Assembly (NCBI GenBank): GCA_945873305.1
Contig: CAMCCX010000003.1
Span: forward strand, 1 to 64,000
Reading direction: 5' to 3'
Source: Akkermansia muciniphila
Lineage (GTDB): Bacteria > Verrucomicrobiota > Verrucomicrobiia > Verrucomicrobiales > Akkermansiaceae
DNA: 64,000 nucleotides
Each line of letters starts with the position of its first letter. The first letter of the stretch is position 1. The notes beneath the pieces are model-generated. The model was not told the DNA's origin, did no database searches, and saw nothing but the letters and a program-made list of their open reading frames with translations. Shown here one piece after another: positions 1 through 64,000 of the stretch. A program made the translations under genes and the position numbers.

Positions 1-1
1 C

Positions 2-139
2 AAAAACCTCGGAGCCTTGCGCCGGATTGTCCTCAACCTGCTCAAAATCGATCTATCCGACACCCGCAGCCTGCCGAAGAAGCGCCGCCGCGCCATGCTC
101 GACCTCAACTACCGCAATTCTTTGCTCTCCCTAGCTTGA
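2..139 (+). CDS. ISAs1-type transposase, C-terminal end
   Basis: Only the last 45 codons are in the window; the rest lies upstream. The frame reads NLGALRRIVLNLLKID followed by a basic stretch (KKRRRAMLD) and ends LNYRNSLLSLA. This matches the usual tail of ISAs1-family DDE transposases, in which a conserved LRR-x-LNLLK segment precedes a basic tail and a D/N-Y-L-L ending. The enzyme would cut and paste its own insertion sequence. I could not identify the element's terminal inverted repeat in the 60 bases after the stop, so whether the copy is intact is unknown. The assignment rests on a short segment. Confidence 0.6.
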   Translation, partial: KNLGALRRIVLNLLKIDLSDTRSLPKKRRRAMLDLNYRNSLLSLA

Positions 140-205
140 TCGCCGTGCCGCTCGGGGCCTCAACAGCGCTTGCACTCCGCCGGGGATTCCCGTAGGAAGC
201 CCCCG

Positions 206-811
206 ATGAAACGCCGACTCGCCCTCATTTCCCTTGTTCTGTTTCCGGCTCTCGCCCTTTGCGAACCTGCCAAGGAAGCGGAGAAACCCGCCACAACCAC
301 CGCCGCCGCCAAGGCCGCGAAAGTCCGCCTGAAAACCAGCAAGGGCGACATCGTCCTCGAGCTGAACGCGGAAAAAGCCCCCGTCACGGTCGCCAATTTC
401 CTCGGCTACGTGAACAAGAAGCACTACGACGGCACGGTCTTCCACCGCGTCATCGACGGCTTCATGATCCAGGGCGGCGGTTTCAAACTCAACAGCGAGA
501 ACCTCGTCGAACAGGAAACCGGCAAAGGCATCGTCAACGAAGGCCAGAACGGCCTCAAGAACGACCGCGGCACCATCGCCATGGCCCGCACCAGCGATCC
601 GAACAGCGCGACCGCCCAGTTCTTCATCAACGTGGTGGACAACAACATGCTCAACTACCCGAGCAACGGCGGCTACGCCGTGTTCGGCAAAGTCGTGGAA
701 GGCATGGACGTGGTGGACAAGATCAAGGCGGTCAAAACCCGTGCCGACGCGCGCCTCGGCGGCGACGTGCCGGTGGAGCCCGTGACGATCACCTCCGCCA
801 CCGCCGAGTGA
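206..811 (+). CDS. exported cyclophilin-type peptidyl-prolyl isomerase
   Basis: Protein of 201 residues that should catalyse cis-trans isomerisation of prolyl bonds during folding outside the cytoplasm. An N-terminal signal peptide (residues 1 to about 19, [19 protein letters not shown]) precedes an Ala/Lys-rich linker and a complete cyclophilin domain from about residue 40. The domain has the [15 protein letters not shown] signature (catalytic Arg included), an [18 protein letters not shown] block and the [18 protein letters not shown] end. The start was chosen because AGGAAG lies about 7 bases upstream and because it puts the signal peptide at the N-terminus; an in-frame start 36 bases upstream would not. 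The cysteine at the end of the hydrophobic stretch lacks a small residue at -1, so lipidation is doubtful. Confidence 0.9.
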
Positions 812-832
812 CGCGCCCCTAACCGCCGCCGC

Positions 833-1576
833 ATGCAACTCTGGCTCTGCCCGCTCACCGCATTCCTGTTAGGATCGATCCCTTTCGGCCTGATCATCTC
901 CAGGATGAAGGGCGTCAACATCCGCGAGCACGGCTCGGGCAACATCGGCGCGACCAACGTGCTGCGCGTCGTCGGCAAGAAATTCGGAATTGCCTGCCTG
1001 CTACTCGACGCGCTCAAGGGCTTCATCCCCGTGGTGCTCGCGGTCAACCTGATCCAAATCGAAGGGAAAAAAGTCGGCTTGTTCCACATCGGCGGGCTGG
1101 ATTCGCTCGCGCTGGTCCTCCCCGCCGCCGCTCAATTCAAGGGCCAGTTCGTCCACGTCATCACCGCCTTCGCGGCGGTGCTCGGACACAACTACTCGCC
1201 ATGGGTCGGCTTCAAGGGCGGCAAGGGCATCGCCACTTCCGCCGGAGTCCTGTTAGCGCTGATGCCGGCCGGCGTGGTGTTGCTGGTCCTCGTGTGGCTC
1301 GGCGTGTTCGTGGTCAGCCGCTACGTTTCCTTGGCCAGCATCGTCGCCGCCGCGTCGCTGCCGCTCATCACCCACTTCGGCGCGCGCTTCCACCATTTGG
1401 AAAATAACAAATCCATGCCGACCTTGTGGGAAGCCGGCGTCTGGAACAAACCGCTGTTCTTCTTCAGCCTGACCCTCGCGATCCTCGCCATCTGGAAACA
1501 CCGCTCCAACATCCAGCGGCTTCTCGCAGGCACCGAGCACCGCTTCACCCGCAAACCCAAATCCGGCGATGTCTGA
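833..1576 (+). CDS. plsY: acyl-phosphate:glycerol-3-phosphate acyltransferase PlsY
   Basis: Membrane enzyme that makes lysophosphatidic acid from acyl phosphate and glycerol 3-phosphate, the first acylation of phospholipid synthesis. The three family motifs are present: GSGNIGATNVLR near residue 32, GHNYSPWVGFKGGKGIATSAG near residue 120 (phosphate-binding loop), and the C-terminal membrane segment. At 247 residues it is longer than the usual 190-210. The extra length lies in two loops, around residues 65-100 and 185-205. It overlaps gpsA by 8 bases, and GpsA makes its glycerol 3-phosphate substrate, so the two are probably translationally coupled. Confidence 0.95.
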   Translation: MQLWLCPLTAFLLGSIPFGLIISRMKGVNIREHGSGNIGATNVLRVVGKKFGIACLLLDALKGFIPVVLAVNLIQIEGKKVGLFHIGGLDSLALVLPAAAQFKGQFVHVITAFAAVLGHNYSPWVGFKGGKGIATSAGVLLALMPAGVVLLVLVWLGVFVVSRYVSLASIVAAASLPLITHFGARFHHLENNKSMPTLWEAGVWNKPLFFFSLTLAILAIWKHRSNIQRLLAGTEHRFTRKPKSGDV

Positions 1577-2579
1577 AACGAAATTCACCTCCACCGCCAT
1601 CGTGGGTTCCGGCTCCTTCGGCACGGCGATGGCGAAATTGCTGGCTCCGAAACTCGAATCCATCCTGCTGATCGGCCGCGACCGGGAAACGGCGGAAGCC
1701 ATCAACCGCGAGCATAAAAACCCGCACTACCTGAGCGACATCCCGCTGGGCGAAAACACCCGCGCCTCCTGCGACCTGAATGACGCGCTGGCCCAACCGC
1801 TCGTCATTTTCGCGGTCCCCACCTCCGCCACCCGCGAGACCGCCCGCAAGCTGGCCGCCGCCGGACTGCCGGAACACGCCATCCTTCTTTCCTGCGCGAA
1901 AGGCATCGAGAAACACACCGGCGACCGCATGAGCCAGATCCTCCGCGAGGTCTTCCCGGTCAATCCGATCGCCGTCCTGTCAGGTCCTAACCACGCCGAG
2001 GAAATCGCCGCCGGCATGGCCACCTGCGCCGTCATCGGCTCCGAGGACCACGACTTGGCGGTCCGCCTCCAGGAACTTTTCACCCTGCCCCATTTCCGCT
2101 CCTATACCAGCAACGACCTCGCCGGCATCGAGTTCGGCGGCGCGGTGAAAAACGTTTACGCCATCGCCGCCGGCATGGCCCACGGCCTCGGTCTGGGAGA
2201 CAACGCGGTGGCCGCCCTCGTCACCCGCGCGCTGGCGGAAATGACCCGCCTCGGCACCGCGCTCGGCGGCCGGTTGGAGACGTTTTCCGGACTCTCAGGC
2301 GTCGGCGACCTCATCGTCACCTGTTTCTCCGAGCACTCGCGCAACCACCGCGTCGGCCTCGCCCTCGGCGGCGGCAAGACGCTGGAAGAAGCCGTCACCG
2401 CGCTCGGCATGGTCGCGGAAGGCGTCCCTAACACACTCTCGATCCACGAGGCCGCGCGCCGCGTCGGCGTCCGCACGCCGATCATCGACTCGGTTTACAG
2501 CATCCTTTACGAAGGCAAGTCCGCCCCGCTCGCGATGCGCGACCTCCTCACCCGCGATCCGCGCCCCGAGCACAGTTAG
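1569..2579 (+). CDS. gpsA: glycerol-3-phosphate dehydrogenase [NAD(P)+]
   Basis: Reduces dihydroxyacetone phosphate to sn-glycerol 3-phosphate for phospholipid synthesis. The 336-residue protein has the N-terminal dinucleotide motif GSGSFGTAMAKLL (about residues 13-25), the substrate-domain block AGIEFGGAVKNVYAIAAG with the catalytic Lys near residue 190, and the LSGVGDLIVTCFSEHSRN motif near residue 243. Length is typical. It starts inside the 3' end of plsY, which supports a phospholipid precursor operon. Confidence 0.95.
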   Translation: MSETKFTSTAIVGSGSFGTAMAKLLAPKLESILLIGRDRETAEAINREHKNPHYLSDIPLGENTRASCDLNDALAQPLVIFAVPTSATRETARKLAAAGLPEHAILLSCAKGIEKHTGDRMSQILREVFPVNPIAVLSGPNHAEEIAAGMATCAVIGSEDHDLAVRLQELFTLPHFRSYTSNDLAGIEFGGAVKNVYAIAAGMAHGLGLGDNAVAALVTRALAEMTRLGTALGGRLETFSGLSGVGDLIVTCFSEHSRNHRVGLALGGGKTLEEAVTALGMVAEGVPNTLSIHEAARRVGVRTPIIDSVYSILYEGKSAPLAMRDLLTRDPRPEHS

Positions 2580-2584
2580 ACACC

Positions 2585-3241
2585 ATGAAAGACATCCTCG
2601 ACCTCTTCCTTCACCTCCCCGACCACCTCCGCGACTTCATCAGCGCCCAAGGGCCGCTCGTTTACGGGCTCTTGTTCCTGATTGTTTTCTGTGAGACCGG
2701 CCTCGTCATCACGCCCTTCCTGCCGGGCGACTCGCTGCTCTTCGCCATCGGCGCGATCGCCGCCGACCCCACCGCCAACCTCAACATCTGGATCGCCGCC
2801 ATCATCCTCCTGGTCGCCGCCATCCTCGGCGACACCGTCAACTACTGGATCGGCCGGAAATTCGGCGGCTGGATGATGCGGACGTTTCCCAAAGTCGTGA
2901 AACCCAGCCACATCGCGAAAACCAACGAGTTTTTCGTCCGCTACGGCGGCAAGACCATCATCATCGCCCGCTTCGTGCCCATCGTCCGGACCTTCGCCCC
3001 ATTCGTCGCCGGCTCCGGGGAAATGGACTACCGGCGCTTCATGTTTTTCAACGTGACCGGCGCGCTGCTGTGGGTGGGACTCATCCTGCCCTGCGGCTGG
3101 TTCTTTGGAAATATTCCGATCGTCAAAGCGAACTTCGAACTCGTCGTGCTGGGCATCATCGGAATCTCGGTGCTGCCGATGGTGATCGAAATCGCGCGGG
3201 CGAAATTCAAGAAGGCGCCCGAGGCCGAGCCCGCGGAGTAA
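2585..3241 (+). CDS. DedA-family (VTT domain) membrane protein
   Basis: A 218-residue polytopic membrane protein of the DedA/SNARE-associated family. These proteins are linked to lipid carrier or phospholipid translocation and to membrane homeostasis. Visible features are the ETGLVITPFLPGDSLLF block (residues 38-54), GDTVNYWIGRKFGG (residues 82-95) and the conserved ARFVPIVRTFAPFVAGSG segment (residues 129-146), with hydrophobic segments between them. It begins 5 bases after the gpsA stop, so co-transcription with plsY-gpsA is likely and a lipid-related role is plausible. The exact substrate is unknown. Confidence 0.9.
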   Translation: MKDILDLFLHLPDHLRDFISAQGPLVYGLLFLIVFCETGLVITPFLPGDSLLFAIGAIAADPTANLNIWIAAIILLVAAILGDTVNYWIGRKFGGWMMRTFPKVVKPSHIAKTNEFFVRYGGKTIIIARFVPIVRTFAPFVAGSGEMDYRRFMFFNVTGALLWVGLILPCGWFFGNIPIVKANFELVVLGIIGISVLPMVIEIARAKFKKAPEAEPAE

Positions 3242-3386
3242 TCTCTTGGTGGCGGCGTCTCGAATCCGGCATCGTCGCAATCCTACACAAGCCCGCCGCG
3301 AATCTACAAGCCGCTCGGGGATTTTCCGCTAAGATCGCGCGAGATGCGGTGCCAAGCCGCCCATGCAAATCCCAACGCCAAAATTC

Positions 3387-3962
3387 ATGCCACAAATCAA
3401 CTTCGCCATCGTCGGTCTCGGCTTCGGAGCCGAGGAAATGCACGCCTGCCACGGCTCCACCTTCGCCGTGGAATCCTGCCACATCAAATTCAAGGACAGC
3501 GATCTATCCGCCCAACTCCACCGCTCGCTCTTCGACGTCGCCCGCCAGTATCGCGAATCGTTCGAGGTTTACGGCACCAAGAAATCCGTCGAGTGGCCGC
3601 TCGTCGAACATGATCCGTTAGTCGTGCACACCGCGAAGCTTCCCGAGCCCGAGATCCCGAAAGATGTGACTTGCCCGGACTTCGCGCACTATCTGCCGAA
3701 GGAAATCCAAGCCTTCACCACCGGCGGCGTCTATGGCGGCGACGGAAAGGAAGACCACCTTTCCTTCACCCAGGGCGGCGGCCACGGCGGATCACACCCG
3801 CACTTGACGCACCAGTTCATCCAGATGCTCAAGTCCGGTGACGACGCCTATCCAAACGCCGTCGAAAGCGCCAACATCACCTGCACCGGCATCCTCGCCC
3901 ACGAGTCCGCGCTCAAGGGTGGCGAGATCGTCCACCTGCCGGCGTGGACGCACCGCGCCTGA
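3387..3962 (+). pseudogene. internally deleted Gfo/Idh/MocA-type oxidoreductase
   Basis: The 191-residue frame starts with a nucleotide-binding beta-alpha motif (INFAIVGLGFGAEE, residues 4-17) and then jumps directly to HACHGSTFAVESC. The remainder (SFTQGGGHGGSHPHLTHQFI and AVESANITCTGILAHESALKGG) resembles the C-terminal half of verrucomicrobial and planctomycete Gfo/Idh/MocA oxidoreductases, which are usually 350-400 residues. About 180-200 residues covering the rest of the NAD domain and the catalytic Lys region are missing without breaking the frame. I infer an in-frame deletion that leaves a non-catalytic product. It ends 4 bases from the convergent queG stop. The 144 bases before the gene show no recognisable signal. 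Confidence 0.65.
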
Positions 3963-3966
3963 AACA

Positions 3967-4983
3967 TCACCGACCCCTGATTTGACCGATCGCCCAGCGG
4001 GCATGCTCGGCGATCAACGGGTCGGCATCGGCCGCGGCGAGTTCCAGGGCGGGGAGATCCTCAAGCGTCCCGGTGTTTCCTAACGCCACGCAGACGTTTC
4101 TCAGGAACCGCGGGCGCTTGATGCGCTTGATCGGCGACTTGGCGAACAGCGTGCGGAACCCGTCGTCATCGAGGTCGAGGAAATCCCGCAGGCGCTTTTC
4201 AAAAACCGTGGCCCGCGCGTGGAAGGTCATTTCCCGCGACTCCACGGCAAAGCGATTCCACGGGCAGGCGTCCAGGCAATCGTCGCAGCCATAAATCCGG
4301 TCGCCCATCGCGACGCGGAACTCCTCGGGGATGGCTCCCTTGTGCTCTATCGTTAGATAGGAAACACAGCGCCGCGCGTCCACCCGCCGCGGTGCGGTGA
4401 TGGCTTGCGTCGGACAAGCGGTGATGCAGGCGGTACATTTCCCGCAGTGGTCGCCGAAAGGCTTGTCCGGCGTCAGATCGAGCGTGGTCAGCAATTCCGC
4501 CAGGAAAAACCACGCGCCCATGTGGCGGTGGATCTGCACCGTGGATTTCCCGTTCCAGCCGAGGCCGGCGTCGCTCGCGAAATCCCGTTCCAACACCGGG
4601 CCGGTATCCACGTAGAAGCGCTGGGTGCCGCCGAGGGTTTGGAGTTTCCCGTCGAACTCTCGCAGGCGCGATTCGATTAGATCGTGATAGTCCTCGTTCC
4701 AAGCATACCGCGCGATTCGATAGCCGCCTTCATGCCCCTCAGGAAACGGAGTGCTTCCCGGATAGTAGTTCACCGCCAGGCAGATGATCGACTTGCACCC
4801 CGGCAAGACCTCGCGCGGATCGCAGCGCCGCTCCGGTGTCCGCTCCAACCACGCCATTTCGCCGTGCTTCCCCTCCCCGATCCAGTCGCGGAACAAATCC
4901 GCATGGCTCGCCTCCTTCGCCACCGCGATCCGGCAATCATCGAATCCCAGATCCGCCGCCCACGCTTTCACCTGCCCTACCAT
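3967..4983 (-). CDS. queG: epoxyqueuosine reductase QueG
   Basis: Cobalamin-dependent iron-sulfur enzyme that reduces epoxyqueuosine to queuosine in the tRNA wobble position. The 338-residue protein has an N-terminal domain with WLERTPERRCDPREVLPG, followed by two 4Fe-4S ligand sets, CGKCTACITACPTQAI (about residues 183-198) and CDDCLDACPWN (about residues 233-243), and a C-terminal HEAT-like helical region ending AEHARWAIGQIRG. The ATG at 4983 was chosen over an upstream in-frame start at 5052 because the upstream segment lies inside aroK and looks unconserved. It starts 5 bases after the aroK stop, so both are probably on one transcript. Confidence 0.95.
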   Translation of the reverse strand: MVGQVKAWAADLGFDDCRIAVAKEASHADLFRDWIGEGKHGEMAWLERTPERRCDPREVLPGCKSIICLAVNYYPGSTPFPEGHEGGYRIARYAWNEDYHDLIESRLREFDGKLQTLGGTQRFYVDTGPVLERDFASDAGLGWNGKSTVQIHRHMGAWFFLAELLTTLDLTPDKPFGDHCGKCTACITACPTQAITAPRRVDARRCVSYLTIEHKGAIPEEFRVAMGDRIYGCDDCLDACPWNRFAVESREMTFHARATVFEKRLRDFLDLDDDGFRTLFAKSPIKRIKRPRFLRNVCVALGNTGTLEDLPALELAAADADPLIAEHARWAIGQIRGR

Positions 4984-4988
4984 TTTAC

Positions 4989-5540
4989 TCACAGGTGGCC
5001 GGTGAAAAAATAACGCGCGCTTTCCAGAATCCCCGTCGCCAACTCGCCGCAATCCAGGCCGGAAGTATCGACATGCAAGTGGGCGGCCTCCGCGTAAAGC
5101 GGCTTCCTAACCGCCATCAACGCCTCCACCCGCGCCACCGGGTCATCCGTATGGAGCAACGGCCGGTCGCGGTTTCTCCCGGTCCGATCAAGGATCACCG
5201 CCAGCGGCGCGTGCAGCCACACGACGTATCCCAGATGCCGCAGCAACGCCCGGTTCCGCTCGCGCCCGATCACCCCGCCGCCCGTCGAAATGATCCGCCG
5301 CGGCGCGGCAGGATCGTTGAGCTCCTCTAGCAAAGTCGTCTCCATGTCCCGGAACGCTTCCTCCCCCTCGTCAGCGAAAATCGCCGCGATCGACTTCCGC
5401 GCCCGCTGCTCGATCACCTGATCCATATCCACTAACGGATAACCGAGCCGGTGTTGCAGCTCGCGCCCCACCGTCGATTTCCCACTGCCCATGAAGCCGA
5501 TGAGAACAATGCTCTTCGGCGGAGGTTGTGATTCGTTCAT
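4989..5540 (-). CDS. aroK: shikimate kinase
   Basis: Phosphorylates shikimate to shikimate 3-phosphate in aromatic amino acid synthesis. The 183-residue protein contains the P-loop GFMGSGKST (residues 15-23), the substrate-binding DMDQVIEQRARKSI segment, FRDMETTLLEEL, and ISTGGGVIGRERNR (the shikimate-binding GGG). Length is typical. It is the first gene of the minus-strand aroK-queG pair. The upstream 189-base gap is shared with the divergent ABC importer, and I found no convincing minus-strand promoter in it. Confidence 0.95.
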   Translation of the reverse strand: MNESQPPPKSIVLIGFMGSGKSTVGRELQHRLGYPLVDMDQVIEQRARKSIAAIFADEGEEAFRDMETTLLEELNDPAAPRRIISTGGGVIGRERNRALLRHLGYVVWLHAPLAVILDRTGRNRDRPLLHTDDPVARVEALMAVRKPLYAEAAHLHVDTSGLDCGELATGILESARYFFTGHL

Positions 5541-5645
5541 GCGCCCACCCTAGTTACCGAAGCGCTGGGATAAACCGTAAAAACCATGCGAGGCGTCATT
5601 TTGAGGAAAATCCCCCGCCCGGCCCATTCCGCAGTGGCTCGAACT

Positions 5646-5661
5646 TGGTATGGCCCGTGCT
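5646..5661 (+). promoter_or_regulatory. sigma-54 (RpoN) promoter
   Basis: The sequence TGGTATGGCCCGTGCT matches the sigma-54 consensus TGGYAYR-N4-TTGCW at every specified position but one (G for the first T of TTGC). GG and GC fall in the correct phase for the -24 and -12 elements. Transcription would begin near 5672, about 58 bases before the importer gene's ATG. Sigma-54 promoters typically serve nitrogen-responsive genes and need an NtrC-type activator; one such activator is encoded at 49021-50388. I did not find a clear enhancer site. Confidence 0.7.
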
Positions 5662-5670
5662 TAAATCGGT

Positions 5671-5708
5671 GTGAACAAACGGCGCGAACTTCATACCGCG
5701 CCGTTCAC
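5671..5708 (+). promoter_or_regulatory. 5' leader hairpin or operator before the importer gene
   Basis: CGGCGCG (5680-5686) pairs perfectly with CGCGCCG (5697-5703) around a 10-base loop. The helix continues as GTGAA (5671-5675) with TTCAC (5704-5708) across a 4-base bulge. It sits between the predicted sigma-54 start site and the ATG at 5730, so it could be a leader RNA structure or a protein-binding palindrome. No run of T follows, so it is not a simple terminator. I could not match it to the ykkC/guanidine-I, -II or -III riboswitch consensus. Confidence 0.5.
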
Positions 5709-5729
5709 CAACCCCAATTCCCTACCGCC

Positions 5730-6719
5730 ATGAAATTGTTTCGCCGCCTCGGATCCGCAGCGTTTGGACTCCTCGCCTTGAGCGGGTTCGCCAACGCAGA
5801 ACCCCTCAAAATCGCTTACTCCGACTGGCCCGGCTGGGTCGCTTGGGAAATCGGCGTGCAAAAAGGCTGGTTCAAGGAAGCCGGCGTGGACGTCGAGTTC
5901 CTGTGGTTCGACTACGTGCCGTCGATGGACGCCTACGTCTCCGGAAAAGCCGATGCGGTCTGCATCACCAATGGCGACGCCCTCGTCACCGGCGCGACCG
6001 GCAAGCCATCCGTCGCCATCATCATCAACGACTTCTCGAACGGCAACGACATGATCGTCGCCGCGCCCGGCATCGAATCGATGAAGGACTTGAAGGGCAA
6101 AAAAGTCGGCCTCGAAGAAGGCTTCGTTTCCCATCTCCTGCTGCTCACCGGCCTCGAAAAAGCCGGCATGAAGGCCGAGGACGTCACCATCGTCAACACG
6201 CCCACTAACGAAACCCCGCAAGTCCTCGCCTCGAAGGCCGTGGACGCCATCGGCGCCTGGCAGCCGAACTCCGGCCAAGCGCTCAAGGTCCTGCCCGGCT
6301 CCAAGCCGGTCTTCACCTCCGCCGACGCTCCGGGCATCATTTATGACGTGCTCGCCGTTTCCCCCGAGAGCCTCGAAAAGCGCAAGGACGACTGGATGAA
6401 AGTCACCAAGGTCTGGTACCGCATCGCCGACTACATGCACGACGAGGCGAACCTCGACGACGTCCTGAAAATCCTCTCCGCCCGCGTGAAAATCACTCCG
6501 GAAGAATACGAACCGTTCCTCAAAGGCACTTCCATACTCTCACTGGCGGACGCCCTCAAGCGCTGGGAAACCACTCCCGGCCTCGGCACCATTTACGGCT
6601 CCTCCAAAGTCGCGGACGACTTCAACCTGAAGTTCAAGGTCTATGAGAAAAGCCAGGACGTCGCGAAATACCTCGACCCGTCGTTCACCAAAGCCCTCGC
6701 CGCCGAGAAGGCCAAGTAA
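5730..6719 (+). CDS. ABC importer substrate-binding protein (urea/guanidine carboxylase-associated type)
   Basis: Periplasmic binding protein of the NMT1/SsuA/TauA type, 329 residues. A signal peptide (residues 1-23, ending GFANA) is followed by [17 protein letters not shown] and the two-lobe fold ([26 protein letters not shown]). This sequence style is that of binding proteins found beside urea carboxylase clusters, and the carboxylase lies 10 kb downstream in the same orientation. The cargo is therefore inferred to be a guanidino or urea-like compound. The ATG at 5730 was preferred to an upstream in-frame ATG at 5586 because it places the signal peptide first and lies downstream of the sigma-54 start site. 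Confidence 0.85.
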
Positions 6720-6770
6720 GACATCTGCCTGACTTCCCAAACAGCCGTGCCGCCGCGAACCCAGAGCGGC

Positions 6771-8162
6771 ATGGCTGCTAACACCCACCGATCTTCAGCT
6801 TCCCCAATGACCCGCCCCGGCATTTTCAGAGATTGGTTCCTCATCCGCCGGGATCTGCCACAATCCCGGCGGCTCATCCTCACCTGCGTTTCGTTCCTGC
6901 TCCCGATCGCGGTGTGGTGCTTCGTCTCCTACGTGCCGTGGATCTGGCATCCGGATGTGAAGATCGAACTCTCCGCCGAGCGCGAGGGAGTCACCACCGT
7001 ATTCACCGCGGGCGACCACGTCAGCCGGGAGTTTTTCCCGGAGTTCGTGGAAGCGGTGAGAAAGGACAACGCGGTCGTCCTGGCCGCGCGCAGCGCCGGA
7101 ACTCCCGAGCCCGGAGCCAAGCGGAAGAACCAGAAACTCCTCCGCCAACTCGCCCCGCTCGCCGTTTCACACGACTGGCTGCCATACACCGAGGCGCAGA
7201 ACGACGCCATCCTCTACACCCTCTGGCGCGACATCGCCACCGGCGCGAAAACCACCCGCAAACCCGCCCTCACCGCCGAGAACCTCGACATCGTCCGCCA
7301 GAACTGGGCGCTCCTCGCCGTAGCCTCGCCCGAGTTCTCCTACGCGAAACTTCCCGAGCAATCCCTCCTCAAGCTCATCCCTCAAGGCAAGCCCGCGAAC
7401 CCGATCTATCTGCCCGCTCCCGACGAGGTCATCCATACCGGCTACCGGGACTTCACCGCCAAGGTCCCCGCCGGGGAACTCACCATGGGCGACCGCTACA
7501 AGCGGTCCCTGCAGGTGATTTTCCTCGGCTTCTTCTGGGCCTGCGTCGTCGGCATCCCCATCGGTATCCTCTGCGGCGTCTTTGATTTCTTCTCGAAACT
7601 CTTCGAACCGTTCGTCGATTTCTTCCGCTACATGCCGGCCCCCACCTTCAGCACGCTGCTGGTCGCTGTTTTGTTAGCTGGCGACGCGCCCAAGATCGCG
7701 CTCGTCTTCATCGGCACCGTTTTCCAACTGATCCTCGTCGTTTCCAAAACCACCCGCCTGCTCGATCCATCGCTGTTGGAAGCCGCGCAGACGCTCGGAG
7801 CCAAGCCCCGCCAGTTGGTCACCCACGTCGTCATCCCTGGCATTTTGCCGAACCTCTACAACGACCTTCGCATCCTCCTCGGCTGGGCCTGGACCTGGCT
7901 CGTCATCGCCGAACTCATCGGCGTCAAGAGCGGCCTAACGGAATTTATCGAGACGCAAGGCCGCTTCCGGAACTTCGATCGGGTGTTTCCCGTCATCATC
8001 CTCATCGGCGTCACCGGCTTCGTGATGGACCAGTTCCTCTCCTGGTTGCACGGCATCTTCTTCCCATGGGCCGGCACCTCCGGCCCGCTCTCCCGCGGCA
8101 TCGTCAGCGCCTTGAAGTGGCCTGTCCAAGCGATCTCACGAAAAAGCCCCGCCCAGCCATGA
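6771..8162 (+). CDS. ABC importer permease with large periplasmic insertion
   Basis: Inner-membrane subunit of the importer, about 463 residues; the usual SsuC/TauC permease has about 250-280. One membrane segment (about residues 32-52) is followed by some 190 hydrophilic residues. The standard BPD_transp_1 core (about residues 245-450) comes next, with the EAAxxLGA cytoplasmic loop ([27 protein letters not shown] seen in part) that docks on the ATPase. Starts at 6747 (GTG) and 6807 (ATG) are also possible. The stop overlaps the ATPase start by 4 bases (ATGA). The extra domain may contact the binding protein; its fold is unknown to me. Confidence 0.85.
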
Positions 8163-9055
8163 CCGCCGATCCCACACTCCCGGACTACCGGGAACAAACA
8201 CCCGAGGTGGCGGCACGCTTCGAGCGTCTGCTCGAGCGCCCGGTCGCACTGGAAGTCAGCGGCCTCACCAAGCGCTTCGAGTCGTCGCGCAACGTCGTCA
8301 CCGCGCTCGATAACGTTTCATTCTCCGTCCACAAGCGCGAGCTGCTCAGCGTCATCGGCCCGTCCGGTTGCGGAAAATCCACTCTCGTTAGAATTCTCGC
8401 CGGCCTGGAGACACCCACCTCCGGCGAGCTCCGCGTCTATGGAGAACCCGTCTCCGGCCCCGGTCCGGACCGCGGCATGGTGTTCCAGGGCTACACGCTC
8501 TTCCCCTGGCGCACGGTTAAGGAGAACGTCATATTCGGCCCGCGCATGGCCGGGACCTCCGCCTTCAGCGCCGAGTCGCAGGCCCGCGAATGGATCGAAC
8601 TCGTCGGCCTCTCGAAATTCGAAAACGCCTATCCGCACCAGCTTTCCGGCGGCATGAAACAACGCGTCGCAATCGCCCGCGCCCTCGCCAACCAGCCGCG
8701 CGTGCTTTTCATGGACGAGCCGTTCGGCGCGCTCGACGCCCAGACGCGCTGCCAGATGCAGTCCTATCTGTTGGAAATCTGGAAGAACGTGGACATCACC
8801 ATCGTCTTCATCACCCACGATCTCGACGAGGCGGTCTTTCTATCCGACCGCATCCTCGTGCTCGACGCCAACCCCGGACGCGTCCGCGAGGTAGTCCAAG
8901 TGCCGGTCCCCCGCCCCAGAAAACCCGAGCAGCTTTTCCTCCCGTCCTTCATGGGAGTCCGCCAGCACATCGACCGTTTGATCCACCCGCCCGGCCAGGA
9001 ACAAAAGGAAGCTCCCGTCCTGCGCCACGCCATTTCAGACCCGGACGTCATCTAG
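8159..9055 (+). CDS. ABC importer ATP-binding protein
   Basis: Energises the importer at the cytoplasmic face. The 298-residue protein has Walker [10 protein letters not shown] (about residues 65-73), Q-loop FQGYTLFPW, signature [15 protein letters not shown], Walker [13 protein letters not shown] and the H-loop ITHDLDEA, i.e. the NrtD/SsuB/TauB type. A 40-residue N-terminal extension precedes the ATPase fold. It overlaps the permease stop as ATGA, which decides the start; an upstream in-frame start would run deep into the permease gene. Confidence 0.93.
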
Positions 9056-9117
9056 CACATCTTCCCCCGCATCGGCTTTTCACACACCCATCACTTCACA
9101 CCAATTCACCAAATCGT

Positions 9118-10476
9118 ATGAACCAAGAACAGATCCGCGCCATGCGCGACGACCTTAAAACCCAAGGCGTCAAATATTGCATCGGAGCGTTTGTCGATAT
9201 CCACGGCGTCCCCAAGGGAAAATTCGTGCCCATCGATCACTTCGAAGACTTCGCCGCCGGCAGCGAGCTCTATACCGGCTATGCGTTGGACGGCGTCGGC
9301 CAGCGCCCTAACGACGACGAAATCGCCTCACTTCCCGATCTCACCCGCGGCTGCGTCCTGCCCTGGAACAAGGAAGTCGCCTGGTTCCCGGCCGACAACA
9401 CTTTCAAAGGCGCGCCCTACGAAGTCTCCACCCGCGTCGCGCTCAAGAAGCAACTCGCCGCCGCCGCGGAAATGGGGTTCGGCATGAATCTCGGCATCGA
9501 GTGCGAGCTCTACGTCGTCAAACTCGCGGACGACGGCAGCCTGCAAATCCCCAATCCCGACGACGACCTCGTCAAGGCCTGTTACGACGTGAAGCGTTTC
9601 ATGGACCGCTACACCTGGCTCGATAAAATGGCCACCGGCATCAACGGCCTCGGCTGGGACCTCTACTCGCTCGACCACGAGGACGCCAACTCCCAGTTCG
9701 AGTTCGATTTCAAATACGCCGACGCCCTCACCATGTGCGACCGCTACGTCTTCTTCCGCCTCATGGCGAAACACTACGCCGCCGAGGAGGGATTGTTAGC
9801 CACCTTCATGCCCAAGCCCTTCGCCAACCGCACCGGCAGCGGCGCGCACTTCAACATGTCGCTCTATGATCTGGCGGACGGCTCCAATCTCTTCAAATGC
9901 CCCCATGCCGAGGACCCGCGCGGCCTCGGCGTCAGCAAGACCGCCTATCAGTTCATCGCCGGAGTCCTGAAACACGGCCCCGCCCTCTGCGCCGCCTTCG
10001 CCCCGACCGTGAATTCCTACAAGCGCCTCGTCCGCAAGGGCCTCATGTCGTACTACTCGTGGGCCCCCGTCTTCAACAGCTACGGCCGCAACAACCGCAC
10101 CAACTCCGTGCGCGTGCCCATGGCTGGCGGCCGCTTCGAGAGCCGCAACGCGGACGCCGCCTGCAACCCGTATCTCGCCGCCACCCTGATGCTCGCCGCC
10201 GGCCTCGAAGGCATCCGCGAGGATCTCGACCCCGGCCCCGCGCAGGAGGAAAACCTCTACGAACTCACCCCCGAGGAATTCGCCGCACGCGGCATCAGCG
10301 AGCTGCCGAAAACTCTCGATGAAGCCGTCGCCGCCTTCGCCGCGGATCCCTTCGTCGAAAAGACCCTCGGCACCGAACTCCGCAACGAATTCATCACCTA
10401 CAAATCCGAAGAATGGCGGCAATACCACCAACGCGTCAGCCAGTGGGAAATCGACACTTACGCGAGAATGTTCTGA
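9118..10476 (+). CDS. glnT: glutamine synthetase family enzyme, GlnT (type III-like)
   Basis: A 452-residue member of the glutamine synthetase superfamily that ligates ammonia or an amine to glutamate using ATP. Recognisable elements are [21 protein letters not shown] at the N-terminus, GIECELYVV (metal-binding Glu), the [10 protein letters not shown] histidine/nucleotide block (about residues 240-250), and NRTNSVRVP with [16 protein letters not shown] (glutamate-binding Arg and Glu). The style is that of GlnT or gamma-glutamylmethylamide synthetase-like proteins rather than housekeeping GlnA. Its position after the importer and upstream of ammonia-releasing enzymes suggests it captures the released nitrogen. 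If the imported compound is methylated, a methylamine-accepting GmaS role is the main alternative. No ribosome binding site is visible. Confidence 0.85.
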
Positions 10477-10492
10477 TTTGGAGTCACAATTA

Positions 10493-10520
10493 TTGCAAAA
10501 GCATCCATTTGGACTAAATT
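10493..10520 (+). promoter_or_regulatory. sigma-70-type promoter of the toxin-antitoxin pair
   Basis: TTGCAA (10493-10498) and TAAATT (10515-10520) are spaced by 16 bases, in an AT-rich gap unlike the surrounding GC-rich sequence. The predicted start of transcription falls within a few bases of the ATG at 10527, implying a nearly leaderless message. This is an independent promoter inside a larger operon, as expected for an inserted toxin-antitoxin module. Confidence 0.5.
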
Positions 10521-10526
10521 TCTGAC

Positions 10527-10835
10527 ATGCCAGACTCCACAGCCAAACTCCAGATCCGGATGGATCGCCGTCTCAAGGAAGCCGCCGACGAAGTTTTTTC
10601 CGAAATCGGCCTCGATGCCACGACCGCCGTGCGCCTCTTTTTCACCAAAGTCGCGCAGACTCGCAGCATTCCCTTCCGCCTCAAGGCCGAACCGGAATTC
10701 AGCCCCGAGGCAGAAGCACGAATCCTCGCCGCCTGGGAAGAATCCAAGGATCCGGCGAATCTCAGCAAGCCGTATTCTGATATCTCTGAAATGTTCAGAG
10801 ACATCAGAAAGGAGATTGAGGAAGAAAAACCCTGA
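10527..10835 (+). CDS. RelB/DinJ-family antitoxin
   Basis: A 102-residue antitoxin with an N-terminal ribbon-helix-helix fold. LQIRMDRRLKEAADEVFSEIGLDATTAVRLFFTKV (in two parts, residues 8-42) is the classic RelB/DinJ pattern for DNA binding and dimerisation. The C-terminal half (residues 55-102) is acidic and helical and would wrap and neutralise the toxin encoded 12 bases downstream. The protein normally represses its own promoter. Its position between glnT and the creatininase-family gene, with its own promoter, marks it as a later insertion. Confidence 0.85.
   Translation: MPDSTAKLQIRMDRRLKEAADEVFSEIGLDATTAVRLFFTKVAQTRSIPFRLKAEPEFSPEAEARILAAWEESKDPANLSKPYSDISEMFRDIRKEIEEEKP
10776..10808 (+). 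promoter_or_regulatory. near-perfect 15-bp inverted repeat at the end of the antitoxin gene
   Basis: TCTGATATCTCTGAA (10776-10790) and TTCAGAGACATCAGA (10794-10808) are inverted repeats with one mismatch (a G-U pair in RNA) around a 3-base loop. The structure lies in the antitoxin coding region, about 40 bases before the toxin GTG. It may lower toxin translation, be an RNA-cleavage site, or be a DNA operator. Function is inferred from position only. Confidence 0.5.
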
Positions 10836-10847
10836 TCATTTTTTCAA

Positions 10848-11108
10848 GTGGAAGTGATCTATACAAAACCGTTCCGCAAGGCCCTGTCTCGACTTCTTCC
10901 GCGCGAGATCGCCAACGTTGAGGAAGCGGTAGCCCTATACAAATACAACCGCGCCGACCCAGCCCTTCGCGACCACGCGCTTAAAGGGAAAATGAAGTCC
11001 CTCCGCGCCTTTTCGGCCGGTCACGACCTGCGCGTGATCTACCGCGAGGAAGGAGGATTAATTACCATCCTCCTCCTCGATGCGGGAACGCACAACCAGG
11101 TTTACTAA
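10848..11108 (+). CDS. YafQ-like toxin, mRNA interferase (RelE superfamily)
   Basis: An 86-residue toxin predicted to cleave mRNA on the ribosome. Family hallmarks are the basic N-terminus (YTKPFRKALSRL), DHALKGKMKSLRAFSAGHDLRVIY (in two parts, residues 45-68: the catalytic His, Asp and Arg region) and a hydrophobic C-terminal strand ending LLDAGTHNQVY. It uses a GTG start 12 bases after the antitoxin stop; the weak start and the hairpin upstream both fit the need to make less toxin than antitoxin. Confidence 0.85.
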   Translation: MEVIYTKPFRKALSRLLPREIANVEEAVALYKYNRADPALRDHALKGKMKSLRAFSAGHDLRVIYREEGGLITILLLDAGTHNQVY

Positions 11109-11132
11109 CACCATCACTCCCGCCAAGCCACC

Positions 11133-11918
11133 ATGCCCGTCATCCTCGAAAATCTAGCTTGGCCGGAAATCGCCGCCCTTCGCGAAAAAAAGGGCGGCCT
11201 CCTGCTGCTTCCACTTGGCGCGACCGAGCAGCACGGCCCACACCTGCCGGTCGCGATGGACACCCTGTTAGCAGAAGCCGTCTGCCACGCGGCCTCCGAC
11301 ATAACAGGCGTCCCGGTCATGTCCGCCCTGCGCTACACCGTCTCCCAAGGGCACACTCCCAAATGGCCGGGGACCTTCTCGCTGCGGCACGAGACGTTCA
11401 TCGCCACCCTCCGCGACATCGCCGCGTGGGCCGTCGCTACCGGGTGGAAAAAACTCATCCTCATCAACTCCCACTTCGGCAATGACGCACCCGCCCGCGT
11501 CGCCTTGGACCAGCTCCGTCTCCTCCATCTTGGAAAACTCCAGATCGGCCTCATCCACGTCTTCAAGCTCAGCGACGCGATCTGGCAGGAATACACCCTG
11601 GATGCCGGCGACCTGCACGCCAACCAGGCGGAAACTTCGCTCATGCTGCACCTCCACCCGGAACTCGTCCACATGGACCGCCTGACCGAGGCCGACGATC
11701 CGGACCGCACCGGGGACAGCGTGTTCTGTTATCCCGTCGCCCAGACCAGCCTCAACGGCGTCACCGGCCATCCCTCACGGGCCACGGCCGAGCAGGGACG
11801 GATTTTGTTTCACGGCATGGTCCACGCCCTCGCGGAAAAAGTCACCGCGGCCATCTCCGAGACACCCCCGCTCGCCCCGGAGCATTGGGCGGACATCCCA
11901 TCGGTGCCTTATGATTGA
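11133..11918 (+). CDS. creatininase-family amidohydrolase
   Basis: A 261-residue metal-dependent hydrolase of the creatinine amidohydrolase family, whose members open cyclic amides or remove formyl groups. Metal-ligand motifs are intact: LGATEQHGPHLPVAMDT (residues 29-45, Glu, His, Asp), NSHFGND (residues 112-118) and DLHANQAETS (residues 157-166). It is the first of ten closely linked genes leading to the carboxylase. In this setting it may open a cyclic guanidino compound such as creatinine or hydrolyse a formamide. The family is broad, so the substrate remains inference. It overlaps the next gene by 8 bases. Confidence 0.85.
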   Translation: MPVILENLAWPEIAALREKKGGLLLLPLGATEQHGPHLPVAMDTLLAEAVCHAASDITGVPVMSALRYTVSQGHTPKWPGTFSLRHETFIATLRDIAAWAVATGWKKLILINSHFGNDAPARVALDQLRLLHLGKLQIGLIHVFKLSDAIWQEYTLDAGDLHANQAETSLMLHLHPELVHMDRLTEADDPDRTGDSVFCYPVAQTSLNGVTGHPSRATAEQGRILFHGMVHALAEKVTAAISETPPLAPEHWADIPSVPYD

Positions 11919-12324
11919 AGGTCCGTTCCAGGGCGGCTGCCTTTGCGGCGCCATTCGCTATCAAGTGAGTGGACCGGCATTGCAAACCAGTTATTGCCAC
12001 TGCGAGGACTGCCGCAAGGCCAGCGGCGCACCCGCCGTCGCATGGACGTTTTTCAAAACCGGCACACTCACATGGCTGCGCGGCAGTCCCAAGGTCGTGA
12101 ATTTCGCCGGCCGCGAGCGCTCCTTCTGTGGCGACTGCGGCACTCCACTCGTGTTTTTCGATCCGTCCATCCCGGAACTATTCGAAACGAACACCTGCAC
12201 GTTAGACAATCCCGCCTCTCACGCGCCAAGCGATCACTGCTGGGTGGCGGATGAAATCCCCTGGGCGTCAAAGCTCGCGGAGCTACCCCGCTACGAACTT
12301 TCCTCACCGCCGCCTCTTCCATGA
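11911..12324 (+). CDS. GFA/CENP-V-domain zinc protein
   Basis: A 137-residue protein with the zinc-binding Mss4-like fold of the glutathione-dependent formaldehyde-activating (GFA) family. Visible ligands are CLCG (residues 11-14), YCHCEDCR (residues 28-35) and CGDCGTPL (residues 71-78). Family members speed formation of S-hydroxymethylglutathione or bind other small molecules; many are uncharacterised. A formaldehyde role would suit an operon containing a Rieske oxygenase able to remove N-methyl groups. Start and stop overlap both neighbours. Confidence 0.85.
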   Translation: MIEGPFQGGCLCGAIRYQVSGPALQTSYCHCEDCRKASGAPAVAWTFFKTGTLTWLRGSPKVVNFAGRERSFCGDCGTPLVFFDPSIPELFETNTCTLDNPASHAPSDHCWVADEIPWASKLAELPRYELSSPPPLP

Positions 12325-13007
12325 GCATTCCCCCATGCGCGGAAATCCCCACCGGATCATTTCTGATGGGCGGCATTCCGGAGGACAAGTTCGTCTCATC
12401 CGTGGAACTTCCGCAACACAAGGTCGCCATTGGCAATCGATTCGCCATGGGCGTCTTCCCGGTCACCCGTCGTGAGTGGTTTGAAGTCACCGGTGAAAAT
12501 CCCACGGACTCCACACTTCCCGTCACCGGAATCGACTTCCGACAAATCAGCCGGTTCCTGCGTCTTCTATCCGATCAATCCGGCAGGCAATTACGCCTAC
12601 CCAGCGAGGCCGAGTGGGAATACGCCTGCCGCGGGTCAAGCGTCACGATCTTCCCCGGCGGCAACAGCCTCGATGCCAGCCAGGCGAATTTTCTCTACGA
12701 CGAGTCCGGCGGAGAAGTAGGCCTCGGCTCCACCACTCCAGTCGGACACTACCCACCTAACACATTAGGCCTTCACGACATGCCGGGGAATGTCTGCGAA
12801 TGGACGGCGGACGCTTGGCACCCCGATTTCCACGACGCGCCTGCCGATGGTTCGCCATGGTTGGAGGGAGGAAAACCCGGTTGCCGCGTCATCCGCGGCG
12901 GCGCGTGGGACCACCTGCCGCGAGTCCTCCGCGCCTCGTGGCGGGATTGGGCGCCGGAAAGCGCCCGCTGGGACAACCTCGGATTCCGCGTGGCTCTCAC
13001 TCTCTAG
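12321..13007 (+). CDS. SUMF1/formylglycine-generating-enzyme-like domain protein
   Basis: A 228-residue single-domain protein with the FGE-sulfatase (SUMF1) fold. It has PTGSFLMGG at the N-terminus, RLPSEAEWEYACRG (about residues 92-105), LGLHDMPGNVCEWTAD (about residues 149-164), VIRGGAW and LGFRVALTL. This fold is used by formylglycine-generating enzymes, EgtB-like oxygenases and other proteins. I cannot identify the paired copper-binding cysteines of true FGE, and no sulfatase gene is nearby, so sulfatase maturation is unlikely. It overlaps the GFA gene by 4 bases and is clearly part of this operon. Confidence 0.85.
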   Translation: MSIPPCAEIPTGSFLMGGIPEDKFVSSVELPQHKVAIGNRFAMGVFPVTRREWFEVTGENPTDSTLPVTGIDFRQISRFLRLLSDQSGRQLRLPSEAEWEYACRGSSVTIFPGGNSLDASQANFLYDESGGEVGLGSTTPVGHYPPNTLGLHDMPGNVCEWTADAWHPDFHDAPADGSPWLEGGKPGCRVIRGGAWDHLPRVLRASWRDWAPESARWDNLGFRVALTL

Positions 13008-13013
13008 CAATCC

Positions 13014-13880
13014 ATGGAACTCGCACTTTACAAAACCCTCTGGGGCCATGACGGCGGCTTGGGCCACGCCATCCAACTCTGCGCGGAGTCGGGCTTCCAG
13101 GGCATCGAGGGACCAGTTCCGCTGGATCCGGCGGGGCGGGCGGAGTTTTTTGAAACCCTCCATCAGTCCGGACTCGGATGGATCGCGGAAGTCAGCACCT
13201 GCACACCCGCAGGCTTTTATGTCCCTCTCCCCGGCCGGAGTGTGGAGCAGCACTTGGAATCCCTCGAAGACGGAATTATCCGCAGCCTCAAAGGCTCACC
13301 CCGCTTCATCAACACGATGGCCGGCTACGACGCGTGGAGTTTCAACGATTCGCTCCGTTTCCACACCGGTGTCGTCCGGCTTCAGGAAAAGCATGGAATC
13401 ATCATCTCCGTCGAAACCCATCGCGGTCGCTCCACCTATAATCCATGGCTCACCCGCGATCTGTTGGAAGCGCTACCGGACCTTCGGATCACCTGCGACT
13501 TCAGCCACTGGTGCGTCGTCAGCGAGCGTCTCGTTCTCGATGAATTCGATGACATCCTCGCGCTCACCGCCCGGCACGCCCACCACATCCAGCCGCGCGT
13601 CGGCTACAGCCAGGGGCCGCAAGTGCCGGACCCGCGCGCGCCGGAATACGCGGACGCACTCGCCGCCCACGAGCGCTGGTGGGCCGTCGTCTGGGATTCC
13701 ATGGCTGCCAGAGGCTTCACGAGATTCACCATGACCCCTGAGTTCGGCCCGGACGGATATCTCCAACAGACCCCCTTCACTCAAATCCCCGCCGCCGATC
13801 TCTGGGAGGTCAACCGCTGGATCGGCCTGAGACAGCGCGACCGGTTTCAACGTCATTTCCACAACCACCCGCCACGATGA
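13014..13880 (+). CDS. TIM-barrel sugar phosphate isomerase/epimerase-like protein
   Basis: A 288-residue protein of the AP endonuclease family 2 / xylose isomerase-like TIM-barrel class. Metal-binding positions are recognisable in ISVETHRGRS (about residue 137), TCDFSHWCVV (about residue 164), the HAHHIQPRVGYSQG segment and MTPEFGPDGY (about residue 239). Family members isomerise or epimerise small hydroxy-ketones and some lyse C-N or C-C bonds. Its function here is unknown to me. It starts 6 bases after the SUMF1-domain gene and overlaps the Rieske gene as ATGA. Confidence 0.8.
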   Translation: MELALYKTLWGHDGGLGHAIQLCAESGFQGIEGPVPLDPAGRAEFFETLHQSGLGWIAEVSTCTPAGFYVPLPGRSVEQHLESLEDGIIRSLKGSPRFINTMAGYDAWSFNDSLRFHTGVVRLQEKHGIIISVETHRGRSTYNPWLTRDLLEALPDLRITCDFSHWCVVSERLVLDEFDDILALTARHAHHIQPRVGYSQGPQVPDPRAPEYADALAAHERWWAVVWDSMAARGFTRFTMTPEFGPDGYLQQTPFTQIPAADLWEVNRWIGLRQRDRFQRHFHNHPPR

Positions 13881-15055
13881 ATCCCGACCCGGAATTGCTA
13901 GAAAACATTCGTGCCGCAGCGGATCTGCCCCGTGAGCGGTCCTGTACGCTGCCTGCCGCAGCATACACCGACCCGGCGTTTCATGCCTTCGAGAACACGG
14001 AAATCTTTCACAAGGAGTGGATTTCACTCTGTCATGTCTCCCAGCTTCAGAAGCCCGGCGACTTCGTGCGCGTCGATCTTTGTGACGAGCCGCTCATCGT
14101 GCTGCGCGGCAAGGACGACGTCATCCGCGTGCTGTCCCGCACCTGCCGCCACCGCGGGATGGACGTCATGCCAAGCGGCTTCGGCCATCCGGACGAGGGG
14201 AACAAACGCGTCATCCTCTGCCCCTATCACATGTGGAGTTACGACCTGACTGGCAGGCTCGTCGGCGCGCCGGAAATGCAGCAGGCGGAGGACTTCGACC
14301 GCAGCGAGGTCTGTCTGCACGAGTTCCGCAGCGAAATTTGGGAAGGTTTTGTCTTCGTGGATCTATCAGGAAAAGCGCCGCCGCTCGCTGGCAAGCTCGC
14401 GGAGCTCAGGGAAAAGCTCATCGGCAAGTGGCACATGGCCGGGGCCGAAATCGTCTGGTCCGCTCACTGGGACTGCCCGTTCAACTGGAAGATCCTCGTT
14501 GAAAATTTCATGGAGTGCTATCATCACCTCGGCGCGCACCGCAAGACACTCGAACCCTTCCTCCCGGCGAAGGGCTGCTGGACAGAACCCTACAACGAGA
14601 ATTTCTCCGCCATGCACCTGCCGCTCAAGGAGGTCATGCAAAACGAAATCCGCAATGCAGGCCAAGCCGACACCGCCTTCCCCGTTTTCCCCGGGCTGAG
14701 CCTCGAAGACTGCCTGGAGTGGTCGATCTACCTCGCCTATCCGAACTGCCTTTTCTTTAACGCCCCGGACCGCGCCTATTGGTACCGCATCCTCCCCACC
14801 GGCCCGGAAACCAGCAGTCTCACCACCACCATGCTGATCCGGCCGGACGCCAAAACCATGCCAGACTACGAGGCCGTCCTCCAACGCGAGATCCAGGCCG
14901 GCATCGCATTCCACCTCGAAGATATGGAAATGTGTACCGCCACCCAGCACGGGATGAAATCCGCCGGCTACGCCCAGGGACGCCTCAGCCACCTGGAAGA
15001 AACCATCTGGCAGCTCCAAAAATACCTTGCTGCAGTCATCCACCGCTCCGCCTGA
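13877..15055 (+). CDS. Rieske non-heme iron oxygenase, choline/betaine-demethylase type
   Basis: A 392-residue oxygenase alpha subunit. The Rieske 2Fe-2S ligands are CRH (about residue 91) and CPYH (about residue 115). The catalytic mononuclear iron site is marked by ENFMECYHHLGAH (about residues 212-224) and a later Asp in EDMEMCTATQHG. The pattern resembles choline monooxygenase, glycine betaine demethylase and stachydrine demethylase, which hydroxylate a carbon next to nitrogen. No reductase or ferredoxin gene adjoins it, so electrons must come from elsewhere. In this operon the likely reaction is oxidative N-dealkylation of a guanidino or quaternary amine compound; this is inference. Confidence 0.88.
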   Translation: MNPDPELLENIRAAADLPRERSCTLPAAAYTDPAFHAFENTEIFHKEWISLCHVSQLQKPGDFVRVDLCDEPLIVLRGKDDVIRVLSRTCRHRGMDVMPSGFGHPDEGNKRVILCPYHMWSYDLTGRLVGAPEMQQAEDFDRSEVCLHEFRSEIWEGFVFVDLSGKAPPLAGKLAELREKLIGKWHMAGAEIVWSAHWDCPFNWKILVENFMECYHHLGAHRKTLEPFLPAKGCWTEPYNENFSAMHLPLKEVMQNEIRNAGQADTAFPVFPGLSLEDCLEWSIYLAYPNCLFFNAPDRAYWYRILPTGPETSSLTTTMLIRPDAKTMPDYEAVLQREIQAGIAFHLEDMEMCTATQHGMKSAGYAQGRLSHLEETIWQLQKYLAAVIHRSA

Positions 15056-15124
15056 GCGCACCCGCCGGTATGACGAATGAAAAAACTCCTCATACTGGCC
15101 CCGTCCGTGCTTATCGTCCCGCAC

Positions 15125-15577
15125 ATGGCAGGCGACGATACCAACGACGGCGTGAGACGAGTGACCGTCTCGATGCGGGAGGAAACCTTTCAGGCCCTCG
15201 ACCGCCTCACCGCAGCACGTGGTTTCGAGAGCCGTTCCCAAGCGGTTGCCGAGATGATCCACCAGCACGCCGCCCAGCATTTGGGAAAAATCGGCACCGA
15301 AGTCATGGCCGGCACGCTTTCCTTGGTTTACGACGAGTCCAAGAGCACGCTGCTCCGGGATATTTCCCGCATCTTCCGCGACCACATCGCCGAAGTGATT
15401 TCCTCCCAGCACATTCTCCTCGAGGAAGAGCACGTGCTCGAAGTCATCCTCATGCAAGGCCCCGCCCGCACGCTGCGTGACATCACCAACAAACTCATCA
15501 CCTGCAAGGGCGTGAAAACCGCCCATCTCACCCTCACTCCCCACCTCATCCCGCCGCTCCACGCCAAACGCGCATGA
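15125..15577 (+). CDS. NikR-like ribbon-helix-helix regulator lacking most nickel ligands
   Basis: About 150 residues. An N-terminal ribbon-helix-helix DNA-binding segment ([18 protein letters not shown], residues 11-28) is followed by a NikR-type ACT-like effector domain ([36 protein letters not shown]). Against E. coli NikR, His76 aligns with Arg, His89 with Leu and Cys95 with Val; only His87 is kept. Nickel sensing is therefore unlikely, and another ligand is probable. An upstream ATG at 15077 is possible, but its extra 16 residues resemble a chance hydrophobic stretch. Its stop overlaps the first DUF1989 gene as ATGA. Confidence 0.8.
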
Positions 15578-16290
15578 ATCCACTCTTTGAAAGAACACTC
15601 CACGGCGCCGGCATGTGGTCCGCCGTCGTCTCCCGCGGCAAACGCCTCCGCCTCACCGACCTCGACGGCGGCTCCAACGTCGGCATGCTGCTCTACAACG
15701 CCCTCGAACGCACCGAGCGCTACAACATGCCGGACACGCTCAAGGGACAGCACATTTTCTATCTGCGAGCACCCTACTGCCTGCACTCGGACATGGGCCG
15801 TCTGCTAGCCTCCGTCACCGCGGACAGCGTCGGCTGGCATGACACCGTCTGCGGTCACTCGGACTCCGCGCGCGTGCTCGCCAAATACGGCGCGAACAAC
15901 TATCAGCAGGCCAGCAACGACTGGAACCGTAACACCCGCGATTGTTTCCTCATCGAGCTCGCGAAATGGGGGCTCGGGAAAAAAGACCTCGTCCCGAACC
16001 TCAATCTCCTCAGCAAAGTCGTCGCCGATGAGGAAGGAAATCTCTCATTCGTTCCGGAAAACTCGAAACCCGGCGACTTCATCGAACTGCGGTTTGAAAT
16101 CGACACGCTCGTCGTGCTCAACACCTGCCAGCATCCGCTCGATCCGGACCCGGTCTATCGCCACCGCCACGTGAAGCTCGAAGTCTTCGCCGGCGAACCG
16201 CCCGCCTTGGACGATCCATCACTCACCGTCCGACCGGAGAACCTCCGCGCCTGGGAGAACAATCAAACCTACCACACCCTCCGCTTCTGA
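15574..16290 (+). CDS. DUF1989 protein, carboxyguanidine deiminase subunit (urea carboxylase-associated protein 2 type)
   Basis: A 238-residue DUF1989 protein of the longer class traditionally called urea carboxylase-associated protein 2. The DUF1989 pairs beside such carboxylases have been shown to form carboxyguanidine deiminase (CgiAB), which turns carboxyguanidine into allophanate and ammonia. Candidate metal or catalytic residues are in [14 protein letters not shown] (about residues 84-97), [10 protein letters not shown] and [11 protein letters not shown] (about residues 184-194). It shares one base with the next gene (TGATG). I did not resolve which paralogue corresponds to CgiA or CgiB. 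Confidence 0.88.
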
Positions 16291-16925
16291 TGACCGAAAG
16301 CACGCTCAATCCCGAGGCCGCCATTTACCGCGAAGTCATTCCCGCGGGCGACTGGTGGGTCCACGAAATCAAGAAAGGCCAGACCCTGCGCATCCTCGAT
16401 CTCGAAGGAAACCAGGCCGCCGACACGCTCTTCTTCAGCGCCGCCGATCCCACCGAACGCTACAGCGCGGACCGCACTATCCAGGAGCAAGCCGCGCTCT
16501 ATCTGACCACCGGCACCAAACTAATGAGCACCGAAGGCAATCCCATGCTCACCATCACCGCCGACACCTGCGGGCGCCACGACACACTCGGCGGTGCGTG
16601 CTCGCGCGAGTCGAACACGATGCGCTACGCCCACGACAAGGAATGCATGCACGCCTGCCGCGACAGCTTCATCCGCGGCGCGCAGGAATGGAAAGTCGAG
16701 CTCACCAAGCGCGACATCACCTGCAACATCAACTTCTTCATGAACGTCCCGGTCTCGCCCGACGGCGGACTCACATTCGCCGACGGCATTTCCGCGCCGG
16801 GAAGATATGTCGAGATGCGGGCGGAGATGGACGTCGTCTGCCTGATTTCAAATTGCCCGCAGCTGAACAATCCGTGCAACGGGTGGAATCCCACGCCGGT
16901 CGAAGTGCTGATCTTCCCATCATGA
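16290..16925 (+). CDS. DUF1989 protein, carboxyguanidine deiminase subunit (urea carboxylase-associated protein 1 type)
   Basis: The second DUF1989 subunit, 211 residues, paralogous to the preceding gene. Shared positions include [17 protein letters not shown] near the N-terminus, [16 protein letters not shown] (about residues 90-105), [11 protein letters not shown] and [23 protein letters not shown] at the end (in two parts). The conserved Cys/His positions in both copies suggest a shared metal site in a heteromer. Its stop overlaps the carboxylase start as ATGA, so the two steps of the pathway are translationally linked. Confidence 0.88.
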
Positions 16926-19900
16926 AAATCCTCATCGCCAACCGCGGGGAAATCGCCGCACGCGCCATCCGCACATTCAAGAAACTCGGCTATCAGAGCA
17001 TCGCCGTTTATTCCGATCCCGATTCCGGCGCGCCGCATGTGGATCTAGCGGATGAAGCCCATCTTCTCGGACCAGGTCCGGTTTCCGAGAGTTATCTACT
17101 CAAAGACAAGTTGCTGGAAATCGCCAGGAACTCGGAAGCCAGTGCGGTATTCCCCGGCTACGGATTACTCAGCGAGAACACCGACTTCGCCCGCATGTGC
17201 GAGGACGCCGGAGTCAAATGGCTCGGCCCCACGCCCGAGCAGATCATCGCCTTCGGGCTCAAACACGAAGCCCGCCGCCTGGCCGGCGACGCGGGCGTGC
17301 CACTCGTTCCGGGCACCGGCTTGTTGGAGAACGCGGAAGCTGCAATTCTCGCCGCGAAGGAAATCGGCTACCCCGTCATGCTTAAAAGCACCGCCGGCGG
17401 CGGCGGGATCGGCATGAAAGTCTGCCGCGATGAAGCCGAGCTTCTTCGGGAGTTCGAAAGCGTCGTTCGCTTAAGCGAGCGCAGTTTCGGATCCGGCAGT
17501 GTGTTCCTCGAGCGTTTCATCCAGCGCGGCCGCCATGTGGAAGTGCAGATTTTCGGCGATGGCAACGGCAGGGTGTTAGCGCTCGGCGAGCGCGATTGCT
17601 CGGTGCAGCGGCGGAACCAGAAAGTCTTCGAGGAAACCCCCGCGCCGGGGCTTTCCGATGAAACAAGATCCGCGCTCCACGCCGCGGCGGTGAAGCTGGG
17701 AGAGAGCGTGAACTACCGCTCGGCGGGCACCGTCGAATTCATCTACGACGCCGACCGCGATGACTTCTTCTTCCTCGAAGTGAACACCCGCCTGCAAGTC
17801 GAGCACGGCGTCACCGAGCTCGTCACCGGCATCGATCTGGTCGAGTGGATGGTCCGCCTCGCGCTCGATGAAACCTGGCAAATGCCGGAGATCTATCCGG
17901 CTCCCCAAGGCTGCGCGATCCAGGCCCGCGTCTATGCCGAGGACCCGAATCACAATTTCCGCCCGAGCTGCGGCCTACTAACGGAAGCGACATTTCCCGA
18001 GTGGACGCGCTGCGACGGTTGGATCGAACCGGGCACCGAGGTCAGTCCGTTTTATGATCCGCTGCTCGCCAAGGTCATGGTCCACGCCGCCGACCGAAAG
18101 GCAGCGGTTGCCAAGTTGGAGCAAGCGCTGGATGAGACGAAAATCTCCGGCATCGAGACGAATCTTCGCTACCTGCGCGGCATCGTCCGCTGGACGCCTT
18201 ACCTCAGTGGCGGCGTGGCGATGCGCGACATGGCGGATTTTTCCTACACGCCGCACACCATCGACGTGGTCTCGGCAGGCACGATGACGACTGTGCAGGA
18301 TTGGCCGGGCCGCGTCGGATATTGGGAAGTCGGCGTGCCGCCGTGCGGACCGTTCGACAATCTATCACTCCGCCTCGCGAACCGGCTTGTCGGAAATCCG
18401 GAAGGCACCGCCGCGCTGGAAATCACGATGACCGGGCCGACGCTGCGTTTCAACTCCGCGACGAGCATCGCGGTGGTGGGAGCTTCCGCGCTGCTGCTGA
18501 AGAACGGCGAGCCTGTGGCGATGAACGAACGCATCGAGATATCCGCGGGAGATGTTTTGAAGATCGGCCGCTTCGAAACGACCGGTGCGCGTGCCTACTT
18601 CGCGGTGTCGGGCGGGATCGAGTCGCCGGAATATCTCGGGAGTTGTTCGACATTCACGTTAGGAAAATTCGGCGGGCCGTTCGGACGCGCGCTCTTGCCG
18701 GGCGATGTGCTGGGAATATGGGGCGGGGACGTCTCGTCCCCGCATGAAGGGACGAGCCGTCCCTTCCCCTTATCTCACTCGTGGAAAATCGCCGTCCTCT
18801 ACGGCCCACACGGCGCGCCCGATTTCTTCCTCGATGAAGACATCGACACCTTTTTCGCTACGAAATGGGAAGTTCACTACAACTCCGCCAGAACCGGCGT
18901 CCGCCTCATCGGCCCGAAGCCAAAATGGGCGCGCACCGACGGCGGCGAAGCTGGCCTACACCCGTCTAACTTACACGACAACGCCTACGCCATTGGCGCG
19001 GTTGATTTCACCGGCGACATGCCCGTCATCCTCGGCCCCGACGGTCCGAGCCTCGGCGGCTTCGTTTGTCCGGTCGTGGTGGTGGACGCGGAGTTATGGA
19101 AACTCGGCCAGCTGCGGCCCGGCGACCTCATCGAGTTCGTCCCGGTCGATGAAGCGTGGGCGCGTGACCGCCAAATCGAAGTGACTGAATTCCTCGCCGG
19201 AGAGCGCACGGAACTATCCGATCCAGTGGCTGGCGAGCGCGGTTCCTGTTTCATCGATTCATTCGGCGAAGGTGACGAATCCGTGGTCGTCCGGCGCGCG
19301 GGTGACCGGTATTTCCTGATCGAGTTCGGCCCGCATCACCTCGACTTGAAACTGCGCTTCAAGGCCCACGTCGTTCACGAGTGGCTGAAGAAGCAAGACA
19401 TCGCGGGTATCATCGATCTCACGCCTGGCATCCGTTCCTTGCAGGTTCACTTCGATCCGGGCGTGATCGGGCGCTGCGATCTGTGGGAGAAAATCCGCGA
19501 AGGCATCGCGGCATTACCACCACTGGAGCAGATCGAGGTGCCGACGCGCATCGTCCATCTTCCACTGAGCTGGGACGACCCGAGCACCAAGGAAGCCATC
19601 CGCCGCTACATGCAGAGCGTGCGGCCCGATGCGCCGTGGTGCCCGAGCAATCTGGAGTTCATCCAGCGCATCAATGGGCTGGATTCCATCGACGAGGTTT
19701 ACAAAATTTTCTTCGAAGCATCCTATCTGGTGATGGGCCTCGGCGACGTCTATCTGGGCGCGCCCGTCGCCACGCCGCTCGACCCGCGCCACCGGATGGT
19801 GACCACGAAATACAACCCCGCGCGGACGTGGACGCCGGAGAACGCCGTCGGCATCGGCGGAGCCTATCTCTGCATTTATGGCATGGAAGGACCGGGTGGC

Positions 19901-20494
19901 TATCAGTTCACCGGCCGGACGATTCCCGTGTGGAACCGCTGGCGGAAGACGGAGGATTTCGAAAAGCCATGGCTGCTGCGGTTCTTCGACCAGCTGCGTT
20001 TCTATCCGGTGAGCGCGGAGGAACTGCTGCGTTTGCGGGAGGAAGTTCCGCGCGGCCGCCACAAGCTGGAGATCGAGGAAAAGGTGTTTCGTTTTTCCGA
20101 CTACGAGGCGTTCCTCGAGGCGCACTCGGAAGAAATCGACGCCTTCCAGACCAAGCAGCGCGCGGCGTTCGAAGCCGAGCGGAAGCGCTGGGAGGAAGCC
20201 GGACTATCGATGGATGCGCCTGCGGAAGCGGTTGTCGAAGTGGACGAGGTGGTGATCCCGGACGGATGTTTCACCATGGACAGCCCGGTCACCGGCAGCG
20301 TGTGGAAAATCGAGGTCAGCGTGGGATCGCTGCTCGTATCGGGCAGGTCGGCGCTGATCTTGGAAGCGATGAAAATGGAAATCCCGCTCGAAGCGGACGG
20401 CGACATCGAAATCGTCGAACTTCTGGTAGCCGAAGGCGCGAGCGTCCGCGCCGGGCAAGCATTGGTGATTGTGAAGCCCAACAATCCATCATGA
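16922..20494 (+). CDS. biotin-dependent guanidine/urea carboxylase
   Basis: A 1190-residue multidomain carboxylase. In order: biotin carboxylase (residues 1 to about 450, with [18 protein letters not shown], the Gly-rich GGGGIGMK loop and [15 protein letters not shown]); carboxyltransferase halves AHS2 (from about 460, [20 protein letters not shown]) and AHS1 (from about 790, [20 protein letters not shown]); and a C-terminal biotin carrier with LEAMKME (about residues 1151-1157). Such enzymes are annotated as urea carboxylase, but those next to DUF1989 genes prefer guanidine. A REP-like repeat is inserted in frame near residue 600. The ATG at 16922 was chosen by ATGA overlap. Confidence 0.93.
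18717..18772. repeat. REP-like double hairpin inserted in the carboxylase coding sequence
   Basis: Two adjacent perfect 8-bp hairpins with 3-base loops, 18724-18742 (CGGGGACG / CGTCCCCG) and 18747-18765 (AAGGGACG / CGTCCCTT), are flanked by pairing outer arms (GGGG at 18720-18723 with CCCC at 18766-18769). The design matches the element at 47412-47465. It lies in frame within the carboxylase gene and encodes [15 protein letters not shown], where homologues have an unrelated loop. Confidence 0.8.
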
Positions 20495-22209
20495 ACATCA
20501 GCGAACTCAAAAGCCGCTATCATGCGGGCTTCACTCCATCCCAAATGATCGAGGAGGTCTGGGAGAGGATTTCAGTCTGGAATGATCCCGCGATTTTCAT
20601 TCATCTGCCGGAGAAAGCCGTCCTGCTAGTCATCGCAGCGGAGGTGGAAGCGATGGACAAAAACCTTCCTCTGTGGGGAATTCCGTTCGTGGTGAAGGAC
20701 AACATCGACGTCGCAAAATGGCCGACAACGGCAGCTTGCCCCGAGTTTTCCTACGTTCCAACGGATGATGCGGAGACTGTCAGGCTCTTGCGCGCGGCGG
20801 GTGCGATTCCGATTGCGAAGGGCAACCTCGACCAATTCGCCACGGGCCTGGTTGGCACGCGTTCGCCTTACGGCATTCCCCGGAATGCGATCGACCCGGA
20901 ATTCCTGCCGGGCGGTTCGAGCTCAGGCAGCGCGTCCGCCGTCGCGGCGGGTCTCTGCGTTTTTTCGTTAGGAACGGACACCGCGGGCTCGGGCCGGGTG
21001 CCGGCGGCGTTCCAGGAACTGATCGGCTGGAAGCCGACGCGCGGTTTGCTGAGCAACCGGGGCGTGGTTCCTGCCTGCCGGTCCTTGGATTGTATCTCCG
21101 TCTTTACTAACTGCGCCGCGGACGCGCTGTGCATCTCGGACGTGGTCGGTAGCTACGACGCTGCGGATACGTTCTCATCGCAAGTGGAGCCAGCAGGTAG
21201 AATCTGCGAGAATTTCCGGTTCGGTGTGCCCCGGGAGCTGGATTTCGCCGGCGATCCGGACACGCCCGGCTTGTTCGCCACGGCGGTGGAAAAGATGATC
21301 GCGCTGGGTGGAACTCCGGTTGAAATCGACCTCACGCCATTCACCGAGGCGGCCAAGTTGCTTTATGAAGGACCCTGGGTCGCCGAGCGCTGGGCGGCGG
21401 TGGGTGAGTTCGTGGAACTGCATCCCGAGGATGTCTTTCCGGTGACGCTGAAAATTCTGGAAGGGTCGAAGGGCTGGGACGCGGCATCGACGTTCAAGGC
21501 GCAGTATCGGTTGCGGGAGTTCGCGCGTGAGACGGAAGGAGTTTGGAAGCAAATCGATTTTCTGTTACTCCCGACGACGCCGCGACTGTACACTGTCGCG
21601 GAAAATCTAGCCGAACCATTCGGCACGAATGCCACGCTCGGCCGTTACACGAATTTCATGAACCTACTGGACTTGTCCGCCGTGGCGATGCCAGCCGGGC
21701 GGGCGAGGTCCGGGAGCGCGCCCTGGGGCGTGACGCTCGCCGCTCCGGCGGGCTGGGATTCGGCGTTGCTGGATTTCGCCGGAAAATTTCGTGGTGAAAC
21801 GATGGCTCCCCGCGTTTCCCGGAAAATCCCGCTGCTCGTCTGCGGGGCGCATTTGGAAGGCCTGGCACTGCATTGGCAACTCACGGATCGCGGGGCGATT
21901 CTCCGAGAAAAGACGCAAACAGCACCGGTTTACCGAATGTATGCGATGCCACCGAGCGGCACGATTCCCCCGCGCCCGGCGTTGATCCGGGACGACGCGG
22001 CGGGGGCGGCGATCAAGGTGGAAGTCTGGGAACTGGAGCCTGCGGCATTCGGTGATTTCGTTTCGAAAATTCCGGGACCGCTGGGAATCGGCAAGGTGCT
22101 GCTGGAAAGCGGCGAGGAGGTTCCAGGCCTCATCGCGGAGCCGCGGGCGACGGAAGGGGCGGAAGAAATCACCCGATTCGGCGGCTGGCGGGCATGGATG
22201 GATGCGTGA
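20491..22209 (+). CDS. atzF: allophanate hydrolase
   Basis: Hydrolyses allophanate to ammonia and carbon dioxide, the last step of the pathway. The 572-residue protein has an N-terminal amidase-signature domain (residues 1 to about 440). The Ser-Ser-Lys triad sits in PFVVKDNID, PGGSSSGSASAVAAG and TDTAGSGRVPAA. A C-terminal AtzF-type domain from about residue 450 (VCGAHLEGLALHWQL) is also present, as in full-length AtzF. It overlaps the carboxylase stop as ATGA and ends the operon; no terminator is visible in the 39 bases after it. Confidence 0.95.
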   Translation: MNISELKSRYHAGFTPSQMIEEVWERISVWNDPAIFIHLPEKAVLLVIAAEVEAMDKNLPLWGIPFVVKDNIDVAKWPTTAACPEFSYVPTDDAETVRLLRAAGAIPIAKGNLDQFATGLVGTRSPYGIPRNAIDPEFLPGGSSSGSASAVAAGLCVFSLGTDTAGSGRVPAAFQELIGWKPTRGLLSNRGVVPACRSLDCISVFTNCAADALCISDVVGSYDAADTFSSQVEPAGRICENFRFGVPRELDFAGDPDTPGLFATAVEKMIALGGTPVEIDLTPFTEAAKLLYEGPWVAERWAAVGEFVELHPEDVFPVTLKILEGSKGWDAASTFKAQYRLREFARETEGVWKQIDFLLLPTTPRLYTVAENLAEPFGTNATLGRYTNFMNLLDLSAVAMPAGRARSGSAPWGVTLAAPAGWDSALLDFAGKFRGETMAPRVSRKIPLLVCGAHLEGLALHWQLTDRGAILREKTQTAPVYRMYAMPPSGTIPPRPALIRDDAAGAAIKVEVWELEPAAFGDFVSKIPGPLGIGKVLLESGEEVPGLIAEPRATEGAEEITRFGGWRAWMDA

Positions 22210-22248
22210 TCTTCACATTTCAAAAATTCAAGATTCGCCAGACGCGGG

Positions 22249-23301
22249 ATGCTCTGGCAAAACCCGCGCGTGCCTGAGACCCGAATTCTCCAAGTTGCCG
22301 ATGACGAAATGAAGGACGCCGTGACCGAGGCCTGCGCCTTGTTGCGCGCCGGTGAAATCGTCGCCCTTCCCACTGAAACCGTTTACGGCCTTGCGGCGGA
22401 CGCCTTCAATCCTGAGGCGGTTGCCAAAGTTTTCGCGGCCAAGGAGCGGCCGTCGTTTGATCCGCTCATCGTCCACATCGCCTCGCGCGGGGATTTGAAG
22501 AACGTGGCCATCGTGCCTGAGGACATCGCGGAAACGGTGAACAAATTGACCGCGGCGTTCTGGCCCGGACCGCTCACCTTGGTTTTACCGAAGCACGCCG
22601 ACGTGCCGGATTTAGTCACCAGCGGACTTCCGACGGTGGCGGTCCGTCAGAGCGCGCATCCGGTTTTCCGGGCGGTCTGCAAGGAGCTCGGCCGCCCGAT
22701 CGCGGCACCGAGCGCGAACCGCTTCGGGCGGATTTCGCCGACTTCGGCCTCCGCGGTGATGAAGGAACTCGGCGGCCGCATTCCGCTCATCGTCGATGCC
22801 GGAGCCTGCGCTGAAGGAGTGGAAAGCACGATTATTTCCATCGAGCCACGTGAAGGGAAGAAGCCGATTTTCCGGCTCCACCGCGCGGGGCCGATCACCA
22901 AGGAGCAGCTTCAGGAGTTCGGGCGAGTGGAGAAAGTCCGCGAAATCAAATCGGACGCGCCGCAGGCACCAGGCCAGCTTGATAGCCATTACGCGCCGCT
23001 CACGCCTCTAATATTATTGGAGAATCCGGCAGATTTCGTGCCTGAGGAAGGTAAGAAATACGGTCTCCTCAGCTACACCGGCGAGGACGACAGCCCGTAT
23101 GTCACACTTCACGATTGGGACCTCATCGAGTCGCTCAGCCCCGGCAGCGGCAAGCTCGCGGAAGCGGCGATCCGCTTGTTTTTCGTCATGCGCCAGCTGG
23201 ACGAGGCCGGGCTCGATGCGATCATCGCCGAGCCTGTTAGCGAAACCGGTCTCGGGGTCGCGATCATGGACCGCCTGCGCCGGGCATCCATCAACTTCTA
23301 G
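22249..23301 (+). CDS. sua5: threonylcarbamoyl-AMP synthase, Sua5 type
   Basis: Makes threonylcarbamoyl-AMP for the t6A modification of tRNAs that read ANN codons. The 350-residue protein has the YrdC domain (ALPTETVYGLAADAF about residues 44-58, KERPSFDPLIVHI, PGPLTLVLP, APSANRFGRISPTSA) and a C-terminal Sua5 domain after a linker containing QLDSHYAPLTPL. This makes it the long Sua5 form rather than short TsaC. It is probably transcribed separately from the upstream operon. Confidence 0.93.
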   Translation: MLWQNPRVPETRILQVADDEMKDAVTEACALLRAGEIVALPTETVYGLAADAFNPEAVAKVFAAKERPSFDPLIVHIASRGDLKNVAIVPEDIAETVNKLTAAFWPGPLTLVLPKHADVPDLVTSGLPTVAVRQSAHPVFRAVCKELGRPIAAPSANRFGRISPTSASAVMKELGGRIPLIVDAGACAEGVESTIISIEPREGKKPIFRLHRAGPITKEQLQEFGRVEKVREIKSDAPQAPGQLDSHYAPLTPLILLENPADFVPEEGKKYGLLSYTGEDDSPYVTLHDWDLIESLSPGSGKLAEAAIRLFFVMRQLDEAGLDAIIAEPVSETGLGVAIMDRLRRASINF

Positions 23302-27079
<3,778 letters not shown>

Positions 27080-27085
27080 TCAATA

Positions 27086-27988
27086 TTACCCCTTCGGAGT
27101 TGTCGGCGTGAGCGTGACTTCCAACTGCTCCACTCCTCGCAGCAGCTTCGCTGTTACCGGCTGGCCGGGAATGACGTAGAAAAACGCATTCACGGCGTCC
27201 GCGTAATCCGTGATTTGCCTGGCACCGATGCTGAGAAGCAAGTCGCCCGGCTGAACGCCCGCGGAGGCGGCGGGGGAATCCGGCAGCACCCGGCTGATCC
27301 GTGGAATCTGGGATTCGGCGCGCAGTGCGAGTCCGAGCCAGCCGCGGGACAGCTGGCCGCCTGCGGAAACGTCCCGGAGCACCCGGTGCACGGCCTCGGC
27401 GGGCAGGGCGTAGCCGATATTGCCGCCACCCGAGCTTTGAAAAACAATCGCGACCACCCGGCCGGCATCGTCCAGCAGCGGAGTCCCCGGCGGCGGAACC
27501 GAACGGCTGAAATTCACGCGCAGCAAGGCGAGTGGTAAAATTTTCCCTCCCACCTGTTTCACCCATCCGGTCGCGCGGCATGGGATCAATCCCGCAGGTT
27601 CCATGGATTGGAGGGTGGCGTTCGCATTCGCACCAGCATCCGCGGCCCATTCCATCGATTTCGGCGCGGTGTTTCCTTCCCCCTTGATGAATCCCAGCCG
27701 AGAAACCGGGTCGTGGCCGATCATCTTGACCGGAATGGAGCGGTTCCCGAACTGCAGCGTCGGGTTTACCGGATTCGAGCCCACGGAGACGACTACGACC
27801 ATCATCGCAGCTCCGTTGACGGGGACCGCCGTGGATTCAGCGGATTGGCCATTTGCCCCTGACGGGAAATTCACCTGCCAGCGAGGGGAAATGGCGACAG
27901 GCTGGGCAAAGCCAGCCGAAACGGAGGCGCTCGCCACCAAAAACATTCGTGCCGACCACCGTCGGCGCGGGCATTCCAGATCCACCAT
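27086..27988 (-). CDS. exported HtrA/DegS-like PDZ protein, probable pseudo-protease
   Basis: A 300-residue protein with an N-terminal signal or anchor (MFLVASASVSAGFAQ, residues 15-29), a degenerate trypsin-like domain, and a C-terminal PDZ domain from about residue 205 (GWLGLALRAESQIPRISRVL, SAGVQPGDLLLSIG). Where HtrA proteases have GNSGGPLL, this protein has PPPGTPLLDD, so the catalytic Ser is lost; the His-Asp pair is not evident either. It lies downstream of an ECF sigma factor and a one-TM protein on the same strand, echoing the RpoE-RseA-DegS layout. I infer a binding or sensing role rather than proteolysis. Confidence 0.75.
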   Translation of the reverse strand: MVDLECPRRRWSARMFLVASASVSAGFAQPVAISPRWQVNFPSGANGQSAESTAVPVNGAAMMVVVVSVGSNPVNPTLQFGNRSIPVKMIGHDPVSRLGFIKGEGNTAPKSMEWAADAGANANATLQSMEPAGLIPCRATGWVKQVGGKILPLALLRVNFSRSVPPPGTPLLDDAGRVVAIVFQSSGGGNIGYALPAEAVHRVLRDVSAGGQLSRGWLGLALRAESQIPRISRVLPDSPAASAGVQPGDLLLSIGARQITDYADAVNAFFYVIPGQPVTAKLLRGVEQLEVTLTPTTPKG

Positions 27989-28004
27989 TTCGGGGTTGCT
28001 GGAA

Positions 28005-28400
28005 TTAGAACACTTGCTCGCCGACGTCGCCTTGAGTCGTGGGACTCAGGTCCAACTGCTTGAGTTGCTCAAGCCCGGGCGGCGTGGGTGCCGGGACGAC
28101 TTGGTAATTCACCGGGGAAGCCGGCGTGTTTTCCTTCTCCACTTTGGGCGGCGTCAGGAAAAATGCGATGGTCAGCGCGGCGTAGGCCATGCCCGAGCCG
28201 TAAGCCCATTTGGAGGGACTCAGATCGGAAAACCAAGCGGACACGCCAGCGAAGAAATTTGAAAATCCCGAGTTCTTCACGGCCTGCTCACGCTGGCTTT
28301 GGTGAAATTCGCAGAGGAAATCCTGCCAGTAACCCTCTTCAGGACGCTCATCGCGCTTGAGGGCTAATAGGTCTCCAATTTGTTCGAGCGTCGGTTTCAC
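28005..28400 (-). CDS. single-pass membrane protein, candidate anti-sigma factor
   Basis: A 131-residue protein with a cytoplasmic-looking N-terminal half (EQIGDLLALKRDERPEEGYW), one membrane segment near residues 68-83 (SGMAYAALTIAFFLTP) and a Pro-rich external tail. It lacks the HxxxCxxC zinc motif of ZAS anti-sigma factors. The call rests on size, topology and position immediately after the sigma factor gene and before the PDZ protein. Confidence 0.55.
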   Translation of the reverse strand: MKPTLEQIGDLLALKRDERPEEGYWQDFLCEFHQSQREQAVKNSGFSNFFAGVSAWFSDLSPSKWAYGSGMAYAALTIAFFLTPPKVEKENTPASPVNYQVVPAPTPPGLEQLKQLDLSPTTQGDVGEQVF

Positions 28401-28453
28401 TGCGGTTGATAATTAGGATTTATAAAATAACCCCCCGATGCGCAAGCAGAATT

Positions 28454-29053
28454 TTAAAATCTTTCTTCCCAACTGTCTTGCAAGGCTGACTGGAGTTGGA
28501 GATGCGCATAATGGAGTCGTGAGCGAATGGTGCCTTCGGAAGTCTTGAGCACCTTGGCGATCTCCCCGTGGGACATGCCTTGGATGTCAAACATCGTGAC
28601 CACCATTCTGTGGGGGTCAGACAACTTCTTCATCGCTTCGTTCAATTTTATCTGCAGCTCGTTGAGGTTGGTCTGCCGCTCGGGATTCGCCTCGTGGGTG
28701 GTGTCGATGAGCGCCGGATCCTGCTGCACGGATGAATCCATGTCGTTCAGACTCAAGCCAGTGCGGCGCTTCCGCTTCTTCAGGAAATTGAGCGTCTGGT
28801 TGACGGCTATCTGGTAGATCCAGGTGTAGAACGCCGAGTTGCCCTTGAATTTCCCGAGCGATTGATAGGAACGCGCGAAGATCTCCTGGAGCAAATCATG
28901 AGTGTCCTCCTTGTGGGAGGTCATGTTGTAAACGAGGCCGTATAGCTTGTCGCCATACTTGAGGATCAGGGCGTCGAAAGCGCGCGTATCTCCCTGTTGG
29001 GCACGCGTGACAAGGTCCTGGTCAGGGTCGGGGGGACGTGACTGACGAAACAT
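28454..29053 (-). CDS. ECF sigma factor (RpoE-like)
   Basis: A 199-residue extracytoplasmic-function sigma factor. Region 2 includes DALILKYGDKLYGLVYNMT and DTHDLLQEIFARSYQSLGKF (about residues 22-75). Region 4 includes DPHRMVVTMFDIQGMSHGEI followed by a helix-turn-helix ending GTIRSRLHYAHLQLQ (about residues 145-190). The ATG at 29053 is preferred over an in-frame start at 29200, since the extra 49 residues are unlike any sigma factor and a promoter candidate lies between. It heads a three-gene set with a putative anti-sigma factor and a PDZ protein. Confidence 0.92.
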   Translation of the reverse strand: MFRQSRPPDPDQDLVTRAQQGDTRAFDALILKYGDKLYGLVYNMTSHKEDTHDLLQEIFARSYQSLGKFKGNSAFYTWIYQIAVNQTLNFLKKRKRRTGLSLNDMDSSVQQDPALIDTTHEANPERQTNLNELQIKLNEAMKKLSDPHRMVVTMFDIQGMSHGEIAKVLKTSEGTIRSRLHYAHLQLQSALQDSWEERF

Positions 29054-29081
29054 GAAGATGGGTGGGGTGGGCAGCGGAAAC

Positions 29082-29109
29082 AGGCTACACCGGAGCCGCG
29101 TGATGTAAA
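29082..29109 (-). promoter_or_regulatory. promoter of the ECF sigma factor operon
   Basis: Read on the minus strand, TTTACA (29109-29104) and TAGCCT (29087-29082) are spaced by 16 bases. Transcription would start near 29075, about 22 bases before the sigma factor ATG. The same TAGCCT -10 hexamer appears in the lutA promoter candidate. Confidence 0.4.
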
Positions 29110-29202
29110 GAAGCGTGAAAATGACGGCCTGAAATTCCGGGTTTTTCCTGTCGAAATGAACGTTCGCCTTTTCCGTCCGGTCTGATTTTCTCGGTGGCAA
29201 CC

Positions 29203-29544
29203 ATGGCCACCTTCACCGCAAACGCCGACTACGAGGACAAGGACAGCAATCCCATCCATTTGGAACCCGGCGACGAGGTCACCGTCGGAATCGCCGACCG
29301 CGCGTGGCCCGGCTGGGTGTGGGCGACCGACAACGAGGACAACGACGGCTACGTCCCCGAGGAAATCCTCGAACCGCTCGGCGAAGGACGCTTCGCCGCC
29401 CTCGAAACCTACGATCCCACCGTGCTCACCATCAAGCGCGGCGACCGTCTCGAATCGCTGCGCCAGATCCACGGCTGGCACTGGTGCCGGAACGAGCGAG
29501 GCGAGGAAGGCTGGGTCGGCGGGTATTTGCTGAAGCCGGTTTGA
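29203..29544 (+). CDS. small SH3-like domain protein
   Basis: A 113-residue soluble protein made of two SH3-like repeats. The first (FTANADYEDKDSNPIHLEPG through GYVPEEILEPL) and the second (ALETYDPTVLTIKRGDRLES through EGWVGGYLLKPV) share an ALYDY-type start and a W-x-G/Y-V-P end. Such domains bind peptides or cell-wall material. There is no signal peptide, so a cytoplasmic protein-protein role is likely. The ATG at 29203 is chosen over a GTG three codons upstream. Function unknown. Confidence 0.75.
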   Translation: MATFTANADYEDKDSNPIHLEPGDEVTVGIADRAWPGWVWATDNEDNDGYVPEEILEPLGEGRFAALETYDPTVLTIKRGDRLESLRQIHGWHWCRNERGEEGWVGGYLLKPV

Positions 29545-29554
29545 AATTTCCGGT

Positions 29555-31657
29555 ATGGAGGATTCCAAAAAACGCCTGATCGAAGCGGCGGTTCGGCCGT
29601 TTTCCGACAACGCGGAGATGAGGCATGCCGCTGCCGATTTTCTCGAGCAGCGGGGCACGACCAATGACAACGCCGCCGCCGCGATGGTCACTCGTTGGAA
29701 TGAGGTGGATGGACGGAAGCACAAATCCTTCTGGCACATCGGCCTCTGGGTGGTGGTCGCAGTGGCCTCGATGACCACGGTTTACTCGGACTTCGACGAA
29801 ATTTCCCGGCTTGGGACGTGGGGGAAATGGATTGCCGGAGGATCGATATTCACCCCTCTGCCCGATGCCACGCAACGCGTCGCCAGCAAGCTCAGTGAGG
29901 CGGACAAGCTGCTGCTATTCGGAGACCTCGCCAAGGACAGCAAAAGCGAGCGAAAGGAGGCGCTGTGGCGCAGCGAGCCGGAGAATCCCGCCTATTTCGC
30001 GGACTACGCCGGGGCATTCATCTCAGACAACGACAAGCTGCCGCCGGATTTTCTGGAAACCGCCAGACGCCTCGATCCCACCAACGCTTGGTTCACCTAC
30101 CTGGCCGCCGCAGTCGAGGCGAGGGACTCCGTGAAAAGCAAGTCCCGCAAAAGCAAGCGGGTGGCGGGCAAGATCGTCTTTGAAAGCCCGCGCGAGTGGG
30201 AAATCCTCGATCAGGCTCGTTTGGATCGCGCTATGGCGCTGCTGGTCGAGGCCCGGAACCAGCCGAAATGCAACAGCTACAGAGCAGAAATGTTGCAAAG
30301 ACGTCTGCCCTTATTGCCACAAGCAACCAGCATCGAGCAGCTCGACTCAGCCAGCTGTCTATCTGCCATCTCGGTGTTTTCGAGTATCCGGCTGAGGGTA
30401 TTGGGGGACTCCATCGCGGTGAGGGCGTGGAGCGCGGGGGAATCAGGTGATGTTCGGGGGTTTCAGGAAATTTCCAGCGACGGGGAACTGTTTCTCCGCA
30501 GGATTTGCAGTGCGGAAACCGGGACTCTCGTGGACGAACTGGTGGGCAAAGTCATCGCCTCGACCCTTGCGGATAGTTTCGCTATCGCTGCGGAAAAGCT
30601 GCGCCTTGAACAGGATGCCGCGCGTTGGAAACCCATCGCGAAGTGGATGATGGAGACCAAAGAACGACGCGACTCCCGCGAATTCATCGTGGATGGCAAG
30701 GCGGTGGAGTCCGGGACGCGCACTGGCGGATTCATGACCGGCTCTCTCGAAATGGTGGCCAAACAAGCGGAAACCCAGCCGCCACTGACAGACGCGGATT
30801 TAAAGCCGATGCGTTTGCATGACCATGAGCTTCTATCATGGATTTTCGGTTACGGATCGTGGCTTGTGATGGCGTTGTGCGTGGGGCTTGTCGCGAGCTA
30901 TCGGTTCCGGGTGGCGGTCTTGTCCCGGCGGCTGGCGCGGCGGATGGAGGATCTGCTTCGTCCGTCCGACTGGGGATGGATCATCGTAGCGGGCGTGGTG
31001 CTGCCGTTTGTTTTCGTGATGGCCGTCAATCGGCAGACGCCGCTGGGCGGGCGGGAATTAGGGGCGCTGCTGATGCCGGCGGGGCATTTCCTCGGGCTGT
31101 GGGCCTTGTGGCTGATCCTGCCGGCGCAGATCGTCCGCTGGCGCTTGGCGAAACGTGCGGGCGGATTCGGTTTTCCCGGACCGTCGTGGATGGGCTGGCT
31201 CGCCGTTGCTTGCGCGGCGGCGTTTGTGCCGATGATCGGCTGGGCGGCGATTTCCGGTTCATACGAGGTATTCTGGCTGCATTGGGTCCACTCGACAGGA
31301 ATCGATTCCCCGATAAATCCGGGGGCCTCGTGGGCGTTCCGGCTAGCGGCGGCGCTATTGGGCACTTCCGTGCTTTGGCTCGCGGTGTCGCTTTCCATCG
31401 CGCTCTTGAGCCGCGCTGAGCGGCAACTTTACAGAGCGACATCCTCACGGGTGTTGGTCACGGTTTATTTGGCGGCCCTGCTGGTCAGCGCGCTGGCCAC
31501 CATCGGCTTCAAGGCTTCGCAGCAGTATTGGTTTACGCAGGACACGCTCACAAAATTCGACGTTTCCGGTCCCGGCTGGACACGCTATGAGTCAAAAGTC
31601 GCCGCCCGGATGAGAACCGAGCTCCAGGAAATTTTAGGATATGACCGAGCACCCTGA
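29555..31657 (+). CDS. membrane protein of unknown function (paralogue 1)
   Basis: A 700-residue protein I do not recognise. One membrane segment near residues 62-76 is followed by a soluble, helix-rich domain of about 330 residues (WRSEPENPAYFADYAGAFI, LPPDFLETARRLDPTNAWF, reminiscent of TPR-like packing). A C-terminal block of about six membrane segments runs from residue 430. The next gene is a clear paralogue with the same architecture, overlapping by 17 bases. The segment LPPDFLE-A-R-DP/AP-N is shared almost word for word. Role unknown; both follow the divergent sigma factor and the SH3 gene. Confidence 0.75.
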   Translation: MEDSKKRLIEAAVRPFSDNAEMRHAAADFLEQRGTTNDNAAAAMVTRWNEVDGRKHKSFWHIGLWVVVAVASMTTVYSDFDEISRLGTWGKWIAGGSIFTPLPDATQRVASKLSEADKLLLFGDLAKDSKSERKEALWRSEPENPAYFADYAGAFISDNDKLPPDFLETARRLDPTNAWFTYLAAAVEARDSVKSKSRKSKRVAGKIVFESPREWEILDQARLDRAMALLVEARNQPKCNSYRAEMLQRRLPLLPQATSIEQLDSASCLSAISVFSSIRLRVLGDSIAVRAWSAGESGDVRGFQEISSDGELFLRRICSAETGTLVDELVGKVIASTLADSFAIAAEKLRLEQDAARWKPIAKWMMETKERRDSREFIVDGKAVESGTRTGGFMTGSLEMVAKQAETQPPLTDADLKPMRLHDHELLSWIFGYGSWLVMALCVGLVASYRFRVAVLSRRLARRMEDLLRPSDWGWIIVAGVVLPFVFVMAVNRQTPLGGRELGALLMPAGHFLGLWALWLILPAQIVRWRLAKRAGGFGFPGPSWMGWLAVACAAAFVPMIGWAAISGSYEVFWLHWVHSTGIDSPINPGASWAFRLAAALLGTSVLWLAVSLSIALLSRAERQLYRATSSRVLVTVYLAALLVSALATIGFKASQQYWFTQDTLTKFDVSGPGWTRYESKVAARMRTELQEILGYDRAP

Positions 31658-33680
31658 TCCACTCATCGCGGCGGCGCTGCGCCCCTTGACCGGGGACGCG
31701 GAATCGAGGTCTTCCGCGCGGATGCTGTTGGAGACGCTGCGGGAGGAGCACGCGGCTCAGGCGGATGCCGCGCTGAAACGATGGGGCGCACATGACGGGA
31801 AAAAGCGCCGGCTGTCGTGGCGGGTGGTTTTCATGAGCCTCGCGGCGGTGATCTCCGCGGTGATGCTGACTTCCGGAGTGCAGGATTTCATGGGCTATCG
31901 GCGGATTTTCCGGGCGGTGTCGGGCTACGAATTTGATGACGTCGCGAAAACATTCGACCTCACACGCTTCACCGCGCGGGAGAAGCAGCTGCTGAAAATC
32001 CGCGATGCCGGGCAGTCGCCGCTCGATCTCGCGAAAGTCTTGTGGGAAAGCGATCCCGCCAACGCCGCTTATTTCTCCGATTACTGCGCGACTTATTTCT
32101 CGGAAAACCACGAAACACTCCCTCCGGACTTCCTGGAGAACGCCGCCCGCATCGCTCCCCACAACGCCTTTTTCCCCTACTGGGCAGCGGGAATCGAAGC
32201 CAAGAACGCGGTCAAAAAGCGCTCGCTCCCCAAAGCCGCGCGCGCATCCGGCGCGGCGCCGGAATGGGATGTGAGCGACGAACCCAAGATCGACCGCGCT
32301 TTGGCCATCCTCCGTGGAATCAACGATCTGCCAGATCATGAGAGCTATGAGATCGAGTTGATGAGAGAACGGATTCCCCTGCTCTCGCAGAAAAATCCAT
32401 CAGAATACTACAGCGCCGTTTCCTATCTGGCGATGACCGCCACCATGTATTCCCTTTCCCGGGACTTGCCGAATGCGATCGCGGCCAAAGCCTGGTTGTT
32501 CGGCGAGCGCGGCGATGCCGGCGGACTCCTCGCGCTGAAAGCCGATGCGGATGCGTATTTGCGAAACATTTCCCTCAGCGAGCCCGGATTTCTCATCCAG
32601 GATCTCATCATCGAGGCTCACGCCAAAATCATCCTGGAAAATTTGGCGGCATCCGCGACGAAACTCGGCCTCCTCGCCGAGGCGGCGGAAACCCAGGGAA
32701 AACTCGACCGCCTCGAGAAACTCACCACCGACCGCAAGGCCGTTACCTTTGAAATCGATGGCAAGGACGCGTCTCAGAAATTCGGCGCGCTCAAACGATA
32801 TTCCATGTCGTATCTCGCGAAACGCACGCTCCACCCACCGGTGCTCCGCGACCGCGACGTGAAACCCGGCCGGATGACCGAGCACGAAATTCTCGCGCAA
32901 CTTTGCACCTATGCGACGTGGGCGCTGCTCGGGATCGCCAGCGGTTTGGCCGCGCTCTATCGCTTCCGCTCGCCGCGCCTGGTCCGGGGCCTGGCGGCGC
33001 GGATGGAACTGTTGCTGCGGCCCGCGGACTGGGCGTGGTTGTTCGTGGCCGGCATTCCGCCGTTCATCTATCTGATGTTGATCGCGCGTTTGACGACCTT
33101 GGGCGGCACGGAGTTGAACATCCTCTCGCTCTCCATCGACCTTCCCTACTACGACGGCCTGCCGCTGCCGTTGGCGCAATTCGTCGGCATGTTCCTCACG
33201 GCGCTCATCCTGCCGGTCCTCGCCGCCCGGTGGCGGATCGGGAAACGAGCGGCGTTTTTCGGATTTGGAAAGACCCGACCGTGGTCAGGCGGGCTGGCAC
33301 TCATCAGCGCGGCGGCCTTCATTCCGGTGCTCGGCTGGGCCGTCACCACCGGATCCGATACCGGGCTCAAAATCGCCTGGCCGCTGTTTGTCATTCCGTT
33401 GGGCTGGGTCCTCGCCGTCATGATCCGGGCCATGACCACGGGAATGAGCCAGCTGCTCCACCTCAACACCGTCGCGCGAATCCTCGTCCCGACCTACCTG
33501 GCCGCCGCGGTCGTCCTGCTGCTCGCCACCCCGTATTTCAACTGGGCCCGCCAAAACTGGTTCGAAAAAGACCCGATGGCGCGGCTGGAGGTCGCCTATC
33601 CGTCGTTGACGAAATTCGAATACGAAATCTCGGTGGCCGCCCGCCAGGAAGTCCGCGAAGCGCTGGGATACGGCCGATAA
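31641..33680 (+). CDS. membrane protein of unknown function (paralogue 2)
   Basis: A 679-residue paralogue of the preceding gene. Both share a short N-terminal helical region (DPLIAAALRPLTGDAESR here, against KRLIEAAVRPFSDNAEMR), one membrane segment at about residues 60-76, a middle domain with VLWESDPANAAYFSDYCATYF and LPPDFLENAARIAPHNAFF, and a C-terminal multi-pass region from about residue 415. The pair arose by tandem duplication and has diverged strongly. The start lies inside the first gene's 3' end, implying coupled translation and perhaps a heteromeric complex. Confidence 0.75.
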   Translation: MTEHPDPLIAAALRPLTGDAESRSSARMLLETLREEHAAQADAALKRWGAHDGKKRRLSWRVVFMSLAAVISAVMLTSGVQDFMGYRRIFRAVSGYEFDDVAKTFDLTRFTAREKQLLKIRDAGQSPLDLAKVLWESDPANAAYFSDYCATYFSENHETLPPDFLENAARIAPHNAFFPYWAAGIEAKNAVKKRSLPKAARASGAAPEWDVSDEPKIDRALAILRGINDLPDHESYEIELMRERIPLLSQKNPSEYYSAVSYLAMTATMYSLSRDLPNAIAAKAWLFGERGDAGGLLALKADADAYLRNISLSEPGFLIQDLIIEAHAKIILENLAASATKLGLLAEAAETQGKLDRLEKLTTDRKAVTFEIDGKDASQKFGALKRYSMSYLAKRTLHPPVLRDRDVKPGRMTEHEILAQLCTYATWALLGIASGLAALYRFRSPRLVRGLAARMELLLRPADWAWLFVAGIPPFIYLMLIARLTTLGGTELNILSLSIDLPYYDGLPLPLAQFVGMFLTALILPVLAARWRIGKRAAFFGFGKTRPWSGGLALISAAAFIPVLGWAVTTGSDTGLKIAWPLFVIPLGWVLAVMIRAMTTGMSQLLHLNTVARILVPTYLAAAVVLLLATPYFNWARQNWFEKDPMARLEVAYPSLTKFEYEISVAARQEVREALGYGR

Positions 33681-33705
33681 GCGGATTCCAAAATCAGGAT
33701 TTCCC

Positions 33706-33734
33706 TTGCCAAGTCCGGGCCGGTTCCCTATCTC
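33706..33734 (+). promoter_or_regulatory. promoter for rpsB-tsf
   Basis: TTGCCA (33706-33711) and TATCTC (33729-33734) are spaced by 17 bases in the 167-base gap before rpsB, leaving a leader of about 105 bases. A long leader would suit the autoregulation known for rpsB in other bacteria, but I could not match the known S2 leader structure. Confidence 0.45.
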
Positions 33735-33847
33735 CCGCGTCCCTCTTCACGCCGCCTTATTCACCAACGAAGATCCGGAGGGGCTCCATGCGGCAAATCT
33801 TCAAAAATCGCCCGTCCTGATTTCAAGGCGGGAAAACAGAACAACAC

Positions 33848-34531
33848 ATGATCAACGAACTCATCAACGAAATGGTGGACGCCGGCGTCCACTACGGCCA
33901 CCAAACCAAAAAATGGAACCCGCGCATGAAGCCCTTCCTCATGAAGGACAAAGGCGGAATCTACATCATCGACCTGGAAAAAACCGTCCAGCAGCTCGAT
34001 AAAGCCTCCGATTTCCTCGCCGACCTCGTCGGCAAGGGCAAGAAAGTCCTCTTCGTCGGCTGCAAGCGCCAAGCCCAGGACGCCATCCGCGAAGCCGCGG
34101 AAGCGACCGGCCAACACTACGTCAACCACCGCTGGTTGGGCGGCATGCTCACCAACAGCCTCACCGTCCGCAAGTCGGTCGAGCGCCTCAAGTATCTCGA
34201 AAACATCGAGAAGCAGCCTGAATTCAAGGCCATGTCGAAAAAGGAACTCGCCGCCCTCGGCCGCGAGCGCGAAAAGCTCCTCCGCAACCTCCGCGGCGTG
34301 CGCGACATGGACAAGAAGCCTGACGCCGTCGTCATCGTCGACTCCGCCCGCGAAACCATCGCCGTGGCCGAAGCCCGCCGCTTGAACATCCCGATCATCG
34401 CCCTCGTCGACACCAACGCCGACCCGGCGCTCGTCCAATTCCCGATCCCGGGCAACGACGACGCGATCCGCTCGATCCGCATCATCCTCCAGAATCTGGT
34501 CGATGCCATGGTCGCCGCCCGCAAAAACTAA
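33848..34531 (+). CDS. rpsB: 30S ribosomal protein S2
   Basis: Structural protein of the small ribosomal subunit that binds late and helps bring in S1. The 227-residue sequence is unmistakable: MVDAGVHYGHQTKKWNPRMK at residues 9-28, FVGCKRQAQDAI, NHRWLGGMLTNS, and DAVVIVDSARETIAVAEA followed by IPIIALVDTNADP. Length is slightly short because of a trimmed C-terminus. It is followed by tsf, the usual bacterial order. Confidence 0.98.
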   Translation: MINELINEMVDAGVHYGHQTKKWNPRMKPFLMKDKGGIYIIDLEKTVQQLDKASDFLADLVGKGKKVLFVGCKRQAQDAIREAAEATGQHYVNHRWLGGMLTNSLTVRKSVERLKYLENIEKQPEFKAMSKKELAALGREREKLLRNLRGVRDMDKKPDAVVIVDSARETIAVAEARRLNIPIIALVDTNADPALVQFPIPGNDDAIRSIRIILQNLVDAMVAARKN

Positions 34532-34544
34532 CTTGTTTTCCGAT

Positions 34545-34580
34545 TGCGGGCGTCCTGTCTCACGACGGGCCGCCCGTTTT
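34545..34580 (+). terminator. possible attenuator between rpsB and tsf
   Basis: CGGGCG (34547-34552) pairs with CGCCCG (34571-34576), followed by TTTT. The stem is short and the loop long, so at most it would partly stop transcription and lower tsf relative to rpsB. Confidence 0.3.
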
Positions 34581-34609
34581 CATCTCCAGAACCAACCTCT
34601 ATTTCCCAA

Positions 34610-35476
34610 ATGATCACCGCATCAATCGTCAAAGAACTCCGCGACAAGACCAACGCCGGCATGATGGACTGCAAGAAAGTCCTCACCGAAACCAACGGCG
34701 ACATCGAAGCCTCCATCAAGCTGCTCCGCGAGCGGGGCATCATGAAGTCCAGCAAGATGGCCGACCGCGCCGCCACCGAGGGCGTCATCACCGCCCGCGT
34801 CAACGTCGGTGCCACTTCCGGACTCCTGCTTGAGCTCAACTGCGAGACCGACTTCGTTTCGAAAAACGAGAATTTCCAAGCGTTCGTCGGCGGCCTCGCC
34901 GACAAGCTCGCCGAATCCAGCGCCGCCGACCTCGACGCCGCGCTTGCGCTGCAAGTCGGTGAGCAAAGCATCGAAGACACGGTGAAAGCCAAAGTCGGCG
35001 AAGTCGGCGAAAACCTCCAGTTCCGCAAATACGTCCGCTACGACGCGGCTCCGGGCGGCGTCGTCGCTTCCTACATCCACCTCGGTGGCAAGGTCGGCGT
35101 GCTCATCGAAGTCGGCACCACCCAGCCGGAAACCCGCGGCACGGACAGCTTCAAGGAGCTCATCAAGGACCTCACGCTGCACATCGCCGCCTGCGCGCCG
35201 AAGGGGCTTTCCCGCGAGGACATCCCGCAATCCGTGGTGGACAACGAGCTCGACATTTTCCGCGCCCGCCTCGAAGCCGAGGGCAAGCCTGCGAACATCA
35301 TCGAGAACATCCTCAAGGGCCAGATCGGCAAGTTCTTCGCCGAAAGCTGCTTCCTCGAGCAAGGTTTCGTGAAGGATTCCGACATCAAGATTTCCGCGCT
35401 GCTTGAAGCCAAGGGCAAGGAACTCGGCGACACCCTCACCGTCACCCGCTTCGTCCGCTTCGGACTCGGCGAGTAA
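34610..35476 (+). CDS. tsf: translation elongation factor Ts
   Basis: Nucleotide exchange factor that regenerates EF-Tu-GTP. The 288-residue protein opens with the UBA-like domain (ASIVKELRDKTNAGMMDCKK, residues 4-23) and carries the dimer-core motif LLELNCETDFVSKNENFQAF (about residues 67-86) plus two core subdomains ending LTVTRFVRFGLGE. The ATG at 34610 begins exactly at the conserved N-terminus; an in-frame start 66 bases upstream adds unrelated residues. A strong terminator follows. Confidence 0.97.
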   Translation: MITASIVKELRDKTNAGMMDCKKVLTETNGDIEASIKLLRERGIMKSSKMADRAATEGVITARVNVGATSGLLLELNCETDFVSKNENFQAFVGGLADKLAESSAADLDAALALQVGEQSIEDTVKAKVGEVGENLQFRKYVRYDAAPGGVVASYIHLGGKVGVLIEVGTTQPETRGTDSFKELIKDLTLHIAACAPKGLSREDIPQSVVDNELDIFRARLEAEGKPANIIENILKGQIGKFFAESCFLEQGFVKDSDIKISALLEAKGKELGDTLTVTRFVRFGLGE

Positions 35477-35486
35477 GTTGATTCAC

Positions 35487-35524
35487 AAAAAAGCCCGGCT
35501 CCATCACTGGAGCCGGGCTTTTTT
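35487..35524. terminator. bidirectional intrinsic terminator between tsf and chdC
   Basis: A perfect 16-bp stem (35487-35502 with 35509-35524) has the core AGCCCGGCTCC / GGAGCCGGGCT, a 6-base loop, and A and T tracts on either side. It should stop transcripts from both tsf and the convergent chdC gene. Confidence 0.92.
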
Positions 35525-35534
35525 GTGTTTGAAA

Positions 35535-36362
35535 TCAAAGGCAGATCCGCCGGAACAACACGTCGAGCGGCAGCTGCATGCCGATGTAGAAATCCCCGAA
35601 CTCGCCGTAGCGCGCGGTGACTTCGTCGAAGCGCATTTCGTAAACGATCGACTTGATGTCGATGGTGTCCTTGGCGAGCAAAGTGACGCCCCACTCGAAT
35701 TCATCGAGCCCGGTCGAGCCGGTGATGAGCTGGAGAATCCTGCCGGAATACGTGCGACCGACGCGGGCGTGGCCGGCCATCAGCTTCTTGCGCGCTTCGA
35801 AATCGAGCGAATACCAGTTGTCCGCGCCGTTGCGGCGCTTGGACATCGGATAGAAACAAATCACCGGCCAGTCCGGCAGGACCGGATAGAGGCGGTGTTT
35901 CAAATAATGCGCCATCCGTTCGTCGAAGGCCTTGAGCCCCGCTTCGAACTCGGGACTCCCCTCGACGAGACCGTCCTCGGCCACCAAGGTTTCCGCGGCG
36001 TATTGCTCGCGGCTGGTGGTGTATTCCGAGCTCTCGGTTTGCGAAAGGTAGGAATACGTCGGGCTAAGAATCTCCGGCCCGAGCGACAGGCTGAGCTGTT
36101 TTTCAAACATGTTCGCCACCTGCAAGTCCGGGGTCAGCAGCATGAAGCCGAGGTCCGCCTTCGGAGTCGCGACCGAGAAAATCAACAGGTGCGTGTCCGG
36201 CGTGGCGCGGATTTCCTGCACCAGTTCGGTGAGGCGGGTCTTGGCCTGGCGCTGTTCCTCGTCGCTGTAAAGCGACCATTGCGCGTGATCGACGTGATAG
36301 AACAAATGCATGACGTGCCAGCCTTCCCTGGGCACGAGTGGAGTGATTTCTTGGTTGGACAT
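35535..36362 (-). CDS. chdC: coproheme decarboxylase (chlorite dismutase family)
   Basis: A 275-residue member of the chlorite dismutase-like family, ChdC/HemQ branch. It removes two propionate carboxyls from coproheme to give haem b in the coproporphyrin-dependent pathway. Typical segments are HLFYHVDHAQWSLYSDEEQR, FSVATPKADLGFMLL, YPMSKRR (the reactive Tyr region), and HARVGRTYSGRILQLITGST followed by the GLDEFEWGVTLLA end block with the proximal His. It converges on tsf across a shared terminator and follows a membrane-protein gene by 12 bases. Confidence 0.93.
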   Translation of the reverse strand: MSNQEITPLVPREGWHVMHLFYHVDHAQWSLYSDEEQRQAKTRLTELVQEIRATPDTHLLIFSVATPKADLGFMLLTPDLQVANMFEKQLSLSLGPEILSPTYSYLSQTESSEYTTSREQYAAETLVAEDGLVEGSPEFEAGLKAFDERMAHYLKHRLYPVLPDWPVICFYPMSKRRNGADNWYSLDFEARKKLMAGHARVGRTYSGRILQLITGSTGLDEFEWGVTLLAKDTIDIKSIVYEMRFDEVTARYGEFGDFYIGMQLPLDVLFRRICL

Positions 36363-36374
36363 GGCGGTGGAAAT

Positions 36375-37487
36375 TCAGCGGCGGTCGGTGGAGACGTTCA
36401 TTTCGAAAAGCTTCTTGAAAGCAGGGCCCGGCGAGTTCTCCGAAGGCGCTTCATAAACCTCCACCGTCCATGGCTTGCTCTGTCCGGTGCGGTAGGCGGC
36501 GTGCATTCCCACGTCCTCAAAGCCGGCCGTCGCGGCCACCTCCAGCGACGCTCCAGCCTGGATCGTGCGGGTCACCGCATCGCCGATGACATCGCCGTCG
36601 CTGTTGCGGAAAAACACCCGCACCGCGGCCGGGCCGCCCTTCACCGTTAGATCGACCACCGGCAGCAACTGGGTGCCGCGGCGGAAGGTCTCCGCATTGG
36701 CACCCTCGGTAATCGGAGCACGCCAGTAGCTGCCGGCGGAGACGATCGTTAGGTTCGCCCCTTTGACAGGAAAATCGTTTTCCTCCAAACTCCCCGACCC
36801 GGCCGGCAGACGGTGGATCGTTTTGAAATAAACCACTCCCCCGCCGATCAGCAGGACTCCCAGCAAAGCCGCCAGCCCGATCCGCTCCAGCTTGGACAAA
36901 CCCAAATGCGGACGCAGCGAGACCGGCTCGGCGTTTTCCCGGACTCGCGGCGAAAACTCGTCCTGTTCGGGAACGGCCGCAGCAACCGGCGGCGCGGTTT
37001 CCGGAACGATTTCCTCAACGGCGGGCTCAGGCGGAGCAGGCTCATCCACAACAACCGTTTCGGCCACGGTCGCCTCTTCAAAAATCTCCGGCTCCGGCTC
37101 GCTCCCGTCATCGAGCTCGTCAAATTCGCCGCCCACCATGGAATGATGCACCGGATGAGACGCCGGTGCCGCTTTCGGACGCTTCTTACTCACGTTGATC
37201 TGAATGCGATCCTCGGCGCTGGAAACTGGCTTTGGCGGCGATTGCTCGCCTGCCTCGGGAACGCTAACCGGCGGCTTCTTCACATTCGCCAAACTGCGTG
37301 GAACGGGAATCCCCAACGAGCGGCCGGACTTTGGAGCGGGCTCCGCATTTTCCTCGTCCGACCGGGCGGGCTCGTCGAAGGCCCATAAATCCTGTTCTGT
37401 CGAGTCCTTGATCAGATCGTTCTTACTCGGGCGGTGTCGCGGAGGAAGGGATGATCCGTCGGAGGATGAAGGTGGCTTGGGTGTCAT
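36375..37487 (-). CDS. single-pass membrane protein with acidic Pro-rich cytoplasmic region, unknown function
   Basis: A 370-residue protein. Residues 1 to about 195 are low-complexity and rich in Pro, Glu, Ala and Ser. One membrane segment (LAALLGVLLIGGGVVYF, about residues 205-221) follows. A beta-rich outer domain of about 145 residues begins NLTIVSAGSYWRAPITEG and ends WTVEVYEAPSE. I recognise no enzyme motif. It precedes chdC by 12 bases and probably shares its transcript. The ATG at 37487 was preferred to an upstream in-frame start at 37694 that would overlap jetD. Confidence 0.7.
   Translation of the reverse strand: MTPKPPSSSDGSSLPPRHRPSKNDLIKDSTEQDLWAFDEPARSDEENAEPAPKSGRSLGIPVPRSLANVKKPPVSVPEAGEQSPPKPVSSAEDRIQINVSKKRPKAAPASHPVHHSMVGGEFDELDDGSEPEPEIFEEATVAETVVVDEPAPPEPAVEEIVPETAPPVAAAVPEQDEFSPRVRENAEPVSLRPHLGLSKLERIGLAALLGVLLIGGGVVYFKTIHRLPAGSGSLEENDFPVKGANLTIVSAGSYWRAPITEGANAETFRRGTQLLPVVDLTVKGGPAAVRVFFRNSDGDVIGDAVTRTIQAGASLEVAATAGFEDVGMHAAYRTGQSKPWTVEVYEAPSENSPGPAFKKLFEMNVSTDRR
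37412..37414. other. no further feature in the 37488-37587 gap
   Basis: The 100 bases between this membrane-protein gene and jetD were read on both strands; I saw no clear promoter, repeat or small gene. The entry marks the inspected boundary only. Confidence 0.2.
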
Positions 37488-37587
37488 AACGGGTGCTGCG
37501 GGATTTTTAGAACGGGGACTTCCACTTGACCAGTGCGAAAGCCGAAGCCGAAATCCCCTCGCCAACTCAACGGCCTTGCCGGACCTG

Positions 37588-38781
37588 TCAAAACGGCCAT
37601 CCCCCAAGCGCCGGCGGCCCCAAGGTTTCCTGCTCGAAATCTCCCCGGTCGTTTCGTTCCGCGATTGCCGCGATTTCCGCCCGAACATCGGCAAGGCGCC
37701 GATCCGCCAGCAGTTTCGGCAAGAGCTGGATGTCGTAGGGCGTCAGCGGACTGGGCCGCCCACCGGACCGCCAGCGCATGCGGAACGCCTCGACCGGCCG
37801 CGGTGTGACCTCGCGGAGTTTGAGTAAAATCCGCCAACCCGCCGGATCCGTGTCGCCGAAATGATGGTGCGGCAGCGCGGCCGGCAGCTTCTCCAACAGA
37901 TACCGGAACGCCTGCGTCGGGAACGAAGTGGCCGCCACCAAGGTCCGCCGGTCCTGATTCGCAGCGGCGTATTGACGGAAAGTCGTCTTGCGGTTCTCGA
38001 TGCTCAGCAACCGCTCCGCCGTGGTGGAAACCGACGCGCACCGCGCCAGATCGGCGGCGGAAATGAGCACGTGCTCCAAGCCGTCGAAGTCATGCACGCT
38101 GCCGTCCGGGAAATGCAGACACAACGGCCCGTGCAGCTCGACATGGGAATCCCCCGCCGCGAGTCCCAGCGATTTCAGCGAAATTTCCGCGCCGAACAAT
38201 CGCGCCAAGCCGGACTCGAAAGTCCGTTGATGGCGTTCGAGTTCTTTCGAATCCAACCCGATGTCCACGCTCGCCGCACGGATCAAGGTTCCGGCCGGCC
38301 ATTCATTTTCGCTGAGTTTTTTCACCCCATCGAGCAAGCGCCGCAGCGTCTCCGGATGGTTCCAGTGAAACGGACGCAGCGACCGACCTCGGGAAAACGC
38401 CACGCGCAACGACTCGCAAAGCGCCGTCCATTCTGTTGGAAACCGCGAGTGCCCGCGCCGGGAAAACTCCGCGACAACCGCCAGCGCCGCCGCCTGCAAT
38501 TCCACACCCGCGATCCCGCCGAAGCGCTCGATCAGCCACGGTTCGGAAGCCAGCGGCAGCGTCACCCGCTCGATTAGATATTTTCGATAGCGATGGCGTT
38601 TCAAAACCAGCTGACCACACGCCTCAGCTTCCCTCGCCGCCGTCGCCTGGTCTTCCGCACTGGTGATCCCGGCGGCTTCCAACAGTTTCACCCAATCCTG
38701 CGAAAAGGCACGACTCGAAGCACTCACCCGCCTGCCTCGTGCGGCTTGCCATCGGCGGTGAAATTCGGCGAGCCAGTTCAT
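37588..38781 (-). CDS. jetD: Wadjet system nuclease subunit JetD
   Basis: The DNA-cleaving subunit of the Wadjet anti-plasmid system, 397 residues. It has an N-terminal DUF3322-like arm and a C-terminal Toprim (topoisomerase VI-like) domain; ERLLSIENRKTTFRQ (about residues 255-269) carries the metal-binding Glu and HHFGDTDPAGWRILLKL (about residues 305-321) the Asp-x-Asp. JetD cuts circular plasmid DNA once the JetABC SMC motor has extruded it. It overlaps jetC by 4 bases (ATGA) and closes the four-gene operon. Confidence 0.93.
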   Translation of the reverse strand: MNWLAEFHRRWQAARGRRVSASSRAFSQDWVKLLEAAGITSAEDQATAAREAEACGQLVLKRHRYRKYLIERVTLPLASEPWLIERFGGIAGVELQAAALAVVAEFSRRGHSRFPTEWTALCESLRVAFSRGRSLRPFHWNHPETLRRLLDGVKKLSENEWPAGTLIRAASVDIGLDSKELERHQRTFESGLARLFGAEISLKSLGLAAGDSHVELHGPLCLHFPDGSVHDFDGLEHVLISAADLARCASVSTTAERLLSIENRKTTFRQYAAANQDRRTLVAATSFPTQAFRYLLEKLPAALPHHHFGDTDPAGWRILLKLREVTPRPVEAFRMRWRSGGRPSPLTPYDIQLLPKLLADRRLADVRAEIAAIAERNDRGDFEQETLGPPALGGWPF

Positions 38782-41700
38782 GACAACGCTTCAACCAGCT
38801 TGTCCCGGTCCACCTTCACCACCCAGTTCTCGATGTTCGTGATCTGGCCGCTCTTCTCATCATAACTCCGCTCGACGCGGCACTGCACCACCGTTTCCGC
38901 ATGCTGGATCATCGTCGGCAGGCGGTCTTCAGGAAATGCCATGATCAGTTGCAGGCCGAAATTCCGCGCCAAATCGAGGCACGCGTCGATGCGGTCGCCG
39001 GACAATTTCGAAAACGCCTCGTCCATGATCACGATCCCGAGATTCTTCCGCGACTCGCGCGGGCCGAGGTCGTAAACGCGCTGGAACGCGGCGAGCATCG
39101 CCACGAAAAACGGCGCCTGGTTCTCGCCGCCGCTTTGTTTCTTCGCATTGCGGTTGAGCGAAATCGCCGCGCCCTCGCCCTTGCCGGTCGGCGTGGCCTG
39201 GATGTCCCAGTGGTGATAGTAGCGATAGTCGAGCGCCCGTTGTTGGCGCGGGTCCTCGGCGTTTTCAATTGCCGCCATCAGCGCGGCTTTCGCCTTCTCG
39301 ATTTCCTCCTTCGCGCCGGATGCAAAAAGCTCCAAGCCGGGATTCAACCCTTTTTCCACCAACGCCCAGATCGCGCTGTGGCTGCGGTCCGCCTTCATCG
39401 AAAGCTGATAGCGCCAGCCGCCGATGTCGTGGTCCATCGCGCGATTGAGCTCGCGCTTGGTGCGCTCCGCTTCGTCTAACTTCTCCTTCAAAACATCCAA
39501 CACCTGATGCTGGAGCCGGTCCTCCCACTCCTTGCGCGCGTCCTCTGCGGCGGCGGTGTATTTCTCCAGCTCGTGCGATTCCAGCTCGATCCGGCGGGCG
39601 TCGTAGCGGAAATTTTCGTCATCGCCGGGATCAAACGCCTCGGCGGTTTCCGGGTGTTTTTCGGCAAGTGCATGGCGCTCCAGATCGCGGTCCCGCCGGG
39701 CCTTGTCCGAATCGAACTCGCGGATACGCGCCATTTCCGAAGACGCGTCGAGCCGTTGCTGCCACTTGGGAAACTGTTGCCGCGCCGCGGCGATGAGTTC
39801 GGAAATTTCCGTGTCCCGCACGCCTTCCAGCGATTCACGGCTGAGCTGGCGTTCCGTGAGCGATGCCGCTTCATCCTCCATCAGCGTGGCCATGCCGTCC
39901 TGCAACACGCGCTCCTGTTGGGCGAATTTCTCGATGCTGTTCGCCAGCCGACCGGTGCGTTCGATGACGCCTTGGAAGGTCTTTTCCAGCACCCGCAGCT
40001 TCTCCACCGTCGCCTCGCGCTCGGGCGTGGCGAGCAGGCGGATCGTCTCGTCGAGCTGGGCGAGTTCCTTCCGGAGTCGGGGCAAATCGCGGAGCTTGGA
40101 GCTGCCAGCCGGTGGGTCGGCTTTGTCGAGCGTCCACTGCTCGCCGCGGTGCAGGAACGTCCGCCAATCCTCGCGCAGACGAAGTTTCAAAGTGAGCTCT
40201 TCCTTCACTTCCGCGAGCTCGTCCTGACGCAAAGTTCTCAGTCTTCGCAGGCCTTCCTCGCCGATGGTGAATTCCTTGGCTGGCTGAAAATGCTGCCGAT
40301 GCGGCGGATCCTTGAGCCAGCCGTCTTTGGAAAACGCACGCGGATGCGAATCGAGCTGGCTGACTTTTTCAACTGCGATTAGATCGCCGTAGAGATGCTG
40401 AAGATACGCTTTCGCGAGTTCGTGTTTGGTTTCAAAAAACGCGGCGACAGTCCCGGGCTTCGCGTCCTTGGAACCGGAAAGCTCTCCGGCATGAACGAGC
40501 GGTTCCTCGACGTGCCCGAGGCGCCGGGCTTGTTCCCACGCCGCTTTGAAATCTTCGGCCAGCACCGCGCCGCGCTTGTTTCCTAGCAACGATTCAAGCA
40601 GCGGCCACCACGGTTCGGCCTCGGCCTTCACCTCGATTACGCGGCCGAACGCGTCGGCGCGCTGACCGCGGGATTTCAAGGCATCCAACAACGGCGACGG
40701 CGCGGCGCTGCCTTTGTGATCCAGATCATCCAGCTCGCGGCGGAGGCGGGACTCGCGGTTTTCCAACACCTTGATTTCCTCCTCGATCGGCCGCAGCCTT
40801 TCGCGGGCGTCGTTGACAAGTGATTGATAGATCCGCGGCATCCGCTGGGCGGCGTCCAGCGCGGCCGACTCGTCCGCTCCCTGCATTTGCTTGAGCCAAT
40901 TGGCGGCGGGTTCCGGTTCCTCCAGCCCGAATTCCTGCGCGAGTCGCAGCCATTGTTTCCAATACTGCGTGCGGTCGTGGAGAAACTGACGGGCGGATTT
41001 TTCCGTCTCACGCAACGCGTCCAGCTCGCGGGCGACTTCATCCCGGTGGCTGCGATCCTCGGCGAGGCGGGTGATTTGAAGGTCGTTTCCAGCGACGAGC
41101 CGGATCTTGGCGAGTTGGGAATCCAACTCATTGCGCTCCCCAAGCGCGGACTCGTAGTCGGCGCGGGTCTCGGCATTTTGCGAGCGGAGTTGTTCCAGTT
41201 CGGACTGGCGCGAAGTTAGATTTTCCAGCTTCTGCTCGTGCCCCAGCGCGATGCGCAAATGGGAGTGCAGCCGCGCGTCGCGGCGGGCGGTGACGTATTC
41301 CTGATGCCGCTCGCTGATGCGGACGAGCCGCGCGTGCTGGTCGTGCATTTTCTCCAAGCGTTCCTGTGCGCGGCGGTGCGCATCGACGCTGGCGCGGACG
41401 GCTTTCACGTCTGGCAAGCCCGGCTCCAGCAAGTAGTCGCGAATGAATTTCTCGAACGACTCGACCGGTTGGAAGGCCATCGAGTTCGGCAGGGTTTTAT
41501 TCATCTGCACCCGGTCGAATCCGAGATGGCTGCGCGAGCCCATTTCATCGAGATACGAGGCTTGGCGGTCAAACACCTCGCCGCCGAGATCGCGCTTCAC
41601 GTGGACGCGGAACTCCTCCTCCGACATGAAAGCGACGGCATCCGGATCAAGTTCGGCGCTGAGGAAATCCTCACGCTCCAGGCGGTTGGGAATGGTGAAC

Positions 41701-42104
41701 CACAGCGTGCGGGCTTTGGCGGTCGGGCCTTCGAATTCGATGCGCGCGCCCCAGGTTTCGCGGCGCGGGGTTTCCTCGCCCTTTGCCAGCGGCCAGACGA
41801 ATTCCAAGCCTGCCAGAGTCACGCCGGAAGGGCGCAGGTAGCGTTCCTGGCCGTCGTTGCCCTGCGTGTTCGTATCGCAAAGACAGTAACCGCGCAGTGA
41901 GCGGCCGCTGCCCGCACCGGCGGCGGCTTTGTTGAAACGGCTGAGCGATTCGCCGAGCATGACGAACTGGATCAAGTCCAACAGCACGCTTTTTCCCGAG
42001 CCGTTAGCGCCGGTGATGAGGGACAACCCGGAGACGTCGATGAAGCGGCGGTAGCCATACCAGTTGATGGCGAGGATGCGGCTGAGGTGGACGCGTTTGA
42101 TCAT
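38778..42104 (-). CDS. jetC: Wadjet system SMC-like ATPase JetC
   Basis: The MukB-like SMC motor of Wadjet, about 1108 residues. Walker A GANGSGKS is at residues 32-39 within a typical SMC head (LSLITGANGSGKSVLLDLIQ). Two long coiled-coil stretches and a hinge region follow. The C-terminal head has the ABC signature KQSGGENQAPFF and Walker B LGIVIMDEAFSKLSGDR. It extrudes DNA loops to detect small circles. The ATG at 42104 lies 1 base after the jetB stop; an in-frame start at 42167 inside jetB adds a Pro-rich stretch not expected in the family. Confidence 0.94.
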   Translation of the reverse strand: MIKRVHLSRILAINWYGYRRFIDVSGLSLITGANGSGKSVLLDLIQFVMLGESLSRFNKAAAGAGSGRSLRGYCLCDTNTQGNDGQERYLRPSGVTLAGLEFVWPLAKGEETPRRETWGARIEFEGPTAKARTLWFTIPNRLEREDFLSAELDPDAVAFMSEEEFRVHVKRDLGGEVFDRQASYLDEMGSRSHLGFDRVQMNKTLPNSMAFQPVESFEKFIRDYLLEPGLPDVKAVRASVDAHRRAQERLEKMHDQHARLVRISERHQEYVTARRDARLHSHLRIALGHEQKLENLTSRQSELEQLRSQNAETRADYESALGERNELDSQLAKIRLVAGNDLQITRLAEDRSHRDEVARELDALRETEKSARQFLHDRTQYWKQWLRLAQEFGLEEPEPAANWLKQMQGADESAALDAAQRMPRIYQSLVNDARERLRPIEEEIKVLENRESRLRRELDDLDHKGSAAPSPLLDALKSRGQRADAFGRVIEVKAEAEPWWPLLESLLGNKRGAVLAEDFKAAWEQARRLGHVEEPLVHAGELSGSKDAKPGTVAAFFETKHELAKAYLQHLYGDLIAVEKVSQLDSHPRAFSKDGWLKDPPHRQHFQPAKEFTIGEEGLRRLRTLRQDELAEVKEELTLKLRLREDWRTFLHRGEQWTLDKADPPAGSSKLRDLPRLRKELAQLDETIRLLATPEREATVEKLRVLEKTFQGVIERTGRLANSIEKFAQQERVLQDGMATLMEDEAASLTERQLSRESLEGVRDTEISELIAAARQQFPKWQQRLDASSEMARIREFDSDKARRDRDLERHALAEKHPETAEAFDPGDDENFRYDARRIELESHELEKYTAAAEDARKEWEDRLQHQVLDVLKEKLDEAERTKRELNRAMDHDIGGWRYQLSMKADRSHSAIWALVEKGLNPGLELFASGAKEEIEKAKAALMAAIENAEDPRQQRALDYRYYHHWDIQATPTGKGEGAAISLNRNAKKQSGGENQAPFFVAMLAAFQRVYDLGPRESRKNLGIVIMDEAFSKLSGDRIDACLDLARNFGLQLIMAFPEDRLPTMIQHAETVVQCRVERSYDEKSGQITNIENWVVKVDRDKLVEALS

Positions 42105-42105
42105 T

Positions 42106-42720
42106 TCAGGCTTCGGCGGCAGGTTGATAGAGGGCGGCACGGGCGAGACAGGATTCGAGGCTGTCAAAAGGGATCACGCGCGGCAGGCTGGGCAGGATTT
42201 CGATAAGCGTCTCGCCAAGCTGGAGCGCTCCTTCCGGCTTGTGAGTGCGGATCAGGCGGTGGCGCTTCAGGCGGCTCAGAAGCGAGTCGAGGTGGGTTTT
42301 TTCCGGCGGGTCGATCTTGTCGAAGGTGTTGCGGAAACGCGTCCACAAATCATCGACCGTGAGGATGACCGCGCTGCTGGCTTCGTTCGTGCGGTGGTCG
42401 TCCCAGACACGCCACAGGACTAACAACAGCAGCGTTTCATCCTTGGTGAACTGCGCCAACAAGTGACAGGCCTCGGGCCGCGGGCGGGCTTGGAGGATGA
42501 AAAAATCATCGTCGATGATGAGCTCCAACCCGAGCGGCGCGAGGTAGTCCTTCAAGTGTTCCTGATAGTGATCGCGGGCGAGCAGGAAATGATCGCGCCC
42601 CGCGCCGCTGCTGCCGAGCAAGGTGCCGCGGCCGATGAGCTCGGCGAGGATTTCGCGGATTGCCGGGCGGTCGTCGTCGGGGACCTCGGACCAGAAGCGG
42701 GGCCAGTTGGGATCGGACAT
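42106..42720 (-). CDS. jetB: Wadjet system subunit JetB (MukE-like)
   Basis: A 204-residue DUF4194-type winged-helix subunit equivalent to MukE/kite proteins. It has IREILAELIGRGTLLG near the N-terminus, the FTKDETLLLLVLWRVWDDHR helix (in part) in the middle, and a second winged helix with LLSRLKRHRLIRTH. It binds JetA and the JetC neck and contacts DNA. It starts 1 base after the jetA stop, in the canonical A-B-C-D order. Confidence 0.9.
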   Translation of the reverse strand: MSDPNWPRFWSEVPDDDRPAIREILAELIGRGTLLGSSGAGRDHFLLARDHYQEHLKDYLAPLGLELIIDDDFFILQARPRPEACHLLAQFTKDETLLLLVLWRVWDDHRTNEASSAVILTVDDLWTRFRNTFDKIDPPEKTHLDSLLSRLKRHRLIRTHKPEGALQLGETLIEILPSLPRVIPFDSLESCLARAALYQPAAEA

Positions 42721-42721
42721 G

Positions 42722-44200
42722 TCAGGTTCTTTGGATTTGAAAGCGCTCGACGTTCCAGCCGGCGTGGGAGTCGGCGGGGATTTTTTCGGGGGTGAGGCCG
42801 GTGGTTTTGCCGGGGCCGTCGATGGTCCATTTCACGCGCTGGCCGTCGGCGGTGACAGCGTGCTCGTAGGCGGCGATCGCGAGCAGATCGAGCATTTCAT
42901 CGAGGTCAGTGGCGGCGAAATCCGAAGTCATGACGACGCTGGATTTCTCCGGTAGCAGACGGGCGACGAGGCGGGCGGCGCGTTGCGGAGTCAGGGCGAG
43001 GCGCTGGCGTTCGCGGAGGGCGGCGAGTGTTTCCTCGGCGGTTTCATCGCGGCCGCCGGAGTCGCTGCCGAAGGTGAGATCGGCCGGTGCTTTCACGCGG
43101 CGGGTGCGGGCGAGCGACTCGCTGCCGAAGAAGAATTTCACCTCGGGCACGAGCGGCGCGAAGTCCGGCTCGGCGTCGCGCATGGCGGCGAGGCGGGTGC
43201 CTTCGTGGGCGGCGTTGATGGCGTCGCAGTAGGCTTTGACGATTTCCGGGCGGCGGCCACGGAGCTCGGTTTGGTAGCGGTAGCGTTGTTGGGAAAGTTG
43301 GTTGAACGAGGCCATCCGGGCGTCGATGGCATCGGCGACGAGGCGGATCGCGGAGAGTCGGTGTTCGAGGTCGCGCAGGGCTTTTTCCGCGCGGTGGTAG
43401 GCTTCGTTTTCATCCCAGTGGTAGTGGGCGGCGAGTCCTTCTGCGAGGCGCTCTTTGACGAGTGGATCGTCGCGGCGATCGGCGATGTAGGAGCGCAGGA
43501 CCTGCAACCGGGGCAGCAGGCCGTTTCTACGGAGCGCGTCGTAGCAAACCATGTGCTGGCCCGCGCCGAACTCGGAGTAGAGCAGCCGCAGGGTTTCCGC
43601 AGGCGAGTCGCTGAGGCGTTGGCGGCGGTCGAAGAGCGAGATGAGCTTTTCCACGCCGTGGAGCTGGATGATCGCGCTTTCGAGGCGCGCGTTGCAGTCG
43701 GTGACGGTGCTGCGGATTTCGTCGGATTCCTGCAGACGCGGGTCGAGGATGTTCGGGCGTTCGAGGGTTTCGCAAACGCCGCGGACGGTGTCGGCGAAGG
43801 TTTTGAGCTCGGCGATTTCATCCTCGGCGAGTTCGCGCAGCAGCCGGAGCAACGGGCGCAGGCCGGGGGAAACGAGAGCCCAGCGTTCGTGCAGGCCGAG
43901 TTGCTGGTCTTCGAGCCAGCGGGAATCGCAGAGGCGGTTGAAAAACTGGCCGGCGCGCTGGCGGGCGTCGCGCAGGGACGCGCCTTCGTCGTCGTCGAGC
44001 ACGATGTCCGGGTGCGCGGCGAGGATTTCCCGGATCAGGGCGATGGCCTCGGCGTGGGGAATCCGCCCGGCCTCGCCCGCGACGTCGGCCAGGCGTTCCG
44101 CGCAATCGACGTAAATCGCCGCCGACGGCCGGGTCAGCGGGCGGAAAAAATCCCGCGAGACGGAGGCGAGGAGCTTTTCACTGAGATTCGGCGGGGACAT
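42722..44200 (-). CDS. jetA: Wadjet system kleisin-like subunit JetA
   Basis: A 492-residue MukF/kleisin-like subunit. It begins with a winged-helix domain (SRDFFRPLTRPSAAIYVDCA, IPHAEAIALIREILAAHPD), continues with a long helical middle including HRLSAIRLVADAIDARMA, and ends in a second winged-helix region (AATDLDEMLDLLAIAAYEHA). It should bridge the JetC heads. The ATG at 44200 matches the conserved start; an in-frame start at 44311 adds residues from the divergent promoter region. It is the first gene of the operon. Confidence 0.9.
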   Translation of the reverse strand: MSPPNLSEKLLASVSRDFFRPLTRPSAAIYVDCAERLADVAGEAGRIPHAEAIALIREILAAHPDIVLDDDEGASLRDARQRAGQFFNRLCDSRWLEDQQLGLHERWALVSPGLRPLLRLLRELAEDEIAELKTFADTVRGVCETLERPNILDPRLQESDEIRSTVTDCNARLESAIIQLHGVEKLISLFDRRQRLSDSPAETLRLLYSEFGAGQHMVCYDALRRNGLLPRLQVLRSYIADRRDDPLVKERLAEGLAAHYHWDENEAYHRAEKALRDLEHRLSAIRLVADAIDARMASFNQLSQQRYRYQTELRGRRPEIVKAYCDAINAAHEGTRLAAMRDAEPDFAPLVPEVKFFFGSESLARTRRVKAPADLTFGSDSGGRDETAEETLAALRERQRLALTPQRAARLVARLLPEKSSVVMTSDFAATDLDEMLDLLAIAAYEHAVTADGQRVKWTIDGPGKTTGLTPEKIPADSHAGWNVERFQIQRT

Positions 44201-44340
44201 GCGGTGAGGCCGAGCTTTATGGCTGCGGAACGGGCAACCCAAGCAAGAACTGTCCGGCCGAATCCGAATTATCGAAAAAATCGAGTTGCATCCAAAGCCC
44301 GGTGAAGTCATCCAAGGGGCTGTTAATCCCTATATTTCCT

Positions 44341-44577
44341 ATGGCTGACCGCGAAGACAAGAATGTGGAAAACGTGCCCGGCAAGTTCTATGTGGACAGC
44401 CAGTGCATCGATTGTGATCTCTGCCGGGAGACCGCGCCGAACAATTTCACCCGTGCCGAAGACGAGGGTTATTCCTACGTTTTCAAGCAACCCGAAAACG
44501 ACGAGGAAATCGCGCAATGCCGCGAAGCCATGGAAGGCTGCCCGGTGGAGGCCATCGGCGAAGATGGCGACGCCTAA
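44341..44577 (+). CDS. single-cluster 4Fe-4S ferredoxin
   Basis: A 78-residue acidic electron carrier. CIDCDLC (residues 22-28) and the distal CREAMEGCPVEAI (residues 60-72) supply four Cys for one 4Fe-4S cluster, a Fer4_15-like ferredoxin. It could donate electrons to oxygenases or to isoprenoid and haem enzymes in this genome; the partner is unknown. The ATG at 44341 begins the conserved part. The 140-base divergent gap with jetA holds a TATATT near 44331 but no convincing -35. Confidence 0.88.
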   Translation: MADREDKNVENVPGKFYVDSQCIDCDLCRETAPNNFTRAEDEGYSYVFKQPENDEEIAQCREAMEGCPVEAIGEDGDA

Positions 44578-44590
44578 GCGCCACGCCGCG

Positions 44591-44962
44591 ATGAAAAAGC
44601 CGCCGCGTTCCAGCAGAATCCGAGAGGAAATCCTGCGGGAATGGCGCGGTGCCGAAGAGCCGGCGGATCTCAACGCCGGCATTCATCTCGCGCAGAAATT
44701 CGTGGCCGCCATCCTGCGTGCCGCCGGGGCGGAAGATGGGTTGCACGAGGACCAAGTCCGCGCGACTTGGAAAGAGCTCGCCGGCGATTTCATCGCCCGC
44801 CACACCGAGCCGATTTCCGTGAAAGGCGGCAATCTCGTCCTGCGCGTGACCCAGCCGGCGCTGCGCTTCCAACTGGAGCAAATGAAACCGATGCTCCTCA
44901 CCCGCATCCGCAACCAACTCGGCGAGGGGCGGATCAAATCCATCAAGTTCCAACTCGGCTAA
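44591..44962 (+). CDS. DUF721/DciA-like protein
   Basis: A 123-residue protein with the DUF721 domain. Its DciA members load the replicative helicase at the origin in bacteria without DnaC or DnaI. The typical core is VRATWKELAGDFIARHTEPI and a strand reading LVLRVTQPALRFQLEQMK, ending INxxLGEGxIKSIKFxLG-like. An earlier ATG at 44564 overlaps the ferredoxin stop and is possible. It is 12 bases before the HAD-Nudix gene. Confidence 0.8.
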   Translation: MKKPPRSSRIREEILREWRGAEEPADLNAGIHLAQKFVAAILRAAGAEDGLHEDQVRATWKELAGDFIARHTEPISVKGGNLVLRVTQPALRFQLEQMKPMLLTRIRNQLGEGRIKSIKFQLG

Positions 44963-44974
44963 CTCCCCTTCCTC

Positions 44975-46027
44975 ATGTTTCGCAATCTCATCTTCGACTG
45001 GTCCGGCACGCTGGTGGACGATCTCGGCCCGGTGATCGAGGCGACGAACGCCGTCCTCGGGAAATATGAAATCGCCGCGTTTGATCGCGAAAGTTTCCGT
45101 CGCGCCTTCCGGCTGCCTTACCGGGAATTCTATGCCGAGCAGCTGCCGAACGTCCCGCTGGAGGAACTCGAGGCCCATTTCCGCCCGGCCTTCGACGCCG
45201 CCGTCACTCCCGTCACCGTGCTGCCGCATGCCCGCGAAAAACTTGAATGGTGCACCGCCCTCGGCATCCGCACGTTTGTCCTCACTTCGATGGACTCGCT
45301 CGCTTTCGAGCGCCAGATGGACGATTTCGGTCTCCGCCACCATTTCGAGGCGACCTATTCCGGCGTTTTGGACAAGCGGGAAATCATCCACCAAATCCTC
45401 GAAACCCACGGGCTCAATCCGGCCGAGACCGCCTTCGTCGGCGACATGACGCACGACGTGGAAACCGCGCGTCACGGCGGCATTTCCTCCATCGCCGTGC
45501 TCACCGGCTACAACCACGCGGAGATCCTCGCCGCCGTCCGCCCGGACCTCACGGTGCCCGACCTCGGCGTCCTCCGCACTTTGCTCGACCGCCGCCGCGG
45601 CGTTTCCCGCCCCGTCGCCACCGTCGGCGCGCTGATTCACGATGGAAACGGCCACGTCCTCATGGTCCGCACTCACAAATGGGGCGACCGCTGGGGCATC
45701 CCCGGCGGAAAAATCGAGCGCGGAGAATCCTCCACCGACGCCCTCCGCCGCGAGATCCGCGAGGAAACCGGACTTGAGCTCCGCGAGATCGAGTTCGCCC
45801 TCGTTCAGGACTGCATCGACTCGCCCGAATTCCAGCGTCCGGAGCATTTCCTCCTGCTCAACTACGTCGCGCGCGCCACCTCCACCGCCGTCGAGCTCAA
45901 CGACGAAGCCGAGGAATTCCGCTGGCTCTCCCCCGCCGACGCCCTCGCCCTCAATCTCAACCAGCCCACCCGTTTCCTGCTGATGGAAGCCCTCGATCGC
46001 GACCTCATCTCCCATGCATCCGCCTGA
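44975..46027 (+). CDS. HAD phosphatase - Nudix hydrolase fusion
   Basis: A 350-residue two-domain enzyme. Residues 1 to about 205 form a phosphoglycolate phosphatase-like HAD domain (IFDWSGTLVDDLG with nucleophile Asp, FVLTSMDSLAFERQ, AFVGDMTHDVETARHGG). Note Trp-Ser in place of the usual second Asp context: DWSGTLVDD rather than DxDGTLxD, so the acid Asp at +2 is Ser. Residues about 215-350 form a Nudix domain with the box GGKIERGESSTDALRREI followed by REETGLEL. The fusion suggests clearing of a nucleotide or sugar phosphate. It overlaps folB by 14 bases. Confidence 0.88.
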   Translation: MFRNLIFDWSGTLVDDLGPVIEATNAVLGKYEIAAFDRESFRRAFRLPYREFYAEQLPNVPLEELEAHFRPAFDAAVTPVTVLPHAREKLEWCTALGIRTFVLTSMDSLAFERQMDDFGLRHHFEATYSGVLDKREIIHQILETHGLNPAETAFVGDMTHDVETARHGGISSIAVLTGYNHAEILAAVRPDLTVPDLGVLRTLLDRRRGVSRPVATVGALIHDGNGHVLMVRTHKWGDRWGIPGGKIERGESSTDALRREIREETGLELREIEFALVQDCIDSPEFQRPEHFLLLNYVARATSTAVELNDEAEEFRWLSPADALALNLNQPTRFLLMEALDRDLISHASA

Positions 46028-46370
46028 CACCATCGAGATCCGCCGCCTGCGCGTCAGCACCCTCATCGGCGTGCCCGACGAGGAACGCGCCGTTTCCCAA
46101 ACGCTGCTCGTCACCGTCCGCATGACCCCGTCGCAAGGTTTCGACGGCTTGGCGGATGAAATTTCCCGGACCGTTGATTATTACGCCGTCTCGCAGGAAA
46201 TCGAGACCCTCGCCGCCGCCCGCCCGCGCCGCCTCATCGAGACGCTCGCCGTGGAAATCGCCGGCCACCTCCTCCGAAATCACCCGTTGCAACACGTCGC
46301 CATCAGCATCGAGAAACACATCCTTCCGAACACCGAGTGCGTCGCCGTGCACATCGAGAGGCGGCGTTAG
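46014..46370 (+). CDS. folB: dihydroneopterin aldolase
   Basis: Cleaves 7,8-dihydroneopterin to 6-hydroxymethyl-dihydropterin and glycolaldehyde in folate synthesis. The 118-residue protein has IRRLRVSTLIGVPDEERAVS (residues 9-28), the DYYAVSQEIETL helix (residues 55-66) with the substrate-binding Tyr, RLIETLAVEIA, and the C-terminal strand with the conserved Lys (EKHILPN). Length is typical. Confidence 0.88.
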   Translation: MHPPDTIEIRRLRVSTLIGVPDEERAVSQTLLVTVRMTPSQGFDGLADEISRTVDYYAVSQEIETLAAARPRRLIETLAVEIAGHLLRNHPLQHVAISIEKHILPNTECVAVHIERRR

Positions 46371-46380
46371 TCTCGTTTCC

Positions 46381-46409
46381 TTGACCTGACGGGTTTCCGC
46401 GTGCAGTCT
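46381..46409 (+). promoter_or_regulatory. promoter of the L,D-transpeptidase gene
   Basis: TTGACC (46381-46386) and CAGTCT (46404-46409) are spaced by 17 bases, 10 bases before the ATG at 46420. The -35 element is close to consensus, the -10 is weaker. The message would be nearly leaderless. Confidence 0.4.
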
Positions 46410-46419
46410 GCGCCTCAAA

Positions 46420-47046
46420 ATGAAATCAACCTTCCTTAACTATCTGCCGATTTTCGGGCTCGCGGCATTCGTGCTGAACTCCTGCGGGCCGACAGTTCCC
46501 GGACAGTCCAACTACCTCAAAGGACTCGGCGGACCGATCCACCAACAGACGTCCGGCGGACCGCACCACCCGCCACCGGCCATCCCGGACGACGTTTCCT
46601 ACTGGGACGGCGACAGCGCGACGGGCAGCCCGCTGATCAAAATCAACCGCGGCCAGCAGAAGGCGTTTTTCTACAAAGGCGGCGTGCTGGTGGGGATTTC
46701 CCGGATTTCCAGCGGCACCGAAGACCACGGAACTCCTCCCGGGAAATATAAAATCACGGAAAAGCACGCGGACCACGTTTCGTCGGTTTACGGCGTTTTC
46801 AAAAGCAAGGCCACCGGGATGACGACCAATGACAACGTGGACATCCGGGTGGATAAAATTCCTCCGGGAGAGATTTTCTACAACGCGCCGATGCCGAATT
46901 TCATGCGCTTCAACGGCGGAATCGGGATGCACACCGGCTATCTTCCGGGCTACGCGGCCTCGCACGGCTGCATCCGGATGCCGCACCACATGTCCACCCA
47001 CTTTTTCGAAAACGTCCAGCTCGGCACGCCCGTCATCGTCGAATGA
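46420..47046 (+). CDS. L,D-transpeptidase (YkuD) lipoprotein
   Basis: Cross-links peptidoglycan stem peptides or attaches proteins to the wall. The 208-residue protein has a lipoprotein-type signal peptide (FVLNSC, Cys at about residue 22) and a Pro/Gly/His-rich linker. The YkuD domain from about residue 70 (LIKINRGQQKAFFYKGG) includes GTPPGKYKI and the active-site block IGMHTGYLPGYAASHGCIRM (about residues 168-187, with catalytic His and Cys). It overlaps the rhodanese gene by 4 bases. Confidence 0.92.
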   Translation: MKSTFLNYLPIFGLAAFVLNSCGPTVPGQSNYLKGLGGPIHQQTSGGPHHPPPAIPDDVSYWDGDSATGSPLIKINRGQQKAFFYKGGVLVGISRISSGTEDHGTPPGKYKITEKHADHVSSVYGVFKSKATGMTTNDNVDIRVDKIPPGEIFYNAPMPNFMRFNGGIGMHTGYLPGYAASHGCIRMPHHMSTHFFENVQLGTPVIVE

Positions 47047-47411
47047 ACCCAGACACGCCATTTCTCCCGAACTCCGGAAAAACCTTGGAAATCACTCCCG
47101 CCGAGGTGGCGGCGTGGGTCGCGCTGCCGCCCGAGCAACGGCCGCGGCTGATTGATTGCCGGGAGGCCGACGAGCTGGCGATTTGCCAAATCGCCGGCAA
47201 CGAGTGGTTCCCGCTCGGCAGCTTTTCCGAGGCTGGCACCCGACTGACGGCGGACGCTGCCCGCGGGGCCGTCGTTTACTGCCACCACGGCGTGCGCTCG
47301 CTGCGCGGCACCTTGTTTTTGCGGGCGCACGGGGTGAAAAACGCGTTTTCCATGACCGGCGGCATCGAGGCTTGGTCGCGGCTCATCGATCCGGAAACGC
47401 CACGTTATTAA
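47043..47411 (+). CDS. rhodanese-domain sulfurtransferase
   Basis: A 122-residue single rhodanese domain: RLIDCREADELAICQIAGNE (about residues 35-54), and the active loop VYCHHGVRSL (about residues 78-87) with Cys as the persulfide site. The six-residue loop is of the sulfur-transferring rather than the phosphatase type. It may deliver sulfur for tRNA or cofactor modification. It ends one base before the REP-like element. Confidence 0.88.
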   Translation: MNPDTPFLPNSGKTLEITPAEVAAWVALPPEQRPRLIDCREADELAICQIAGNEWFPLGSFSEAGTRLTADAARGAVVYCHHGVRSLRGTLFLRAHGVKNAFSMTGGIEAWSRLIDPETPRY

Positions 47412-47465
47412 TAGGGGGCAGGGACGTCCCGTCCCTGCGTGGGGACGAGACGTCCCCACCCCCTA
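47412..47465. repeat. REP-like double hairpin between convergent genes
   Basis: A 54-base element folds as a three-way junction. The outer arms TAGGGGG (47412-47418) and CCCCCTA (47459-47465) enclose two perfect 8-bp hairpins with 3-base loops, CAGGGACG / CGTCCCTG (47419-47437) and TGGGGACG / CGTCCCCA (47440-47458). It has the same plan as the copy inside the carboxylase gene at 18717-18772. It overlaps the end of cutA by 3 bases and probably also acts as a transcription barrier between the rhodanese and cutA genes. Confidence 0.85.
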
Positions 47466-47786
47466 GGATTTTCGGGCCTCGGCGCACACCCAGGCTCGAT
47501 ACGTTTCTGAGATTTTCTCGGGCTCCAGCGCAATGATTTCCGGCACGTCGTAAGGATGCAGCTCGGTCAGCATTTTCTCAAACTCGGGGAACGCGGCGGC
47601 GGTGGTTTTGAAAATCGCGAGCGTCTCGGCGGCGGTTTCGACTTTCCCCTGCCAGCGGTAGATCGACTCCACGGCGGGCAGGAGATTGACACAAGCCGCG
47701 AGTTGCGCTTCAACTAGGACCGTGCCAATTTGTCGCGCCTGTCCGGGATCCGGGAAGGTGCAAAGGATTACTAAAACGTCGCTCAT
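47463..47786 (-). CDS. cutA: divalent cation tolerance protein CutA
   Basis: A 107-residue trimeric signalling-like protein of the CutA1 family, linked to metal tolerance. The pattern is classic: VLVILCTFPDPGQARQIG, LAACVNLLPAVESIYRWQGK (about residues 29-48), TAAAFPEFEKMLTELHPYDV, PEIIALEP. Its ATG shares two bases, head to head, with the ATG of the divergent histidine kinase. The stop lies within the REP-like element. Confidence 0.92.
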   Translation of the reverse strand: MSDVLVILCTFPDPGQARQIGTVLVEAQLAACVNLLPAVESIYRWQGKVETAAETLAIFKTTAAAFPEFEKMLTELHPYDVPEIIALEPEKISETYRAWVCAEARKS

Positions 47787-49008
47787 GGCCTCTCCTGAAC
47801 ACCGAAAACCCCGAACAAGCAAACTCAAGGTGAAATCCGGCTTTCTTGAAAAGCTGGTCGCCCGCTTGGATCGCGTGGTCCCCGGCGACGTCCAGCAGAT
47901 GGTCACCCGCTTGATCCGCGAGAAGGGATTTCTGGAAAAAGTCTTCGAAGCGCTCCACGAGGGCGTCATCATCCTCGACCCGAAAGGCGTGATCGGCTTC
48001 CTCAACCACGCGGCCTGCCAGTTTTTCGGGCTCGATCCGGAACGGGCGACCGGCGAGTACATCTCCACCCAGATCCGCGGGCTGGACTGGGCGACGCTGG
48101 GGAAACCCGGCCGCACGATCAGCCGCGACCTGGAGGTTTTCTATCCGGAGAACCGCTACCTGAATTTCTACCTCGCGCCGATCGACGGCGCGGAGGACGA
48201 CCACGAACCGCTCGGCTACGTGATGCTCGTCCGCGACCTCACCACCACCCGCGCGGAGGCGGAGGAAACGCTGGAATCCGAGCGCCTCAACGCGCTCACC
48301 CTGCTCGCCGCGGGCGTCGCCCATGAAATCGGCAACCCGCTCAACTCGCTCGACATCCACCTCCAACTGCTCGGCCGCAAGCTGCGCAAACTGCCGCCCG
48401 GCGACCGCGGCCCGCTGGAGGAAAACCTCACCACCGCGCGCGAGGAAATCCAGCGGCTGGACCTCATTCTCAAGCAATTCCTCCACGCCGTCCGGCCCAC
48501 CGCGCCGCTCCGCGAGAAGCAGGACCTGCACGCGATTTTACACGACACCCTGCGCCTGCTGGAACCGGAGCTCGCCTCGCGGAAAATCGCCGTGCAGCTC
48601 GATCTCGCGGATTCGCTGCCGCCCGCGTTCATCGATCCGGGCCAGTTCCAACAGGTTTTCTACAACCTCATCCGCAACGCGTTCCAGGCGATCTCCTCCG
48701 ACCAAGGCCACGTCACCATCCGCACGCGGGTCAGCGATTTCGAATACATCATCTCCATCGAGGACAACGGCACCGGCATTTCCCCGGAGCACATGGGCGC
48801 GCTGTTCGAGCCTTACCGCACCACGAAATCCTCCGGCTCCGGGCTCGGCCTGCTCATCGTGCGGCGGATCATCCGCGAACACGGCGGGGCGATCGCCATT
48901 GAGAGCGAGGAAAACCAAGGCACCCGCGTGCTGATCAATTTCCCCCACAAAGAGCGGCCGGTGCGGCTGCTCGCCGCGCCCGAACCTGATCCGGTCATCG
49001 ACCTCTAA
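47785..49008 (+). CDS. soluble PAS-domain histidine kinase (NtrB-like)
   Basis: A 407-residue kinase without membrane segments. A PAS domain (about residues 50-160: LHEGVIILDPKGVIGFLNHA, FFGLDPERATGEY) is followed by a dimerisation/phosphoacceptor helix with LAAGVAHEIGNPLNSLDIHL (His near residue 180). The ATPase domain has the N box NLIRNAFQAI, then EDNGTGISPEHM and GSGLGLLIVRRI. It is paired with the sigma-54 activator 12 bases downstream and would phosphorylate it. The signal is unknown. The ATG overlaps cutA's start head to head, so the promoter must lie inside cutA or the true start is further in. Confidence 0.92.
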   Translation: MASPEHRKPRTSKLKVKSGFLEKLVARLDRVVPGDVQQMVTRLIREKGFLEKVFEALHEGVIILDPKGVIGFLNHAACQFFGLDPERATGEYISTQIRGLDWATLGKPGRTISRDLEVFYPENRYLNFYLAPIDGAEDDHEPLGYVMLVRDLTTTRAEAEETLESERLNALTLLAAGVAHEIGNPLNSLDIHLQLLGRKLRKLPPGDRGPLEENLTTAREEIQRLDLILKQFLHAVRPTAPLREKQDLHAILHDTLRLLEPELASRKIAVQLDLADSLPPAFIDPGQFQQVFYNLIRNAFQAISSDQGHVTIRTRVSDFEYIISIEDNGTGISPEHMGALFEPYRTTKSSGSGLGLLIVRRIIREHGGAIAIESEENQGTRVLINFPHKERPVRLLAAPEPDPVIDL

Positions 49009-49020
49009 AATTTCACGCCC

Positions 49021-50388
49021 ATGCTCCCCACCTTGCTCATCGTAGAAGACGAACGCGCGACCCGCGAGGGGTTGCGCAGTGCGTTGGAAGAGGAATTCGA
49101 CGTTTACACGGCCTCCAGCGCGAGCGAGGCGCTGGCGATTTTGAAATCCGAGCCGATCAAAATCCTGCTCACCGACCTCCGGCTCGGCGGCGACTCGGGC
49201 ATGGACCTGCTCGACGCGGCGCTGGCCCTGCCCGAGCCGCCGGTCGCCATCATGATGACCGCCTACGGCTCGGTGGACACCGCGGTCGAGGCGATGCGCC
49301 GGGGCGCGTGGCACTTCGTCACCAAGCCGCTCAACCTCGACGAAGTGGAAATGCTGCTCAAGCGCGCTCTGCGCAACCGGACGCTCGAAACCGAAAACCA
49401 ACAGCTCGTCCAACAGGTCAAGAAATCCCACAAGCTCGACCGCCTGATCGGCAAATCCACCGCCATCGGCCGGGTTTCCGAGCTCGTCCAGCAAGTCGCG
49501 CCGACGCGGGCCACCGTGCTCATCGAGGGCGAGTCCGGCACCGGCAAGGAAGTCGTCGCGCACACGCTGCACCATCTTTCCGGCCGGCCGGCGGCGAAAA
49601 TGGTCATCGTCCACTGCGCCGCGCTCTCGCCGCAGTTGTTGGAAAGCGAGCTCTTCGGCCATGAGAAAGGCGCGTTCACCGGAGCCTCGCAACGCCGGAT
49701 CGGCCGCTTCGAGCAGGCGGACGGCGGCACGCTTTTCCTCGATGAAATCGGCGAGATCGACGCCTCCACCCAAGTGAAACTGCTGCGCGTGCTGTCCGAG
49801 CGGACCTTGGAACGCGTCGGCTCGAACTCACCGATCAAGGTCGATGTGCGGGTCATCGCCGCGACCAACAAGAACCTCAAGGAGCTGGTGGGAAAAGGAG
49901 CTTTCCGCGAAGACCTCTATTTCCGGCTCAACGTGGTGAAAATCGAAATGCCGCCGCTGCGCGACCGGCGGGAGGACATCGTCTTGCTGGCGGGAAGCTT
50001 CCTCCAGGAATTCGCCAAGGAAAACGACCGCCCGGTCAAGCCGCTAACGGACGAAGCGATGCAGCTCCTGCTCGCCTATTCGTGGCCCGGCAACGTCCGC
50101 GAACTCCGCACCGCCATCGAGCACGGCGTGGTGATGAGCAACGACCCGGTCATCGAGGCACGCCACCTGCCGCAATTCCTGCATTTCCCGGCGGCCGCCA
50201 TCGGCATTTCCACTCCGCCGACCAAAAACACCCTTGCCGCTCCGGCCGAATTCAACTTGCATGCGCTCGAAACCAATACGATCCGAGCCGCACTCTCCCT
50301 CGCCGGAGGAAACCGAACCCATGCGGCGGATCTGCTTGGCGTCAGCCGCAGAACCCTTCAGCGCAAATTGAAAGATCTCGGTTTCTGA
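49021..50388 (+). CDS. NtrC-family sigma-54-dependent response regulator
   Basis: A 455-residue activator. The receiver domain (1 to about 115) has the phosphoacceptor Asp in ILLTDLRLGGDSG (near residue 52), the AAA+ domain (about 140-375) has Walker A GESGTGKE, the sigma-54 contact loop GAFTGA (near residue 218) and Walker B GGTLFLDEIGEI, and the C-terminal Fis-type helix-turn-helix reads NRTHAADLLGVSRRTLQRKL. It must act at -24/-12 promoters; the best such site in the window is at 5646-5661, although no link is proven. It is 29 bases before the next gene. Confidence 0.95.
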   Translation: MLPTLLIVEDERATREGLRSALEEEFDVYTASSASEALAILKSEPIKILLTDLRLGGDSGMDLLDAALALPEPPVAIMMTAYGSVDTAVEAMRRGAWHFVTKPLNLDEVEMLLKRALRNRTLETENQQLVQQVKKSHKLDRLIGKSTAIGRVSELVQQVAPTRATVLIEGESGTGKEVVAHTLHHLSGRPAAKMVIVHCAALSPQLLESELFGHEKGAFTGASQRRIGRFEQADGGTLFLDEIGEIDASTQVKLLRVLSERTLERVGSNSPIKVDVRVIAATNKNLKELVGKGAFREDLYFRLNVVKIEMPPLRDRREDIVLLAGSFLQEFAKENDRPVKPLTDEAMQLLLAYSWPGNVRELRTAIEHGVVMSNDPVIEARHLPQFLHFPAAAIGISTPPTKNTLAAPAEFNLHALETNTIRAALSLAGGNRTHAADLLGVSRRTLQRKLKDLGF

Positions 50389-50417
50389 ATTCACCGCCGC
50401 TTTTAGCCCCATTTTTC

Positions 50418-52232
50418 ATGAGTATCACTTCCTCTCAGCTGGACACCGGCATCATCATCCGCCGCAGCCTGTTTTTCCTCGTTTTGATCATCCTGACTCT
50501 TGGGAATCTCTTCGTCCTGTTCCGCGGCCTGAACTCGCCGCAGGCAATGGACCAAGCGCAGATTTCCCGGGAAATCGCCCGCGGCAACGGCTTCACCACC
50601 AAATTGATCCGCCCGGTCGCGTATTATCAGGCGCAAAAAGCCCAGAACAGCTCCGTTTCCCTCGTCGGATTCCAAGATACCTACCACTCCCCGCTCAACC
50701 CCCTGATCAACGCCGCCGTCCTCAAACTGATCGGTGCCGATGATCCGGATGCCTGGCAGATGGGCGAAAACGAGATGGTCTTCCCGCTCGACCGGGTCAT
50801 CGCCACGGTTTCCACCTTGTTTTTCCTGATGGCCATCGGGGTGAATTACCTGCTGATTTCACGGATTTTCGACCCGAAAATCGCCGGCGTCGGCGCGATC
50901 CTGATGCTGTTTTGCGAGACCATGTGGAACTACTCGCTGAGCGGACTGCCGCAGATGTTGATGCTGCTGCTGTTCTCCTGCGCCATTTACTTCGTCTATC
51001 GCGCCGTCGAGGCCGCCGCGGAAGGCCGCATCGCCATGACTCCGGCCATCATCGCCGGCGTGTTCTTCACCCTGCTGGCGCTCACCCACTGGATGACGGT
51101 GTGGATCGCGCTGGGCTACATCATTTTCGCGGCCATCGCTTTCCGCCCTCGCGGCATCGTCGGACTCTCGGTTCTCGCGCTGCTTCTCTTCGCCGCCATC
51201 GGCCCGATGTTGCGCAACGAGAGCATCACCGATTCGCCGTTCGGCACGGCGTTTCTCACCCTTTACGGCGGCTTGGGCAGCGGCTCGGAATCCGCCGTGA
51301 TGCGCACCATCGACTTGGAAGCCGAACCTCTCGTGCTCGACGGCCTCATTTCCAAAATCCTCCGCACCACCCTGCTGCAAGCCACCGACATCATTCCGTT
51401 TCTCGGCGGCATCATCATCGCGCCGTTGTTTTTCATCTCGCTGCTGCACCCGTTCAAGCGGGCGGCCATCGCCAATTTCCGCTGGGCCATCCTGTTGATG
51501 TGGGTGAGCGCCGCCTTCGGGCTGGCGTTCTTCGGGATTTCCAAAAACGAACTCGACCCCAACCAGCTCCACTTGCTGTTCGCGCCCATCATGATGGCTT
51601 ACGGCCTCGCGTTCATTTCCATCCTCTGGAGCCGCCTCGATTTCGTCGCCAGCACGCCGATCCTCCGCAACGTCCACCACTTCGTGATCATCGGCATTTG
51701 CGCGCTGCCGCTGGTGCTCGCCCTGCCGATGAAAGTGCGCGTCGGCATGCACCTGCGCGACCGCGGCGGCGTCCCGCATTGGCCGCCTTACTACGCCCCC
51801 GCCCTCAACAGCAAAAAGGCCGGCCTCAAGGGCTGGATCACCGACAAGCAAATCACTTTCTCCGACCAACCGTGGGCCGTCGCCTGGTACGCCGACCGCG
51901 TGAGCGTCTGGCTGCCACCGACTTATGCCGGCTTTGAGAAAATCGAAACCATCGCCGCCGACCTCCAAACCCCGTGCGCCGGCGTGCTGATTTCCCCGCT
52001 CTCGCACGGATCGGGTGGGCTGAGCGAAATCGCCGCCCAATACAAGGACTTCACCTTCATGGTTCTCGATGGCCGCACCTTCTTCACCAATTACCCGTCC
52101 GGCGTCTCGCTGTTCGACAAGGATCCCAAGATCCAAGGCGTGGCCAAACGTTACCCATACCGCCAGCCGCTCGTCGGCATGGACATGGTCTATTACGGCG
52201 ACCGCCCCGTCCGCGCCGCCAAGGAAAACTGA
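50418..52232 (+). CDS. multi-pass membrane protein, GT-C glycosyltransferase-like
   Basis: A 604-residue integral membrane protein with about ten hydrophobic segments. The first is SLFFLVLIILTLGNLFVLF, near residue 20. An outward N-terminal loop reads MDQAQISREIARGNGFTTKL, an arrangement typical of GT-C lipid-linked sugar transferases such as the ArnT/PMT group. A soluble C-terminal domain of about 170 residues follows (LKGWITDKQITFSDQPWAVA and beyond). The donor and acceptor cannot be judged. The ATG at 50418 gives the expected membrane start. Confidence 0.65.
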   Translation: MSITSSQLDTGIIIRRSLFFLVLIILTLGNLFVLFRGLNSPQAMDQAQISREIARGNGFTTKLIRPVAYYQAQKAQNSSVSLVGFQDTYHSPLNPLINAAVLKLIGADDPDAWQMGENEMVFPLDRVIATVSTLFFLMAIGVNYLLISRIFDPKIAGVGAILMLFCETMWNYSLSGLPQMLMLLLFSCAIYFVYRAVEAAAEGRIAMTPAIIAGVFFTLLALTHWMTVWIALGYIIFAAIAFRPRGIVGLSVLALLLFAAIGPMLRNESITDSPFGTAFLTLYGGLGSGSESAVMRTIDLEAEPLVLDGLISKILRTTLLQATDIIPFLGGIIIAPLFFISLLHPFKRAAIANFRWAILLMWVSAAFGLAFFGISKNELDPNQLHLLFAPIMMAYGLAFISILWSRLDFVASTPILRNVHHFVIIGICALPLVLALPMKVRVGMHLRDRGGVPHWPPYYAPALNSKKAGLKGWITDKQITFSDQPWAVAWYADRVSVWLPPTYAGFEKIETIAADLQTPCAGVLISPLSHGSGGLSEIAAQYKDFTFMVLDGRTFFTNYPSGVSLFDKDPKIQGVAKRYPYRQPLVGMDMVYYGDRPVRAAKEN

Positions 52233-52237
52233 TCCTC

Positions 52238-52561
52238 ATGGCTCGCCGCAAATCCAGCGCTGAAGAAGACGACTCGACGCAACCCTCCTTCGAGCAAGCC
52301 CTCACCGGCCTCGAAACGATCGTCGAGGAAATGGAGCACGAGCACCTCGCGCTCGAAGATCTCGTCGCGCATTACGAAAAAGGCTCCGCATTGCTCAGCC
52401 GCTGCGAATCGATCCTCCAGTCCGCCCGCGACCGGATCGAACTCATCACTCTCCGCAACCAGCACGAAATCCCACTGGATTCCGCCACCCAAAGCGCGGA
52501 TGTTGCCGAACTTCCCGGCGATTCTGACGACGACGACGATAATGACATCCGCCTCTTCTAA
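52238..52561 (+). CDS. xseB: exodeoxyribonuclease VII small subunit
   Basis: A 107-residue small subunit of the single-strand DNA exonuclease. The three-helix core is FEQALTGLETIVEEMEHEHL followed by ALEDLVAHYEKGSALLSRCE (residues 18-57). An acidic tail (GDSDDDDDNDIRLF) is longer than usual. It overlaps dxs by 20 bases; the xseB-dxs neighbourhood is common in bacteria. The large subunit is not in this window. Confidence 0.93.
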   Translation: MARRKSSAEEDDSTQPSFEQALTGLETIVEEMEHEHLALEDLVAHYEKGSALLSRCESILQSARDRIELITLRNQHEIPLDSATQSADVAELPGDSDDDDDNDIRLF

Positions 52562-54440
52562 GCCCCCGGCCCTCGGCCCTCTGCTTTCCACGATTCATTC
52601 ACCCTGCGATGTCAAAAATCTCGCTGACGAGGATTTGCCGAAACTCGCGGAGGAAATCCGCCACACGCTGATCGATTCGCTATCGAAAACCGGCGGCCAT
52701 CTCGGCCCGAACCTCGGCGTCGTCGAGCTGAGCGTGGCGATGCACCGCGTGTTCTCCACCCCCCGCGACAAGTTCGTGTTCGACGTTTCCCATCAGGGCT
52801 ACGTCCACAAAATGCTCACCGGCCGCGCCGCCCAAATTCACACCATCCGCACTTACAAAGGCCTCAACGGATTCCTCCTCCGCAGCGAATCCGAGCACGA
52901 TTCCTACGGCGCGGGCCACGCCGGCACCGCCCTTTCCGCCGCCCTCGGCATGGCCGCCGCCCGCGATCTATCCGGCGGCGACAACCACATCGTCGCCGTC
53001 GCCGGCGATGCCGCGTTCACCTGCGGACCGACGCTCGAAGCCCTCAACAACATCGCGGAAACGACCAAGAAATTCATCGTCGTCCTCAACGATAACGAGT
53101 GGTCCATCGACAAGAACGTCGGCGCCATCGCCCGTTATTTCAACGCGCTCCAGACCCACCACACCTACGCCTCCGTGCGCCGCCAGGCCGCGGATTTCGT
53201 CGAGAAAATCGCGGGCAAAGCCGTCCGCACCCTCGCCCACAAAGTCGAGGAAGGCGCCAAAAACCTGCTGTTCCAGAACGTCTTGTTCGAGAAATTCGGG
53301 ATGCGTTACTTCGGCCCCATCGATGGCCACGACCTCCCGCTGCTAGTCCGCACCTTCGAGCACCTCAAGACGCTCCACGAACCGGTCGTCCTCCACATCA
53401 TCACCGAAAAAGGCCGGGGCTATCAGCCAGCCCTCGACAACCCCGGCAAATTCCACGGGCTCGGCACCTACAAGATCGACGACGGCTCCACCGACTCCGT
53501 CACCACCCCGACCTGCTCCGACCTCTTCGGCCGCGCCGTCACCGACTTCGCGAAAAAAGACCCGAAAATCATCGCCATCACCGCCGCCATGCCCGGCGGG
53601 ACCAAGCTGGAGATTTTCAAAAAGGAACTGCCTGACCGCTACTTCGACGTCGGCATCGCCGAGGAACACGCCGCGCTTTTCGCCTGCGGACTCGCCACCG
53701 AAGGCTTCCGCCCGTTCCTGGCAATCTACTCGACCTTCATGCAGCGCGCCTACGACATGATCATCCATGACATGGCGCTGCAAGGACTCCCCGTTCGACT
53801 CTGCATGGACCGCGGCGGCCTGTCAGGCGACGACGGCCCGACCCATCACGGGCTGTTCGACATCGGTTACCTCCGCCACGTTCCCGGCATCATCCACATG
53901 CAGCCGAAGGACGAGGACGAGTTCGTGGACATGCTCCACACCATGGCGCAATACGACGCCGGCCCCTCCGCCATCCGTTTCCCGCGCGGCGTCATCAAAG
54001 GCACGCCTATCAAAGCCACGCCGCAGCTCCTCGAAATCGGCAAAGCCGAAATCGTCGCGGATGGCACCGACGTCGCCCTCGTCGGCCTCGGCACGATGTT
54101 CGAAATGGCCGAGCGCGCCAAATTACAACTCGAAGCGAAAGGCATCTCCGTCGCGCTCATCAACCCGCGCTTCATCAAGCCGCTAGACGCCACGGTGCTC
54201 CAGGAATTCGCCGCGAAATGCAAAGTCATCTGCACCTTTGAAGACCACGTGCTTCTCAACGGCTTCGGCGCTTCCGTCATCGAAAACCTCCACGACGCCG
54301 GCATCCACACCCCGGTCGAACGCATCGGCTGGCCGGATCAATTCATCGAACACGGCAAACCGGAAACCCTCCGCGAGCTCCACGGCCTAACCGCCGAAGC
54401 CGCCGTCGAGAAAGTGCTGAAACATTTCCCTGCCGTCTGA
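52542..54440 (+). CDS. dxs: 1-deoxy-D-xylulose-5-phosphate synthase
   Basis: First enzyme of the MEP isoprenoid pathway; condenses pyruvate and glyceraldehyde 3-phosphate using thiamine diphosphate. The 632-residue protein has SKTGGHLGPNLGVVELSVAM, YGAGHAGTALSAALGMAAAR, the thiamine-binding GDAAFTCG and NDNEWSID segments, IAEEHAALFACGLATEG with the catalytic Glu, and DRGGLSGDDGPTHHGLFDIG. All three transketolase-like domains are present. The start lies inside xseB. Confidence 0.96.
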   Translation: MTSASSKPPALGPLLSTIHSPCDVKNLADEDLPKLAEEIRHTLIDSLSKTGGHLGPNLGVVELSVAMHRVFSTPRDKFVFDVSHQGYVHKMLTGRAAQIHTIRTYKGLNGFLLRSESEHDSYGAGHAGTALSAALGMAAARDLSGGDNHIVAVAGDAAFTCGPTLEALNNIAETTKKFIVVLNDNEWSIDKNVGAIARYFNALQTHHTYASVRRQAADFVEKIAGKAVRTLAHKVEEGAKNLLFQNVLFEKFGMRYFGPIDGHDLPLLVRTFEHLKTLHEPVVLHIITEKGRGYQPALDNPGKFHGLGTYKIDDGSTDSVTTPTCSDLFGRAVTDFAKKDPKIIAITAAMPGGTKLEIFKKELPDRYFDVGIAEEHAALFACGLATEGFRPFLAIYSTFMQRAYDMIIHDMALQGLPVRLCMDRGGLSGDDGPTHHGLFDIGYLRHVPGIIHMQPKDEDEFVDMLHTMAQYDAGPSAIRFPRGVIKGTPIKATPQLLEIGKAEIVADGTDVALVGLGTMFEMAERAKLQLEAKGISVALINPRFIKPLDATVLQEFAAKCKVICTFEDHVLLNGFGASVIENLHDAGIHTPVERIGWPDQFIEHGKPETLRELHGLTAEAAVEKVLKHFPAV

Positions 54441-54496
54441 AATTTCGGCAACTTCATCGGGACCGCAAAAATCATCCCTAAGTTCTGTTTTCCGGA

Positions 54497-54524
54497 TTGC
54501 GGCGGCGCTCCCAAGCCCTAGCCT
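54497..54524 (+). promoter_or_regulatory. promoter for lutABC
   Basis: TTGCGG (54497-54502) and TAGCCT (54519-54524) are spaced by 16 bases in the 102-base gap between dxs and lutA, giving a leader of about 12 bases. The -10 hexamer equals the one proposed for the ECF sigma factor operon. Confidence 0.35.
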
Positions 54525-54542
54525 GCGGAAAAGAATTTCTCC

Positions 54543-55295
54543 ATGGCCAATCCTATCGCCCGCCCTCTCAACAAACGCGTGCTCCTCATGGGCACCTGCC
54601 TTTGCGACGCCTTCTACGACGACACCGCCAAGGCCACCGTCGAAGTCCTCGAACACCTCGGCGTGAGCGTCGAATTTCCCGACAACCAGACTTGCTGCGG
54701 CCAGCCTGCATTCAACTCCGGCGACTGGACCGCCTCGCGCAAAGTCGCCCGCCACACCGCCAATGTTTTCTCCGGCGAGCTGCCCGTCATCGTCCCTTCC
54801 GGCTCCTGCGCGGCGATGAATTTCCACGGCAATCTCCTCCAGTTCGAGGAAAACCCGGACCCCGCCATCACCTCCCTCGCCAACCGCACCTGGGAAGTCA
54901 TGGACTTCATTTACAACGGCTTGGGCATCAAAACCTGGCCCGGGAAATTTGAAAAAGCCACCCGTCTCGCCTTCCACCGTTCCTGCCACGCGCGCGGCAC
55001 CGGCACCGGCGAGGCCGTCCGCACCCTGCTCGCCTCCATCGGGAACGCGGAAGTCGTTCCCTTCGGCGAGGCCGAGCAATGCTGCGGTTTCGGCGGCACC
55101 TTTTCCGTCACCTTCCCCCATATTTCCGGTAAAATGGGCACCCTCAAGCTCGACCGGATCCTCGACATCCAGCCGGACCTGCTCGTCGGCATCGACATGT
55201 CCTGCCTCATGCACCTCAGCGGGCTGGCCCAGACCCAGGGCCGCCCCGTCAAACACCTCCACGCCATCCAGGTCCTCCGCGACACACTCCCATGA
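54543..55295 (+). CDS. lutA: lactate utilisation protein A (Fe-S subunit)
   Basis: A 250-residue CCG-domain iron-sulfur subunit of the LutABC L-lactate oxidase complex. Two CCG motifs are present, in NQTCCGQPAFNSGD (about residues 48-61) and EQCCGFGGTFSV (about residues 178-189), plus HRSCHARG and the SGSCAAM segment as further Cys ligands. It transfers electrons from lactate oxidation. It overlaps lutB by 4 bases (ATGA). Confidence 0.93.
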   Translation: MANPIARPLNKRVLLMGTCLCDAFYDDTAKATVEVLEHLGVSVEFPDNQTCCGQPAFNSGDWTASRKVARHTANVFSGELPVIVPSGSCAAMNFHGNLLQFEENPDPAITSLANRTWEVMDFIYNGLGIKTWPGKFEKATRLAFHRSCHARGTGTGEAVRTLLASIGNAEVVPFGEAEQCCGFGGTFSVTFPHISGKMGTLKLDRILDIQPDLLVGIDMSCLMHLSGLAQTQGRPVKHLHAIQVLRDTLP

Positions 55296-56683
55296 TCGGC
55301 AACCAACTCATCGACCAATACGCCCGCAACATCAGCGACGAGAAGCAGCACTCCGTCATCAGCGGATCCGCCGCCGGCACCGAGAAGCGCTATCAGGTGC
55401 TCCACAAGGACTATCCGGATCCCGATGCGATCCGGAAACTCGCCGCATCCATCAAGGACCACACGCTCCACCACCTCGGCGACTATCTCGCCAAGGCCGA
55501 GCAAGCGCTCGTCTCCCGCGGCGTGAACGTGCATTTCGCCGCCACCGACGAGGATGCGCGGCAGACGATTCTATCCATCCTCCAAGGCCACGGCGTCACC
55601 CAGCTCACCAAGTCCAAGTCGATGGCGGCCGAGGAAATCCACCTCAACCCGTTCTTGATCGAAAACGGCGTCGAGTGTCTGGAGTCCGACCTCGGCGAGT
55701 TCATCATCCAGCTCGATGACGACGAGCCGTCGCACATCGTCAAGCCCATCATCCACAAGAACCGCCGCGAGATCGCCGCGACCTTCCTCAGGGAAGGCAT
55801 CGCCGCCGATTACAACGACGATCCGGAGACCATCACCCGCCGCGCGCGGGTCCATTTGCGGGAAAAATACATGCAGGCGCAGGCCGGCATCACCGGCGGC
55901 AATTTCGTCTGCGCCGACACCGGCCGCGTCGCCCTCGTCACCAACGAAGGCAACTCCCGCTTCGGCATGGCTCCCGTGGGCGTCCACATCGCGCTCATCG
56001 GCATTGAGAAAATCATCCCGCAGGAAAAGGACCTCGCGGTTTTTCTCAACCTGCTAGGACGCTCCGCCACCGGCCAGCAGCTCACCGTTTACACCGAGTT
56101 CATCAACGGCCCGAAGTCCGCCAACCAACCGGACGGCCCCGAGCACATGCACGTCGTCTTCATGGACAACGGCCGCACCGACGTGCTCGCCTCGAACTGC
56201 AAGGAAATCCTCCGCTGCATCCGCTGCGGTGCCTGCCAGAACGTCTGCCCGGTCTATCGGCAGGCGTCCGGCCATGCCTACCGCTCCACTTACGGCGGAC
56301 CGGTCGGCGCGGTTCTGTCACCCATCCTTTTCGGCAGCCGTTTCCCCGAGCTCGCGGACCTTCCCAAGGCCTCCTCGCTCTGCGGTGCCTGCAACGAAGT
56401 CTGCCCGGTGGATATCCCGATCCCGGACCTGTTGCTGCGCCTGCGCGACAAGGCACACCGCGAGCACATTCACTCGCCGGCCGCCATTCCGATGTCGCCC
56501 TTCGCCACACTCGCCACCTCGCCGTCGCTCTGGCGCACCGCGATGACCATGTCCAAGGCGATGAACCACCTGCCCATCCAAGTCGCGCCGATCAAGCCGC
56601 TGCAAGACTGGCTCGGCCAGCGCACGCTTCCCGATTCCCACGGCGGCGACTTCCGCAAGTGGATGAAAAACCGTAAAAAGTAA
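55292..56683 (+). CDS. lutB: lactate utilisation protein B (Fe-S subunit)
   Basis: A 463-residue protein with an N-terminal LUD domain and two C-terminal 4Fe-4S ligand sets, CIRCGACQNVCPVYRQ (about residues 309-324) and CGACNEVCPVDIPIPDLLLR (about residues 366-385), as in LutB. Together with LutA and LutC it oxidises L-lactate to pyruvate. LutC is displaced downstream by a metY remnant. Confidence 0.94.
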   Translation: MIGNQLIDQYARNISDEKQHSVISGSAAGTEKRYQVLHKDYPDPDAIRKLAASIKDHTLHHLGDYLAKAEQALVSRGVNVHFAATDEDARQTILSILQGHGVTQLTKSKSMAAEEIHLNPFLIENGVECLESDLGEFIIQLDDDEPSHIVKPIIHKNRREIAATFLREGIAADYNDDPETITRRARVHLREKYMQAQAGITGGNFVCADTGRVALVTNEGNSRFGMAPVGVHIALIGIEKIIPQEKDLAVFLNLLGRSATGQQLTVYTEFINGPKSANQPDGPEHMHVVFMDNGRTDVLASNCKEILRCIRCGACQNVCPVYRQASGHAYRSTYGGPVGAVLSPILFGSRFPELADLPKASSLCGACNEVCPVDIPIPDLLLRLRDKAHREHIHSPAAIPMSPFATLATSPSLWRTAMTMSKAMNHLPIQVAPIKPLQDWLGQRTLPDSHGGDFRKWMKNRKK

Positions 56684-56694
56684 TTCTATCCGTC

Positions 56695-56799
56695 ATGAAA
56701 CTCGAAACCCTCTGCCTTCACGCCGGTTACTCATCAGCCCCCACCACCCAGGACGCGCTCGAACAGCGCGGCGACCTTGCGATAGCAGTTCAAGCATAA
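56695..56799 (+). pseudogene. metY (O-acetylhomoserine sulfhydrylase) N-terminal remnant
   Basis: A 34-codon frame begins MKLETLCLHAGYSSAPTT, the near-invariant start of O-acetylhomoserine/O-acetylserine sulfhydrylase. It then loses similarity and stops. The rest of the roughly 430-codon gene is gone. Just after it, an imperfect 11-base direct repeat (CATAAGTCCTA at 56795-56805, CATAAGACCTA at 56813-56823) may mark the deletion scar. It lies between lutB and lutC. Confidence 0.65.
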
Positions 56800-56831
56800 G
56801 TCCTATTGCACCCATAAGACCTAGATTCATC

Positions 56832-57437
56832 ATGAGAGCAGCCATCTTCGCCAAAATCGAGTCCGCCACCGCCGCTTTGAAAACCAAAGCCGCCTACCCG
56901 GATTATGACACGTCACTCGTCCACTCGCTGCCAAAACTCGAAGGCACCGACCTCTGGGAAATCTTTTCGCGGAATTTCAAATACGTGAACGGCAAGACAA
57001 TGACGTCCGTCGAGCAGCTCGTCGTTTTCCTTCAGGAAGGCAAACAACTTCACGGCTATTGCGATCCCGCGCTCTACGACTCTATCGGAAGCAAACTCGC
57101 CGCCGCCGGACTCACCGTGGAGACCGAGTATCACCGCGACCGCTATGACGACTATCAGTTCGGCGTCACCCGCGCCACCGGCGCCATCGCGGAGTCCGGC
57201 TCCGTCATCATCGACGACAACCGCACCTCCAGCCGCCTCGCCGCGCTCTCGCCGTGGGTCCACGTCGCCGTGTTGGAGCGCTCGGAGATCCACCGTACCA
57301 TCCCGGACGCCATCGCCGCCTTCGGCGACAGCCCTAACATCATCTGGTGCACCGGCCCCTCAAAGACTGCCGACGTGGAAGGCATCCTCATCGAAGGCGT
57401 GCACGGCCCCGGCGAGCAAATCGCGTTGTTAATGTAG
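56832..57437 (+). CDS. lutC: lactate utilisation protein C
   Basis: A 201-residue LUD-domain protein, the third subunit of the L-lactate oxidation complex. Conserved features are ATGAIAESGSVII (about residues 115-127), SPWVHVAVLERSEIHRTIPD, and the PSKTADVEGILIEGVHGPGE end (about residues 176-195). It is 148 bases downstream of lutB instead of directly adjacent, because of the metY remnant between them. Confidence 0.93.
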   Translation: MRAAIFAKIESATAALKTKAAYPDYDTSLVHSLPKLEGTDLWEIFSRNFKYVNGKTMTSVEQLVVFLQEGKQLHGYCDPALYDSIGSKLAAAGLTVETEYHRDRYDDYQFGVTRATGAIAESGSVIIDDNRTSSRLAALSPWVHVAVLERSEIHRTIPDAIAAFGDSPNIIWCTGPSKTADVEGILIEGVHGPGEQIALLM

Positions 57438-57466
57438 TGGCGGTCACCGGTCGCCACGGTTTTGTT

Positions 57467-58267
57467 ATGACCACTCTTTCCCCGCCACCCATTCCCTCCG
57501 CGATCCTCTCCTTCGATTTCGATGGAACCCTCCATCACGCGGCGAGCGACCCGCCGGTGCCTGCCGAGTTTTTCGAAATGATTCGCAAACTTCGCGAGGA
57601 ACAAAGCGTGATTTGGGGCATTAACACCGGCCGATCCATGGAGCACATGGCCGAGGGCTTTTTGGAAAGCCGCTTCCCATTCTTGCCGGATTGGGTGGTC
57701 GCCCGGGAGCGCGAGATCTATTTCCCCAGCCCGTCCGGACGCTGGCTTCCCCACCTGAAATGGAACAGAATCTGTGAGAAAGAAATCCACGGGCTCTTCC
57801 AGCACACCCGCAAACTCTTGAGTGAAATCCGCCAGCAAGTCGAGCAACACACCGGCGCGCAGTGGATCGAAATGACCGGCGAGCCCGCGGGAGTCATCTC
57901 CCAGTCCGAAGAGGAAATGGAATGGATCATCGATCGCATTGAACCTCTCGCCGCCGCCGAGCCCCACCTCACCTGGCAGCGGAACTCGATCTATCTGCGC
58001 TTCGGCCACCGCGACTTCCAGAAAGGCAGCAGCCTGAGCCAGGTCGCAGCGCACTACAGCCTAACCGCCGCCGCGTGTTTCGCCATCGGCGACAGCCACA
58101 ATGATCTTGAAATGCTCGATCCGGCCCACGCCGCGATGACCGCCTGCCCCGCCAATGCGATCCCCGCCGTCCGGGAAAAAATGACCGCTACCGGCGGCCT
58201 CATCACCCAAGCCGCCCACGGCCATGGGTCCATCGAGGCTGTGCGCCATTATTTCCCCGGTCGCTAA
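57467..58267 (+). CDS. HAD-superfamily hydrolase (Cof/sucrose-phosphatase-like)
   Basis: A 266-residue phosphatase of the HAD-IIB type. Motif I is SFDFDGTLH (about residues 16-24), motif II the INTGRS segment (about residues 49-54), the cap follows, and motifs III and IV are KGSSLSQVA and IGDSHNDLEML (about residues 206-216). The natural substrate is unknown; sugar phosphates are typical. Its stop overlaps the ureD stop on the other strand (shared CTAA). Confidence 0.88.
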   Translation: MTTLSPPPIPSAILSFDFDGTLHHAASDPPVPAEFFEMIRKLREEQSVIWGINTGRSMEHMAEGFLESRFPFLPDWVVAREREIYFPSPSGRWLPHLKWNRICEKEIHGLFQHTRKLLSEIRQQVEQHTGAQWIEMTGEPAGVISQSEEEMEWIIDRIEPLAAAEPHLTWQRNSIYLRFGHRDFQKGSSLSQVAAHYSLTAAACFAIGDSHNDLEMLDPAHAAMTACPANAIPAVREKMTATGGLITQAAHGHGSIEAVRHYFPGR

Positions 58268-59115
58268 CAAAAGATCCGCCCCAGTGCTGGCGGTTTCAAA
58301 CCGGCTGCGGAGTAAAGCAAGGGGCGCAGCGTCTCCAACAGCTTGCGGGCCGCAAGGCTGTCGCCGCACAGCGCGCGGATCACATGGACGCCGCCCGCGA
58401 TCGTTCCATGGCCGAGATACACACCTTCCGTATTCAGCGCATCCAGCGCTTCCGCCGGCCAATTTGCCCCCATCTCCCCAGCGGCATAGACGGAGAGATA
58501 GTGCGCGGCGGGGAACTTCGCACGAAGCGCTTCCAAACTATCATCATCGGGCCGCAGATCATAGCGCTCCCGGGCGATCAGGTTCCCCCCAAGAGTCAGA
58601 TCCAATTCCCAACGAAGATGCTGATAGGCAAAAACTTCGCCCATCGCCACCCGCCCCGGCGCGATCCAATCGAAGAAAAGCAGGCTGGCCGCCGGATGCA
58701 GATCGATGGTCGTGCGCTGCACATACCTCGCCCCGGCATGCGGGATGAATGGCTCGGGAATCCACTCGAGCGAGCCGCTTTCCTCCACGCGGAACTTCTG
58801 ACAGCTCACCGCGGCGGCGCCGGACCGCGTGCGATAGACGCGCGACGCGGAAGGAATGCTGAGCACCAGCTTAGCTCCCGGAGCGACGTGGATGTCCGAC
58901 TGAAGATGGTCGCCATCAAAAAAACCGGCCGTCGGGTTGACAATACTTTGCACGACATGCCCGTGATCGACATGCGACTTACTGAGGTGCACCGGAGCCC
59001 GGAAGCTCTGTTCGGAAATATAGGGCACGCCATCCGCACGCCTTTCGCAACGGAGACGCAGATGTCCACTGATAGAAGAACCGGAAACGCCGGCCTCAGA
59101 CGAAGAGATACTCAT
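58264..59115 (-). CDS. ureD: urease accessory protein UreD
   Basis: A 283-residue scaffold that, with UreF and UreG, delivers nickel to apo-urease. UreD segments seen are [40 protein letters not shown] (in part), [20 protein letters not shown], and [19 protein letters not shown] (about residues 115-133). It is last in the operon and overlaps ureG by 20 bases, unlike operons in which ureD comes first. Confidence 0.93.
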
Positions 59116-59728
59116 GCTTCAACCAGGCAAGCAGATCATCCTTGCCCTTTTCGGATTTCAGATCGGCGAACAGAAACGGACGCTTGCCGCGCTGCATTTG
59201 AGAATCCCGCGCCATGACTCCGAGGTCGGCTCCGACGTACGGCGCTAGATCGGTCTTGTTAATAAGCAGAAGATCGCTGGTGCGGATGGCAGGCCCGCCC
59301 TTGCGGGGGATCTTGTCCCCTTCCGCAACGTCAATCACGTAGATGTAGGCATCGACGAGCTCGGGGGAAAACGTGGCGGATAGATTGTCGCCACCGCTTT
59401 CGATGAGGATGAGCTTCAAATCGGGATGGCGGTTTTCGAGATCGATCACAGCAGCCATGTTCATGCTGGTGTCATCCCGGATCGCGGTGTGCGGGCAGCC
59501 ACCGGTCTCCACGCCGATGACGCGGTCGGCGGCAAGCACGCCCTCGCGGAGAAGGAACTCGGCATCCTCGCGGGTGTAGATGTCGTTCGTGATGACGGCC
59601 AGCGAGATCTCGTCCTTGAGCCATTGGCTGAGACGGAGGACGCACATCGTCTTCCCGGAACCAACCGGGCCGCCGACGCCGAGTCGGAACGGACGTTTTT
59701 TCAATTCAGGAGATGAAGAGTCTGGCAT
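59096..59728 (-). CDS. ureG: urease accessory GTPase UreG
   Basis: GTPase that drives nickel insertion into urease. The 210-residue protein has the P-loop GGPVGSGKT (about residues 19-27), [12 protein letters not shown], the metal-binding Cys-Pro-His in [13 protein letters not shown] (about residues 73-85), [15 protein letters not shown], and the [10 protein letters not shown] guanine-specificity motif. ATGs at 59728 and 59740 are both possible; both overlap ureF. No N-terminal His-rich stretch is present. Confidence 0.95.
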
Positions 59729-60371
59729 GGGCGCGGGCATGGCGAAGTGAGGCGATTTCAAGAAGTGGATTGAACCAGCCATCCACGGGCCGGGAAAGGG
59801 AAACGTCGATTTCTCCGCCGAGTTCGGCAAGCGTGCGGCGCATGATTTGCTGACAGGATGTCTGGCCGATGCGCATGAGCTTCATCGACGCGGCGGTGAG
59901 TCCGGCAATCGACTGGAACGCAAACGCACGGGCCGCCTGACTAACGGGAAGACCGGAAAGCTCCAGCGCGGTGACGACGAGATGATGGCTGCGCGGGGCG
60001 AGCTCGCGATGCCGAAGAATCAGCGGAGTGGGGAAGAGTTGCGCTAGCAGATCGAGCCGCTGCGAACCGATCCTGCGGGAAGCGTCGCGGAGCTCTGCCG
60101 GAATGCGCCAGGCATCGAGCTCTGCATCCAACGTCAGAAGTTCCTCCGCATCGCCGGCGACGGCGGCCGCGTGCGCGCGGGCGAAGAATGGAATTTCAAA
60201 AGCGAGCAGCGCGGGCAGGATTTGCTTTCGCAGGAAATTCTCAAGATCAACTGCGGTTAGAACAACTCCCGATTCGACCAACTCCTCAAGCCCTAACGAA
60301 TGCGCGTAGGCACCGGACGGGTAAGCCGTGTCATTGGCCTGAAGCAGCCAGAGCCATGGGTCCGGACTCAT
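59706..60371 (-). CDS. ureF: urease accessory protein UreF
   Basis: A 221-residue helical protein that couples UreG to UreD on urease. Conserved parts are [20 protein letters not shown] (about residues 8-27), [19 protein letters not shown] and [20 protein letters not shown]. The ATG at 60371 forms an ATGA overlap with ureE, and an in-frame start at 60431 is rejected for that reason. Confidence 0.93.
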
Positions 60372-60799
60372 GGAGCGTGAGCCATGGTTTTCATGGGAGT
60401 GAAAACGACTTCGGGTTCCGAGTAGGACCAACCCTCGCGCTCGAGGAGTTGAGCCATCGCCTCGTCATGCAGAACCCGGATGGATTGATCGAGAATCTGC
60501 GCGGGAAGATGAAGATTCCCGACTTTCCAGCCGACAAGCGCGGCTTGGGCAGCGCTTTCAAGAGGAACTTCATAAACCATTTCCGCAAGCTGGCGGACCA
60601 CATAGTCATTTCCTGCCTGTTGGAAAATCACGCAGCCGTTGGTTAGCCGGGCTTCGAGATCAAACCCGAACTCCATGCCATCCGCCGCGGTTCCACGCCA
60701 GCGACGTTTGAGGAACTGCCGGCGCTCAGCGGCAAGGGTGATTTGCTTTTCCAAAGCCAAACTTGAAACCGGAGCGAGCGGGTGCTGGATCACATGCAT
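60368..60799 (-). CDS. ureE: urease accessory nickel chaperone UreE
   Basis: A 143-residue metallochaperone that supplies nickel to UreG. It has an N-terminal peptide-binding domain (LALEKQITLAAERRQFLKRR) and a C-terminal metal domain (GWKVGNLHLPAQILDQSIRV in part, with the central nickel-binding His). The His-rich C-terminal tail found in some UreE proteins is absent; it ends MKTMAHAP. It begins 4 bases after ureC. Confidence 0.92.
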   Translation of the reverse strand: MHVIQHPLAPVSSLALEKQITLAAERRQFLKRRWRGTAADGMEFGFDLEARLTNGCVIFQQAGNDYVVRQLAEMVYEVPLESAAQAALVGWKVGNLHLPAQILDQSIRVLHDEAMAQLLEREGWSYSEPEVVFTPMKTMAHAP

Positions 60800-60803
60800 G
60801 GCT

Positions 60804-62525
60804 CTAAAAGAGAAAATACCGCTGTGCCATCGGCAGCACGGATATCGGCTCGCAGCGCAACTCATCACCGTCGGCAGTGACGGTGTAGGTGTCCGGATCG
60901 ACGGTGATCTTTGGCAAAGCGTCGTTGAACGGGAGATCGCGCTTGGTCACGGAACGGCAATTCTTCACCGCGACAAGTCTCTTGGTTAGGCCAAGTTCTG
61001 CGAGAGCGCCGGATTCCAGCGAGGCGGCGCTGACGAAAGTCACCGAGGTTGCGGCGATCGCCTTTCCGAAGGCTCCGAACTGCGGTCGATACATCGTCGG
61101 CTGCGGCGTGGGGATGGAGGCATTAGGGTCGCCCATGTTCGCCCAAGCGATGAGACCGCCTTTGAGAATAGTCTCCGGTTTGACGCCGAAGAAGGCGGGT
61201 TTCCAAATAACGATGTCCGCGAGTTTTCCCAACTCGATGCTGCCGACTTCGTGGGCGATGCCATGGGTGATGGCGGGGCAAATCGTGTATTTCGCGACGT
61301 AGCGGAGCGCGCGGAAATTGTCGGCGGCCGGATGAGTCGGACCTTCGAGTTTGCCGAACTGGACCTTCATCTTGTGCGCCGTCTGCCAGGTGCGGGTGAT
61401 CGTTTCGCCGATGCGGCCCATCGCCTGACTGTCGCTGGACATCATGGAAATTGCCCCCAAGTCGTGCAGGCGATCTTCCGCAGCAATGGTCTCGGGACGG
61501 ATCCGGCTTTCCGCGAAGGCGACGTCTTCCGGAATGCGCGAGTCGAGGTGGTGGCAGACCATGAGCATATCAAGATGCTCGTCGATGGTGTTAGTCGTGA
61601 ACGGCCGGGTCGGGTTGGTGGACGACGGCAGAACGTTGGCCTCGCCGCAGACGCGGATGATGTCGGGCGCGTGGCCGCCGCCGGCGCCTTCGGAGTGATA
61701 GGTGTGAATCGTGCGCCCTTTGAACGCGGCGAGGGTGCTTTCGACAAAGCCGGCTTCGTTGAGGGTGTCGGTATGAATGGCGACCTGGATGTCGAACTCA
61801 TCCGCCACGGTTAGACAAGTGTCGATGGCGGCGGGAGTGGTACCCCAGTCTTCGTGGAGCTTGAGCCCGATGACGCCTGCCAGAACCTGCTCGCGTAGAG
61901 GTTCGGGAGAAGAGCAATTTCCCTTTCCAAGGAAACCGAGGTTGACGGGAAACGCCTCGGCGCTTTCGAGCATCCGGTGGATGTTCCATTTTCCCGGCGT
62001 ACACGTCGTCGCATAAGTCCCATGCGCCGGGCCGGTGCCGCCGCCGATGAGCGTGGTCACGCCACTGGCGATGGCGTGCTCGATTTGCTGCGGGCAGATG
62101 AAATGGATGTGCGTGTCGATCCCGCCGGCGGTGACAATGCAGCCCTCGCCCGCGATGACCTCGGTGGAGGCTCCGATGGTCATGCTGATGCCGTCTTGCA
62201 GCAGCGGATTTCCCGCGTGACCGATGCCGACGATACGGCCGTGTTTGATGCCGACGTCCGCCTTGATCACGCCTTGCGCGGCGTCGAGGATGAGGGCGTT
62301 GGTGATGACGAGATCGAGCGAATCCGCATCGAGCGCGAGTGGGGACTGCGCCATGCCGTCGCGGATGACCTTGCCGCCGCCGAACTTCACTTCGTTGCCA
62401 TAGCCGCCGGCTTCGGCGATTAGATCGCGCTCGACCTCAATGAAAATCTCGGTATCTGCAAGACGGACTTGGTCACCCGTGGTGGGACCAAACATGCCGG
62501 CGTAATTGGCGCGGGTTTGTTTCAT
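60804..62525 (-). CDS. ureC: urease alpha subunit
   Basis: Catalytic subunit that hydrolyses urea to ammonia and carbamate at a di-nickel site. The 573-residue protein keeps the key residues: [12 protein letters not shown] (two His ligands, about residues 132-143), the carbamylated Lys in [10 protein letters not shown] (about residue 221), the His in [25 protein letters not shown], the flap [17 protein letters not shown] and the Asp ligand in [16 protein letters not shown] overlap with ureB. Confidence 0.98.
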
Positions 62526-62839
62526 GAGTCGAGCGGGCCGTTGACGAGATTGTTGAGACCATGCACTTCGCGGGTGCCAGCAAGCGCAACCAAGGGGATT
62601 TCACGGGTGTCCCCGGGTTCAAAGCGAATGGCGGTGCCGGCCGGGATATCGAGCCGGAACCCGCGGGCTGCGGCCCGGTCAAAATGCAGGGATGAATTCA
62701 CTTCGGCAAAATGAAAATGACTACCCACCTGGATAGGGCGATCCCCGGTGTTGGCCACCACTACATTCAGCTGGGTCAGACCGGGATTCAGGATCAAATC
62801 CGGCGCTCCTAACGGGGTAATGATTTCGCCAGCGATCAT
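62522..62839 (-). CDS. ureB: urease beta subunit
   Basis: A 105-residue structural subunit. Typical sequence: [20 protein letters not shown] (residues 1-20), [40 protein letters not shown] and [24 protein letters not shown] overlap with ureA at its start and with ureC at its end. Confidence 0.97.
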
Positions 62840-63138
62840 CTGACTGGATTGTGAACGGTGACGAGTTTGGTTCCGTCCGGGAAGGTGGCCTCCACTTGGA
62901 CGTCGTGAATCATTTCGGCCACGCCTTCCATGACTTCATCGCGGGAAATCAAAGTGGTGCCGTAACTCATGAGTTCCGCAACGGATTTTCCATCGCGCGC
63001 ACCTTCGAGCAACTCGGCGGTGATGAGGGCGACAGCTTCCGGGTAGTTGAGCTTCAACCCGCGCGCGCGGCGGCGGCCGGCAAGGTCACCGGCCACGACG
63101 ATGAGAAGCTTTTCTTGTTCGCGTGGGGAGAGATGCAT
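62836..63138 (-). CDS. ureA: urease gamma subunit
   Basis: A 100-residue structural subunit. Standard blocks: [40 protein letters not shown] (residues 24-43), [20 protein letters not shown] and [20 protein letters not shown]. It starts 6 bases after the HupE-like gene and heads the structural genes. Confidence 0.97.
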
Positions 63139-63144
63139 CGGCGA

Positions 63145-63441
63145 TTAGAAAATGGGAAGCAGGCAGAGCGAACCTAACGCCGCGGCGAGGGCGCTGATCC
63201 GAACGCCGCGCTTTCCATGAAGGCAGGCGACCGCGACGCCTGAGATGAACAACCCCGCAAGAACGTAATCCAAGGCTCCGTGAGAATGTAAAAACGTGGC
63301 CCTCAGGAAATCAAACTCATCAGTCTCATCCGGGTGGTAATGCCCAGGGTGCGCGGACACGAATGAAGGATAAAGGCAAGCACCCGCGACAAGCAGGCGG
63401 GCGATGGATTGACGCCAATCAGACGGACTGAAAATTTTCAT
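63145..63441 (-). CDS. small His-rich membrane protein, HupE/UreJ-like
   Basis: A 98-residue membrane protein and the first gene of the urease operon. A signal sequence or first membrane segment ends VSA. A short acidic His-rich stretch (HPGHYHPDETDEFDFLRATF, about residues 31-50) follows, then two hydrophobic segments separated by HGKRG. The HPGHxH start of the mature protein is typical of HupE/UreJ-type metal importers, though this is only half their length. A nickel-supply role is inferred. The ATG at 63441 fits the promoter better than a GTG at 63459. Confidence 0.7.
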   Translation of the reverse strand: MKIFSPSDWRQSIARLLVAGACLYPSFVSAHPGHYHPDETDEFDFLRATFLHSHGALDYVLAGLFISGVAVACLHGKRGVRISALAAALGSLCLLPIF

Positions 63442-63457
63442 AAACGGATAAAGAGCC

Positions 63458-63486
63458 ACGCTAAGAGTGAGCAGCGCTCATGCCAA
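63458..63486 (-). promoter_or_regulatory. promoter of the urease operon
   Basis: Read on the minus strand, TTGGCA (63486-63481) and TAGCGT (63463-63458) are spaced by 17 bases. The start of transcription would fall near 63451, about 10 bases before the ATG at 63441. It lies just after the urtA terminator, so urease can be transcribed separately. I found no sigma-54 site here. Confidence 0.45.
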
Positions 63487-63496
63487 GCAAGGATTG

Positions 63497-63526
63497 AAAA
63501 AACCATGCCCTCCGAAAAGGGCATGG
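63497..63526 (-). terminator. intrinsic terminator after urtA
   Basis: On the minus strand a perfect 9-bp stem (CCATGCCCT / AGGGCATGG, 63526-63518 with 63511-63503) with a 6-base loop is followed by six T. It lies 37 bases after the urtA stop and separates urtA from the urease operon. Confidence 0.92.
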
Positions 63527-63562
63527 CCTGATAACCAATAGCAACCGAAAACCAAATCAGTC

Positions 63563-64000
63563 TTACTTATAGGTACCCTTCAGGAATGGCTCGCCGACGA
63601 CATCCTTGAACTCTTTGAGAATCTTGAACTGGCCGTCCGCACGAGTTTCACCGATGAAGACGTTTTTGGTGAGGTGATGATTCTTTTGAGAAGTCACCTT
63701 ACCGCCAGGGCCGTCGAACGAGATGCCGCCTTTAAGAGCAGCCATCACCTTCTCCACCTCGAATGAACCGGCCTTTTCAACAGCGGCCTTCCAGAGATAG
63801 ACGCCGTTATAGGAAAGCACCATCGGCGAGCAAGTCACGCGGCCTTCTTTGACGATGCCGGGAACGTCCGATTTGGCGAGCCAGGCTTGGAAGTTCTTGA
63901 TGAACTTGGCGTTTTCCGGGCTCTTAATCGACTGGAAGTAAGTCCAGCATCCGAGTTGACCGACAAGCTGGCTTGCGGGAAGCCCGCGGAACTCGTCTTC
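63563..64000 (-). CDS. urtA: urea ABC transporter substrate-binding protein UrtA, C-terminal part
   Basis: The last 145 residues of a periplasmic binding protein; the 5' part lies beyond the window end, and the frame is open to base 64000. The sequence ([80 protein letters not shown]) matches the end of UrtA-type urea/short-amide receptors, and the neighbouring urease operon supports urea as cargo. The urtBCDE membrane and ATPase genes are not between it and urease, so they must lie elsewhere. Confidence 0.88.

Follow-up and report, generated by a model that had tools for sequence, protein, structure and literature searches.

The window, which is the whole stretch of 64,000 nt of Akkermansia muciniphila DNA that was analysed, holds two gene groups with a predicted role in the use of guanidine (Table 1). 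The first encodes an ABC importer, and a ligase gene lies after it. The second is headed by a gene for a NikR-like regulator and continues through the two subunits of carboxyguanidine deiminase and the carboxylase to allophanate hydrolase, with neighbouring genes overlapping or abutting throughout. An alignment shows that two residues of the carboxylase, those matching K. lactis positions 1330 and 1584, are Asp. This pair of residues marks a guanidine rather than a urea carboxylase (PMC11410670), and the pathway context is in place, as the genes of the deiminase subunits and of allophanate hydrolase adjoin that of the carboxylase. A sigma-54-type promoter box precedes each of the two groups, and each box is accompanied by an inverted repeat of the type bound by NikR.

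Table 1. Predicted genes and regulatory features at the guanidine locus and at related sites of the window.
Feature	Position	Strand	Remarks
Sigma-54 (-24/-12) promoter, guanidine importer	5646..5661	+	TGGTATGGCCCGTGCT; predicted +1 at 5672
NikR-type operator (putative), GTGTGA-N16-TCATAC	5669..5696	+	about -3 to +25; overlaps predicted importer start site
5′-UTR RNA hairpin	5678..5705	+	about +7 to +34; loop holds right operator half-site
Importer substrate-binding protein	5730..6719	+	NMT1/SsuA-like, related to TIGR03427
Importer permease	6807..8162	+	
Importer ATPase	8159..9055	+	
Type III glutamine synthetase-like ligase	9118..10476	+	same strand, after importer; TIGR03105 over cut-off
Second NikR-type operator (putative), GTATGA-N16-TCATAC	15068..15095	+	-54 to -27 of second sigma-54 start
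Second sigma-54 box	15096..15111	+	TGGCCCCGTCCGTGCT; predicted +1 at 15122, three bases before ATG at 15125
NikR-like ribbon-helix-helix regulator	15125..15577	+	without high-affinity nickel site
UAAP1, carboxyguanidine deiminase subunit	15574..16290	+	TIGR03425 over cut-off
UAAP2, carboxyguanidine deiminase subunit	16290..16925	+	TIGR03424 over cut-off
Guanidine carboxylase (annotated urea carboxylase)	16922..20494	+	diagnostic Asp residues
Allophanate hydrolase	20491..22209	+	TIGR02713 over cut-off
PAS histidine kinase	47785-49008		beside NtrC-family response regulator
NtrC-family sigma-54 response regulator	49021..50388	+	candidate activator; profile matches; candidate only for importer promoter
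Further sigma-54 box	63470..63485	-	TGGCATGAGCGCTGCT; ahead of urease operon; pattern match

Other features of the window were noted in passing. Between the ligase gene and a creatininase gene, two small ORFs (10527-11108, + strand), judged by eye to be RelB-like and mRNA-interferase-like, resemble an antitoxin/toxin pair. Further along, at 23320-27079 (+ strand), a beta-galactosidase gene that by eye is glycoside-hydrolase-2-like appears to be divided over three ORFs, possibly through frameshifts or assembly errors.

In the importer box, the GG at 5647-5648 and the GC at 5659-5660 of the + strand are ten bases apart, as the invariant GG/GC spacing of this promoter class demands. The predicted start site is at a suitable distance from the importer ATG at 5730; the start given by the ORF caller, 5586, is too early. 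A sequence-only reading of this DNA had already described this phasing and distance, and both hold. It had also placed the box one mismatch away from the consensus, which is correct for the degenerate form TGGYAYRN4TTGCW and overstates the quality of the match, as the strict form TGGCACGN4TTGCW is missed at three positions. Sites of either grade are as frequent as chance predicts: the window holds 2 sites at one mismatch from the degenerate consensus (1.85 expected) and 95 at three mismatches from the strict one (99.8 expected). Across the whole genome, TGGYAYGN5TGCT occurs 8 times, against 10 for the reversed control, so that there is no enrichment. By its own sequence alone, the importer box is indistinguishable from chance.

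The decisive evidence for the promoter comes from related genomes. Of 145 family genomes searched for the importer binding protein, 27 encode it. Within the 27 readable importer upstream regions, a set that includes the window's own region and one paralogue, 25 carry TGGYAYRN5TGCW no more than 150 bp from the start codon. Over 300 rounds of dinucleotide shuffling, a mean of 0.02 regions and a maximum of 1 had the box, counts that overstate the independence of the regions since orthologues share ancestry. In an anchored alignment of 23 importer promoters, only the -24/-12 box and the dyad block stand out from unconserved flanks. Because the box is kept at orthologous promoters, it can be regarded as real despite the chance-level match of its sequence. 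The comparison thus strongly supports a genuine, evolutionarily conserved sigma-54 promoter ahead of the importer, as the sequence-only reading had proposed. In one relative (L037/L034, G139:C229), the importer binding-protein gene is broken by a stop or a change of frame, with box and dyad intact; neither a nikR-like gene nor a guanidine carboxylase gene was found in that genome.

Use of such a promoter requires sigma-54, and rpoN, the presence of which the sequence-only reading had left to be checked, is complete in this genome, where a single ORF encodes the three RpoN domains. It is also present in 25 of the 26 other tested genomes that bear the importer or the regulator. No rpoN match was obtained in the remaining one, the importer-bearing relative G045 (96% complete), although its importer promoter has the box. 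The same sigma-54 pattern precedes the genes for P-II, an ammonium transporter (Amt) and a glutamine synthetase as well as the urease operon of this genome, sites that as predicted promoters are the expected nitrogen regulon. This shared pattern supports the earlier proposal that the importer is under nitrogen control, with a predicted response to nitrogen limitation. At least three plausible genes for sigma-54 activators are encoded in the genome, one of them in the window.

The importer promoter shares its GG-N10-GC geometry with nitrogen-regulated sigma-54 promoters of the glnK-amtB and glnA type. It differs from them in having a local operator over the start site and no recognised NtrC-like enhancer. 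A scan for NtrC-type enhancer dyads upstream of the importer and the other nitrogen promoters, a check suggested by the sequence-only reading, found no shared motif. In several relatives (L011, L014, L066, L071, L072), a strong hairpin with a T run, resembling an intrinsic terminator, ends the gene upstream of the importer. In many relatives, the gap between such a terminator-like hairpin and the sigma-54 box is only some 20-30 bp and leaves little space for nearby enhancers. Further sigma-54-like boxes were seen at G000:C141:3846, C111:2356 and C146:4100 (L088, L087 and L089); the ORF that follows the first of these has no Pfam match. Within the urease genes of the window, an Rfam 5_ureB_sRNA match (62075-62367, + strand, 92.8 bits) runs antisense to the ureC coding sequence and probably reflects the conservation of urease coding rather than an sRNA.

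The dyad that accompanies the box has the family form GTRTGA-N16-TCAYAC; in the importer copy the left half reads GTGTGA. This pattern matches the published operator of E. coli NikR, which is GTATGA-N16-TCATAC (PMC7055735) and has also been given as GTATGAT-N13/14-ATCATAC (PMC545781). Its placement is fixed, as it lies exactly 22 bp from the GG of the box in all 16 importer regions that have both elements. The second dyad abuts the second sigma-54 box, and among close orthologues the dyad is followed by GGC-N8-TGC[TA], which equals GG-N10-GC, in 13 of 13 cases. This second conserved box supports the suggestion that perhaps the whole region is under nitrogen control. The genome holds exactly two copies of the dyad, both within the guanidine cluster, and none in the reversed control, and in other genomes nearly all copies are at the importer or at nikR-like genes. 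A search of about 85,000 species genomes gave 17 stretches with box and dyad in the 22-bp phase; every one is labelled Verrucomicrobiota, and they include Haloferula and Akkermansiaceae. Haloferula luteola (L101) is a relative that shares this architecture. A NikR-type operator over the importer start site implies that pathway-specific control would operate as well as nitrogen control. The earlier account, supported as to sigma-54, missed this operator. In more distant importer orthologues (L024-L033), the box is kept and GTRTGA-N16-TCAYAC is absent. In some of these (L027-L031), direct repeats of a GTATGA (or TTATGA) half-site, at a distance of 22 bp from each other, occur upstream of the sigma-54 box.

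The protein encoded beside the second dyad is a NikR homologue by sequence, Pfam and predicted fold (ribbon-helix-helix plus NikR_C). In the predicted structure, the C-terminal domain fits that of NikR at 1-2 Å, with a loose fit of 12-14 Å over the whole chain. Each of the curated NCBIfam cut-offs for NikR is missed (87.2/105, 75.4/111, 72.1/83, 66/175 and 59.7/119 bits). Across 21 members, the DNA-contact positions R3, T5 and T7 are kept as R, T or S, and S, and in none of the 21 are all four nickel ligands (His76, His87, His89, Cys95) found together. The window's own protein has R, H, L and V at these positions, so that His76, His89 and Cys95 are replaced. Judged from these alignments, the regulator descends from NikR, a nickel sensor, and has lost nickel-binding residues. 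A nikR-like gene is present in 27 of the 145 family genomes, and all 27 also encode guanidine carboxylase. In every one of 41 distinct loci (48 minus 7 repeats, drawn also from further orders and classes within the phylum), it adjoins the genes for carboxyguanidine deiminase, guanidine carboxylase or the importer. The system has the domain arrangement, the contact positions 3, 5 and 7 and the operator in common with E. coli NikR and its nik operator. In contrast to these, the NikR-like protein is without the nickel ligands, its targets would be guanidine import and breakdown, and the operator is phase-locked to a sigma-54 promoter. The literature searched yielded no relevant paper on NikR with either sigma-54 or guanidine carboxylase.

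Downstream of the predicted start site, the importer leader folds into a hairpin. The arm-swap comparison is the one strong result among the hairpin tests: 5′ arms joined to the 3′ arms of other species fold more weakly (mean -5.9 kcal/mol) than arms paired within species (-9.7 kcal/mol), and 0 of 20,000 permutations were as good (z -7.5). From one species to another the arms shift in register, which suggests that the stem as such is kept. For distant orthologues, the leader hairpin is suggestive only, with a mean folding z-score no better than that of an upstream control that contains terminators. The hairpin had also been considered to account for the leader dyad; this was dropped once the dyad appeared upstream of the nikR-like start, which identified it as a putative DNA operator.

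Operons for guanidine carboxylase under guanidine-I or -II riboswitches share with this locus the ABC importer, the carboxylase with its diagnostic Asp residues, carboxyguanidine deiminase and allophanate hydrolase (PMC12186494). They differ in their control, as no riboswitch was found here and a protein-based system of sigma-54 and the NikR-like regulator is proposed. Neither the 64,000-nt window nor the importer leader yielded a riboswitch of any guanidine class; an FsrA match in the leader, at 15 bits, is noise. The guanidine-I class was found in 0 of the 145 family genomes, the other classes having been searched for in this window. The sequence-only reading, in preferring nitrogen control to a guanidine riboswitch, is upheld on this point. 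Akkermansiaceae with the pathway appear to control guanidine use by proteins and not by the usual guanidine riboswitch.

These elements can be combined into a model that is considered likely as a whole. Under nitrogen limitation, sigma-54 RNA polymerase fired by an activator of the NtrC family would transcribe the importer from its conserved box, and the second promoter would serve the degradation operon. The NikR-family regulator, as the first gene product of that operon, would bind both dyads. Since the importer dyad spans the start site, repression there is most likely by occlusion, and the regulator is probably a repressor of its own operon as well. Guanidine or a pathway intermediate is the most likely ligand that lifts repression, because the nickel ligands are lost and the regulator travels with guanidine carboxylase; the case for guanidine is one of association. 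The hairpin would add a third layer of control and probably acts on the importer mRNA by stabilising or tuning it, a 5′-end stabiliser being the simplest guess.

A rival reading, held to be extremely unlikely, takes the 16-mer for a coincidence and assigns transcription of the importer to a housekeeping promoter, such as an extended -10-like element, TGCTTAAAT, at 5658-5666. Such a reading would account for the three strict mismatches and for the chance-level counts in window and genome, but not for the retention of the box in the upstream regions of relatives. In addition, the bases 3′ of TGCT do not show the conservation of a -10 element, and no sigma-70-like pair was found in the region. 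A chance origin of the box is rejected on the evidence of the orthologues and not of sequence alone. The dyad, for its part, overlaps the covarying hairpin and might on that ground be an RNA element in the importer leader, either a new riboswitch or an attenuator, rather than a protein operator. This is very improbable, as the same dyad lies outside the transcript at the nikR-like promoter, equals a known NikR operator and is fixed in position while the hairpin arms slide. A regulator that still senses nickel or another metal, linking both guanidine use and urease to the supply of metal, would explain why the fold and operator of NikR are retained, and urease, a nickel enzyme, is encoded in the same window. 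It is nevertheless unlikely in view of the replaced ligands in the window's protein, the lack of a complete ligand set in any member, the scores under every NikR cut-off and the guanidine genes that surround nikR-like.

The ligand of NikR itself favours binding to DNA, the opposite of the induction logic proposed for the NikR-like protein. The regulator could instead be a homeostatic co-repressor that binds when guanidine or nitrogen is sufficient and shuts import at high supply. This arrangement would mirror the logic of NikR, where Ni(II) promotes binding (PMC7055735), and it would suit the toxicity of excess guanidine (PMC12186494). It is held to be somewhat unlikely, as the degradation operon, which has the same operator at its promoter, would be shut as well. 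Induction through relief of repression is the reading retained here.

A 2025 review knows of no guanidine-binding transcription factor (PMC12186494), and for this reason the proposed ligand is worth testing. The NikR-like protein offers a concrete candidate for a guanidine-sensing protein, and one that can be tested. That it does sense guanidine (or carboxyguanidine or allophanate), and that it forms with sigma-54 an AND gate replacing guanidine riboswitches across Verrucomicrobiota, is a more tentative proposal, judged a little short of even. If true, nitrogen starvation and substrate would both be needed for expression. Members of this bacterial family have the guanidine carboxylase pathway, no guanidine-I riboswitch and a NikR descendant from which the nickel site is gone. 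Also of interest would be the promoter, whose design ties a local operator in fixed phase to the sigma-54 polymerase, and the regulator, as an example of a metalloregulator that switched its signal and retained its DNA site.

The site itself varies among distant NikR-like members, some of which have a related operator, GTATTAC..GTAATAC (L117, L121, L123, L124). In L124, this operator directly follows a sigma-54 box at an importer. The relatives that have it tend to carry Ser, not Thr, at position 5 of the ribbon, a possible switch of specificity.
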